Shown here: in pieces, positions 1 through 39,016 of the stretch
Position numbering within the stretch: the first letter of the stretch is position 1
Layout of the letters: each line of letters begins with the position of its first letter
Virus record (IMG/VR): IMGVR_UViG_3300045941_000256
Coordinates: 1-39,016 of that record
Direction: 5' to 3' (one strand)
From: a virus
Length of the DNA stretch: 39,016 nucleotides
Notes under the pieces: model-generated
The model's database searches: none
The model's input: only the letters and a program-made list of their open reading frames with translations
Told to the model about the DNA's origin: nothing
Made by a program: the position numbers and the translations under genes

Positions 1-126
1 TCTCGCGCATTTGCGTGCCGTGTTCCGCCCAGTACGCATGCGGCGCCCGATTGCGGACCACCGCGCGCGCCCCAAACCGCAGGTAGGCCGTCTCCATCGT
101 CATCGACAGGCCGCGCCGTAAGTTGC
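1..126. repeat. terminal direct repeat, left copy (contig closure)
   Basis: Bases 1-126 are identical to 38889-39014. The first difference is base 127 (T) against 39015 (C). A gene read across the join stays in frame, so this is the overlap of a circular or circularly permuted molecule and not two separate genomic copies. An overlap near 127 bp is typical of assembler k-mer closure, so it need not be a physical terminal repeat. Confidence 0.9.
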
Positions 127-292
127 TCGTCCACTCGTGTTCGGCATACTTCGCATCCATCTGCCGAAACGCATCTTCGGCATGGGCCTGGACGATCGCC
201 CCGGCCTCAGTCGAAAGCTCCTCCGGCAGGCGCCGGAGCGCTTCCCGCAGTTCCGTCAGTCCCTCGATCGTCAGTTCGTTGTGGGCTCCCAC
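1..292 (-). CDS. HK97 gp10-like head-tail/tail completion protein, N-terminal part
   Basis: This is the N-terminal two thirds of a gene cut by the contig ends; the rest lies at 38734-38888. Joined across the closure it gives about 148 aa. The start is GTG at 292, with GGAGG nine bases upstream; it begins VGAHNELTIEGLTELREAL. The N-terminal helix with 'GLTELREALRRLPEEL' and the basic C-terminus fit the HK97 gp10 family, whose members act at the head-tail joint or tail completion. It overlaps the upstream head-tail joining gene by 86 bases. The two contig ends disagree at one base (127 versus 39015), which would make a Ser or a Gly in this protein. Family assignment is from context and general pattern. 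Confidence 0.8.
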   Translation of the reverse strand, partial: MGAHNELTIEGLTELREALRRLPEELSTEAGAIVQAHAEDAFRQMDAKYAEHEWTSNLRRGLSMTMETAYLRFGARAVVRNRAPHAYWAEHGTQMRE

Positions 293-650
293 CGCCGAGC
301 ACCTCCGCACACACCAGCGTCAGCGCGAGATTCCGTTCATCGTCGTTCTGCACGCTCTGCACCTCGTAGCGCCGCCCATCCGCGCGCGTGATCCGCGTCT
401 CGACGGTGATTCCCGGGTGATATGGCCCACGCAGCAGATGCGTCGCCGTGGCCTGCGCCGTGCCCGCCACGATTCGCTGCATGTCGGCCGCGGTCGCTTC
501 GTGAATCGAACACCACCAGGCCGGCGGATCCAGCGGCGCCTCGTCTCGCGTAAAGCCGCCGTCGCCGTCCGGCACCGACACCCCCGGCTGCGCGAGCGCC
601 ACTTTGTGCTCGCGACTGCCGGCGTCGAGGACGATCGTCCGTCTCGCCAT
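207..650 (-). CDS. head-tail joining / head closure protein
   Basis: The 147-aa protein begins MARRTIVLDAGSR. The stretch 'RITRADGRRYEVQSVQNDDE' followed by 'LALTLVCAEV' matches the typical end of the phage head-tail joining family (SPP1 gp16 / HK97 gp7 type), which plugs the connector after packaging. Its place between the gp6-like connector and the gp10-like gene is the standard order. The last about 28 residues are rich in Gly, Pro and Ala and overlap the next gene, so this tail may be a dispensable extension. Start at 650 is 3 bases after the stop of the upstream connector gene. Confidence 0.75.
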   Translation of the reverse strand: MARRTIVLDAGSREHKVALAQPGVSVPDGDGGFTRDEAPLDPPAWWCSIHEATAADMQRIVAGTAQATATHLLRGPYHPGITVETRITRADGRRYEVQSVQNDDERNLALTLVCAEVLGGGSPQRTDDRGTDGTAGSAPAPAGGAFD

Positions 651-653
651 TGG

Positions 654-1268
654 TCAGGCCAGGCTCTCGAGTCGATACGCCTGGATCGCGTCGCGGTAGC
701 TAAACGGCATGTCCTCGGCGCTCAGGCCGACGGCGACCATGTCGCGGCCGCTCGTCACGTAGTGCACCGCCAGGACATTGACGGCATGCGCCAGGATGGG
801 ATCGAGGCTCGCGAAGGTCGCCGCATCCGGACGCCCGAGCGTCGCCTCGAACTCGATCCGATCGGCCCCGGACGGCGGCGGATAGACCTGCAACCGCTCG
901 CGCACGATCCGCCACTGCGTCAGCGCCACGAAGGGCTGGGTGCGGCCGTCGACGGTACGCAGCGTCGCCGCCTGCACCTCACGGACGAGGCCCGGGATCG
1001 GCACGTCGATCCATTTCTGCTGCGGGCCGGGCGTCGGCACATCGGGCCAGGACCACGGCGCATCGTCGGAGGCGACCGTGATGAGGCACGGCGTGGCGAT
1101 GAAGATCCGCTCGGTGTCGTGCTCCGCTTGCTGCCGGGCCGCACTGATGTAGCCCGGCCAGAGCGTCGCCTCTTCGTCCCCCGGCACGATCCGCGCGAGC
1201 GCCTCGAGCTGCGTGGGCGTCAACGGCTCCTCGAGCGGCGGGCCGAGCGGCTCGATCTTTGTCCTCAT
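654..1268 (-). CDS. head-tail connector protein (gp6-like)
   Basis: A 204-aa, mostly helical/beta protein. The C-terminal half ('SLDPILAHAVNVLAVHYVTSGRD') resembles the helix bundle of HK97 gp6-type adaptors, which form a ring under the portal. The middle segment with 'PWSWPDVPTPGP' and a Tyr-Pro-Pro-Pro loop is not recognised. Its start overlaps the preceding 75-aa gene by 4 bases (ATGA), so it is translationally coupled. Assignment rests mainly on position between capsid and head-tail joining genes. Confidence 0.65.
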   Translation of the reverse strand: MRTKIEPLGPPLEEPLTPTQLEALARIVPGDEEATLWPGYISAARQQAEHDTERIFIATPCLITVASDDAPWSWPDVPTPGPQQKWIDVPIPGLVREVQAATLRTVDGRTQPFVALTQWRIVRERLQVYPPPSGADRIEFEATLGRPDAATFASLDPILAHAVNVLAVHYVTSGRDMVAVGLSAEDMPFSYRDAIQAYRLESLA

Positions 1269-1492
1269 GGCTTGTGCTTGCGTGGCCGCCGATAGGTCGC
1301 CGTCGTGACCTCCCCCGGCTGCAACACGACGACGGGCGGCAGGCTCATCGCCGGCCGCGCCGCCGCCAGCAGCTCGTCACGGGCCGGCAACTGCACGATC
1401 ACGATCCGCCGGTCGCCCTCGTCGGCGCTCGTGCAGGTCGTATGCGGCATGTCGTCCACCGGGCACGGCCCCGGATCGCCGAACCGGCTCAC
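1265..1492 (-). CDS. small conserved head-region protein
   Basis: 75 aa. It starts MSRFGDPGPCPVDDMPHTTC and ends in a basic RRPRKHKP tail. The Cys-Pro-Val-Asp and Pro-His-Thr-Thr-Cys pair, followed by a hydrophobic 'IVIVQLPARDELLAA' segment, recurs in small proteins coded just after the capsid gene in related soil phages. Its role is not known; the position suggests a capsid accessory or connector partner. It overlaps both neighbours by 4 bases. Confidence 0.6.
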   Translation of the reverse strand: MSRFGDPGPCPVDDMPHTTCTSADEGDRRIVIVQLPARDELLAAARPAMSLPPVVVLQPGEVTTATYRRPRKHKP

Positions 1493-1857
1493 GGTTTCTT
1501 CCCCGCAATCCAGTTGGTCCCGTTCCAGTGCGCGAACGTGCCGTCGCCGAGCAGCACGTACTGCCCGGTCGTCCAGGCGGTCGCCGGCGAGGCGACAATC
1601 GCGCCCATCCCCGCCCCGAACGTCGCCACCGGTTCGGCGGGGGCCGGCGTCCAGACGCCGGGGATGCCAGCGGTCGCGCCGGTCGCCGTCGGCCCGTTGT
1701 TACTCCAGCCCGGGCGCGTCATGTCCAGCGGGACGGCCGGCGGTTCGCTCGCGGAGATCCCGCCATTCGGCGGCGAGTTGCTCCAGCCCGGCGTCGGCTC
1801 CGCAAACTGCGTCGGCGCCTCTGGCGGCGTCGGCGGCGTCGGTTCTTCGTCGGCCAT
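1489..1857 (-). CDS. Pro/Gly-rich virion protein, possible head fibre
   Basis: 122 aa. Residues 1-75 are low complexity (Pro, Thr, Gly, Ala) with imperfect repeats around PGWSN ('PTPGWSNSPP', 'TRPGWSNNGP', 'PGVWTPAP'). The last 30 residues ('TTGQYVLLGDGTFAHWNG') form a compact Trp/Tyr/Gly module seen at the end of head-decoration or fibre-like proteins. A GGAG ribosome site precedes ATG 1857. An HNH gene separates it from the capsid gene, so it was probably next to the capsid gene before that insertion. Function is inferred from composition and position. Confidence 0.6.
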   Translation of the reverse strand: MADEEPTPPTPPEAPTQFAEPTPGWSNSPPNGGISASEPPAVPLDMTRPGWSNNGPTATGATAGIPGVWTPAPAEPVATFGAGMGAIVASPATAWTTGQYVLLGDGTFAHWNGTNWIAGKKP

Positions 1858-1878
1858 TTAATGCACTCCTTCGGTCGT

Positions 1879-2475
1879 CTATGAAGCCTTGCCCACTGGT
1901 GCGTTAAGGCCGACGGCTTCAATGTCGTGAGAGCCACACGCCCGGCACCGAAACCGACAATCAGTGCCGTGCCTCCCCTGATGAAGCTCGAGGTTCTCCG
2001 GCCTGTTGTCTGTTTTGTCACCATTGATGTGGTGCACCGTTTCCGACACCAGTAACGGACGCCCGAGTTTGCGCGCCATCACGAGACGGTGTTCGAGCAT
2101 CGAGCTGCTGCGCCAACCCGATGGGCGCTCATGCGGGGGCACGTAAATGCGGATATAGCCTTCTGCGGTCAGATAGCGTGCGCCGTCACCCCTAACGGGG
2201 CGCCCTCCGGCGTGTTGGTTCCGGTCTTTGCATTGTGGCGAGCAGTAACACCGCCACCCGCGTCGGTTGTTCTCCGTTGAGCGATGCGGTGGAATTTCGA
2301 ATGGTGACCCGCAGCCAGCGCACGTGACGGTGATCCAGGCGAGCTTACGGGCGCCTGCATCAGCTCTCGTCTTGGTTTTCAACCCTCGGCACGCGGGAGA
2401 GCAATTCTTGCGCTTCGAAGATGGATATCGCACCTCGAATGCGGCTCCACACGCACGACAGGTTCGCGTCACCAT
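1879..2475 (-). CDS. HNH homing endonuclease with N-terminal zinc fingers
   Basis: 198 aa. Two Cys4-type modules lie in the first 90 residues (CRACG...CSPAC and CAGCG...CSPQC). The HNH core follows: 'MLEHRLVMARKLGRPL', then 'VHHINGDKTDNRPENLEL'. A last CRACGSHD finger is near the C-terminus. This is the usual architecture of free-standing phage HNH homing nucleases, which nick DNA at intron-less alleles. It sits between the capsid gene and the head-fibre candidate, with its own ribosome site (GGAG). Its codons are visibly less GC-rich than the flanking structural genes, which points to recent acquisition. Confidence 0.88.
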   Translation of the reverse strand: MVTRTCRACGAAFEVRYPSSKRKNCSPACRGLKTKTRADAGARKLAWITVTCAGCGSPFEIPPHRSTENNRRGWRCYCSPQCKDRNQHAGGRPVRGDGARYLTAEGYIRIYVPPHERPSGWRSSSMLEHRLVMARKLGRPLLVSETVHHINGDKTDNRPENLELHQGRHGTDCRFRCRACGSHDIEAVGLNAPVGKAS

Positions 2476-2493
2476 TCGCTGTTTTCTCCTAGT

Positions 2494-3774
2494 TCAGTTC
2501 AACGACGTAACCTTACCGAACGCTCCTGGCCTATAAACTGCCAACGCGAGGCGCTCCTCAGCTCTGATTGCTACGAGGTTCTTGATGAAGAAGTCCTGAT
2601 GCGAATTCGAAGCTTCAACTCTGATGCCACCTTTCCTAAACACTTGCGACATCGTGCCGAAGGCGCCGACGAGCGCGGTGTTCGCGACGATCGACGGCGT
2701 GATCGCAACGGGCGTGCCCCAGAGGCTGGCGGTCGGCAACGACGAGAACGGCCCGCCGCCGAAGTACTGGCCCTGCTGGTCCTTCGAGGTCGCGATGGTG
2801 AACCAGTTCGCCGGGTTGATCACGACGCCGTCCGGGTAGACGTAGGCCGTCGAGGCGATCGCGGCGATCTGCCGGAGGATCGCATCGGCGTTGGTTTCCG
2901 GCGGCGTGGCGCCGCTGTTGCGGGCGACGTCCGCCGCGAGGCCGGACCGATTCATGATGCCCCGGATGTTGGGCGGCGTGCCGTTGCCGTTCAGTAGTTG
3001 GTCTTCCTCGGCGAGCTGCACGCCCAGCGTCAACCGCGCGTCGATGTACGACGAGATGGCCGCGACGTCCTCGAGCAGCTCCTCGGTGACCGGCAACCAG
3101 TGCGCGATCTTCGAGACCGGGTCCGTCTTCTGGTCGAACACGAGCGCGCTTTCCGGTTTCGCGGCGCCCTCGGCGACCGGCGCAGCGGCGTTGGTGAACG
3201 TCGTTTCCACCATGTAGACGATGGAGTTCGACGTCGCCGTGCCGCTCGCCATCAGGTCGGCCACCACCAACCGCTTGAACAGGACCGGCTGGATGCCCGG
3301 GATGTATTGCGGCACGAGCAGCTTGCCGCCGGAGGCCGGGTCCTCGGTCAACGTGGTCGCGAGGATGCAGTCGACGGGCGGCGAGGCCCACGCCCCGTTG
3401 CGCCGATGCCCGCCCTGGCGCAGGAAGGTCTGGACGTCGGCGTTCTGCACGAACTGCTGCCCGATGCTTCGCCGCTCCCGCGACAGGCCGCCGCGTGCGG
3501 GCTCTAGATCGCCCGTGATCGCCGTGATGGCCGCCAGCATGTCGGCTTGGCCGCGGGCCCGCCCGAGCTTCGCCTCGTACTCCAGGCACTCGTTCTGGAG
3601 CGCCTTGATCGCGCCGAGCTCCTCGTCCGTCATCAAGCGCCCGACGACCGCGGGCTCAGTGGCCGTCGCCGGCTTCACGACATGGTCCTGGCAGGCGCGC
3701 GCCGTGCGTTCCGTCAGGTCCTTGACCTGCTGTTTCTTCGCGCGGAGGTCCGACTCAATTTGTGCGACGTTCAT
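2494..3774 (-). CDS. major capsid protein, HK97 fold
   Basis: 426 aa starting MNVAQIESDLRAKKQQVKDL at ATG 3774. The first about 110 residues are charged and helical, as in the HK97 delta domain that acts as internal scaffold and is removed by the prohead protease. The remainder carries HK97-type signatures: 'LVPQYIPGIQPVLFKRLVV', 'TDPVSKIAHWLPVTEELLED' and, near the end, 'IRVEASNSHQDFFIKN' plus 'RAEERLALAVYRPGAFGKV'. It directly follows the S49 protease gene (20-base overlap) and portal. The C-terminus ends just before the HNH insertion. Confidence 0.93.
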   Translation of the reverse strand: MNVAQIESDLRAKKQQVKDLTERTARACQDHVVKPATATEPAVVGRLMTDEELGAIKALQNECLEYEAKLGRARGQADMLAAITAITGDLEPARGGLSRERRSIGQQFVQNADVQTFLRQGGHRRNGAWASPPVDCILATTLTEDPASGGKLLVPQYIPGIQPVLFKRLVVADLMASGTATSNSIVYMVETTFTNAAAPVAEGAAKPESALVFDQKTDPVSKIAHWLPVTEELLEDVAAISSYIDARLTLGVQLAEEDQLLNGNGTPPNIRGIMNRSGLAADVARNSGATPPETNADAILRQIAAIASTAYVYPDGVVINPANWFTIATSKDQQGQYFGGGPFSSLPTASLWGTPVAITPSIVANTALVGAFGTMSQVFRKGGIRVEASNSHQDFFIKNLVAIRAEERLALAVYRPGAFGKVTSLN

Positions 3775-4756
3775 GGTGTTCCTCGTAGTCGAAGTACGAC
3801 CGCAACATGACGAGTTGACTCTCGAGCCCGCGTCGCCGCTCCTGGGCCGTGGCCGATGAAGGCTCCTGGGCCGTGGCATCGAACGGATCGAAGTCCGCGT
3901 CGGCGTCGCCCGCGGTCCGGGGCGCGCCGAAGCGTTCCAAGGTCTCGTCGAGCGTCGCGATCCGGGTGACCATGCCCGCGGCGAGCGCCGCATCGGAGGT
4001 CAGCAGGCGACCCTGGCCGTAGCCCGCGCGCACCGTCTCAGCGGAGGTGCCGCGGCCGATCGCGATGTCCTCGACAAACCAGCTGTAGTACTTGTCGACG
4101 GTTGCCAGGCGATGCGCCCGTGCCTCGTCGGTGAGCGTCCCGCCATCGACCCCTTCGCCCTTGAATTTGCCGGCGGCGAACACCTCGCGCTTGATCCCGA
4201 GCTTCTCGAGCGCGGCGGAGACGTCGTCGTACATCGTGAACACGCCGACCGATCCCACGAGCGCCGACGGCGAGGCGGTGACCTCGGTCGCGCAGCTCCC
4301 CACCCAGTACGCCGCGGAGGCCATCAGATGTTCGGCCACGGCGACAATCGGCACCTTCGCACGGGCCTTCAGCAACGCGCGGGCGAACTCGCGCGCGCCG
4401 GCGACGTTGCCGCCCGGCGAATTGACGTCGAGCACGATGGCTTTGGGATTGGTGGCGAGCGCCGCCTCCAGGTCGCGCGTCAGGCCTTCGAATGACGCGC
4501 CGCCGGACATGGCGCTGAACAGGTTCATGCGGGGCGCGAGGACCCCCTGAATCGGGATCACCGCGACGCCGCCCTCCGCGCGCTTGTCCGGCCGCGTCGA
4601 TCGCACTTTCATCGCCGCCTGCACCGTGGCCGGGTCGGGCGCCTCGCCCGCCAGCTTGCGCGCCAAGATGCCGGCCAGGACCGGCCGCCACTCGTCACTG
4701 AGCGCCCACGGGTGATCGACGACGAAGGCGAGGACGTGGCTCAGTGGATCGTGCAT
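3755..4756 (-). CDS. prohead protease, S49 (SppA/ClpP-fold) family
   Basis: 333 aa. A ClpP/crotonase-type core spans residues 65-260. 'VLDVNSPGGNVAGA' (109-122) is the substrate-binding Gly-rich strand. 'LMASAAYWVGS' carries the predicted nucleophile Ser147, and 'AGKFKGEG' supplies the general-base Lys (197 or 199). S49 proteases replace the herpes-type protease in many HK97-like phages and trim the capsid delta domain. The tail after residue 275 is acidic with a duplicated 'ATAQE' phrase. It overlaps the portal gene upstream and the capsid gene downstream. Confidence 0.92.
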   Translation of the reverse strand: MHDPLSHVLAFVVDHPWALSDEWRPVLAGILARKLAGEAPDPATVQAAMKVRSTRPDKRAEGGVAVIPIQGVLAPRMNLFSAMSGGASFEGLTRDLEAALATNPKAIVLDVNSPGGNVAGAREFARALLKARAKVPIVAVAEHLMASAAYWVGSCATEVTASPSALVGSVGVFTMYDDVSAALEKLGIKREVFAAGKFKGEGVDGGTLTDEARAHRLATVDKYYSWFVEDIAIGRGTSAETVRAGYGQGRLLTSDAALAAGMVTRIATLDETLERFGAPRTAGDADADFDPFDATAQEPSSATAQERRRGLESQLVMLRSYFDYEEHHERRTN

Positions 4757-6282
4757 GGCGGCACCTCGCGGCTCTCGGCGAAGGCATCCCCGCCGTCAGC
4801 CAGCAGCTTGTAGGTCTCAGCAGCAATCCGCCCGGCATAGCCGACCGCCCGGGCGCCGAGGATGGGGCCGAGATCCTCGGCCAGTTCGCAAATCGCGCGC
4901 TCGACGTCGAACGCCTCGGCGCGCGCATGGCGGGGCTCCTTGTTGACGCGGCTCGCCTGCCGCTCCCAGGAGGCGCGGACGATCCGAGCGAAGGTGTCGT
5001 CGACCGGGACCGCGGCGCTCGCGACCATCGGCGCCCCACTCCCCGCGGGCCCGCCCTGCTGCGCGGCGAGCTGGTCGGCGGTCGGATCATCGGCAATCCG
5101 CGGCAGGTTCAGCCGGGCGCGCGCCTCGTTCGCCGTCATGAAGGGCCGCCCGACCGAGACGCGCAGCGACGAGGTCTGCTCCTCGAAACTGCCCTTCAGT
5201 TTTTCCGCGATGTTGAACTCGAAGTAGGTCTGTCGCGGATCGTCGATTTCCATGAGCAGCCCGAGCTCGAACTGCTGCTGCACCATCTGGCACCACGGCC
5301 CCATCGTGTCGGCATAGAGCTGCTTGTGCTGCTCTTTGATGTTGCTGAACGTCGCGTGCTCGAGGATCCCGACCATCGGGAGCGGGATGTGGTACGCCGA
5401 GGCGCACTCCTCGCGCGTCAACTTGCGCGAGGCGATGTACTCGGACTGCTCCGACGAGAACGCCGTCGCCTTCCACGTCATCCCGTCTTCGAGCACCGGC
5501 ACGAGGCCGGCGTTCGCCGGCCCCTGATAGCGTTCGGCCCACTGGCGGCGCCATTCCTGCTTCTGGTCGCGGGTCCATTTCGGGGCATCGCGCGGTCGCT
5601 CGATGACGCCCTCGATGCGCGACGCATTGGCCCAGTACGCCTCGCGGTTGGTGGCGGCCGCCTCCTCGGTCGCGAGCAGCCGGCGTAACGTCTCGAGCGG
5701 CGAGAGGCCGACGGTCGAGTCCAGCGGGTTGTAGCCACGGAAGGCGATGACGTCGTTCGCGTCGAGCGGCTTGACGCCTTCGCTCGTGTGCCAGGCGTAG
5801 GCGCGCGGCATCAGATAGCCGTCCGGCCAGATCTCCTCGGGCGGCAGCCGGACGAGCATGACGCGCGCCTCGCCCGCCCGGAACGGCACGCCGGCCTCGT
5901 AGAAATCCTGCTTGACCACGACGCGGAGCTTCCAGAGATAGGCGTTGAAGTAGATCCCCAGGTCGCCCATCACGCCTTCCATCAGGCCGTAGGCCGTAGT
6001 GAAGGGGTTGGGCCGCTCGATCCACTTCGCGAGCGGACTCGTGTCCGGCGACAGGTGCTCGCGGTCGGTGTCCGACACGCGGCGGTAGCCGTGCAGCCCG
6101 ATCTGGGCCATGTTCCGGGAGAGGAAATCCACGCAGGTCCGCACGTTCGACTGCGTCGCGTAGATCGCGGCGTAGCTCGACCCCAGCCCGGGAAACGAGG
6201 CGCCCCCGCCGCTCGATGAGGCGTACCGCAGCGGCTTCTTCGCGAGCCGGGTCAGTTCGCCGCCGCTCTGCACGATCGGCAT
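4741..6282 (-). CDS. portal protein, HK97 family
   Basis: 513 aa. Portal hallmarks include 'NVRTCVDFLSRNMAQIGLHGY' near the N-terminus, 'FNAYLWKLR', 'DVIAFRGYNPLDSTVGLSPL' (typical 'GLSPLE' motif), 'LTREECASAYHIPLPMVG' and 'RPFMTANEARARLNLPRI' near residue 390. Twelve copies form the DNA-translocating vertex and bind the terminase. Start ATG 6282 overlaps the stop of the 74-aa gene (TAATG). The last about 90 residues form a charged extension that may contact the protease or scaffold. Confidence 0.94.
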   Translation of the reverse strand: MPIVQSGGELTRLAKKPLRYASSSGGGASFPGLGSSYAAIYATQSNVRTCVDFLSRNMAQIGLHGYRRVSDTDREHLSPDTSPLAKWIERPNPFTTAYGLMEGVMGDLGIYFNAYLWKLRVVVKQDFYEAGVPFRAGEARVMLVRLPPEEIWPDGYLMPRAYAWHTSEGVKPLDANDVIAFRGYNPLDSTVGLSPLETLRRLLATEEAAATNREAYWANASRIEGVIERPRDAPKWTRDQKQEWRRQWAERYQGPANAGLVPVLEDGMTWKATAFSSEQSEYIASRKLTREECASAYHIPLPMVGILEHATFSNIKEQHKQLYADTMGPWCQMVQQQFELGLLMEIDDPRQTYFEFNIAEKLKGSFEEQTSSLRVSVGRPFMTANEARARLNLPRIADDPTADQLAAQQGGPAGSGAPMVASAAVPVDDTFARIVRASWERQASRVNKEPRHARAEAFDVERAICELAEDLGPILGARAVGYAGRIAAETYKLLADGGDAFAESREVPPCTIH

Positions 6283-6506
6283 TAGGACGGTACCTGGATG
6301 AAGGCGACCTGCTCTCGGTGGACCACGACCTCGCCATCCACCGTGGTCGGCGGCACGGTGCCCTTTAAGACTTCGACGTCCCGCAGCACCAGCCAGGGGC
6401 CGCGACTGCGCCAGAGCACGCCTTTAATCGCCGTGTCGTCGTCGAAGGTCAGATTGACGATGACCGTCCGCAACAGGCACGGCGGCCGCCACCAGAGCCA
6501 CGCCAC
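6282..6506 (-). CDS. small conserved protein between terminase and portal
   Basis: 74 aa. It begins MAWLWWRPPCLLRTVIVNLT and ends 'GEVVVHREQVAFIQVPS'. The pattern 'VIVNL..D.AI.GVLW...GPWLVLRD.E.LK', then 'VDGEVVVHRE.VAFIQV', is common for small proteins just upstream of portal genes in actinobacterial and soil siphoviruses. It looks like a small beta-barrel, Sm-like in rhythm. No function is established. It is coupled to portal by TAATG. Confidence 0.75.
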   Translation of the reverse strand: MAWLWWRPPCLLRTVIVNLTFDDDTAIKGVLWRSRGPWLVLRDVEVLKGTVPPTTVDGEVVVHREQVAFIQVPS

Positions 6507-6568
6507 GCGGTAGAGAGTCTGCTTACGAAAGTCGGGGAGGTCGACTAGACAGTTGTGAACAGCGATCT

Positions 6569-6757
6569 TTAGTAGTCGTCCGGGTCGTCGGTGGGTGGTT
6601 CGAGGCGAATCTGGCGGTTGCCAACGCGATGCACGCCCGGTTGACGTCCCTCCCGGACGCGTCGATATACGCTCAAGGGATGCTCACGCGTCACGTACGC
6701 ATACTCTTTCACCGTCAGGCACTGTTCACGAAGCCGGTCTAGTTCCTTCTTGGTCAC
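6569..6757 (-). CDS. small helix-turn-helix protein (excisionase/HTH_17-like)
   Basis: 62 aa from GTG 6757 (MTKKELDRLREQCLTVKEYA). 'LTVKEYAYVTREHPLSVYRRVREGRQPGV..VGNRQIRL' fits the short MerR/AlpA winged HTH: a turn at the start of the recognition helix, then a Gly-Asn-Arg wing. The start overlaps the HNH gene stop (GTGA), so the two form a cassette inside the packaging operon. It may regulate the cassette or guide the nuclease; this is inferred. Confidence 0.7.
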   Translation of the reverse strand: MTKKELDRLREQCLTVKEYAYVTREHPLSVYRRVREGRQPGVHRVGNRQIRLEPPTDDPDDY

Positions 6758-7104
6758 ACAGGGAGGCGGCGTCGCGCGCACGCCTTGTGGATGGGTTGAA
6801 GATTGCCGAGGAGGTGCGGGCCGCCTTGCGACATCGGCACAATATGGCGGATGGCGAATTCGTCACATCCGACCGGTTCTCCACAGGCACCGCACCGGCC
6901 GTCGGTCTTCGCATACACCAGACGAAGGTCCACGAAATCCCACGGCACGTCCGCTTGACGAGCTCTCACTTCCTGCGCGGCCTGCAGCCGTCGCAGCCGC
7001 GGCGATGGCAGGCCGCCGCGATATCGATGCTCACGATGAGAGACGCGGAAGCCGCCGGCCATCTGGATTCGATCAATCTCGCTTCGAATCAGCGCGTCAC
7101 TCAT
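6754..7104 (-). CDS. HNH endonuclease (inserted between terminase and portal)
   Basis: 116 aa beginning MSDALIRSEIDRIQMAGGFR. A C-terminal zinc-HNH domain reads 'CGACGEPVGCDEFAIRHIVP', then 'GGPHLLGNLQPIHKACARRR'. HIVP, NLQP and HKAC give the H-N-H order. It has its own AAGGTG ribosome site and a TATACT box 31 bases upstream, whereas the surrounding genes are packed. That, and the coupled HTH gene, suggest a mobile cassette. An alternative role is packaging-site nicking, as for HNH proteins next to terminases, but gene order here (after the large subunit) favours homing. Confidence 0.8.
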   Translation of the reverse strand: MSDALIRSEIDRIQMAGGFRVSHREHRYRGGLPSPRLRRLQAAQEVRARQADVPWDFVDLRLVYAKTDGRCGACGEPVGCDEFAIRHIVPMSQGGPHLLGNLQPIHKACARRRLPV

Positions 7105-7134
7105 CGTGAGCCACCTTAGGCACCTGGCCGGAAA

Positions 7135-7140
7135 AGTATA
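7135..7140 (-). promoter_or_regulatory. possible -10 box before the HNH/HTH cassette
   Basis: On the minus strand TATACT stands out in GC-rich sequence between the terminase stop (7161) and the HNH start (7104). No good -35 hexamer is seen 16-18 bases upstream. A weak independent promoter is plausible but not shown. Confidence 0.35.
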
Positions 7141-7160
7141 CGCCGTCGCTGTGACGACGA

Positions 7161-8849
7161 TCACGCGACGACCAGGTCCGGGTCTTCGGCGGGTTGCTCC
7201 GGCACGAGGCGCAGCTGCAGGTTCCACGCGATCGCGAGCGCGACGACGGGGTCGATCCGGCCGCGGCTCTTTTTCTTCGTCGGCAGCACGTTGTCCTTAT
7301 CGTCGCGCTTCACCACCGCGTTGCCCACCGCCCACTCGACGACGGGATCGCCGCCCGCGTCCACCTGGCCGGCGAGCACTTCCGCTTCGAGCGCCTTGCA
7401 GCCGCTCGACATGCCGGCAAACGTCTGCGACACCTCGAGGACCTGATCGATGTCAAAGCCATCCTCGGTCGTGAGCTGCACGACGAGTTGATCGGCGTGC
7501 CACGGGTCGAAGCCGACGCGCAGGATCGTCACGCGCGCGCGGAGCCCGGCCAGCGCGTCGCGAATCACGCGGTGGTCCACCCGGGTGCCTGGGACGGCGA
7601 TGAGCCAGCCGCCCTCGACCCAGACCGGATACGGCGCGCGATCGCGGTGCGCGCGATCCGCGAGCGTGTCGGCGGGCGTCCAGATCCAGCGGAGCACCGC
7701 CCAGCGCGGCCGCGCCGGCGTCGGCGGAAAGAGCGCCACCATCGCGCACAGATCCAACTTCGACGCGAGATCGATCCCCACGACGCAGGCCTCGCCGGCG
7801 ACGGCGTCGATGGTCCAGTCCGTCGTCTGGCCCGCGCGCCAGCCGTCGAGCGAGAGCCACGGCAGCAGCGCATTGACCCACAGATTCAGGTGCTTCTGTT
7901 TATAGGCGGCCGCCGCGGACGGCATGCCAATCGCCTTCCGGACTTTGTCCTTCAGATCCTCCGGGTTGACCGACACGCCGTAATTCGGATTGGCCTTGCG
8001 GGCGGTGGCCTCACTCGTCCACTCGTCCTCCGGATCCGCATGGGCAATGAACGCGAAGTAGCTCTCGTCGATGAGCGTGCGCTCAAGGATCTGACAGGCG
8101 TAATTGTGCTCGTCGCCGCCCGGCGACACCGGATCGGATCCCGCGGTCGTGATCTTGAAGATCAGCGGCTGCCGGCGCGCGCTGGTGGACGTTTCGAGCA
8201 CGTCGATGACATCCCGCTGTTTGTATTTCGCGAGCTCGTCGAGACTGATGAAATGGGCGTTGAGGCCATCGAGCGAATCGACGTCGGCCCCGAGCGGTTC
8301 GAGCTTTTGCGCGTAGAGATCGCGATGCAGGTTGCTCTGGAGGACCGCAATGCGCGAGCGCAGGCCGCTCGAACGCACCAGCCGCTTGCAATCGTTCCAG
8401 ACGATCTTCGCCTGCTCGCGTTTCGTCGCGGCCGTGTAGCCCTCCGCGCCGGGCTCCCCATCGAAGAATGTGAGATAGAGCGCGACGATCGAGTCTTCCA
8501 GAGATTTACCGTTCTTGCGCGGGAGTTCGTTGTAGGAGTTGCGGAAGCGTCGCAGGAGGGTGGCGATGTGGACCCAGCCGATGATCGATCCCAGCCGAAA
8601 CGCCTGGTGCGGCTGCCACTGCATGCACTGGCCGGCCCATTCGCCCTTGTAGTGCTTCAGACATTCGCCGAACCGCAGGAAGCGATCGGCGAGGTCGAGA
8701 TCGAGCCGATACGGAAACGCGCGCGTGGCCTCGCGCCGCCGATCGAACTGGTGCCGCTCGCACGCGAGCCCGTGATACTTCCCGGCCGGCACGCGGCCGC
8801 GCACGACGTCCTCGGCATAGGCGTCGATGACGTGCGTCGGTTTCCTCAC
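7161..8849 (-). CDS. terL: terminase large subunit
   Basis: 562 aa from GTG 8849, 6 bases after the small-subunit stop. The N-terminal ATPase has 'QPHQAFRLGSIIGW', the deviant Walker A 'ELPRKNGKS' and a Walker B-like 'AHFISLDELAKY'. The C-terminal RNase H-like nuclease has 'VVGIDLASKLDLCAMVALFP' (first acidic residue), 'GFDPWHADQLV' and a final 'DPVVALAIAWNL' with the last acidic position. This is the Terminase_1 / HK97-type packaging motor that pumps DNA through the portal and cuts it. Length is normal for the family. Confidence 0.96.
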   Translation of the reverse strand: MRKPTHVIDAYAEDVVRGRVPAGKYHGLACERHQFDRRREATRAFPYRLDLDLADRFLRFGECLKHYKGEWAGQCMQWQPHQAFRLGSIIGWVHIATLLRRFRNSYNELPRKNGKSLEDSIVALYLTFFDGEPGAEGYTAATKREQAKIVWNDCKRLVRSSGLRSRIAVLQSNLHRDLYAQKLEPLGADVDSLDGLNAHFISLDELAKYKQRDVIDVLETSTSARRQPLIFKITTAGSDPVSPGGDEHNYACQILERTLIDESYFAFIAHADPEDEWTSEATARKANPNYGVSVNPEDLKDKVRKAIGMPSAAAAYKQKHLNLWVNALLPWLSLDGWRAGQTTDWTIDAVAGEACVVGIDLASKLDLCAMVALFPPTPARPRWAVLRWIWTPADTLADRAHRDRAPYPVWVEGGWLIAVPGTRVDHRVIRDALAGLRARVTILRVGFDPWHADQLVVQLTTEDGFDIDQVLEVSQTFAGMSSGCKALEAEVLAGQVDAGGDPVVEWAVGNAVVKRDDKDNVLPTKKKSRGRIDPVVALAIAWNLQLRLVPEQPAEDPDLVVA

Positions 8850-8855
8850 ACGGGG

Positions 8856-9344
8856 TTAGTGGGCCGTGGGCCGGGGCGGCGGCGCGTCGAACTCCGTGAA
8901 CGGGTCGTCGGCCGCGGGCGGCGCCTTCACGCGCGAGCGGCTCGACGGCGTCAGCCCGAGCTCCGGCCAGAGCCGCGCGCACGCGGCGAGCGCCTTGGTC
9001 GCCACGCCGAGGTACGGATTCGCGATCGGGTAGCCGTTCGGCGTCTGGACGATCAAGCCGCTCGCCGCGACCCGATCGCTCGCCTGGAGATAGCGGGCCC
9101 ACTCCAGACAGAGCGCGATCAGGGCAGCCCGATCAGCGTCGGTGACGTGCCCGCCCTCGCGGAGCACGGGCGCGAGGCGTTGCCACTCGGCGACCGCCAC
9201 CGGCACCGCGGCGATCTCGCGGGGGACGTCGTCGAACGTCGCCGGGGGCGGTGGCAGCTGCGGTTCCTCGCGGTTGAACGCGCGCTTGCCGGGATTGCCG
9301 TCCAACTGCCGCCGCCAGGTGGGATGGGGTTTGCGGCCTCTCAC
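8856..9344 (-). CDS. terS: terminase small subunit, P27 family
   Basis: 162 aa from GTG 9344. The start 'RGRKPHPTWRRQLDGNPGKR' is the signature of P27-type small terminases, followed by 'EWQRLAPVLREGGHVTDADR' and 'ALCLEWARYLQA'. It recognises the packaging start and loads the large subunit. It overlaps the stop of the methyltransferase gene upstream (GTGA), so modification and packaging genes are co-translated. Confidence 0.93.
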   Translation of the reverse strand: MRGRKPHPTWRRQLDGNPGKRAFNREEPQLPPPPATFDDVPREIAAVPVAVAEWQRLAPVLREGGHVTDADRAALIALCLEWARYLQASDRVAASGLIVQTPNGYPIANPYLGVATKALAACARLWPELGLTPSSRSRVKAPPAADDPFTEFDAPPPRPTAH

Positions 9345-10681
9345 AGCGGCCGGGCCTTCTGCCCCGTAAACGCTTCCCAGCGATCGATCGCCACTTGGCA
9401 GTACTGCGGATCGATCTCGAGGCCGACGCAGCGACGGTGCAACCGCTCGCAGGCGATCATCGTCGAGCCGGCGCCGAAGAACGGCTCGAGCACGGTCTCG
9501 CCGGGGGCGGTGTAGTGCGCCAGGAAGGCCTGCGGCAGCGCCACCGGAAACGCCGCCGGATGCGCCTTGAAACTGCGGCGATCCAGATTGCTCTTCACGC
9601 CGGTGCGCTGCTCGCCGGCGGGAATGTCCGTGGTGGCGGCGGTTTGATGAATGCGAAACACGTCGTGCTCGAGCGTCGCGTCGCAGGCCTGCGGCGCGCC
9701 GAGCGCGAGCGCCGTGTCGGTGGCGAACACGTACACGAGCTCGTGAGTGTAGTTGCTCGACAGCCGCCGGACGCGCGGATCGTCCCGCGTCATGTGCCAC
9801 GTCGGGAGCGGCACGCCGACCTTGTGCCAGACGAACTGGCGCAGAAACGTCAGCCCAAGGTCCTCGAGGAGCACGCCGTGCCGGAAGGGACAGGTATGCG
9901 GCGCCACGCCGATGTTCCAGATGACGGCGCGCCCGGGCGCGAGCGCCGGGATCCACGCGCGCAGGATCGAATCGAGCCAGCCGAAGTACTCGGCCGGTGA
10001 GACGGGCCGATCGTCGTGGGCCCCGTAGCGGACGCCGACGTTGTAGGGCGGCGAGGTGATCAGCGCATCCGCCCGGGAGCCATCCAGCACGCGCGCCACG
10101 GCCGCGGGGTCTGCGCTGTCGCCGCACAGCAGCCGGTGCGCGCCGAGCTCGAAGCAGTCCCCCGAACGAATCCGCGTCGGCCGCGGCTCGGGCACGACAT
10201 CGGGATCGGTGTGTCCGTCGGCCGGCGCGTTGGGCCCCAGGAGCGCCGCGAGCTCGTCGTCGAAGAAGAACGGCCGCAAGTCCAAGCCGGCGATCGCGTC
10301 CGCCTGCAGCTGCGCGACGTTCCACTCGGCGAGCTCCGCGGTCCGGTTGTCGAACATCGCCAGATGGCGCTTCTGATCGGGCGTCAGACCCCGCCGGCGC
10401 ACGGCGATCACCTCGCTCCCATCGGCCTCGATCACCCGCACGCGCGTCAGGCCCGCGACCGTCGCCGCTTCCCGGACGCCGTTGCCCGCGAGCACCACGT
10501 TGTCTTCGTCGATCACGATCGAGCGCGCCGCGCCCACCGACTGGAGCGACGTGGCAATCGCCTGCAGGTTGCGCGCGTTGTACAGCCGGCGGTTCTGGGG
10601 ATCGGCCACCAGCGCGGCGAGCGACGTCGTGCCGTCGGTCGGCGGATCAGGGGCCGGCGCGGGTGCGCGTTTCCGACTCAT
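9341..10681 (-). CDS. ParB-like domain fused to DNA methyltransferase (SPPY type), copy 1
   Basis: 446 aa from ATG 10681 (MSRKRAPAPAPDPP). Residues 20-150 form a ParB/sulfiredoxin-like domain ('NVVLAGNGVREAATVAG' is the ParB box). Residues 165-440 are a beta-class methyltransferase: motif IV TSPPY (209-213), and motif I 'EPFFGAGSTMIACERL' near 399 followed by 'CVGLEIDPQYC'. SPPY at motif IV is more usual for N4-cytosine than for N6-adenine enzymes, so N4-cytosine modification is inferred. It probably modifies phage DNA against host restriction. It is a close tandem paralogue of the gene at 10788-12152. Confidence 0.9.
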   Translation of the reverse strand: MSRKRAPAPAPDPPTDGTTSLAALVADPQNRRLYNARNLQAIATSLQSVGAARSIVIDEDNVVLAGNGVREAATVAGLTRVRVIEADGSEVIAVRRRGLTPDQKRHLAMFDNRTAELAEWNVAQLQADAIAGLDLRPFFFDDELAALLGPNAPADGHTDPDVVPEPRPTRIRSGDCFELGAHRLLCGDSADPAAVARVLDGSRADALITSPPYNVGVRYGAHDDRPVSPAEYFGWLDSILRAWIPALAPGRAVIWNIGVAPHTCPFRHGVLLEDLGLTFLRQFVWHKVGVPLPTWHMTRDDPRVRRLSSNYTHELVYVFATDTALALGAPQACDATLEHDVFRIHQTAATTDIPAGEQRTGVKSNLDRRSFKAHPAAFPVALPQAFLAHYTAPGETVLEPFFGAGSTMIACERLHRRCVGLEIDPQYCQVAIDRWEAFTGQKARPL

Positions 10682-10743
10682 ACGCCAAGCCTCCAGCGCC
10701 AGGCGCGCAAGCGTTGACAGAGACACGCCGACCAGCGCCAGCG

Positions 10744-10777
10744 GTGGACGCAGGTATACGCGTGCGTACACGTCCAC
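10744..10777. promoter_or_regulatory. strong imperfect hairpin between the two methyltransferase genes
   Basis: GTGGACG at 10744-10750 pairs perfectly with CGTCCAC at 10771-10777. Inside, after a 4-base bulge (CAGG), TATACGC faces GCGTACA with one mismatch. The element lies in the 106-bp gap between the stop of copy 2 and the start of copy 1, one of the few non-coding gaps in the late operon. No T-run follows on the minus strand, so it is not a classic intrinsic terminator. Confidence 0.6.
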
Positions 10778-10787
10778 ACGTGGCGCT

Positions 10788-12152
10788 TCATGGCCGAACG
10801 GCCTCGCCCACTTTCACCGCCGTCTGGCCGGTGAACGATTCCCAGCGATCGATCGTGACCTGGCAATACGTGGGGCTGAGCTCAATCGCGCGGCACGATC
10901 GGCCGTACTGCTCGGCGGCGATCAGCGTCGTGCCGGATCCAAGGAACGGATCGTAGACCAGGTCACCCGGCTCGCCGTGATGACGGATCGCGCGCGCCAT
11001 GCATTCGATCGGCTTTTGCGTCCCGTGCGACGTCTCGAGGTCCTCGCCTTGTTTGTGCGACATGCCGACGGCGTCGATGTCCCAGACAGTGGACTGACTG
11101 CGATCGCCGCACCAGCGCGCCGCCTTCCCCTTCCGCACCGCGTACCAACACGGCTCGTGTTGCCAGTGATAGTGCCCGCGCGAAATGGCAAACGATCGCT
11201 TGCGCCAGATGATCTGCGAGCGAATCTCGAACGACGCCGCAATCAGCTGCTGATCGACGCTCGGTACCTCCGCGTCGTGAATCACCGCATGCCACACGTA
11301 GGCGACGTCGCCGCGGAACAGCGTGTAGGCAAGCGTCCAGTCCGATCGATCGTCGTTCGGGACCGTGCCGAGCCGCGTCGCCCCGAATCCGATGAAGCCC
11401 TTGTCGGCCGCGTCCTGACGCCACTGCGGATCGTAGTGCACGCCGTAGGGCGGATCCGTGACGAGCAAGAACGGCGGCGTCGGATCGCCTTCGGTCAGGC
11501 GCGCGACCTCACCGGCGACCGTCGCATCGCCGCAGAGCAGCCGATGCGAGCCGAGCGTGAAGAGATCGCCTGGCTGGATCTCCGTCGGCCGCGGGTCGGG
11601 GGCCGCATCCGGGTCGGTCTTGCCCGGCTTGGCCTGCGGCCCGAGTAGCGTGACGAGTTCGCTGGCGAAGAAGAACGGCTGCAGGTCGAGGCCCGCGATC
11701 GCGTCGGCTTGGAGCTGCGGCAGGTTCCACTCGGCCAATTCCGCCGAGCGATTGTCGAACATCGCGAGCCGCCGTTTCTGCTCGTCGGTAAGCCCGCGCC
11801 GCCGCACCGCGATCAGCTCGTCGCCGGCGGCCTCGATCACCCGGACGGTGGTGATGCCAGCTTCCGCGGCCGCGGCCGTGACGCCGTTGCCGGCCAGGAT
11901 GACGTTGTGCTCGTCGATGACGATCGACCGGGCGGCGCCCACCTGCTGCAGCGCGTCCACGATGACGCCGCGGTTGCGCGGCGTGTGGAGGCGGCGATTC
12001 TGCGGGTCCGGGACGAGCGACGTCGATTTGAGCCGCGTTTCGCCGATTATTGACGGGGACTCCGGGGGAGGCCCCTCGACCGGGCCTGGCGGGGGCGGCA
12101 GGGTGGCGGCACGGCGCGGCCGGGCGGCCGGCTGGCGCTTAGGCGTCCCCAT
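10788..12152 (-). CDS. ParB-like domain fused to DNA methyltransferase (DPPY type), copy 2
   Basis: 454 aa from ATG 12152, overlapping the 83-aa gene by 14 bases. A Pro/Arg-rich head (1-35) is followed by a ParB-like domain (42-170) nearly the same as in copy 1, including 'VGAARSIVIDE' and 'QLQADAIAGLDL'. The methyltransferase part has motif IV TDPPY (232-236) and motif I 'DPFLGSGTTLIAAEQYGRSC'. DPPY points to N6-adenine methylation. The middle target-recognition segment ('RKRSFAISRGHYHWQHEPCW') differs completely from copy 1, so the pair likely modifies two different sequences. Confidence 0.9.
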   Translation of the reverse strand: MGTPKRQPAARPRRAATLPPPPGPVEGPPPESPSIIGETRLKSTSLVPDPQNRRLHTPRNRGVIVDALQQVGAARSIVIDEHNVILAGNGVTAAAAEAGITTVRVIEAAGDELIAVRRRGLTDEQKRRLAMFDNRSAELAEWNLPQLQADAIAGLDLQPFFFASELVTLLGPQAKPGKTDPDAAPDPRPTEIQPGDLFTLGSHRLLCGDATVAGEVARLTEGDPTPPFLLVTDPPYGVHYDPQWRQDAADKGFIGFGATRLGTVPNDDRSDWTLAYTLFRGDVAYVWHAVIHDAEVPSVDQQLIAASFEIRSQIIWRKRSFAISRGHYHWQHEPCWYAVRKGKAARWCGDRSQSTVWDIDAVGMSHKQGEDLETSHGTQKPIECMARAIRHHGEPGDLVYDPFLGSGTTLIAAEQYGRSCRAIELSPTYCQVTIDRWESFTGQTAVKVGEAVRP

Positions 12153-12390
12153 CCGCGCCCTCGGCGCCCACCGCGCCACGTGAGGCCTTCTGGGGCGCCT
12201 TCTCGTCGAGCTTCTCGAGCACGACGACGACCGAGCGCCACTGCGTATACGGAAACGCGCTACGAGCCGCACGAAGGGCTGAAGTTGCCGCTTTTGTGGC
12301 GACCTGGGCGACGACCTCGCCCCGATAGGTCTTCACCGGCAGGGTGTCGTGTTCGAAGCTCACGGAGGCCCGATAGCGCATCTGGGTCAT
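12139..12390 (-). CDS. small unknown protein heading the late operon
   Basis: 83 aa starting MTQMRYRASVSFEHDTLPVK. It is the first gene leftward of attP, in front of the methyltransferase and terminase genes. A predicted alpha/beta segment ('TQWRSVVVVLEKLDEK') ends in a low-complexity Gly/Ala tail that overlaps the next gene. The start codon abuts a GC hairpin (12391-12405), and its 3' arm supplies the only G-rich ribosome site. Function is unknown. Confidence 0.6.
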   Translation of the reverse strand: MTQMRYRASVSFEHDTLPVKTYRGEVVAQVATKAATSALRAARSAFPYTQWRSVVVVLEKLDEKAPQKASRGAVGAEGADGDA

Positions 12391-12405
12391 CCCCCGAAAA
12401 GGGGG
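12391..12405 (-). promoter_or_regulatory. hairpin sequestering the ribosome site of the 83-aa gene
   Basis: Five C, a TTTTC loop and five G (minus strand) form a perfect 5-bp GC stem that ends directly at ATG 12390. The G-run is both the stem and the only Shine-Dalgarno-like sequence, so the folded form should block initiation. Confidence 0.5.
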
Positions 12406-12460
12406 CGGGCCAGGACGTCGGGTTTAGCGAAGGGCGCGGTGGACGCGCGTGAACAGCCCT

Positions 12461-12478
12461 CTGCAAATTTCTGCAAAT
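12461..12478. repeat. arm-type integrase site pair, left of attP
   Basis: CTGCAAAT occurs at 12461-12468 and 12471-12478, exactly one helical turn (10 bp) apart, in an AT-rich patch of an otherwise GC-rich gap. The same paired arrangement is present on the other side of attP at 12697-12714. This is how lambda-type integrase arm sites are laid out. Confidence 0.6.
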
Positions 12479-12581
12479 AGTTCGCCCCAACCGCGCACAA
12501 ACGGCACCGGACGCACCTGGCACCGTGCGAAATTGTTAAGGAATTCGCGAACCATCGCGATCGTCAGCAGCCACAAGGTCC

Positions 12582-12626
12582 TTCACACGCACGAGGTCAG
12601 TGGTTCGAGTCCACTAGCGCCCACCA
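12582..12626 (+). other. attP: attP core: 3' portion of a tRNA-Val (anticodon CAC)
   Basis: The stretch reads as tRNA positions 32-76. The anticodon loop TTCACAC has CAC at 34-36. Then come the 3' anticodon strand GCACG, variable loop AGGTC, a perfect T stem AGTGG/CCACT with TTCGAGT loop, the acceptor strand AGCGCCC and discriminator/tail ACCA. The upstream bases (GGTCC) do not pair with GCACG and no D arm is present, so it is a fragment, not a gene. Such 3' tRNA segments next to an integrase gene (12 bp away) are classic phage attachment cores that restore the host tRNA after integration. Confidence 0.88.
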
Positions 12627-12637
12627 CGTAACTCCTA

Positions 12638-14080
12638 CTAATTAACCGACTTACTGACGCCGCCTAGTTTAGCCGCTTTCCGCGCCGCGAGTTCGTCTGC
12701 AATTTTCTGCAAATTCTTCTGGGAATCGGGATGCGCGTCGACCCGCTGCGCCGCCTCCTGCGCCCAGCCGGCCTTCGGCCGGACGTAGCGCGTCGTGGTG
12801 GTCAGGCTGGCGTGGCCGAGCATCGCCTGTACCTCCGGCATCCGCATCCCGCGATCCACGTGGCTCGAGGCGCCCTCCCGCCGCAGGTCGCGCCACTGGA
12901 GGTCGTAGTCGCGCAGGTGCGTCCGGGCGGCCGGCGTCAGGCGGGCATGGGCGCCCGTGCGAATCTGGCCGGTGAACCCGGAGGCCTTCAGCCGGCAGGT
13001 CGTCCACTGCGTCGCCAGGCTGCGCCGCTTCTCGCCCGTGGTCGCGTCCCCGAACACGTAGCCGCTTGGATGGTGCGGTTTGCCGTCCGGCCCGATCGCG
13101 AGGAACTCGAGCACCACCCGCATGCGCGCCGTGATGGGCACCAGGCGGTCCTTGCGGGTTTTCGTGCCTTCCTGGGTCCGCGGGTTCTTGCGGCCGCGGA
13201 GCGTGATGACGTTCGCGTTGAAGTCCACCCGGCGCCAGCGCAGGTTGAGCAGCTCGCCCACGCGGAGCGTGGATTCCAGCGCGCCGATGATGCACAAGCG
13301 GAGCTCCGGCGACGCCGCCGCGAGCAACGCCTCTTCCTCGCCGGCTTCGAGTCGGCGATCGCGCCCCAGTTCCCCGTACTTCGCCACCACGCGATCGCCG
13401 GCCCGGTCGCGGAATGGGGACCGCTCGACGCCCGTCTCGCCGTGGTGCTGCGCCGCCCACTTGAACACCGTGGCCGCGCGATCACCGGTGCGGTTGGCCG
13501 AGGACGGACCGCCGACCGTGCGCGCATAGCTGTTTCGGAGCGTGCCTTTCTTCGACTTGCCGTTCGCCACCGTGGCCGTGCGCAGCGTGGCCTGGTGCTC
13601 GTAGAACTGGCGCACGTGATCGTCGGTCACCATCGCCGCTGGCATGGACCCGAGCCGCGTCGGGAGGCCCTGATACGTCACGAGAAAGGTGGCGAACTTG
13701 TCCCAGTTCGCACGCTCCCGCGGCAGCAGCGGGTCGCCGGTCAAGCGGTTCCGCGCCTGCGCGAAGTAGCGATCGGCCAGCGCATCGACGGTCATGCCGC
13801 CCGGATCGATATCGGGCACCGTGAGCGTCGGCCGGATGAGGGCCACCGTCCGCTTGCGCCGGGATACGAACGTGCCGGCATCGATCTCGCCGCGAATCGT
13901 ATTCGCGAGTTCCTGCGCGTCCCGGTACTCGAGGTGCCGCCCGGCCTCCTCGTCCAACGAGATCCGGACGCCGCGATAATTCACGTTGTACGCGTGCGGG
14001 CAGACGGGCCACTTTTTTCGGCTGCAGCCGCACACTTTCCGAAACCCGTTGTTTTTCTGATAGCGCCGTCGCGTGGTCAT
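12638..14080 (-). CDS. int: tyrosine integrase
   Basis: 480 aa from ATG 14080. An N-terminal Cys/His patch (C17, C19, C27, H29) and an arm-binding-type region precede an SAM-like core-binding domain (95-210). The catalytic domain has Arg273 ('LESTLRVGELLNLRW'), Lys310, Arg400, His423 ('MLGHASLTTTTRY') and nucleophile Tyr432. Box II reads 'LQWRDLRREGAS': the first His of H-x-x-R is replaced by Arg397, which is unusual. The enzyme recombines attP, directly downstream of its gene, with the host tRNA gene. It is coupled to the excisionase-like gene by ATGA. Confidence 0.93.
   Translation of the reverse strand: MTTRRRYQKNNGFRKVCGCSRKKWPVCPHAYNVNYRGVRISLDEEAGRHLEYRDAQELANTIRGEIDAGTFVSRRKRTVALIRPTLTVPDIDPGGMTVDALADRYFAQARNRLTGDPLLPRERANWDKFATFLVTYQGLPTRLGSMPAAMVTDDHVRQFYEHQATLRTATVANGKSKKGTLRNSYARTVGGPSSANRTGDRAATVFKWAAQHHGETGVERSPFRDRAGDRVVAKYGELGRDRRLEAGEEEALLAAASPELRLCIIGALESTLRVGELLNLRWRRVDFNANVITLRGRKNPRTQEGTKTRKDRLVPITARMRVVLEFLAIGPDGKPHHPSGYVFGDATTGEKRRSLATQWTTCRLKASGFTGQIRTGAHARLTPAARTHLRDYDLQWRDLRREGASSHVDRGMRMPEVQAMLGHASLTTTTRYVRPKAGWAQEAAQRVDAHPDSQKNLQKIADELAARKAAKLGGVSKSVN
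12697..12714. repeat. arm-type integrase site pair, right of attP (inside int 3' end)
   Basis: CTGCAATT (12697-12704) and CTGCAAAT (12707-12714) are 10 bp apart and in the same orientation as the pair at 12461-12478. They lie in the last codons of int. Core-to-site distances are about 110 bp on the left and 70 bp on the right, compatible with a P arm and a P' arm. Confidence 0.55.
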
Positions 14081-14328
14081 CGTCGCACTCCCCGCGCCAG
14101 CCGGCCCGGCGCCAGTTCGACGGGTGCCAACGATTCGATCCAGGCGTCGATCCATTCCTCCCGAAACCGATAGTCGCCGCGCCCGTCGATGATCGCCGCG
14201 CGCAGACGACCAGCCTTCACGGCGTCGTAGATCACGCGTTTACTGACGCGCGCCCGCGCGCAGGCTTCCTTCGTCGTCAACCAGATCGGCGGCGGTGGAA
14301 TGGCGGACGTGACGTCGGCGGTGTTCAT
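14077..14328 (-). CDS. excisionase-like HTH protein
   Basis: 83 aa starting MNTADVTSAIPPPPIWLTTK. 'LTTKEACARARVSKRVIYDAVKAGRLRAAII' is a MerR/HTH_17 winged helix, then 'GDYRFREEWIDAWI' completes the typical excisionase or binding-partner fold. It is followed directly by int (ATGA overlap), the position expected of a recombination directionality factor. It could also be a repressor of its own operon. Confidence 0.75.
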   Translation of the reverse strand: MNTADVTSAIPPPPIWLTTKEACARARVSKRVIYDAVKAGRLRAAIIDGRGDYRFREEWIDAWIESLAPVELAPGRLARGVRR

Positions 14329-14630
14329 GATCGGCAGTCCTCCGCGGTCCACTGCTCGAGCAACGTGAGGATGAGCGCGCGCAGCGACAGGCCTTCGCGC
14401 TTCGCTTTCCGGCGCACCTCCCGCCAGAGCGTTTCCGGGATCGCATCCACGAGATAGCGGGCCCCTTTCCCCTTTGGACGGAACGCCGTCGAGTAGCCTC
14501 GCTTCCGTGGGCCCGGCCGCGGCGCCTCGAGCCGCGGCAACTCCGGCATCGGCGAGGCCTGGATCGTTTCCAGGCTCACCTTGCCGTGCGTGGTCGCGAC
14601 GACGTCGAGCGATCGCATGGCGCCACTCAT
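14325..14630 (-). CDS. ribbon-helix-helix-like DNA-binding protein
   Basis: 101 aa from ATG 14630. The first half is basic and Pro-rich ('RLEAPRPGPRKRGYSTAF'). The second half ('ARYLVDAIPETLWREVRRKA' then 'LSLRALILTLLEQWTA') has the strand-helix-helix rhythm of Arc/CopG proteins. It lies in the integration module, so it may control excision or act as an architectural factor; this is inferred. Coupled to both neighbours by 4-base overlaps. Confidence 0.55.
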   Translation of the reverse strand: MSGAMRSLDVVATTHGKVSLETIQASPMPELPRLEAPRPGPRKRGYSTAFRPKGKGARYLVDAIPETLWREVRRKAKREGLSLRALILTLLEQWTAEDCRS

Positions 14631-14869
14631 TGGCCACCGCCGTTCGCCGGCGGCAAGCGGTTCGTCAACTCCAGGACGATCGTCTCGAGCCGGGTAATGC
14701 GGTCGTCGGTGTCGTTGTGCGCGGCCATCGCTTCGTCGATCGCTTTCCAAATCGCGGCGCGCACCTTCTTGCCCGCAGCCTCGGCGACAGCGACGGCTTC
14801 GACTGCGGTGTCGATGTGTTCCTCGGCCGCGTGGAGCTCGTCGAACAGAGACTTGAATCCATCGGTCAT
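14627..14869 (-). CDS. small helical protein at the head of the integration module
   Basis: 80 aa from ATG 14869 (MTDGFKSLFDELHAAEEHID). It is a continuous amphipathic helix with heptads through 'DDRITRLETIVLELTNRL', likely a coiled-coil oligomer. Upstream in-frame ATG codons at 14917, 14905 and 14902 exist, the nearest with GGAGG only 13 bases before 14869, so the start is uncertain. Function unknown. Confidence 0.55.
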   Translation of the reverse strand: MTDGFKSLFDELHAAEEHIDTAVEAVAVAEAAGKKVRAAIWKAIDEAMAAHNDTDDRITRLETIVLELTNRLPPANGGGQ

Positions 14870-15123
14870 GACTTTCCGAACCTCCACATGCATCATACGA
14901 TGAATCATATGGTTTGTTCGGGCGATCCCAGCGGCCGTAACTCGCGCCCGGTGCGCGACTTGTGGCCAGCACGAGCGCACCAGGCGCGCGATCGAACCCG
15001 GATCGCGAAATTCGCGGCCACGTGAGCGAAGCGCCTGGATGGTTGCTGCCTGCTGTGGACACCCGCGATTTCGAAGCCCCCCGGCCTCCCCAGTGGGTCC
15101 CGCATCCCCCTACCCTCCCGCGG
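14870..15123. promoter_or_regulatory. 254-bp non-coding gap, probable promoter/operator for the int module
   Basis: The HNH gene ends at 15124 and the next start is 14869. The end nearest the gene (about 14889-14925) is AT-rich with interleaved copies of ATGAT/ATCAT, including CATC-ATAC-GATG, a 4+4 inverted repeat. The rest is GC-rich without a credible reading frame on codon grounds. A regulated promoter is likely but no clear -35/-10 pair was found. Confidence 0.4.
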
Positions 15124-15450
15124 TTACTGCCCGCGTCCGGTTTTCGAGGAGTGGCACGCATGACACTTTCCATCCAGGTTCGCCGGATCCCAGAACAGCC
15201 GCGGATCCCCCCGATGCGGCACGCGATGATCGACGTCGGTCGTCGGCCGACCGCACGGCACACCATCACCCCGGCCGGAGCACCGCGGTTGCTGGCGTAG
15301 CTTCCACGCCCGCAGCCCACGCCAGCGCGGCGTCCGATACCAGCGCCGCACGTCGACGTTGGGTCGCTCGGCCTCACGCCCTGGGTTGTGCGTCGGGCAG
15401 TACCCACGTCGCACGATCGTCGAGCACCCAGGGCGCAGGCAGTAGCGCAT
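15124..15450 (-). CDS. HNH endonuclease
   Basis: 108 aa. 'CLRPGCSTIVRRGYCPTHNP' is a Cys4-type knuckle, then 'RWYRTPRWRGLRAWKL' leads to the HNH: 'TTDVDHRVPHRGDPRLFWDP', then 'NLDGKCHACHSSKT'. The order D-H, N and the CHACHSSKT end match the compact HNH proteins that HK97-like phages use with terminase. Here it is encoded in the early/middle operon, far from terminase. It could therefore serve packaging in trans or degrade host DNA. Confidence 0.88.
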   Translation of the reverse strand: MRYCLRPGCSTIVRRGYCPTHNPGREAERPNVDVRRWYRTPRWRGLRAWKLRQQPRCSGRGDGVPCGRPTTDVDHRVPHRGDPRLFWDPANLDGKCHACHSSKTGRGQ

Positions 15451-15475
15451 CTCAGCACGCGGGGGTCATGACGGG

Positions 15476-15899
15476 GCCTCGCCCTTCGTCGCGGCGAGCA
15501 ACGCCACCGGCATCCGCCCGGACCGGTACGCGCTGGCGATCATCGGCGTCACCGCTTGCCCGACTGTCTGGTCGTTCGGCAACACGATGTGCGCCAGGAA
15601 CTCTTCCTCGAACGTCGCGATCGCGGACTCGACCGCTTCGAGCTTCGCCTTGATGACGAGCAGCAGCGCGCGCCACCACGGCGATCGGCCTTGGCGAGCC
15701 GTTCGCCCCGCAACTTCCCCGCATCCGGCAGCGCGATCACGAACCGCACGATCCGATCGTGCAGGCGGAACTGCACCCGCGCCTGGCGCACCTCGTAGTC
15801 GACCGCGGTGCCGTATTGCTTGGCCTTGTGCTTCTCGAGCAGCCGCTCGATCTCCGCGCGGCTCTGCGCGACGGGCACCCGGGTCTCACGCGCGTACAT
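15476..15899 (-). pseudogene. conserved phage protein split by a -1 frameshift
   Basis: The start (MYARETRVPVAQSRAEIERL, ATG 15899) reads in one frame to about 15680. From there the expected continuation ('WWRALLLVIKAKLEAVESAI', 'FEEEFLAHIVLPNDQTVG', 'AYRSGRMPVALLAATKGE') is in the -1 frame and ends at TGA 15476, whereas the initial frame runs into a Ser/Arg-rich nonsense tail ending at 15549. The two halves are a family I recognise as one protein of about 150 aa in many phages, and the linker is shortened here. A one-base deletion, an assembly error or recoding could explain it. No A-rich slippery heptamer is visible. Function unknown. Confidence 0.75.
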
Positions 15900-15902
15900 G
15901 GA

Positions 15903-16139
15903 TCACGCCTCCGCGATGACGATGCGCACCGTCAGGCCGCGGTCGAGGACGACCACCGTGTGGCCGGGCCACACGTGCTTCGCGCATTGGCGGATAGTCT
16001 CGCGATCCGCTGCTGAGATCGCCCCCGGCGCCTCGATGACGATCACGTCAGTGGGTTTCAGCTGGTCGGCCTCGACGCGCACCACGTGGGTGGCAAGCGG
16101 CAAGCCGACCATCGTCAGAAACGCTTCCCGTCGATTCAT
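15903..16139 (-). CDS. small conserved phage protein
   Basis: 78 aa, MNRREAFLTMVGLPLATHVV at the start. The remainder ('LKPTDVIVIEAPGAISAADR', 'VWPGHTVVVLDRGLTVRIV') is an alpha/beta module that recurs in small phage proteins of unknown role. The N-terminus with twin Arg then a hydrophobic stretch recalls a Tat-type leader, but it is short and lacks an obvious cleavage site. It overlaps the previous gene by 92 bases. Confidence 0.65.
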   Translation of the reverse strand: MNRREAFLTMVGLPLATHVVRVEADQLKPTDVIVIEAPGAISAADRETIRQCAKHVWPGHTVVVLDRGLTVRIVIAEA

Positions 16140-16335
16140 CTCCCGCCGCCTTTCGTTTCGCTTTGCCGCGCCGCTTGCGCCGCGCTCCGTGGTCGACGTC
16201 CGCGGCGAGCTCGCGCCGGATCACCCACACCAGTTCGAGGACGTCGGCTCGCATCGCGTCGAGCCGCCGCAGGATGTCGACGGCACTGGCCAACGCCGCG
16301 CGCACCCGGTGATGCCCACGCGTATACCGTGTCAC
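16048..16335 (-). CDS. small basic helical protein
   Basis: 95 aa from GTG 16335 (MTRYTRGHHRVRAALASAVD). The helix 'ILRRLDAMRADVLELVWVIR' is followed by a Lys/Arg block (RRKRRGKAKRK) and a low-complexity tail that overlaps the 78-aa gene by 92 bases. A later internal end cannot be excluded. The basic block suggests nucleic acid binding. Function unknown. Confidence 0.45.
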   Translation of the reverse strand: MTRYTRGHHRVRAALASAVDILRRLDAMRADVLELVWVIRRELAADVDHGARRKRRGKAKRKAAGDESTGSVSDDGRLAACHPRGARRGRPAETH

Positions 16336-16336
16336 G

Positions 16337-16579
16337 TCAGTCCCTCGTGTAGATCTCGACACATCCCCGTTTCCACTCGCGCGCCGGCTCGCCGTCCAGG
16401 TCCACGTAATGCGCCCCGTCGCGGTTGCGCTTCAACACGAGCACCGCGCCGGCTTCGTCCGGCTCGTCGGCAATGTCGACTTGGCAATCGGCCGTGACCT
16501 CGACGCCATCGAGCCACACCCGCGAGCGGGCGGCGAGCGCCCGCGCGTGGTCGTTCGCCGCAAAGACGCTCCGGATCAT
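16337..16579 (-). CDS. small protein of unknown function
   Basis: 80 aa from ATG 16579 (MIRSVFAANDHARALAARSR). It looks like a compact beta protein: 'VWLDGVEVTADCQVDIADEP', 'AGAVLVLKRNRDGAHYVDL', 'KRGCVEIYTRD'. It overlaps the preceding gene by ATGA. No family is recognised beyond similar small phage proteins. Confidence 0.6.
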   Translation of the reverse strand: MIRSVFAANDHARALAARSRVWLDGVEVTADCQVDIADEPDEAGAVLVLKRNRDGAHYVDLDGEPAREWKRGCVEIYTRD

Positions 16580-16827
16580 CGCCGTCCTTTGCGCCGCCAA
16601 CTGGCGGCCTGCGGGCACGTCGCGAAGTGACTCGACGTCTGGCTCATGTCCACCCGCGCGATCGCCGGCGCGTGGCCTTCGTCGGCCCACAACGCCGGGA
16701 TCAACACGATGGGCGTCAGCATTTCCCGATAGACGCCGCGGGCCTCCATCGGCAGCAGAAACCCGGTCGATCCATTCCAGCGGTCGATCCAGAACCATTC
16801 CGCCAGGAGCTTGCCGTTCGGGGCCAT
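16576..16827 (-). CDS. truncated DUF1376/YdaU-like replication N-domain
   Basis: 83 aa. 'WFWIDRWNGSTGFLLPMEAR' plus 'GVYREMLT' matches the opening of DUF1376 (YdaU-type) proteins, which begin phage replication initiators. The normal continuation (a Trp-rich helix and an 'LP' step) is missing; after residue 38 the sequence becomes unrelated and ends Ser/Arg-rich. It is therefore probably a shortened remnant or a repurposed domain. Start is coupled to the 35-aa gene upstream and stop to the next gene downstream by ATGA. Confidence 0.55.
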   Translation of the reverse strand: MAPNGKLLAEWFWIDRWNGSTGFLLPMEARGVYREMLTPIVLIPALWADEGHAPAIARVDMSQTSSHFATCPQAASWRRKGRR

Positions 16828-16934
16828 CAGCGGATCCCCAGTCGACGCAGCGCCTCGAGGCGCGTGTGTTGACGACGCAGCGTGTCGAGGCGATCGACGA
16901 CCAGGCCGAGCAGCATCCGCCAGAGCCAGGTCAT
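16827..16934 (-). CDS. 35-aa membrane-like micro-protein
   Basis: The frame begins ATG 16934 (MTWLWRMLLGLVVDRL) and ends at 16827. It overlaps the stop of the upstream gene and the start of the downstream gene by ATGA at each end, good evidence for translation in a coupled chain. A hydrophobic N-terminal helix is followed by a basic amphipathic helix. Function unknown. Confidence 0.55.
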   Translation of the reverse strand: MTWLWRMLLGLVVDRLDTLRRQHTRLEALRRLGIR

Positions 16935-17128
16935 GATTCCCTCTCGGGTTCTTGAGTAACCTGTGCGTCCGCCGCGTCCGCGCATAACGGTGCCACTTCC
17001 ACTTCCACGCCCTCGAGGAGCGCAGCGGCCCGCATTAGGCGGTTCCGTAGTTCGCGATCGGTCGTTTTATAGGCGAGGTCTCGGATGTGTGACACCACGG
17101 TCCGCACCTGTTGTACGAGCGCCGTCAT
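16931..17128 (-). CDS. small helical protein
   Basis: 65 aa from ATG 17128 (MTALVQQVRTVVSHIRDLAY). An all-helical N-terminal half with 'TTDRELRNRLMRAAALLEGV' is followed by an acidic tail. The start overlaps the stop of a short frame ending at 17125. Function unknown. Confidence 0.55.
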   Translation of the reverse strand: MTALVQQVRTVVSHIRDLAYKTTDRELRNRLMRAAALLEGVEVEVAPLCADAADAQVTQEPERES

Positions 17129-17186
17129 GATTCCCTCGTCGGCGCCGTAGTGAGCGCGATGATCTCGTGCACGAGTTCCGGCCAGG

Positions 17187-17294
17187 TCAAGGCCGTCGAC
17201 CTCGAGGCGCGACGGTGGCCCATTCGATCGGCGCACCGCAGATGCGGCAGGTCCCGTTGCGCCGGGTGTTCGCGAGGATCACGATCGGCTTCAT
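17187..17294 (-). CDS. 35-aa zinc-knuckle micro-protein, possibly frameshifted
   Basis: ATG 17294 overlaps the stop of the preceding gene (ATGA). The peptide MKPIVILANTRRNGTCRICG-APIEW carries one C-x2-C and resembles the first half of phage zinc-ribbon proteins that usually have a second Cys pair. It stops at 17187. A second frame ('STALTWPELVHEIIALTTAP') runs to a stop at 17125 that is coupled to the next gene. Either two tiny genes overlap here or one gene is split by an indel. Confidence 0.4.
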   Translation of the reverse strand: MKPIVILANTRRNGTCRICGAPIEWATVAPRGRRP

Positions 17295-17869
17295 TCGAAT
17301 TCCGCCTTGATGCCTGGCCGGAGTTCCTCGCCCGGGTCGGTGATCGCGCGCTCGGGGGGCGGTTGATCGTCCGTGCCCTCCGTATCGGGCTCCTCGTCGT
17401 TGCCCTCCTCCTCGTCCTCGCCGTCGTCGTCCGGCTCGTTGGCCTCCTCGAGATCCTCGGCATCGGCATCGCCCTGTTCCTTCACCAGGCGCACCCGCAG
17501 CTTTTCGGCGCCAGGCACGCGCGCGAGCTCGACGCCGCCATGCTTGTAGACGGTGACGCCTTTCGCAACCATGGCCTGCAGCGCGGCGCGCACGAAGCCG
17601 ACTTCCTCCTGCTTCGCCTCGTTCATCGTCCCGCGCACCTCCGCGATGGATTCGCAGAGGTTGTCCAACTTGCCGTTGCGCACCTGCTCGAGCCCGGGCA
17701 GCGTCTGACTCCGCGCGCTGCGGCCGCGCCGATTGGGTGTCGTCAGCTTCCGATCCATCTTCGACACGCGTCTGCGTTTGGCCATCGCTCGTCGCTCCTT
17801 GGGCGTGTAGCCCTCGACGTCATAGGTGCCGTTCACCACCAGCGGATCATCCGGTTCGAAGATCTTCAT
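17291..17869 (-). CDS. acidic-tailed protein of unknown function
   Basis: 192 aa. The first 55 residues are strongly basic ('RRAMAKRRRVSKMDRKL', 'PNRRGRSARSQ'). The middle ('LDNLCESIAEVRGTMNEAKQ' to 'LRVRLVKEQ') is helical then beta. Residues 135-180 form an acidic Asp/Glu run. This basic-helical-acidic pattern suggests a nucleic acid or protein handling accessory, but no family is recognised. It is coupled to rusA upstream by 4 bases. Confidence 0.6.
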   Translation of the reverse strand: MKIFEPDDPLVVNGTYDVEGYTPKERRAMAKRRRVSKMDRKLTTPNRRGRSARSQTLPGLEQVRNGKLDNLCESIAEVRGTMNEAKQEEVGFVRAALQAMVAKGVTVYKHGGVELARVPGAEKLRVRLVKEQGDADAEDLEEANEPDDDGEDEEEGNDEEPDTEGTDDQPPPERAITDPGEELRPGIKAEFE

Positions 17870-18342
17870 GCGCGTCCGGCGAACAGCGGCTGGTCGACCG
17901 CGAGCGGCACGATGCCGGCGCTCGGCTCGACGCGGATATCGACATGCGGCAGCTCGCCTGGCGCGGCGTACCGCTTCATCGCGACCAGGTCGACGATCTG
18001 CGCATCGTCGCGGAACACGACGTGGGACAACGCATCCGACAAGCCGCGGATCGCCTTGTCTAAGTCCGGCGCTTTGCAGTGCGCCATCGCGCGTTTCGGG
18101 AGCGACTTCGGCCGCGGAAAGTAGAACGCCGCCGTGAGACGTACGCCCTCAAGCAGGAGGGTACGCTCGGTTGCCGGCAACTGCAGGATGGCTTGTCCCG
18201 CCGCTTCGCTCACGAGAAGCTGCCAGCTCTTCAAGTTGCGATTGCTGTCGGTGATGATCGGACGCGTCCATCCCTTCGGAACAAAGGCGCGCTTGCTGCC
18301 CATTTGCTGCGCCACGCCGTAGACTCGGAACTCGAGCGTCAT
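17866..18342 (-). CDS. rusA: RusA-family Holliday junction resolvase
   Basis: 158 aa. The N-terminus 'TLEFRVYGVAQQMGSKRAFV' is the RusA nucleic-acid strand. 'YFPRPKSLPKRAMAHCKAPD' and 'LDKAIRGLSDAL' give the metal-binding Asp pair, and 'VVFRDDAQIVDLVAMKRYA' supplies the third Asp and the catalytic Lys. RusA dimers cut four-way junctions and help resolve recombination intermediates before packaging. It fits with the annealing protein and exonuclease at 22.6-26 kb. Confidence 0.93.
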   Translation of the reverse strand: MTLEFRVYGVAQQMGSKRAFVPKGWTRPIITDSNRNLKSWQLLVSEAAGQAILQLPATERTLLLEGVRLTAAFYFPRPKSLPKRAMAHCKAPDLDKAIRGLSDALSHVVFRDDAQIVDLVAMKRYAAPGELPHVDIRVEPSAGIVPLAVDQPLFAGRA

Positions 18343-18593
18343 CGCGCGTGTCTCAACATCTCGGCCGCCAGGTCATGGAACTGCGCCAGGGCCTCATCTC
18401 GTTCGATGGCCGCCATCCGTTGGTGCCACTCGGCCAGCTCCCGAAAGTACGCGGCGCGCGGCTGATCACCATCGAGACACTCGGGACACTCGACGAACGC
18501 GCGCACGACCAGCCCGAGCTCCGGATCGACGCCGGACACCCGTTTGCCGCAGCGCGAACAGTGCACGTGCTCGACAAAGCGCGCGGAGGTCAT
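18339..18593 (-). CDS. zinc-ribbon protein
   Basis: 84 aa. 'HCSRCGKRVSG' and 'FVECPECLDG' form a Cys4 ribbon in the first 42 residues. The rest is a charged helix ('LAEWHQRMAAIERDEALAQ'). Coupled at both ends by ATGA. One of many Cys-pair mini-proteins in this operon; partner unknown. Confidence 0.65.
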   Translation of the reverse strand: MTSARFVEHVHCSRCGKRVSGVDPELGLVVRAFVECPECLDGDQPRAAYFRELAEWHQRMAAIERDEALAQFHDLAAEMLRHAR

Positions 18594-18727
18594 CGGATCA
18601 GCAGCGAGAGGATCCAGAGCGCCAGGCCGGCGGCGACCAGGTTGATCCCGCGCGCCGACACATTGAACGCCGCCGCGACGAAACAGATCGCCGCGAGCAG
18701 CAGCAAGACGAATGGCAGTGTGATCAT
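18590..18727 (-). CDS. 45-aa double-pass membrane protein
   Basis: The frame from ATG 18727 (MITLPFVLLLLAAICFVAAA) to TGA 18590 has two hydrophobic segments separated by 'NVSARGIN', the second being 'LVAAGLALWILSLLI'. It is followed by the zinc-ribbon gene with an ATGA overlap. Similar tiny two-helix proteins are common in phage early operons and have no assigned job. A pinholin is conceivable but its early-operon position argues against it. Confidence 0.7.
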   Translation of the reverse strand: MITLPFVLLLLAAICFVAAAFNVSARGINLVAAGLALWILSLLIR

Positions 18728-18786
18728 TCAGGCCTCCGGCGTCCGTACGATCCGATCCCGTTCGGCAACGGCGTTCTCATGGCGGC

Positions 18787-18993
18787 TCAGCCATCCCCCC
18801 TTCGCCGCAGCGGCTGCACCGGCCCGAGCGTCGGCGGGTGCGCGCGCACGTCTGAGGTCCGCCAGCCCTTGCCGAGGAGCTGCTGGCACTCGCGGTGGGC
18901 GAGTCGCGGATCGGCGTCGTCCATTGCGCGCTGGCACAGGTAGCATCGGCCGCGGGCGCGCTGCTGGGCGAACCACTCAGGATTGCGCGCCAT
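18787..18993 (-). CDS. small Cys/His (zinc-knuckle) protein
   Basis: 68 aa starting MARNPEWFAQQRARGRCYLC, with GGGAGACGG upstream of ATG 18993. C-x2-C at 17-20 and 'LAHRECQQLL' provide three Cys and a His. It overlaps the previous gene by 17 bases. The 59 bases between its end and the 45-aa gene hold only tiny frames. Confidence 0.6.
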   Translation of the reverse strand: MARNPEWFAQQRARGRCYLCQRAMDDADPRLAHRECQQLLGKGWRTSDVRAHPPTLGPVQPLRRRGDG

Positions 18994-19324
18994 CGACCGT
19001 CTCCCGTCCGACCCACCCGCGCGCCGCGATCTCCGCGACGGCGATCGCCACCGCGTGCTCGAAGCTGCTCGCCGCGTAGGGGCGATCGAAGTGCTCCCCG
19101 CTTGGCGCCAGGACGTCGATGCTCCAGCGGAATGCGACCTCACCGCTCGGCCCGCAGCAGATCGACACCGTGAACCCGGCGCGGCCCAGTTCCTCGAACT
19201 GCTGGACCGACGACGCCGACCAAAACAGGATCTCGTCGGCGGTTTCGTAGTAGCCGCGATGCTGGCCGGGATGGCCGCGTTCGCGATCGCAGATCAGCAC
19301 GCCGAACGTGGCGCCGCAGTTCAT
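18977..19324 (-). CDS. protein of unknown function with N-terminal Cys/His
   Basis: 115 aa from ATG 19324 (MNCGATFGVLICDRERGHPG). The opening 'CD...GHPGQHRGYYE' resembles a His/Cys zinc site. A beta-rich part follows ('FTVSICCGPSGEVAFRWSI') and a helix 'SSFEHAVAIAVAEIAARG' ends it. Coupled to the upstream gene by ATGA. Function unknown. Confidence 0.6.
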   Translation of the reverse strand: MNCGATFGVLICDRERGHPGQHRGYYETADEILFWSASSVQQFEELGRAGFTVSICCGPSGEVAFRWSIDVLAPSGEHFDRPYAASSFEHAVAIAVAEIAARGWVGRETVDGAQS

Positions 19325-20046
19325 GCGTCCTTCAGGGGCGGATACAGCGCTTCGAGCCGCGTGCGCTGCGCCTGGAGCACCCGCACGGCACCGGCGTCGG
19401 GCTCGCGCGCGTCCTGGTCCATCGCGATGCGCTCCAGGAACGGATAGCCGCCCGCCACCGAGGCCTCGACGTCCGCGCGGGTGGCGGCGCGGCCGCCGGC
19501 GAACCATTCGACGGCCGTCGGGTCCCCGACCGTCAGGAGCGGCGCCCCCTTATCGTCGCGCCACACGCGAAAGTGCCGCGTCGTCCAGAGCAGCGTGACG
19601 CCCGGGTTGCGCTCCAGCATGTTGCCGGGCACGTGGCCGCGACACTGCTCGGCCAGCGCGTCGTGGTCGCGCCGTTCCATCTGCGGTCGCGTCAGAAACG
19701 GGCAGTTGCGTGCGCTCCACTGCGCACACTCGCGATGGCACGGCGGTTCGCTCGTTGTCCGGTTCAGGCCGCACATCGGCCCGAGCACGAACGTCTTGAA
19801 CACGCCGAGCCGCCCGCCACACACCCAACAGCGGCCGTCGTTCACGGCACGCATCCACTTGTCGCGATCCGCCACGCGAAACTCGGGATACGCGCCGGGG
19901 GCGTTCCACGTCGTCGGCCGCAGGTTCGCGTCGAGCCATTGCACGAACCACGGCACCACATAGCCGCGGCTGTCGATCGGCAACAAGTGCATCCGCGGGG
20001 GCAGCGGCTCGAGCTCCGGCCGCAGGCGTGACACGAGCGTCGTCAT
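19321..20046 (-). CDS. Cys-rich conserved phage protein
   Basis: 241 aa from ATG 20046, chosen because AAAGGA lies 6 bases upstream and the codon overlaps the preceding stop. 'RCWVCGGRLGVFKTFVLGPM' and 'CHRECAQWSARNCPFLTRP' give about six Cys and a His in a zinc-binding module (residues 73-130). The N-terminal segment ('LHLLPIDSRGYVVPWFVQ'-like) and the C-terminal helical part are conserved in position in other phages. Its role is unknown; a DNA- or nucleotide-handling function is possible. Confidence 0.7.
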   Translation of the reverse strand: MTTLVSRLRPELEPLPPRMHLLPIDSRGYVVPWFVQWLDANLRPTTWNAPGAYPEFRVADRDKWMRAVNDGRCWVCGGRLGVFKTFVLGPMCGLNRTTSEPPCHRECAQWSARNCPFLTRPQMERRDHDALAEQCRGHVPGNMLERNPGVTLLWTTRHFRVWRDDKGAPLLTVGDPTAVEWFAGGRAATRADVEASVAGGYPFLERIAMDQDAREPDAGAVRVLQAQRTRLEALYPPLKDA

Positions 20047-20234
20047 CGGCATTCCTTTCCGTGGCGGCGCCAGGCGCCGAAGCGCGTCTCGGCGATCCAC
20101 ACCGATCGTCGGCCCGCCCCCCGCAACATCACCGCCGTCCGCACTGCCTCGGCGAGGGTCCGCTCACCGCCGAACAGCCACGGTTGACCGTCCTGAAGCA
20201 GCATCCACACGCCGAACGGTTTCCGCGCCCCCAT
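20043..20234 (-). CDS. small protein downstream of the moron insertion
   Basis: 63 aa from ATG 20234 (MGARKPFGVWMLLQDGQPWL). A compact alpha/beta pattern: 'LAEAVRTAVMLRGAGRRSVW' then 'FGAWRRHGKE'. Its ribosome site (GGAAGG) lies in the repeat copy at 20241-20267, so the moron insertion preserved it. Function unknown. Confidence 0.6.
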   Translation of the reverse strand: MGARKPFGVWMLLQDGQPWLFGGERTLAEAVRTAVMLRGAGRRSVWIAETRFGAWRRHGKECR

Positions 20235-20240
20235 CGCGTC

Positions 20241-20267
20241 AGCCTTCCTCGCCGGGGTCGCGCTCGC
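20241..20267. repeat. 27-bp direct repeat, left copy, flanking the moron
   Basis: Bases 20241-20267 match 20496-20522 with a single mismatch (T20245 versus C20500), including 22 consecutive identical bases. On the minus strand both copies encode ERDPGEEG plus a stop, i.e. the last codons of the gene at 20494-20790. The left copy is therefore an orphan piece of that gene. Confidence 0.9.
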
Positions 20268-20271
20268 TGAG

Positions 20272-20277
20272 TACAAT
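20272..20277 (+). promoter_or_regulatory. -10 box of a leaderless promoter for the moron
   Basis: TACAAT stands 6 bases before ATG 20284, and no Shine-Dalgarno sequence is present. The same box at the same distance precedes the gene at 28187. No clear -35 is visible. Confidence 0.5.
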
Positions 20278-20283
20278 GGCCGC

Positions 20284-20490
20284 ATGTCCGTCATGCTGAG
20301 CGAGCTGTACCGGGCCTTGCTGGAACACCCGCCCACGGAAGAACAGGCCCGCAAAGCGGCCGAAGAAGTGGCTGCCTACGACGCGCGCCTGCATCGCGTC
20401 GAAAGCGATCTGTCGCAACTCAAGTGGATGGTCGCCACGAACATCGTCTTGACGATCGCCGTGCTCGGCCGCCTGCTGTTCGTGAGCTGA
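20284..20490 (+). CDS. moron: small coiled-coil protein with C-terminal membrane anchor
   Basis: 68 aa. A charged helix ('EEQARKAAEEVAAYDARLHR', then 'VESDLSQLKWMV') leads to one membrane segment ('TNIVLTIAVLGRLLFV'). The layout is that of XhlA-type small membrane proteins, although homology is not certain. It is the only rightward gene within a long leftward operon, has its own TACAAT box, and is bordered by 27-bp direct repeats. These are all marks of a recently inserted, independently expressed moron, perhaps expressed in the lysogen. Confidence 0.8.
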   Translation: MSVMLSELYRALLEHPPTEEQARKAAEEVAAYDARLHRVESDLSQLKWMVATNIVLTIAVLGRLLFVS

Positions 20491-20493
20491 CAT

Positions 20494-20790
20494 CTAGCCC
20501 TCCTCGCCGGGGTCGCGCTCGCCAGCGCCCCGCGCTTTCCAATCGAGCGGCAACACGCCAACGCCGGTCGGGATCGGCACCAGCGGCCGCCAGGCCGGCT
20601 CGGTGATCACCCGCGCGGCGAGCGGCGGGAGATCCGCCGGCGCCGGGCCCGCACAGGCCTCACAGCGAATCAGCTGTCGTCGCACGCCCGGCAGCGTCCA
20701 CACCTGCATCGGCGCCCCCGTCGGAATGCGCGCCCCGCACGATCCGCATTTCCACCACGTCCCCAGCCGCGCCCGGCGCCACTCTTTCAT
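20494..20790 (-). CDS. zinc-ribbon protein
   Basis: 98 aa. 'WKCGSCGARIPTGAPMQVWT' and 'LIRCEACAGPAPADLPP' form a Cys4 ribbon, followed by a Pro-rich C-terminal half. Its final residues GERDPGEEG are duplicated on the far side of the moron. Coupled to the upstream gene by ATGA. Confidence 0.7.
   Translation of the reverse strand: MKEWRRARLGTWWKCGSCGARIPTGAPMQVWTLPGVRRQLIRCEACAGPAPADLPPLAARVITEPAWRPLVPIPTGVGVLPLDWKARGAGERDPGEEG
20496..20522. repeat. 27-bp direct repeat, right copy, flanking the moron
   Basis: Partner of 20241-20267. This copy is the authentic 3' end of the zinc-ribbon gene. The repeat-to-repeat distance is 255 bp, which defines the unit that could be gained or lost by homologous recombination. 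A weaker third resemblance (about 19 of 24 bases) lies at 25117-25140, again at a gene end before a ribosome site. Confidence 0.9.
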
Positions 20791-20936
20791 TGGCCACAGA
20801 GCCCATACCCGAGTTCACGGAGACGCCGCACCAAGGCGACGGTGAGTCGATAGGCCGCATCGCCGTCGCCGAACGCGATCGCCGTGCACACCGTGTCCAC
20901 CCAGGAATCGCGGATCTGTCGATGGAGGCGCATCAT
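20787..20936 (-). CDS. 49-aa helical protein
   Basis: It starts MMRLHRQIRDSWVDTVCTAI at ATG 20936, overlapping the previous stop, and ends 'LVRRLRELGYGLCGQ', overlapping the next start. Two amphipathic helices are predicted. Function unknown. Confidence 0.5.
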   Translation of the reverse strand: MMRLHRQIRDSWVDTVCTAIAFGDGDAAYRLTVALVRRLRELGYGLCGQ

Positions 20937-21439
20937 CGGCGTCTCGCGATCCCGTCGTCGGCCGGCTCGACGAGCGCCGCTTCGAGCGCATCGCACCGCG
21001 CGATCGACGCCTGCACCTGGTGCAGCGTCATCTCGATGGCCTTGCGTCGATCGGCGTCGCGCTGCGAGATCCATTCGACCTGCGGCATGGTGTTGATGAA
21101 CGGCTTCGGCTTGTCTGGGTGTTCTTTCGCCCAGCGATCCAGCAGCCCGTGCAACGTCATCGGCGCATCGGCCCGGGTAATCGGCTCGACGGGCGGTAGT
21201 TCGGCGCCTGGCGCCCCGTCGGCGAGCTCGGGCGTCGTCAATGGCCGCCGATGTTCGACGATCCGGAGCGCCTGATCGAGTTCGTCGTTCGTCCATGCCA
21301 CCCGATAGCGCGTCAGCCGCTGCTTCAAGGCGTCGCGCAGATCGGCCTCGCGTGTGAACGATTCGCCGCGCAGCAAGTCGTGCAGCACCGCCGCGACGAC
21401 GCTGCCCGTGCTTTGGGGTTTCCGGTTGTGGTTTTCCAC
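20933..21439 (-). CDS. protein of unknown function
   Basis: 168 aa from GTG 21439 (MENHNRKPQSTGSVVAAVLH). Residues 12-65 ('VVAAVLHDLLRGESFTREAD', 'RVAWTNDELDQALRIVE') resemble a winged-helix or RQC-like module; then a Pro-rich linker ('LPPVEPITRADAP') and a helical end. It follows the 190-bp gap at 21440-21629, so it may open its own transcript. It could be a replication accessory, which is inferred from position only. Confidence 0.55.
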   Translation of the reverse strand: MENHNRKPQSTGSVVAAVLHDLLRGESFTREADLRDALKQRLTRYRVAWTNDELDQALRIVEHRRPLTTPELADGAPGAELPPVEPITRADAPMTLHGLLDRWAKEHPDKPKPFINTMPQVEWISQRDADRRKAIEMTLHQVQASIARCDALEAALVEPADDGIARRR

Positions 21440-21629
21440 AGCGTGTTTCGGCGCGCAGCGCCTGCTCTAATCTTTCTAATTACCGATCAACTCCCGACAT
21501 GTACTGGGGATCTGGTACGGGTACGGGTACGGGATCAGGCGCGCGTGCGCGCGCGGGGAGCGTGACGTTCCGCGGTGATTCCACCGCGATTCCGCAGCGA
21601 CTCCGCCGACCCGGCAAAAGCCGTACCCG
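21440..21629. promoter_or_regulatory. 190-bp non-coding gap with iteron-like repeats, candidate replication or control region
   Basis: GGTACG is repeated three times without spacer at 21514-21531. ACGGGTACGG (21517-21526) has a perfect inverted match CCGTACCCGT at 21621-21630. Between them lies the near-palindrome GCGCGCGTGCGCGCGC. About 21465-21490 is a short AT-rich patch (TCTAATCTTTCTAATTA). This mixture in the replication region, just after a replication-type gene, is the best origin-like site in the window. Confidence 0.45.
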
Positions 21630-21980
21630 TCAGCTGTCATGACTCGCCGCCTTGCGCAGCCGGTCGGCCTTCCGTTTGCGTTTCACGTTCGCGGCCGACG
21701 GGTTGAAATCGCCGAAGTCGTGGATCACGAAGCCATGCCCGTTGCGTTCCCAGAGCCCAGCCTTCACGAGCGCGTCAGCGACGGCGGCTGGGTTCTCGAC
21801 GTACTTGCAGGCTTTCACGATCGACAATTTCAGTTCCCCGTCCGTCAGGTGCTTGTTGCTGTACATCAGTCCGAAGACGTAGAGCGCCACCGCCAGTCCC
21901 GCGCCGTTCTTGCCGAGCAGCTCGCCGGCCTCGAAGAGTTTCGGGTGGTCGATCAGTTGGTCGTCCAGCCGTGCCCACAT
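21630..21980 (-). CDS. winged-helix replication-type protein (short)
   Basis: 116 aa, MWARLDDQLIDHPKLFEAGE. The opening and the pattern 'NGAGLAVALYVFGLMYSNKH', 'VADALVKAGLWERNGHGFVI' and 'HDFGDFNPSA' are those of the N-terminal winged helix of phage replication initiators or organisers. The usual C-terminal domain is absent; the protein ends with a basic helix (RKRKADRLRK). It may bind the adjacent repeat region. Confidence 0.65.
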   Translation of the reverse strand: MWARLDDQLIDHPKLFEAGELLGKNGAGLAVALYVFGLMYSNKHLTDGELKLSIVKACKYVENPAAVADALVKAGLWERNGHGFVIHDFGDFNPSAANVKRKRKADRLRKAASHDS

Positions 21981-22004
21981 GGCTCCACACGCTCCCCGGG
22001 TGCC

Positions 22005-22211
22005 CTACGTGGTCGAGTCCACCTGCGCGGCGTTGCGTTTCGCGCCGCTGTGCAACCGGACGGCCGGCTTGCCGGGGCGCTGCCGTTGCGCGCGGTCGCG
22101 ATCGGCGGTGGCCTGTTCGTCGAGCAGGTGTTGTCGCGCGTGCTGCAGCGACGCGATCTTCTCGTCGATGTGCTTCAGGGCCGTTTCTAACAGGGTCAAG
22201 CGTTTCGACAT
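22005..22211 (-). CDS. small coiled-coil protein
   Basis: 68 aa from ATG 22211 with GGGAGG upstream. 'LTLLETALKHIDEKIASLQH' and 'ARQHLLDEQATADRDR' form one long coiled coil; the C-terminus is basic. Function unknown. Confidence 0.6.
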   Translation of the reverse strand: MSKRLTLLETALKHIDEKIASLQHARQHLLDEQATADRDRAQRQRPGKPAVRLHSGAKRNAAQVDSTT

Positions 22212-22363
22212 GGGCCTCCCCTTTCGTTCTCGCGCCGCAGACGGGCGGCGATCCGCACCGCGCGCCTCAGCCAGCGCACGTCCGCGCGCGCCACGAGCCA
22301 GCCACGCAGGCCACGCCGCCCACGGTAGCGATCCATCAGCCACTCGATCAGCACCGCGATCAC
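22196..22363 (-). CDS. 55-aa basic micro-protein
   Basis: GTG 22363 overlaps the stop of the 80-aa gene (GTGA). The peptide starts MIAVLIEWLMDRYRG and is Arg-rich throughout. It ends at 22196, overlapping the next gene by 16 bases. Coupling at the start and codon use support it; no function is apparent. Confidence 0.4.
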   Translation of the reverse strand: MIAVLIEWLMDRYRGRRGLRGWLVARADVRWLRRAVRIAARLRRENERGGPCRNA

Positions 22364-22602
22364 GGGGTCTCCCGTCGCGGCGGAATATCGACGGACACCA
22401 GCGGGTAGATTTCGTCGGCCAGAATCGGAAACAGCACCTCACCGGCGATCTGCCGATGGGCCGATGGGAGCAGGCCTTCGATGATCAGTTCACTGACGCA
22501 GAACGACGCGAGATCCTGAATGCGCTGGCCGCGCGCGCCGGCCTTCGCGTGCTCGCGCCGCGCCTCCTCGGCGAGCTGCTGATCCAGGTCCTGCCAGGTC
22601 AC
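22360..22602 (-). CDS. small helical protein
   Basis: 80 aa from GTG 22602 (MTWQDLDQQLAEEARREHAK). Helical, with 'IQDLASFCVSELIIEGLLPS' and 'EVLFPILADEIYPLV'. It is coded 32 bases after the exonuclease stop. Function unknown. Confidence 0.55.
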   Translation of the reverse strand: MTWQDLDQQLAEEARREHAKAGARGQRIQDLASFCVSELIIEGLLPSAHRQIAGEVLFPILADEIYPLVSVDIPPRRETP

Positions 22603-22634
22603 GGCGTCGGCGCCTCCACGCGCGTCCTCATCGT

Positions 22635-23639
22635 TCAGCGCCCCTCCAACCGCGTGATCTCGAGCGTGAACCGGCCCTTGGGATCGGTCACGGTGTATTG
22701 CTTCTTGAGCGGCTCCGGCAGCTCGAGCCGCGACTGCTTGCCCCAGTGGCCGCGCAACTGAAAGTGGCCGGCGATCCCGGACTCGACGCCGCGCAGCTGC
22801 GTCTTGATCTGCTTGTCGAGATCGAGGAACTCATAACCGAGCGCTTTGATCGCCTCGCGCCGCTCGAGCATCGCCTCGAGCTCGGGATCGGTGAACACGC
22901 GCGCCGCCGGCGACGACAGCGGCGGGTTGCAGGTGTGCCCGAACCACGGGCAGCGGCGGCATTCGTCGGGGTCGTCCGCGAGAAAGTCCGGCAGCGTGCC
23001 GGCCTGGACATGGTCGAGCACGCGCTCGGCGCGCGTCAGGAAGTCCTCCATGCGATCGAGGTTCGGCTCGAGCTCCACCGGCAAGAGCCGCGGCAGGCCG
23101 GAGCGATCGAGCAGGAGAAAGCCGAACGGGACGCCGGCGCCGTAGAGATACGCGAGGAGCTGGTGGCCGCCCGATCGCGTCCACGGGTTTTCAAACAAAT
23201 CTTGAAATGTCTCAATGCGATCGACGAGAAACGGGGACCAGGCCTTGACTTCGACGGGCGCGCGGTAGCCGTCGATCTCGAGCCGCGCATCAACTTTGCC
23301 GACGATCGCGACGCGGCCCTTGTGATCGCGCAGCTCGAAGCGTTCTTGCTGGTTGATGACGCTGAAGGGGGGATCGGCGGCGCGGCCGACCCGGGTGGCG
23401 TCGATCAGCAGATCGCGCTCGCGGTCATCGCCGCGGCGGAACTTGGCGACGACTTCGGCCGGGTGCGGCGGCAAGCGATCGGGTTGGGTGAGCTCGAGCG
23501 CCATGCGGCGTTCGCACGGGCGCCAGGCGCTGGCGTACACCGATGCGTGGGGCGCTGTCGGCCGCGCCTCGCGCGCGAGGTACGCCGCCCAGGCACTGGC
23601 GACGGATTCGGCGATCGCCGTCGGCGTCAGGTTCACCAC
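22635..23639 (-). CDS. Cas4/RecB-like PD-(D/E)XK exonuclease with Fe-S cysteines
   Basis: 334 aa. Cys42 ('RPCERRMALE') and the C-terminal trio C227, C230, C237 ('CRRCPWFGHTC') are placed as in Cas4/AddB nucleases that hold a 4Fe-4S cluster. Catalytic residues are Asp117 ('VGKVDARLE'), Glu130 and Lys132 ('PVEVKAW'), followed by the Q-x3-Y motif ('GGHQLLAYLYG'). It likely resects double-strand ends for the annealing protein encoded three genes upstream, as lambda Exo does for Beta. Start GTG 23639 overlaps the preceding gene by 7 bases. Confidence 0.88.
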   Translation of the reverse strand: MVNLTPTAIAESVASAWAAYLAREARPTAPHASVYASAWRPCERRMALELTQPDRLPPHPAEVVAKFRRGDDRERDLLIDATRVGRAADPPFSVINQQERFELRDHKGRVAIVGKVDARLEIDGYRAPVEVKAWSPFLVDRIETFQDLFENPWTRSGGHQLLAYLYGAGVPFGFLLLDRSGLPRLLPVELEPNLDRMEDFLTRAERVLDHVQAGTLPDFLADDPDECRRCPWFGHTCNPPLSSPAARVFTDPELEAMLERREAIKALGYEFLDLDKQIKTQLRGVESGIAGHFQLRGHWGKQSRLELPEPLKKQYTVTDPKGRFTLEITRLEGR

Positions 23640-24136
23640 GGAATGTCGTCCAGGTCAGGGGTGAATTCCGCAATGACGAGCGGCGGGTCAGGCGGAAAGC
23701 TCTTTACGTCGAACCAGCGAAATGCGGTCGCGCCATCCCCATTTCGCTGGTCGCCCCAGCGAATCGGAGATCGCAGCAGCAGGTGCGCGCGCCAGGCAGC
23801 GAGATCCAGCAGCATCCATCTGGTGATCGAATGCTCGTCGGTCGCGGCGTGGCCATAAAAGAACCAATCGCCGAAACCCTCGATGAACTTGCGCAACTCG
23901 GTCTTTGCACCGTTCTCGCGGGCGAGTCGAATCGTAAATTGGTGCCAGAAGTTCTCGTAACCAGGCCGACGAACGCGGCAGCCGATCATGAGGTCCCGTG
24001 CGCGAAGCAACACGAGGTCCGTAGCCAGGTGACGATCCTGCTCGAGCGATGCCGGCACCAGGAGGTAGGGTCCGATGATCCGCCGAATCTCGGGAATGAA
24101 GCGATCGCTGAACGCACGATCATGTCCGTACGACAT
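23633..24136 (-). CDS. conserved phage protein, possible nuclease-fold
   Basis: 167 aa from ATG 24136 (MSYGHDRAFSDRFIPEIRRI). 'DRHLATDLVLLRARDLMIGC-RVRR' and 'NGAKTELRKFIEGFGDWFFY' are conserved in a family seen in recombination modules. An Asp after a strand, then a second strand with Arg/Cys, recalls a PD-(D/E)XK-like core, but a proper E-x-K is missing, so enzymatic activity is doubtful. It is placed between MT-A70 and the exonuclease and overlaps both. Confidence 0.6.
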   Translation of the reverse strand: MSYGHDRAFSDRFIPEIRRIIGPYLLVPASLEQDRHLATDLVLLRARDLMIGCRVRRPGYENFWHQFTIRLARENGAKTELRKFIEGFGDWFFYGHAATDEHSITRWMLLDLAAWRAHLLLRSPIRWGDQRNGDGATAFRWFDVKSFPPDPPLVIAEFTPDLDDIPW

Positions 24137-25119
24137 CACGCCGCCTCGTTGCCCCAACCACGGAAGCCGTCGATCACCCGGCGGTTGAAGATGTCGATCC
24201 GGTGACCGCGCGTGACGCGACGAACGAGCTGATAGAAGGCCTCGGGTTTCTCGCTGTGCTTTCCGCGCGGGGCGTTGAAGCACGTTGGCAGCGCTTTGGT
24301 CGTCGTGAAGCGCGGACTCCCACGTCGCGCATAGAGGGCGAATTCGCAGTTGTATTGTGGCAAGCCGATCGGCTGAAACCCTCCAGGCTTGTGCCAGACG
24401 AACGTGCACACGTAACTGAGCATCCACTCGGTGAGGAGCCGAAAGGCCATCGGCAAGAACCGCTGCGTCGTCCAGAGCCAGACGTGGCAGTGCGCACGAG
24501 TCGGGAGTCGAAACTCGACGAGCTCGTCTTCGGTCATCGTGGGATAGTCGAATTTCGATTGGTAGGGACGCTTAACGCGCTCCTGCTTTTCCATCGGCCA
24601 GGGCGGGTCGATGACGATGACGTCGTAAAGGCGATCGAACTGCGCAGCCGTCTGGCGCGCGGTCAGCGCGTCGAGCTTATGGGCGTTGGCGTTGCGAAAG
24701 ACAACTTGCAGTAGGTGTGACTGGCTGACCTTCCGAGGGTCCGTTTGCTGAAGCAAGTAGGGATAAAGGGTGGCGTCCCACGAACGCGCGATCCGGCGGT
24801 AATTCGTGATCGTTCGGGGCGATATTGAAAATTCGGCAGCGCGTTGCCGAATTTCCTTCGGAGGTCGGCCTGGTCCGGGATCGCCAAGCAACTCGCCACG
24901 GCGCGCCTCGACTACCCGCAGCGCTTTCTGAAATTCCAATGACTCGCCGCCGAGGCTCTCGACGATATTGGCCATCGCCTGCAGCTGGCCTTCGTACTCG
25001 TTCAGCTGTGTCCAGGACTCACACGCCCCGATCGTCGGGCGCACGTGCGAGTCCCACCAACCCGCCGGCACCGGCGCCAGGCGAGGGTCAGGCACGATCA
25101 GACCGGTCTCAGCCGTCAT
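24136..25119 (-). CDS. MT-A70 family adenine methyltransferase
   Basis: 327 aa from ATG 25119 (MTAETGLIVPDPRL). The N-terminal 160 residues are helical with a putative HTH ('RQRAAEFSISPRTITNYRRI'). The catalytic part carries 'DVIVIDPPWPM' (DPPW 171-174) and later 'KPGGFQPIGLPQYNCEFALY', 'SEKPEAFYQLVRRVTRG' and 'HRIDIFNRR', the MT-A70 order. It transfers methyl to N6 of adenine in DNA. It is the third methyltransferase in the genome and the only one in the early operon, so it could protect replicating DNA or mark host DNA. Confidence 0.9.
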   Translation of the reverse strand: MTAETGLIVPDPRLAPVPAGWWDSHVRPTIGACESWTQLNEYEGQLQAMANIVESLGGESLEFQKALRVVEARRGELLGDPGPGRPPKEIRQRAAEFSISPRTITNYRRIARSWDATLYPYLLQQTDPRKVSQSHLLQVVFRNANAHKLDALTARQTAAQFDRLYDVIVIDPPWPMEKQERVKRPYQSKFDYPTMTEDELVEFRLPTRAHCHVWLWTTQRFLPMAFRLLTEWMLSYVCTFVWHKPGGFQPIGLPQYNCEFALYARRGSPRFTTTKALPTCFNAPRGKHSEKPEAFYQLVRRVTRGHRIDIFNRRVIDGFRGWGNEAA

Positions 25120-26045
25120 CCTTCCTGCCCGGGCTCGCGGGATCCGCCGCTGCCGAAGTGGATGTCGTCCGCCTTCAGCGGTGCCCCGTTCGCCGCCGGT
25201 GTCGGCGCGGCCGCCTTCTTCGTCTGGTCGGCGACCCACTGCTCCGCGTCGACGATGAACTTCTTGTCTTTGTGCTTCTCCCAGTTCGGGCAGCCGTAGA
25301 ACGCGCGCCGATCGCCCTTAGCGGGCCGGTACGAGCCTTTGCTGTTGCAGTGCGGGCAGACGGGCGGATCGACGTCGGGCGCGCGCTCGGAGCGGCCGCC
25401 GACCCGCTCGTCGGCGGATCCGAAGCCGCGACCCTTGCGGCACTGCTCGACGCGTTTGCTGGTGCCCTTCCAGGCGGCGGCGAGCTCGTCGACCGGCACG
25501 GTCTTCATGCCGGCGAGCTCGCGCGTGATGTTGCCGTCGAGATTCGCGCGCGCCGCTTTGCGAATGAGGAGATCAAGCTCGACGCCGGTCTTGCCTTTCA
25601 CGAAGTCGTCGGTGCTCGAGCGGCCGCCCTCGATCGCCTCGAGGACCTGGCGCGTGAGCTTGCAGCGGCCCGACCCCTCGATCAGGTAGTGAAAGACGCC
25701 GGGCTCGGCGCCGGTGACCTTCTCGGGTTTGCCGACGTCGAAGATTTCGATGCCCCAGAGATCGCGCACGCGATCGCAGCCGGCGTCCTGGAGATAGCCG
25801 ACGACTTGGCCGCCGTGCTCCTCCTTCGCCCTGAACAGCACCCAGTCCTCCGGGTGCGTCGCGCGGATGGACGCCAGGCGCAGCGTCGCGATCACTTGCA
25901 CGCGCGCTTCGATGACCTCGAGCGCTTCGCCTTTCAGCGCAGCGAGCTCGCTGAGCGTCGTGGGAATCTCAGGCCGCCGCAGCGCGATCGCGTCGGTGAT
26001 CTCGGGCTCGGTGTCGGGACGATCAGGATCAACATCAATGGGCAT
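25116..26045 (-). CDS. putative single-strand annealing protein with zinc ribbon
   Basis: 309 aa from ATG 26045 with GGGAGGA upstream. 'VQVIATLRLASIRATHPEDW' and 'VGYLQDAGCDRVRDLWGIEI' are followed by 'FVKGKTGVELDLLIRKAARA' and 'NLDGNITRELAGMKTVPVDE'. The last part is reminiscent of the Erf/Sak/Rad52-type annealing families, but the match is weak by eye. The C-terminus has a zinc finger of topoisomerase style ('CPHCNSKGSYRP', then 'YGCPNWEKHKDKK'). First large gene of the early operon, with the exonuclease close by; that context supports recombination. Confidence 0.6.
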   Translation of the reverse strand: MPIDVDPDRPDTEPEITDAIALRRPEIPTTLSELAALKGEALEVIEARVQVIATLRLASIRATHPEDWVLFRAKEEHGGQVVGYLQDAGCDRVRDLWGIEIFDVGKPEKVTGAEPGVFHYLIEGSGRCKLTRQVLEAIEGGRSSTDDFVKGKTGVELDLLIRKAARANLDGNITRELAGMKTVPVDELAAAWKGTSKRVEQCRKGRGFGSADERVGGRSERAPDVDPPVCPHCNSKGSYRPAKGDRRAFYGCPNWEKHKDKKFIVDAEQWVADQTKKAAAPTPAANGAPLKADDIHFGSGGSREPGQEG

Positions 26046-26094
26046 CGCGTCCTCCCGTGCGGGCGGTGACGAAGGAATCGGAAAACGTTGGGGA

Positions 26095-26388
26095 CTAGGA
26101 GGATCGCGGGCTGGGGGCGGAGGCACCGCCGTTACTGCGCGCGCGCCGGCGTTGGGCCGCTCGGCGACGTGGCTTTTTCGGGTCGGCCACATTCGCCAAG
26201 AATTGGCGAATCTTGTAGATCGTCCGTTCGCGAGGCTGGGTGCGCACCCGATTCGTCAACAGGAGATGAAGGGCGCGGGCCCGGATGGCATAGCCCGCCC
26301 CGCTCATCTGTGCCGCCAGTTGATCGAAGCTCAGATCGTGCTCGAGACGGTAGGTCGCGAGCGCTTGCACGGCATTGTCAGTCATCAC
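26095..26388 (-). CDS. small HTH regulator (Cro/CI-like), leftward
   Basis: 97 aa. 'LSFDQLAAQMSGAGYAIRAR-ALHLLL' is an XRE-like helix-turn-helix and 'ERTIYKIRQFLANVADPKKP' completes the bundle; the last 25 residues are Arg/Ser-rich and disordered. GTG 26388 or ATG 26385 can start it. A TTGACA/TAAAGT promoter lies so close that the mRNA is probably leaderless from GTG. It faces the regulator at 26528 and heads the leftward operon. Confidence 0.75.
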   Translation of the reverse strand: MMTDNAVQALATYRLEHDLSFDQLAAQMSGAGYAIRARALHLLLTNRVRTQPRERTIYKIRQFLANVADPKKPRRRAAQRRRARSNGGASAPSPRSS

Positions 26389-26395
26389 GGCCGGG

Positions 26396-26425
26396 ACTTT
26401 AGGTCGGTACTGTATGTCGTGTCAA
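26396..26425 (-). promoter_or_regulatory. promoter for the leftward early operon
   Basis: On the minus strand a perfect -35 TTGACA (26425-26420) is followed after 18 bp by TAAAGT (26401-26396, four of six to TATAAT). Transcription would start about 7 bases on, at or next to GTG 26388, giving a leaderless or near-leaderless transcript, as for lambda cI from PRM. Confidence 0.65.
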
Positions 26426-26526
26426 GTAGTGTGTGTATCTACGGACAGTTCCTGCGCTGTACGCCTTGACGCCTGTCTCCGATGTCACTGGCTGTATGTA
26501 GTTGCACGCATTTCGGCATATGTAGT
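26413..26526. promoter_or_regulatory. operator-like repeats in the divergent switch
   Basis: TATGTCGT at 26413-26420 and TATGTAGT at 26495-26502 and 26519-26526 share seven of eight bases. The first overlaps the -35 of the leftward promoter and the third touches the rightward start codon. The first two extend to a common CTGTATGTnGT. They lie between two regulator genes of opposite direction. Confidence 0.5.
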
Positions 26527-26527
26527 A

Positions 26528-27016
26528 ATGTCCGCCGCAATCACCGTGACCTTCAAATCTCTGCTCAAGCGTCTTCAGAAAAAGCACTTCGCGTCAGTCA
26601 GCGCGTTCGCCCATGCGTTGGGCATTGGCGATCCGTCCCGGCTCAGTCGCGGCAAGCCCTTCAACGTCTACTGGTGCTTGCGACTCGCGCAGATCACCGG
26701 TGAGAACCCGAGCATGATCCTGCGCGCCGCCAATAAAGGCGACGTCGCGACGCTCATTGAAAGCCTGTATGGCAGTGGCAAGGTGTTGCTGACGCACGAG
26801 CAGCAGGCGATGCTCGAGGCGTTCGATGCGATTCAGGCGCCGGACGCGCGCCAGGCCCTGCTGACGATCGCCCGGCATGCCGCTTCACTGAGCGGCAGCA
26901 GTCAGGGAGGCACGGGATCGCCCGGCGGTGAACCCGGATTGCCGCCGTCGTTTCCTGACAAGGGCCCCGACTACAAGATGGCCCACCTGTTCCAACGCCG
27001 ATCGCGCGCACGCTGA
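26528..27016 (+). CDS. HTH regulator, rightward (candidate repressor)
   Basis: 162 aa from ATG 26528 (MSAAITVTFKSLLKRLQKKH). An N-terminal XRE-like HTH ('SVSAFAHALGIGDPSRLSRG', then 'YWCLRLAQITGENPSMILRA') is followed by a helical part ('LTHEQQAMLEAFDAIQAPDA') and a Gly/Ser/Pro tail. No S24 peptidase domain is present, so it is not a LexA-like self-cleaving repressor. No ribosome site precedes the start. It sits opposite the 26095-26388 gene across putative operators, so the pair likely makes the lysis-lysogeny decision. Confidence 0.7.
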   Translation: MSAAITVTFKSLLKRLQKKHFASVSAFAHALGIGDPSRLSRGKPFNVYWCLRLAQITGENPSMILRAANKGDVATLIESLYGSGKVLLTHEQQAMLEAFDAIQAPDARQALLTIARHAASLSGSSQGGTGSPGGEPGLPPSFPDKGPDYKMAHLFQRRSRAR

Positions 27017-27094
27017 ACGCCCGCAGGCCACCGGGCATCTGCGAAAGCTTGAGTTTGCTGGCCGACGTTCGTCGCGAATTTAGGGGGACTAATC

Positions 27095-27304
27095 ATGAAC
27101 CATGATGAGAATCGTCTGCCATCCAACGACTTGGGCATCTGGTTCGCTGACGACTTGCCTACGCACGTCCACGAAGCCTTTGGCATTCTCCTGAATGAGT
27201 GTCGTCGCCAATCCGAACGGCAAACGATCGCCCGCGAGCTGGCCGCGACGGGGCAACCGGCCAAAGCGCAGTTGAAGCTCGTTCGCAAGAAAGAGCGCGC
27301 CTGA
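27095..27304 (+). CDS. small protein of unknown function
   Basis: 69 aa starting MNHDENRLPSNDLGIWFADD, with AGGGGGA upstream. A helical C-terminal half ending in basic residues (LVRKKERA). First gene after the regulator in the rightward block. Confidence 0.6.
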   Translation: MNHDENRLPSNDLGIWFADDLPTHVHEAFGILLNECRRQSERQTIARELAATGQPAKAQLKLVRKKERA

Positions 27305-27325
27305 CGACCGCGTTCGTCTGTCAGC

Positions 27326-27610
27326 ATGATACGGATACGGAGAGACCTTCGGGAGGGGTGTTTGTCAGCGCGCACTCAGGTAAACCGCGAAGGCAGGCGG
27401 GTCGCACGTCAACTGGTTGACAGCCTAACCGAGATCGCCGAGACCGATCCCGAAGCCTACGCTGTGTACCTGGCGTTCATCGATGCGCTGATCGACGCCG
27501 GCGACACGAAGGAATCAGTCCGTGGGGTGGTGGCGGTGATGCGCCAGTCGGTGCCCGTTCGGTTCCTGCCGGTATTGGACGAGTTCATGCGTGCCTACGA
27601 GGAGCCATGA
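27326..27610 (+). CDS. small helical protein
   Basis: 94 aa from ATG 27326. An alternative start, TTG 27362, sits just after a strong GGGAGGGG, giving an 82-aa protein without the odd Arg-rich opening. 'LVDSLTEIAETDPEAYAVYL' and 'FLPVLDEFMRAYEE' are helical. The stop overlaps the next gene (ATGA). Function unknown. Confidence 0.55.
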   Translation: MIRIRRDLREGCLSARTQVNREGRRVARQLVDSLTEIAETDPEAYAVYLAFIDALIDAGDTKESVRGVVAVMRQSVPVRFLPVLDEFMRAYEEP

Positions 27611-28173
27611 GCAAAGTCGGCCGTCGCCTCGCCGCCGGGTTTGCGCAGCTCGACGCGATCTATGCCGAGCTCCCGACGATCGCGTGCAAGGGGTTGTGCA
27701 GCATCGCGTGCGGGGCGATCGTGCTGAGCGACCTCGAAGCCCGACGGCTTCAGCTGACCACGCACACTGCGCCGCGGACCACGGCGGACGGTCGGTGTAT
27801 CTACTTGCGCCCGACCGACGGCGCCGACGGCAAGACGCGCGGGCGCTGCACGGCGTACGCGGTGCGGCCGCTGATTTGCCGGGTGTGGGGCCTCGTCCAG
27901 CTGCTGTCGTGCATGCACGGCTGCGTGCCGGATCGCTGGCTGGGCGACGTCGCGTTCGTGCGCCTGGCGCAGCGCCTCGAGCGGATCGCCGGGGGGCGCG
28001 TGCTGCGCACGCACGAGGGCGGCCTGGCGCACCTCGAAGGCGAGTCGTTCGCCAGCGTGGGCCGGCCGACGCGGTCGCCCGAGGCGATCGCCGCCAACGC
28101 CGAGCGCACCCGGGCGTTGCGCGCCTTGCATGGCGGGCACATCCTCTGCGCCGTCGACGAGACGGATCGCTGA
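27607..28173 (+). CDS. YkgJ-family Cys-cluster (zinc/iron-chelating) protein
   Basis: 188 aa. The Cys pattern C27-x3-C31-x3-C35, C64, C81-TAYAVRPLI-C91-RVWG and C102-x3-C106 fits the YkgJ/UPF0153 family, which binds zinc or iron through clustered Cys and has the 'RC..Y..RP..CR' signature. These proteins are known in bacteria and occasional phages but their role is not settled. Coupled to the gene before by ATGA. The C-terminal 60 residues are a helical extension. Confidence 0.8.
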   Translation: MSKVGRRLAAGFAQLDAIYAELPTIACKGLCSIACGAIVLSDLEARRLQLTTHTAPRTTADGRCIYLRPTDGADGKTRGRCTAYAVRPLICRVWGLVQLLSCMHGCVPDRWLGDVAFVRLAQRLERIAGGRVLRTHEGGLAHLEGESFASVGRPTRSPEAIAANAERTRALRALHGGHILCAVDETDR

Positions 28174-28174
28174 C

Positions 28175-28180
28175 TACAAT
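28175..28180 (+). promoter_or_regulatory. -10 box of a leaderless promoter for the membrane gene
   Basis: TACAAT lies 6 bases before ATG 28187 and there is no ribosome site, exactly as at 20272-20277. It overlaps the last bases before the YkgJ gene's end by almost nothing (stop at 28173), so this gene may be expressed alone. Confidence 0.5.
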
Positions 28181-28186
28181 CACGCC

Positions 28187-28498
28187 ATGTTGAGCCTTGT
28201 GATCGGACTGATCCTGCTGGTGGCCATCGCGGTGATGGCCTATCGGCGCACCGGCTCGCGGCCGCTGTATGTCGCCGCGCTGCTGATCGCCCTCCTGGGC
28301 GCCTTCGCCTGCAATGCGCTGATTCCGTCGCGAAGCGAGATCACGCAGGCGACGACGGACGCGGAACGCGCGGGCGCGCAGTTCCTGTTCGACTATGGCC
28401 CGCCGATCACGGTGGTCTGGCTCGCCGTGGCCGTGGGCTGCCTGCTGGCCGTGATCGTGTACCGACGTCCGGACCCCCGCGATGACCGCGACACCTGA
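28187..28498 (+). CDS. three-pass membrane protein
   Basis: 103 aa starting MLSLVIGLILLVAIAVMAYR. Membrane segments at about 2-18, 29-46 and 72-91 are separated by short basic and acidic loops; the end is charged (RRPDPRDDRDT). It overlaps the next gene by 17 bases. The leaderless promoter hints at expression in the prophage, so superinfection exclusion or host surface change are candidates. Holin function is possible but it is far from the late operon. Confidence 0.75.
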   Translation: MLSLVIGLILLVAIAVMAYRRTGSRPLYVAALLIALLGAFACNALIPSRSEITQATTDAERAGAQFLFDYGPPITVVWLAVAVGCLLAVIVYRRPDPRDDRDT

Positions 28499-28760
28499 GC
28501 GCGACGACGCGTCCCTGATCAAACAGATGGCGCTCGAGATCGCGCGCAAGGGCCCCCACGCGATGGAACTCGTGCTGCGGCCCGAGAGCGTGCTGCAGCT
28601 CGTGGCGCTCGTCCAGTTAGCGCAGCGTCACCCGACCCTGCCGGCGACCCATCACGCCTTCGCCGATCGCGTCCTCACGGCGGCGCGCGAGTACTTCGCC
28701 GAGTGCCCGGGCGTGCTCGAGGCCATCCGGCGTGGCGATGATCCCGCGGAGGACCGCTGA
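28482..28760 (+). CDS. small helical protein
   Basis: 92 aa, MTATPERDDASLIKQMALEI. Helices around 'MELVLRPESVLQLVALVQLA' and 'FADRVLTAAREYFAECPGVL'. Conserved in layout in phage accessory blocks; function unknown. Two bases separate it from the next gene. Confidence 0.6.
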   Translation: MTATPERDDASLIKQMALEIARKGPHAMELVLRPESVLQLVALVQLAQRHPTLPATHHAFADRVLTAAREYFAECPGVLEAIRRGDDPAEDR

Positions 28761-28762
28761 CC

Positions 28763-29044
28763 ATGCCGACCGCCTCCAACTATCTGTGCGGGTGCGGCCG
28801 CTTCATGCAGGTGCAAGCGAACGGCGTCACCGTCGAAGAACTGCTCGAGGACGGGCAGCCGTACAAACTCTGGACGGCTGACTTGTGGGCCTGCGTCGAG
28901 TGCGGCGTCGAAATCATCGCCGACTTCGGCGCCACCCCGCTGGCCGAGCACTGGGATCCGCGCTATCCCGAACTCTGGGACCGCGCGCACCGGCAGGGCC
29001 GCATCTATCTCGGGCGCTGCCGCGATGAGCGGACGAGGACCTGA
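28763..29044 (+). CDS. zinc-ribbon protein
   Basis: 93 aa. 'CGCGRFMQVQANGVTVEELL' and 'WACVECGVEIIADFG' form a Cys4 ribbon that encloses a helix. The C-terminal part is rich in Trp, Pro and Arg. Its stop is immediately followed by the next start. Confidence 0.65.
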   Translation: MPTASNYLCGCGRFMQVQANGVTVEELLEDGQPYKLWTADLWACVECGVEIIADFGATPLAEHWDPRYPELWDRAHRQGRIYLGRCRDERTRT

Positions 29045-29308
29045 ATGACGAAGACGAAGCCGGGCCGGTTCTACGGCCGCACCTGGGATGATCGCCTCGA
29101 GGAACTGCCGGGCCAGGACCACGCGCCTGACGTGTGGATCTGCCGTCGCGTGACCGACTATCCGGGCGGGGCGCTTCCGGCCGGCGCGGCGCCGAGTGTC
29201 TGCACGCAGTGCGGCGCGGCGATCGCGTTCAACCCAAAGCGCAGCGTTGACGCGCCAAAGATCTGTATGCAGTGCGGAGGCATTCAGCCACTGCCCATCG
29301 CGCGGTGA
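29045..29308 (+). CDS. zinc-ribbon protein
   Basis: 87 aa. 'DVWICRRVTDYPGG' precedes 'CTQCGAAIAFNPKR' and 'ICMQCGGIQPLP', a C-x2-C pair repeated 23 residues apart. Function unknown. Confidence 0.6.
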   Translation: MTKTKPGRFYGRTWDDRLEELPGQDHAPDVWICRRVTDYPGGALPAGAAPSVCTQCGAAIAFNPKRSVDAPKICMQCGGIQPLPIAR

Positions 29309-29339
29309 ACTGGGTCGAGATGTTCATCTGGTGCTCCGC

Positions 29340-29582
29340 ATGACCCGCCGCACCGCCCCCCCGATGGCCTACGACGGCCGCCTCTGGTGGTATACGCAGT
29401 GGTTCAATCCGGCCGCCGATCTCTGTTGTCTCTGTCGCACACCGATTCCCGAGGAGGACGTGCCACTGATCCTGTTCAAGACCGTTGGCCGGCAGACGTG
29501 GCAGTGCCGCCTCCACATGGAGCCGTGCGGCCAGACGCTCATCGTGAGCGGGGCGCTGGCCATCGACCGGGACGAGTCGTGA
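29340..29582 (+). CDS. small Cys-rich protein
   Basis: 80 aa from ATG 29340 (MTRRTAPPMAYDGRLWWYTQ). 'LCCLCRTPIPEEDVPLILFK', then 'CRLHMEPCGQTL' gives a C2-C-H-C set for zinc. The GTGA overlap couples it to the next gene. Confidence 0.6.
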   Translation: MTRRTAPPMAYDGRLWWYTQWFNPAADLCCLCRTPIPEEDVPLILFKTVGRQTWQCRLHMEPCGQTLIVSGALAIDRDES

Positions 29583-29869
29583 TCATCACCGGCGACTTCG
29601 TCACGCGCGTCGTGCATGTCGACGGCCAGGTCCTCGCCCCCACGCGATCGCAACGCGTGTGGAATCACAGCCCGGACGGGTTTGCCTGGGGATACGGCGG
29701 CAGCGGCCCGGCGCAGCTCGCGCTCGCGATCCTGCTCGAAGCCGGCCTCGACGAGGCGCGCGCCGTGGAGCTCCACCAGGCCTTCAAGTGGGCGATCGTC
29801 GCGCCGCTGCCGAGAGCGGGGTTCACGATCGATCTCGACGTGCAAGCGTGGGCACGATGGCAACGCTGA
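29579..29869 (+). CDS. DUF6166-like protein
   Basis: 96 aa from GTG 29579. 'VVHVDGQVLAPTRSQRVWNH' and 'SPDGFAWGYGGSGPAQLALA' are the hallmark of DUF6166, a small domain frequent in phages and plasmids with unknown function. A helical part 'DEARAVELHQAFKWAIV' completes it. Confidence 0.8.
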   Translation: MIITGDFVTRVVHVDGQVLAPTRSQRVWNHSPDGFAWGYGGSGPAQLALAILLEAGLDEARAVELHQAFKWAIVAPLPRAGFTIDLDVQAWARWQR

Positions 29870-30138
29870 TTCCCGCGCACGGTGTGCCGCACGACGTGGC
29901 CCCGGCGCACGGGGGGCACTTCACGCTGCGTGAATTGCAGGCCGTCGTCGGCGGCTATATCGAGGCGATCCCGACGCCGGACGGGCGGATCATGTTTCTG
30001 AATGAAAACGGCAAACACCTGCAGTTGCCGCTGAACCACGAAGCGACGGCGCGCGTGCGGCACTGGCTGCTGCCCGGCGATGTGATCGTCGGCGACGTGC
30101 TGCTCTGCACGCGCCGGGAAGCAGGCGAAGAGGAGTGA
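29857..30138 (+). CDS. DUF3846-like protein
   Basis: 93 aa from ATG 29857, overlapping the previous gene by 13 bases. 'FTLRELQAVVGGYIEAIPTP', 'DGRIMFLNENGKHLQLPLN', 'WLLPGDVIVGDVLLC' show the strand-helix layout of DUF3846 (phage/actinobacterial unknown). Confidence 0.75.
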   Translation: MATLIPAHGVPHDVAPAHGGHFTLRELQAVVGGYIEAIPTPDGRIMFLNENGKHLQLPLNHEATARVRHWLLPGDVIVGDVLLCTRREAGEEE

Positions 30139-30144
30139 GGTTGC

Positions 30145-30408
30145 ATGATGATGCTGGGACCCATCGACGAGGCGACGATCGCGAAGATGCTCACGACGCT
30201 CGAGGCGATGCTGCGCGACCCCACAGTCCGCGTGAGCTGGTCGCGCGGCGTCCACCACCGGGCCGATGACGCCGGCCAGTGGATGGTGGCCGAGCCGACC
30301 GCCGGTGAGACCATCACGATCGACGTGCACGGAGGGGCCGTCGAAACCACGGAAACCGCCGAGGAACGGCTACAGCGCCTGATCGACCTTGAACGCGCGG
30401 AACGCTAG
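30145..30408 (+). CDS. small protein, end of the rightward block
   Basis: 87 aa, MMMLGPIDEATIAKMLTTLE. An N-terminal helix, a beta core ('VSWSRGVHHRADDAGQWMV') and a charged helix ('ERLQRLIDLERAER'). Its TAG shares the palindrome CTAG with the stop of the opposite gene at 30405. Function unknown. Confidence 0.6.
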   Translation: MMMLGPIDEATIAKMLTTLEAMLRDPTVRVSWSRGVHHRADDAGQWMVAEPTAGETITIDVHGGAVETTETAEERLQRLIDLERAER

Positions 30409-30524
30409 CCGCCGACCGGCCCGAGATCCCGCGCGCACCGCACGCACACCCACCGGCCGCCCGCCAGAAATGGTTGATGGCCGCGCAACCAGCACCAGAC
30501 GATGGGCGGCACGCCGACCCACAT
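30405..30524 (-). CDS. 39-aa zinc-knuckle micro-protein, last gene of the late operon
   Basis: ATG 30524 shares its A with the stop of the upstream gene (TGATG). The peptide begins MWVGVPPIVWCWLRGHQPFL and has 'WVCVRCARDLG', i.e. one C-x2-C plus Cys11 and His16. This C..H...C..C spacing can bind zinc. Similar tiny proteins with 'C..GH.....C..C' end many phage operons. Function unknown. Confidence 0.55.
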   Translation of the reverse strand: MWVGVPPIVWCWLRGHQPFLAGGRWVCVRCARDLGPVGG

Positions 30525-31147
30525 CAGGTCGGCGGCATCCACAAGTTCGGGTCCGGCGGTCCCTTGTAGCTCCATGCCGGCTTCGCGTCGGGCGATTCGG
30601 TGTCGAGGATGATGTCGTAGATCCCCGCGTCGGTCGCGCCCGCCTTCGCGAGCAGCATCACCGCGTCGACGGCGTGCCCGTCCCACAGATTCTGCGGCGG
30701 CTCCTTCCGGATGTGGCCCCAGAGCGCGAAGTGCTGCTGATGCAACGCCAGACACGCCGCGCCGGTGTATTCGCCGCACCCTTCCTTGGTCGACAGATCG
30801 TACGCGCCCTGCTCGTACACCGCCGAGATGATCGCGAACGGGTCCTGCTGGGGATTCGGCGGCGGCGGCTCGGGCGGCGGCGGCGGCACCGGGGCCAGCC
30901 GCACGTCATCGAGCACGAAGCGCGGGCCGCTCGGGTCGTAGATCCCCCGGTTCTCGAACGGCAGCGAGCCCGCGCACGTCACCCGCAGCACGCTGCCCTG
31001 CGCCGGCACGTCCTCGCCGACCGTCAACCGGTGCGCGTCGTCGCGGCCATTCGCTTCGCAGGGCACGCCGGTGATCACCTGGCCGCTGTCGAGCGTGAGC
31101 GTGACCACCGCTTCGTGCGGCGTCGAGAAGAGAATCAGGTCAGGCAT
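30524..31147 (-). CDS. two-domain tail/lysis-region protein with Pro linker
   Basis: 207 aa. A beta domain (1-85, 'AVVTLTLDSGQVITGVPCEA', 'SVLRVTCAGSLPFENRGIYD') is followed by a poly-Pro/Glu linker (88-100). The C-terminal domain is 'FAIISAVYEQGAYDLSTKEG', 'CGEYTGAACLALHQQHFALW', 'WDGHAVDAVMLLAK', 'DIILDTESPDAKPAW'. The Cys-His-Asp order of this end is compatible with a cysteine peptidase-like fold, hence a candidate lysin or tail hydrolase, but no known catalytic motif is matched. It overlaps the lipoprotein-like gene by 8 bases. Confidence 0.55.
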   Translation of the reverse strand: MPDLILFSTPHEAVVTLTLDSGQVITGVPCEANGRDDAHRLTVGEDVPAQGSVLRVTCAGSLPFENRGIYDPSGPRFVLDDVRLAPVPPPPPEPPPPNPQQDPFAIISAVYEQGAYDLSTKEGCGEYTGAACLALHQQHFALWGHIRKEPPQNLWDGHAVDAVMLLAKAGATDAGIYDIILDTESPDAKPAWSYKGPPDPNLWMPPT

Positions 31148-31340
31148 ACGGGTCCTCTCCTTGCAGCTCGTGCCACCGCTCCGGCAGACAGGAGTAGCCG
31201 CAGATCCCGTCGGGCGGGCACCGCTCGTCGATCAGCACCTCGGGCGGCAGGCCGTCGGGGCACCGCGGAAACACATGCACCCGACTCCGCAGCGCGCAGC
31301 CGCTCCCGAGCACGAGCAGCACGAGCAGCGCGGCGAGCAC
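31140..31340 (-). CDS. small lipoprotein-like protein
   Basis: 66 aa. A hydrophobic leader MLAALLVLLVLGSGC ends in Cys15 like a lipoprotein signal, but the -3 residue is Gly, not the usual Leu/Val. The exported part has six further Cys or Pro-rich turns ('FPRCPDGLPPEVLIDERCPP', 'CGYSCLPERW'), probably disulphide bonded. At the end of the late operon it could be a spanin-like lysis protein; this is inference from position. Confidence 0.6.
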   Translation of the reverse strand: MLAALLVLLVLGSGCALRSRVHVFPRCPDGLPPEVLIDERCPPDGICGYSCLPERWHELQGEDPYA

Positions 31341-31341
31341 C

Positions 31342-31635
31342 TTAGAACGCCCCGACGCCCCACAGGCGCGACACGAACACGCGGAAGTCCTTCGCGGCCG
31401 CCAGCGCTTCCTGGCCCGCCCAGATGTTCGCCAGCTGCGCCAGATCGGTAAACGCGGTTTTCAGCGTCGCGACGTCGTCGGCGGTGTAGCCGAGCGCTTC
31501 GAGATCGGCGTTCGGCGTGGCGAGCAGGAAACTCTGCATCGTCCCGACGTCGATGAACCGATCCTGAAACGCGCGGGCGATGTCGCCGGCCAGAATGTCG
31601 ATCTCCTGCTTGCTGATCGGATGCCCCACGCTCAT
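31342..31635 (-). CDS. small helical protein of the tail/lysis region
   Basis: 97 aa from ATG 31635 (MSVGHPISKQEIDILAGDIA). All helical: 'AFQDRFIDVGTMQSFLLATP', 'LEALGYTADDVATLKTAFTD', 'ANIWAGQEALAAAKDFRVFV'. One base separates it from the lipoprotein-like gene. No family recognised; structural or lysis-related by location. Confidence 0.6.
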   Translation of the reverse strand: MSVGHPISKQEIDILAGDIARAFQDRFIDVGTMQSFLLATPNADLEALGYTADDVATLKTAFTDLAQLANIWAGQEALAAAKDFRVFVSRLWGVGAF

Positions 31636-31646
31636 TCAATACCTCC

Positions 31647-32450
31647 CTAATTCACAGGGAATCGACAGGTGGCGTGCACATGCGTGCTGTTCGCGGTCGT
31701 CGCATAGTTGCCGCCCGCCACGAGTGATACTTCGATCGCGCTGCCGCCCGTCGTCCGGATCGCCGCCAGCACCCACGCGCCATTGTTGAACACCAGACAG
31801 GGATAGACGCCCGAGTACGTGAATTGCGGCGTGTAGGTGGAGAACCCGCCGATCGACAGAAAACTCACCCCCGCGTTGACCGTAATCGGCGACAGGTAGA
31901 CGTTGATCTCCAACGTCTTGCCCATCAGCTTGTATTGATGAAAGACGACGTCCGCCGCTTCGACCGTCGCATTGTTGTAATTCGCCGCGCTGTAGGGCAC
32001 GTTGATCCACGGCCCTTGCTCGTGACTCACGAGGCGGTAATACCCATCGATCGCCACATAGATCGCGCCGCCCCCGGCGCCGATCGGTGTCGGCCCGCTC
32101 GTCACGATGTTGCTGAATTTGGCGGTCGACGCCGCGTGCCCATGCGGCAGCGACACGACCGCGGTGGTGGCGCTGTGAATCACCACGCGCTGGCCGTCTC
32201 GGATCGCGCTAAAGCCGGTCAGCGTGACGGCGCTCGCGGACAGCACCACGATCGTCACCACGTCCCGATCGGGCAACACGAAGTTGTTCACCTGGCCCGT
32301 CGACGATAAATAGACCTTGCCGTAGGAGCCACCGATCAGGAGCGCGGCGTCGATCTGATCGTACAATTCCTGCTTCCAGGCGTTCTCAAAGATCGTCCCG
32401 GTGGTTCCTGATCCGTCATCGTTAAAGATCGGCGTCCGCGTGATCGACAT
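31647..32450 (-). CDS. tail tip / receptor-binding candidate
   Basis: 267 aa from ATG 32450, chosen because AAGGA lies 5 bases upstream and overlaps the preceding stop; it begins MSITRTPIFNDDGSGTTG. The N-terminal 45 residues ('TPIFNDDGSGTTGTIFENAW') are common at the start of phage fibre proteins. The rest is beta-rich with a repeat-like run ('TVITLTG'-type strands, 'GHAASTAKFSNIVTSGP'), ending in a jelly-roll-like C-terminus ('LVFNNGAWVLAAIRTTGG'). It follows the tail hub gene, where host-range proteins lie. Confidence 0.65.
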   Translation of the reverse strand: MSITRTPIFNDDGSGTTGTIFENAWKQELYDQIDAALLIGGSYGKVYLSSTGQVNNFVLPDRDVVTIVVLSASAVTLTGFSAIRDGQRVVIHSATTAVVSLPHGHAASTAKFSNIVTSGPTPIGAGGGAIYVAIDGYYRLVSHEQGPWINVPYSAANYNNATVEAADVVFHQYKLMGKTLEINVYLSPITVNAGVSFLSIGGFSTYTPQFTYSGVYPCLVFNNGAWVLAAIRTTGGSAIEVSLVAGGNYATTANSTHVHATCRFPVN

Positions 32451-32458
32451 AGCGTCCT

Positions 32459-34141
32459 TCAGGCTGGCGCGTTGAGCCACATATCAATCACTCCGAGCGT
32501 CGGCACCTTGCGAGCGGTGACGCTGCGCCGCGGCGGCCGGCCGGCCACGAGCGGCACGATCCGCACGCTGGTGATCAGCACCGTATCGGCCACCGGTTGC
32601 CCGTAGGCGGCGCCGTGCAGATCGATCGTCTGGAGCCGCCCGACGTCCGCGTTTAAATCCTCGGTGTCCCACTGATAGCCCACCAGCGGATCGCCAAATT
32701 TCTCGAGCTCGGTGGCGGCGCGTTGCACGGCGCCCTCATAGGAGAAGCGGCCGTCTTGCACGAAATGCTCACTGTGTCCGTCGACGATCGCCGGCGTCGT
32801 GGTGGTCGGTGTGCTGGCGCCAGGCCGGTGGCGCCACACCACCAGCACCGCCGGCGCGTTGAACGGCTGGAGCCGTGGCGCTGTCGCCGCCACCGGCACC
32901 CCGTTGCCGCGATCGAGCCCATCGATCGACGTGATGTCTGACAGTTGCGTCACTTGCGTGCCCACCGCCACCGGTGCCCGTAAGGCGCAATTCCACGGTT
33001 GCGCGATGATCGTCAGGTCGGTGGCCGTGCCGGCGTTGACGTTCAAGAGCTGATTGCCGACTTGCACCCAGAATTGCCCCGCGGGAAACATCGCCGTCGA
33101 CGCGACACTGAGCGTGCCGGCGCCGATCGCCGCGGCCACCGTCACCGTCGTGCCAGGCGGATTGCGGTTGGCGTCGAGCATCACCGCGCGTGCCTGCTGA
33201 TAGCGGAACAGTTGCGAGCCGATCCGCACCGCCATCCCGCCGGCGGCCGTCGTCTCGACATACGTCGCCGGCAGCATCGATACATCCGTCAACGGCACAT
33301 AGGCGCCCATCCACGGCACGACGCCGAGCGGCGCCTCTGTGCGCTGCCCTTCGACCCAGACGCGGTTACGCTGCTGCGTGCCCTCGTGCGTCCACGCGAA
33401 CGTTTTGAGCGTCGGCAAGGTATTCGTGAGCGGTTGCGGACGTGTGCCGCCGTAGTTCTGATCTTCGCCGGCGGCGTCGAACGCATGAAGCATCCGGAAC
33501 TCATCGACATAGAACGCGCCGCCGATCGTCGCCAGCAGGCGCCGGATGATCGTCGACGGCCGCTCGTTCGTGACTGAAAAGCCGGCCGCGGACGGTAAAC
33601 CGGCTTGCACACGCGTGCTCTGAAACGCCTGCCCGGTGGTGGCTCTGAGGTTCACGAACCGATCGACGATGTCAAGAATGGTCGTAGTGATCGACTGCGC
33701 CGGATACTCCGCCGTCACGAAATGGGCATCGAACAGCGCGAGCAGATCGACGCATGTGACGTCGACCCAGGGCCACGGCTCCGATCCGAGCACACGCCGG
33801 CGCTGCACCGTCTCGACTGCCCCGCGGAACAGCACCGCGGCGCCAGGCAACGCGATCGTGGCGATCGCGTGGACGCGCGGCAGGTAGCGCCCGAGCGGAT
33901 CGCCCACGGTATGCACGAACGGCAGGACGGTAAACGTCGCGGTGTCGACGTCATCATTGAGGTTTTTGGTGACGGTGAGCGTCCCATGCTGGATATAGGG
34001 TGTGATGTCGACCGTGGCGCCGGCGTCCGTCAGGGTGACGCTCATGGGATAGGTTTTCAGCCCGTAGCCGCGCGAGGCGCCGCCCCGAGCGATCCCGCCC
34101 CGCGCCTCGAGGTACCACTCTTGCGAACCGCTGATCGCCAT
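32459..34141 (-). CDS. tail hub / baseplate-like protein
   Basis: 560 aa. 'GATVDITPYIQHGTLTVTKN', 'DTATFTVLPFVHTVGDPLGR' and 'LFRGAVETVQRRRVL' resemble the tail-associated hub domains (gp27/gpD-like). 'SVTNERPSTIIRRLLATIGG' and 'YVDEFRMLHAF' follow. The C-terminal half contains 'IVAQPWNCALRAPVAVGTQV'-type beta strands and ends 'DTVLITSVRIVPLVAGRPPR'. It probably closes the tail and carries the fibre. Its place between tape measure and fibre supports this. Confidence 0.7.
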   Translation of the reverse strand: MAISGSQEWYLEARGGIARGGASRGYGLKTYPMSVTLTDAGATVDITPYIQHGTLTVTKNLNDDVDTATFTVLPFVHTVGDPLGRYLPRVHAIATIALPGAAVLFRGAVETVQRRRVLGSEPWPWVDVTCVDLLALFDAHFVTAEYPAQSITTTILDIVDRFVNLRATTGQAFQSTRVQAGLPSAAGFSVTNERPSTIIRRLLATIGGAFYVDEFRMLHAFDAAGEDQNYGGTRPQPLTNTLPTLKTFAWTHEGTQQRNRVWVEGQRTEAPLGVVPWMGAYVPLTDVSMLPATYVETTAAGGMAVRIGSQLFRYQQARAVMLDANRNPPGTTVTVAAAIGAGTLSVASTAMFPAGQFWVQVGNQLLNVNAGTATDLTIIAQPWNCALRAPVAVGTQVTQLSDITSIDGLDRGNGVPVAATAPRLQPFNAPAVLVVWRHRPGASTPTTTTPAIVDGHSEHFVQDGRFSYEGAVQRAATELEKFGDPLVGYQWDTEDLNADVGRLQTIDLHGAAYGQPVADTVLITSVRIVPLVAGRPPRRSVTARKVPTLGVIDMWLNAPA

Positions 34142-34144
34142 TCC

Positions 34145-37063
34145 TTAGCCCGCGTAGCGGTAATGCGACAAGCCGTGCCGCGCGTTGAGCGCCTGCTCGA
34201 TCACGAGCGCCAGGCGCTGCTCGTCGCCTGGCGTGCTGAAGAACGCGCCGCGTGCATCGACGTTGACGGTGGTTCCTCCGACGCCGCCCCCGACGCCGCC
34301 CGAGCCCGCAGAGGATTCGTCCATCGGCACGACCGCTTCCCATCCATGGAGCATCACCGGCGTGCCGGCGCCAAAGTTGCGGAAGCCGTTCGTGCCGTGC
34401 TGATACCCTTCCATCGGCTCGCCGGCGCCGCTATACGTCACATGCACATCGTGCGTCGTCTTGTAGCCGGGATCGCGGTAGACGACGTCCACCCCGACTT
34501 GCCGCGGCATTTTCTTGATCGAGTCCGAGGTCTGCGCCACCGCCAGGCCGAGCCCGCGGCCGATCGCGTCCGTCAGCTTGCCCACCGAATCGATCAGCGC
34601 CTTGAACCCTTGTGACATGGTCATCGAGAAGCTGATCCCGCTATCCTCCAGCGACTCGATCTTGTTCCCTTGGGCGTCCGTCAATTGGCCCATGTCCACC
34701 ATGGATTGCAGCATCGGCCGCATGGCGTCCGGCACTTCCGATCCCATGGCGATCGCTTGATTGACGTAGGCCGAGACGGACTCGCCCATCCGATCGGTGA
34801 TCGCCACCGTGTCGATCCCGGCGGCGTTGAGCACTTCCCAGTCTTTGAACAGCTGTTGCGCCTGCTTGTCGAGCTCCTGGCGTTGGAACGCCGGCCCGAG
34901 CTCCTCGAGTGTGAAGCCGTAGCGCCTGGCGGTTTCCGTCAGGGTGGCCATGGCGGCGTCCTGGAACTGAAACGCGCCGGTCAACTGATCGACGGCCGCC
35001 TTGAACTCCGTCTCCTTGTCGGCTTTGAGCAGCTGATCGAGCGTCATGCCGGCGTCGTGCGCCGCCATGTTCAACTGATGGAGCCCGCCGGCGGCCGCGA
35101 TGAACTGATCGCGGAGCGGATTGACCACCTTGCTTTCTTCGTCCCGCCCGAACAGCTTGCCGATCTGAGTGGTGATCCCCTCGAGCGCCGGCCCGAGCAG
35201 CGCGCCGGCCGCCGGCACGAGCGATCCGAGCGCGCCGCCGATCGACTTGCCGAACGCGCCGCTGAGCGCCTTGGTGGCGGTTTTCTCGATCGCACCGCCG
35301 GCTTGCGTGAAAAAGCCGCCCACGGCGCTCCCGATCGAGCTCGTAATGTTGCCGCCCCCCTGAATCGCTTTCAGGATGACCGACGGCATTTGTTGTGACA
35401 GGAAATCGCCAAACCCCGCGAAATACTTACTCGTGGCGCTTTGGTCGAACGGCTCGAGCGGCACCGGCTCCATGCCCGCCAGGATGCCCGCCTGCGCGCC
35501 CCACTTGACCATCTGCGCCTCGGACGCGCGCATCAGATCGGTCTGCGTTTCCAGCTGGTTGCCGTTGTAGAACAGCATCCGGTTGAACGCTTCGGTCTGC
35601 TTGGCCGCCTCCGCGGTCGCCGCGGCATCCGCTTGCATCTGCCGTTCGACCTGATCGAATTCGCGTTGCACGAGCCAGTTGTTGTAATCCCGTGCCTCTT
35701 TGTTCAATTTGACCTGGGCGGTGGCGGCGTCCTCGGTGGCTTTCTGCTGTGCCTTGGTGGTTTGAGTCGCCTGGCGCTGCTGCTCCGCGTAGATCCGGAG
35801 TTCCGCGGCCGTCAGCCCGAACTTATCCTCAAGTTCCTCCGTTGATTTCCCCAGGCGTTGCGCCGCCTCGAGCTCCGCCCGTTGCGCGTCCGTCAGCCGG
35901 CCCAGTTTGGTTTCGACGTCCCGGATCTGATCGGCGTAATTCTTGGTGACGCGCGTGGACTCGGCCGTGCGCTCGGACGTCAGTTGAATATCCCCGCGCA
36001 TCGTCCGAACCTTGGCGACCGCGGCGTCATACTGCATCCCGGCGTCAATCAGCGCTTGCGCCTGCTTGCGCTGCTCGTCGGTCAAGCCGCGCATCCCATC
36101 GGACGCCAGCACGAGGTTGCCGAGAAACGAGCGGATGTCCGTCTGCCGGCGCTGTTTCCACGTCTGCCAGGCCTGTTCGGTGTCCGCGAGCGCTTTCACC
36201 TGATCGGCGCTCGAGACCGTGGCGGCGGCCGCCAGGCCCTTGTAGCCCGCGGCGATCGCCGGCAGGATCGCGGCCGCCTTGGTCCCGAACAGTTCGAGCG
36301 CCAGGCGGTTGCGCTCCTGCGGATCTTCGATCGCCTCGAGCGCCACCATGACGGCTTCGAATTGCTGCTCCGGCGCCAGGGCTTTCAGCGCCTGGAATTC
36401 GAGCCCGAGGCTTTTGACCGCGTCCCGCACGCTGCCGCTGCCGCCGGCCAGCCGGACCCCGAGCTTGAGCGCCGCATCCCCGAACGCGTCCAGGCTCGTG
36501 CCGGATTCATTCGCCACGTGTGAAAGGCGCTGCACCCCTTCGATCGAGAACCCCGTTTTTTGCGAGAGGTTGACGAGTTCAGACGCGGAGGCGATCGCCG
36601 CGGTCGTCCACTCAGTGAGCGTCCCAACCGCCTTGCTGATCAAGTTGCCCACCGTGAACGCCGCGGTGAGTTGCCCAAAGGCGCCCGTCAACAGGTCGGT
36701 GGCCTTGCTCGCGGCGCCAAGATTGGTGGTGACCGGCTTGGCGGCGTCGGCAATCTCCTGCAGGTTCGCCGGCACCTCGACCCCCATGGCCCGCATCTTG
36801 GCGGTGGCTTCCTGGGCTTTGGCCGAGACCCGACTGAGTTCCGCTTCCGTCAACTTCCCGACGCCGCCGATCCGCTCGATCGCCTCCGTCATCACCGTCG
36901 CGTCCTGAATCACCTTGCGACCGGAGAACTGGTCGACCATGCGGTTCAGCGAGCGCCCGACGCCTTCGGCCCCATAGCCCAGCGTCTTCAGTTCGACTTC
37001 CGCCTTCTGCACCGCGGTGTAGAAGTCCGAGAAGTCCGTGACGAAGGTGGCTGACAGCGCCAT
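34145..37063 (-). CDS. tape measure protein
   Basis: 972 aa, by far the longest gene. Alternating coiled-coil stretches (for example 'AESTRVTKNYADQIRDVETK', residues 360-490 with many Gln/Ala) and hydrophobic Gly/Ala-rich segments (575-655, 'SSIGSAVGGFFTQAGGAIEK', 'LVPAAGALLGPALEGITTQI') are typical. It sets tail length and enters the cell membrane on infection. It starts 6 bases after the stop of the frameshifted chaperone gene. Confidence 0.93.
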   Translation of the reverse strand: MALSATFVTDFSDFYTAVQKAEVELKTLGYGAEGVGRSLNRMVDQFSGRKVIQDATVMTEAIERIGGVGKLTEAELSRVSAKAQEATAKMRAMGVEVPANLQEIADAAKPVTTNLGAASKATDLLTGAFGQLTAAFTVGNLISKAVGTLTEWTTAAIASASELVNLSQKTGFSIEGVQRLSHVANESGTSLDAFGDAALKLGVRLAGGSGSVRDAVKSLGLEFQALKALAPEQQFEAVMVALEAIEDPQERNRLALELFGTKAAAILPAIAAGYKGLAAAATVSSADQVKALADTEQAWQTWKQRRQTDIRSFLGNLVLASDGMRGLTDEQRKQAQALIDAGMQYDAAVAKVRTMRGDIQLTSERTAESTRVTKNYADQIRDVETKLGRLTDAQRAELEAAQRLGKSTEELEDKFGLTAAELRIYAEQQRQATQTTKAQQKATEDAATAQVKLNKEARDYNNWLVQREFDQVERQMQADAAATAEAAKQTEAFNRMLFYNGNQLETQTDLMRASEAQMVKWGAQAGILAGMEPVPLEPFDQSATSKYFAGFGDFLSQQMPSVILKAIQGGGNITSSIGSAVGGFFTQAGGAIEKTATKALSGAFGKSIGGALGSLVPAAGALLGPALEGITTQIGKLFGRDEESKVVNPLRDQFIAAAGGLHQLNMAAHDAGMTLDQLLKADKETEFKAAVDQLTGAFQFQDAAMATLTETARRYGFTLEELGPAFQRQELDKQAQQLFKDWEVLNAAGIDTVAITDRMGESVSAYVNQAIAMGSEVPDAMRPMLQSMVDMGQLTDAQGNKIESLEDSGISFSMTMSQGFKALIDSVGKLTDAIGRGLGLAVAQTSDSIKKMPRQVGVDVVYRDPGYKTTHDVHVTYSGAGEPMEGYQHGTNGFRNFGAGTPVMLHGWEAVVPMDESSAGSGGVGGGVGGTTVNVDARGAFFSTPGDEQRLALVIEQALNARHGLSHYRYAG

Positions 37064-37068
37064 GCGTG

Positions 37069-37592
37069 TTATCTCTTGCGGTCGCGGTTCAGGTCTTCGA
37101 CGAGCACGTCATAGACCGCCATCGGCAAATCGAGCACGTCCTGATAGCTCCAATGCATTACGCGGGCGATTCGGAGCGCGTTGCGGATGCTGTCGCATCC
37201 GCCCGGACGTTTTTTTCCGCCTCGCGGAGCTTTTCCATCGCGCTGTGATGCGCAATCACCGCGGTTTCGATGGTCTTGACATCCTCGACGTCGAGCAACT
37301 CGAGCGCACTCCGGATCTTGGCGGTGTCGGGCTCGCCCGTGGGCGTCTGAATCTTGATCGGCGTGCCGGCGCCGTCGGCGATCGACCAATCTAGCAGGTA
37401 CTGAATCACGATCGCGATCTCGCCGTACCGCATCGCGTGATCGACCACGGAGCGGCCGTCGTCGAGTGGTGTCCACAAGCGTCGATAAATCTGCTGTTGG
37501 TCGCCGTACGTCAGATGCTTTTTCACCACCAGCCAGTCGCCGCCCGGCAGCGTCAGCATCGTGTCCTCGGGCTTGCGCGCTCTGATCCCCAT
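37069..37592 (-). CDS. tail assembly chaperone GT fusion (via -1 frameshift)
   Basis: If ribosomes slip back one base at A AAA AAC (37209-37215) the reading frame continues with 'RPGGCDSIRNALRIARVMHW', 'SYQDVLDLPMAVYDVLVEDL' and ends NRDRKR at TAA 37069, just before the tape measure start. The product has about 174 aa: 128 from the G frame and 46 from the T frame. GT-type fusions are made at a low ratio to G and recruit tail tube subunits to the tape measure. The T frame has no start with a ribosome site of its own. Confidence 0.88.
37158..37592 (-). CDS. tail assembly chaperone (G-type, unshifted)
   Basis: 144 aa, MGIRARKPEDTMLTLPGGDW. The pattern 'GDWLVVKKHLTYGDQQQIYR', 'HAMRYGEIAIVIQYLLDWSI' and 'EKLREAEKNVRADA' fits the G proteins that precede tape measure genes in siphoviruses. 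The frame stops at 37158, 17 codons past the slippery site. Confidence 0.85.
   Translation of the reverse strand: MGIRARKPEDTMLTLPGGDWLVVKKHLTYGDQQQIYRRLWTPLDDGRSVVDHAMRYGEIAIVIQYLLDWSIADGAGTPIKIQTPTGEPDTAKIRSALELLDVEDVKTIETAVIAHHSAMEKLREAEKNVRADATASATRSESPA
37209..37215 (-). other. programmed -1 ribosomal frameshift site
   Basis: Seven A followed by C on the minus strand, read in the zero frame as GAA AAA AAC, so the heptamer A AAA AAC is in the canonical X-XXY-YYZ phase. It lies exactly where the G frame must leave for the T frame. GC-rich sequence downstream (37170-37205) could supply a stimulatory fold. Confidence 0.9.
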
Positions 37593-37601
37593 GCGCCTCC
37601 T

Positions 37602-37853
37602 TTAGGCTTTCTTCCCCACCTGCGCGTTGAGCCGGCCCCCGGCCACGCTCACGAGCTCGAGCTGGCGGCGCGTCGGCGGTTTCTCCCCGTTCGGGATGAC
37701 CCACGTCAACGGCGTCTGCGACAACGCAAAACTGTTGCTCTCGACGATGGCGGCCGACAGCCAGCCGTTGTCATACGACCAGGCGCCGAGCGTGGCGGCC
37801 CGCTTCCAGCCCCAGAGAATTGCCCCGCCCTCGCCGGCGATCCGGACGTTCAC
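37602..37853 (-). CDS. small tail-region protein
   Basis: 83 aa beginning MNVRIAGEGGAILWGWKRAA. 'LGAWSYDNGWLSAAIVESNS' and 'LTWVIPNGEKPPTRRQLEL' are conserved in small proteins found between tail tube and chaperone genes in related phages. Predicted beta sandwich. No function is established. Confidence 0.6.
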   Translation of the reverse strand: MNVRIAGEGGAILWGWKRAATLGAWSYDNGWLSAAIVESNSFALSQTPLTWVIPNGEKPPTRRQLELVSVAGGRLNAQVGKKA

Positions 37854-37856
37854 CCG

Positions 37857-38294
37857 TTAGACCGGCGTCCCGGGCGCCGTGCGGCTCCACCCGCCGGCGG
37901 CGGTGAAGTTGCCGTCGACCGTGACCGAGGCCGTCGCCCCGCCCTTGACCGAGACGTCGAGGTACGCCGGCCCCGTCCACGCCATGTTGTTGTTCTTCGT
38001 CGGATAGATCGCCATTTGAATCGGCGTCGTCTGATCGGCCGCCTCGAAGATCAAGTCGTCGGTGATATCGAGTTGACCCGAGAACGTGCCCTTGACGTCC
38101 TTCAAACCCTTCACGTACGTCTTGTTGCTGTCACCCAGCGCCGTCGTCTCGACCATGTCCGTAGCCATGTCGAGCGTCCAATCGGTGATCAGCGTGAGCG
38201 CCGCCGGCGTGCCCGGGGTCGTCAGCGAGATGCACACGAGGCCGTCTTTGCCGTGAATCGCAGGGGGGTTGGTCGGGGACGCGGGAATCGGCAT
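37857..38294 (-). CDS. major tail tube protein
   Basis: 145 aa. 'GTPAALTLITDWTLDMATDM', 'VETTALGDSNKTYVKGLKDV', 'KGTFSGQLDITDDLIFEA' and 'VDGNFTAAGGWSRT' form the beta barrel seen in lambda V/HK97-type tube proteins. Position between terminator and chaperones is standard. Confidence 0.85.
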   Translation of the reverse strand: MPIPASPTNPPAIHGKDGLVCISLTTPGTPAALTLITDWTLDMATDMVETTALGDSNKTYVKGLKDVKGTFSGQLDITDDLIFEAADQTTPIQMAIYPTKNNNMAWTGPAYLDVSVKGGATASVTVDGNFTAAGGWSRTAPGTPV

Positions 38295-38309
38295 CGGTCT
38301 TCTCCTCGG

Positions 38310-38732
38310 TTAAATCGGACAGGCCTGGATCTCGTAATGCCCGCCACGGTGTTGCCACCGCTCGTCGGTCGTTTCGTCGACTTCGGTGTAGCGAATGCGC
38401 TGGATGCGCTGGACGACGATCACCGCATAGCCATCGGTCGGCAGCGGCTGGTCCTGGAGCAGTTGCTGAATGCGTTTCGCCGCCGCGCGCACCTCGGTGC
38501 CGGAGCTCCCCTTCGTCACCGCCTTGACGAGATACACGATCCGCTCGCGCGCCACGTTGGGCCCCAGCACGTAGGCATCCTCGTGCTCGACCTGCGAGAC
38601 GATCAGAAACTTCGTCGCGCCCGCCACCGTCGCGAGCTCCCACCCCACGCCACCGGGCAGGGTCGACGCCAGCACGGGATCGGCGGCCAGCTTCGCCATC
38701 AGCGCGGCATCGAGGTCACTCGTGTCGGCCAT
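38310..38732 (-). CDS. tail terminator / completion protein (DUF3168-like)
   Basis: 140 aa. 'LDAALMAKLAADPVLASTLP', then 'ERIVYLVKAVTKGSSGTEVR', 'AAKRIQQLLQDQPLPTDGYA' and the final 'ERWQHRGGHYEIQAC' follow the alpha/beta pattern of tail terminators, which cap the tube and join the head. It lies between the gp10-like gene and the tail tube. Confidence 0.75.
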   Translation of the reverse strand: MADTSDLDAALMAKLAADPVLASTLPGGVGWELATVAGATKFLIVSQVEHEDAYVLGPNVARERIVYLVKAVTKGSSGTEVRAAAKRIQQLLQDQPLPTDGYAVIVVQRIQRIRYTEVDETTDERWQHRGGHYEIQACPI

Positions 38733-38733
38733 C

Positions 38734-39016
38734 TCAGGTCTCCGTGACGATCAGGCCGGCGCGCCGGACCAAGGCGATCAGGGCCGCGACCATCCGCCGC
38801 CGCACCCGCATCGCGATCGGGATGAAGATCTGCAGCGGCGGCATCGCGCCGCGGCTGACACCGGCCTTGACCGACTTGCGGCCGAGCGTCTCGCGCATTT
38901 GCGTGCCGTGTTCCGCCCAGTACGCATGCGGCGCCCGATTGCGGACCACCGCGCGCGCCCCAAACCGCAGGTAGGCCGTCTCCATCGTCATCGACAGGCC
39001 GCGCCGTAAGTTGCCC
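38734..39016 (-). CDS. HK97 gp10-like head-tail/tail completion protein, C-terminal part
   Basis: The C-terminal part of the gene starting at 292 on the left end of the contig. It ends at 38734, 2 bases before the tail terminator start. Bases 38889-39014 duplicate 1-126. The C-terminal sequence ('MPPLQIFIPIAMRVRRRMVA') is basic and helical, as in the family. Confidence 0.8.
   Translation of the reverse strand, partial: GNLRRGLSMTMETAYLRFGARAVVRNRAPHAYWAEHGTQMRETLGRKSVKAGVSRGAMPPLQIFIPIAMRVRRRMVAALIALVRRAGLIVTET
38889..39014. repeat. terminal direct repeat, right copy (contig closure)
   Basis: Exact partner of bases 1-126. Circular length after removing the overlap is about 38,888 bp. Confidence 0.9.

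Follow-up and report, generated by a model that had tools for sequence, protein, structure and literature searches.

Tandem ParB–methyltransferase fusions at a phage packaging locus: a likely anti-restriction module with exchangeable specificity cassettes

Introduction

The multispecific m5C methyltransferases of Bacillus phages and the HsdS proteins of type I restriction–modification systems keep a constant frame around an exchangeable target-recognition region. In the phage fusions described here, by contrast, motif IV, which is catalytic, travels with the exchangeable cassette, and the base chemistry appears to switch too.

Fusions of a ParB-like domain to a methyltransferase have already been reported upstream of terminase genes, with 36 cases known from Paracoccus prophages (PMC6536676). 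That ParB-like proteins steer modification during packaging has likewise been proposed in print, in that paper and in earlier work that it cites. As PMC6536676 describes the ParB–Tls locus, modification genes lie between a ParB-like gene and terL, an arrangement shared with our locus, and the proposal of modification at packaging is based on gene neighbourhood, to which our analysis adds recombination breakpoints and a conflict between head and core trees. The published phrog_498 fusions (PMC6536676) and those studied here agree in architecture, in lying upstream of the terminase and in their m6A/m4C methyltransferase class. Our locus differs in having two tandem copies with differing motif IV, heads that lack the NTP-binding arginine, and relatives in which the cassette has been exchanged.

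Biochemical precedents are mixed. A ParB–methyltransferase from Bacillus cereus yields m6A in E. coli, with no known site, and gave no protection against the restriction enzymes tried (PMC3459991). Work on ParB-CTPase fold proteins, whose fold is common to the heads of our fusions, lists N6_N4 methyltransferase fusions as common in phages; changing the GxxR arginine to alanine abolished nucleotide binding in the binders tested, and 17 of 28 purified fold members showed no nucleotide binding (PMC12704722). That arginine is absent throughout the clade of heads considered below.

Two adjacent fusions upstream of the terminase genes

The DNA analysed (the window) spans 39,016 bases and represents a complete IMG/VR virus record. 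Transcription on its minus strand runs from a small ORF through gene B, gene A, terS and terL to the portal, protease and major capsid genes. As the initial annotation had proposed, two adjacent, co-directional fusions of a ParB-like head to a methyltransferase, gene A (9341–10777, 478 residues) and gene B (10788–12272, an ORF of 494 residues), lie on this strand directly upstream of terS/terL. The start at 12152 given there for gene B is an in-frame ATG (residue 41) and the likely one, although the ORF itself reaches 12272. The small, unassigned ORF (12139–12390, 83 residues) runs across the ATG of B, 10 nt separate the end of B from gene A, and the end of A extends into the P27-family terS gene (about 8856–9371), which is followed by terL (7161–8849); we therefore regard these minus-strand genes as one tight cluster. 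Between gene B and a tyrosine integrase gene (12638–14155, minus strand), the 3' end of a tRNA gene (GGTTCGAGTCC ... CCACCA) was read by eye on the plus strand at 12590–12628; ARAGORN found no whole tRNA. It is probably the attachment site attP, and its place beside the integrase, with phage genes flanking both sides, suggests that the record represents an excised or circular form.

Both fusions are built from three parts. In gene A, a ParB-like head (residues 46–218; 10124–10642) is followed by a variable core (residues 221–422; 9512–10117) containing motif IV as SPPY (residues 242–245; 10043–10054), and then by a C-terminal tail (EPFFGAGST ... RWEAFTGQKA; 9353–9511). Gene B has the corresponding head (residues 76–248; 11529–12047), core (residues 250–432; 10977–11525), motif IV as DPPY (residues 273–276; 11445–11456) and tail (DPFLGSGTT ... 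RWESFTGQTA; 10818–10976), all on the minus strand.

Taken singly, none of these parts is unusual, and all belong to known families. In gene A (E = 2e-67) as in gene B (E = 4e-96), the match to phrog_498 (ParB plus methyltransferase) extends over head and enzyme; both genes match PF01555, and both show the order of a beta-class amino methyltransferase, with motif IV (D/S)PPY, the target-recognition region and a C-terminal motif I FxGxG. AlphaFold predicts head and enzyme with confidence over most of their length (mean pLDDT 83.5 and 78.3 for the A and B models), and the nearest solved folds include CcrM, PvuII and RsrI. The structures closest to A are the cytosine-N4 enzyme 8s9m and then CcrM, in a list that mixes N4-cytosine and N6-adenine enzymes; those closest to B are the adenine enzyme M1.HpyAVI, then TTHA0409 and M.BceJIV, again in a list that mixes both chemistries. 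Motif IV and these neighbours together make it plausible that A is a putative N4-cytosine and B a putative N6-adenine methyltransferase, SPPY and DPPY not being strict predictors of the base.

Old divergence and conflicting domain histories

The ParB-like parts of A and B had been described as almost identical. Their heads are in fact just 64–69% identical as protein (58–84% per 25-residue block over A 48–220), their third codon positions agree at 42–64%, and dS is about 0.93. With a BLASTP E value of 4e-97 between the two proteins, the likeness is not due to chance. The core falls to 17–30% identity per 25-residue block (A 221–422; dS about 1.1), in keeping with the earlier observation that the two enzymes differ in motif IV (SPPY versus DPPY) and throughout the target-recognition segment. 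The C-terminal tail is common to both, as claimed (44–80% per block over the last ~55 residues), but its RWE-FTG signature recurs across the whole protein family and is not peculiar to this pair. By these comparisons, the divergence of the two copies is old. The closest relative of gene B lies in another record (L084; head 91% and enzyme 96% identical).

Domain-wise phylogeny, one of the checks that the initial annotation had named, shows that head and enzyme have followed different paths. The head tree places both A and B in a clade with good support (ultrafast bootstrap 99, SH-aLRT 97, 19 rows), where at least six types occur together: SPPYNV, DPPYGV, SPPYGQQR, DPPYGMGK, SPPYSNLR and enzyme-less heads. 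In the methyltransferase tree, A groups with SPPYNV enzymes, including those of L101 and L112, whose heads differ strongly, and B groups with DPPYGV enzymes, including those of L009 and L012, whose heads also differ. Forcing the head of B together with the L009 and L012 heads was rejected (AU p = 2e-7).

These results favour one half of the proposed history, duplication followed by domain replacement. Replacement is backed by the tree conflict and by the swaps in relatives described below; duplication is not, since a sister relationship of the A and B heads is not rejected but gains no support from the tree, and the phylogeny does not separate duplication from import. We give a little less than an even chance to the alternative that the two fusions arrived by separate imports from related phages with heads of the same lineage, with no duplication in the lineage of this phage. 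The pair bears no sign of a recent tandem duplication, given its head identity and dS, and identity within the locus (69%) is not above that to the heads of other phages (66–70%), a pattern repeated in most other tandem pairs. The AU test also tolerates a single clade of A-type heads (p = 0.08–0.11). Set against separate import, A and B heads as sisters fit equally well (p = 0.585, with slightly higher likelihood). Homogenisation between tandem copies was considered and rejected, as heads sharing a locus generally resemble each other no more than they resemble heads of other loci.

A conserved position with varied partner enzymes

The placement of the fusions just before terS/terL holds for the window, and the gene order is conserved in relatives. 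A phrog_9 terL match was found in 21 of the 38 related records searched, two of the matches at fusion loci being weak, and terL lies downstream on the same strand in all 18 fusion loci with such a match (within 0.75 kb in 14 and within 3.7 kb in the rest). The window and its relatives thus share with ParB–Tls loci a ParB-like and a modification gene directly upstream of the terminase. Tandem arrangements recur: there are 12 non-redundant pairs of neighbouring fusions, 9 of which combine DPPY with SPPY; the loci were collected with these classes as queries, and we therefore claim no preference for mixed pairs. One record carries three ParB–methyltransferase fusions in a row (L060, 3–4143; SPPY, DPPY, DPPY). 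Neither head nor core identity follows the terminase closely (r = 0.26 and 0.14, both weak), and the terminase itself is apparently mosaic.

Heads of the same lineage also occur without an enzyme, and are then followed by a gene for a TET-associated glycosyltransferase (L088, L089, L208, L216, L218 and L256), for Mom (L204, L205 and L211) or for a pyridoxal-phosphate enzyme (L203). The stand-alone head of L211 is 90% identical to the head of a methyltransferase fusion (L189).

This range of partners bears on an alternative that we consider unlikely, namely that methylation serves as a packaging or gene-control mark, for example by tagging DNA for the terminase, and not mainly as protection from restriction. 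It would account for the conserved position adjoining terS/terL, which is also seen in PMC6536676, but expression timing alone could produce that position, and it is hard to reconcile one specific packaging signal with enzymes as different as Mom and glycosyltransferases taking the same place.

The large terminase subunits of L084 (3230–5941) and L096 (8958–11375) contain an in-frame LAGLIDADG insert of ~340 residues, probably an intein, at the same site in the ATPase domain; in the window TerL that site, at ~8507, is empty.

Cassette exchange in relatives

The window itself shows old divergence only, in the form of shared ends around different cores, so we infer swaps there from relatives, in which near-identical flanks surround unrelated cores. 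We assembled 66 non-redundant fusions from a search with window-like heads and from earlier searches, and compared cores pairwise, because single-linkage clustering had merged nearly all of them. Mean head identity was the same for fusions of the same and of different motif IV class (52.9% versus 52.7%), whereas mean core identity was 34.6% versus 28.7%. Several pairs have heads that are 90–99% identical and cores at 24–40%; in some, with heads at 98–99% and flanking DNA at 90–97% identity, the methyltransferase cores are nonetheless unrelated, and SPPY/DPPY switches are among them.

DNA alignments locate the edges of the exchanged segment. Between L102 and L179, the DNA is 95.4% identical over 4.3 kb until the alignment ends 96 nt before motif IV (SPPYGQQR versus DPPYGVNV), and likeness resumes at ~90% 43 nt before the stop codon, leaving the last 13 residues the same. 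Between L242 and L113, identity is 95.8% until 11 nt into motif IV, and resumes 137 nt before the stop at 97.4% over 3.6 kb. Six more comparisons break between 64 nt before and 14 nt after motif IV and rejoin 95–196 nt before the stop, so that, taken together, the first breakpoint lies anywhere from about 100 nt ahead of motif IV to 14 nt past it, and the second 40–200 nt short of the stop. L095 has a DPPY core and L097–L099 have an SPPY core, with heads 97.8% identical and the downstream DNA 99.6% identical over 7.5 kb. A further group (L223, L225, L227, L233, L235, L236, L238 and L239), with heads at 82–98% and varied DPPY cores 27–38% identical, is apparently a hot spot of cassette exchange.

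Domain replacement is therefore strongly supported by these sequences, more directly in the relatives than in the window, and what survives of the initial annotation, in enlarged form, is modularity: a constant head and tail around an exchangeable cassette for chemistry and target. A literature search of open-licence papers found no account of this exchange, and a search of genome contigs returned a single distant relative. It is quite improbable that ordinary mosaicism, or chimerism of the metagenome assemblies, at conserved domains accounts for the apparent swaps and leaves the cassette no particular role: every example does come from metagenome contigs, the neighbouring terminase genes appear mosaic as well and the single DPPY allele (L095) is frameshifted, but several separate groups combine 90–99% identical heads with differing cores, the SPPY allele recurs in three assemblies (L097–L099), and both ORFs are intact in L102/L179 and in L242/L113.

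A ParB-like head without the nucleotide-binding arginine

The heads belong to the ParB/Srx fold: mixed profiles that include them match Spo0J, ParB and Noc structures, although a profile of window-like heads alone matched no solved structure. In the register to the Spo0J GERR motif, which was obtained through the mixed profile, GNGV takes the place of GxxR (GERR/GHGR) in both A and B, with valine where the arginine of Box II, a mark of functional NTP binders, would stand. At this position, V, T, L or I stands in each of the 100 window-like heads sampled, against R in 86 of the 104 more distant ones. Window-like heads also share an insertion of about ten residues after the P motif (consensus around EADG-E-IAVRR). 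The literature search, again limited to open-licence papers, found no account of arginine loss in this clade.

With the arginine missing from all window-like heads, a canonical CTP or ATP switch is unlikely. The suggestion that a ParB-like module steers both enzymes fares accordingly, losing its nucleotide switch and keeping a possible adaptor role. Although the fold is shared and a bacterial SAM-methyltransferase fusion binds ATP (PMC12704722), the uniform loss of the arginine makes it very unlikely that the head is a DNA clamp which depends on nucleotide and brings the methyltransferases to parS-like sites of the phage genome; nor was a ParA gene noticed.

A model for exchangeable phage DNA modification

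We consider it reasonably probable that A and B are ParB-fused beta-class amino methyltransferases with a swappable cassette, which place two different protective marks on phage DNA around packaging. The lineage-typical head would act as an adaptor to DNA or to a partner, the cassette would hold motif IV and the target-recognition region, and the family-typical tail would carry the SAM-binding motif I. Where sequence is conserved, in the head or linker and the tail or else in the neighbouring terminase genes, homologous recombination could then swap the cassette, changing base chemistry and target while head and locus stay. The marks, probably N6-methyladenine made by B and N4-methylcytosine made by A, may be set around packaging and would protect the DNA against restriction in the next host, a role suggested by analogy. 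The locus is, on this reading, likely to be an adaptor-headed anti-restriction modification module with exchangeable specificity cassettes.

More tentatively, and as a possibility that we rate below an even chance, these fusions may form a specificity-exchange system. A ParB-derived head that has ceased to bind nucleotide would stay constant, as would the tail, while the cassette between them at the terminase locus is swapped; each phage would have one or two such slots and change its m6A- or m4C-type chemistry by recombination. Heads of this lineage would also work with Mom and glycosyltransferase enzymes, there in the form of a separate adaptor protein. If true, this would explain how phages keep up with varied host restriction, because one swap alters the base chemistry and probably the target; it would also mean that the nucleotide switch was lost across a large clade of ParB-like heads, which became a plain adaptor for several DNA-modification chemistries. 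The natural allele pairs L102/L179 and L242/L113 make the cassette idea directly testable.

The phage carries a further DNA methyltransferase gene, of the MT-A70 kind, on the minus strand at window positions 24136–25239, which brings its total to at least three.
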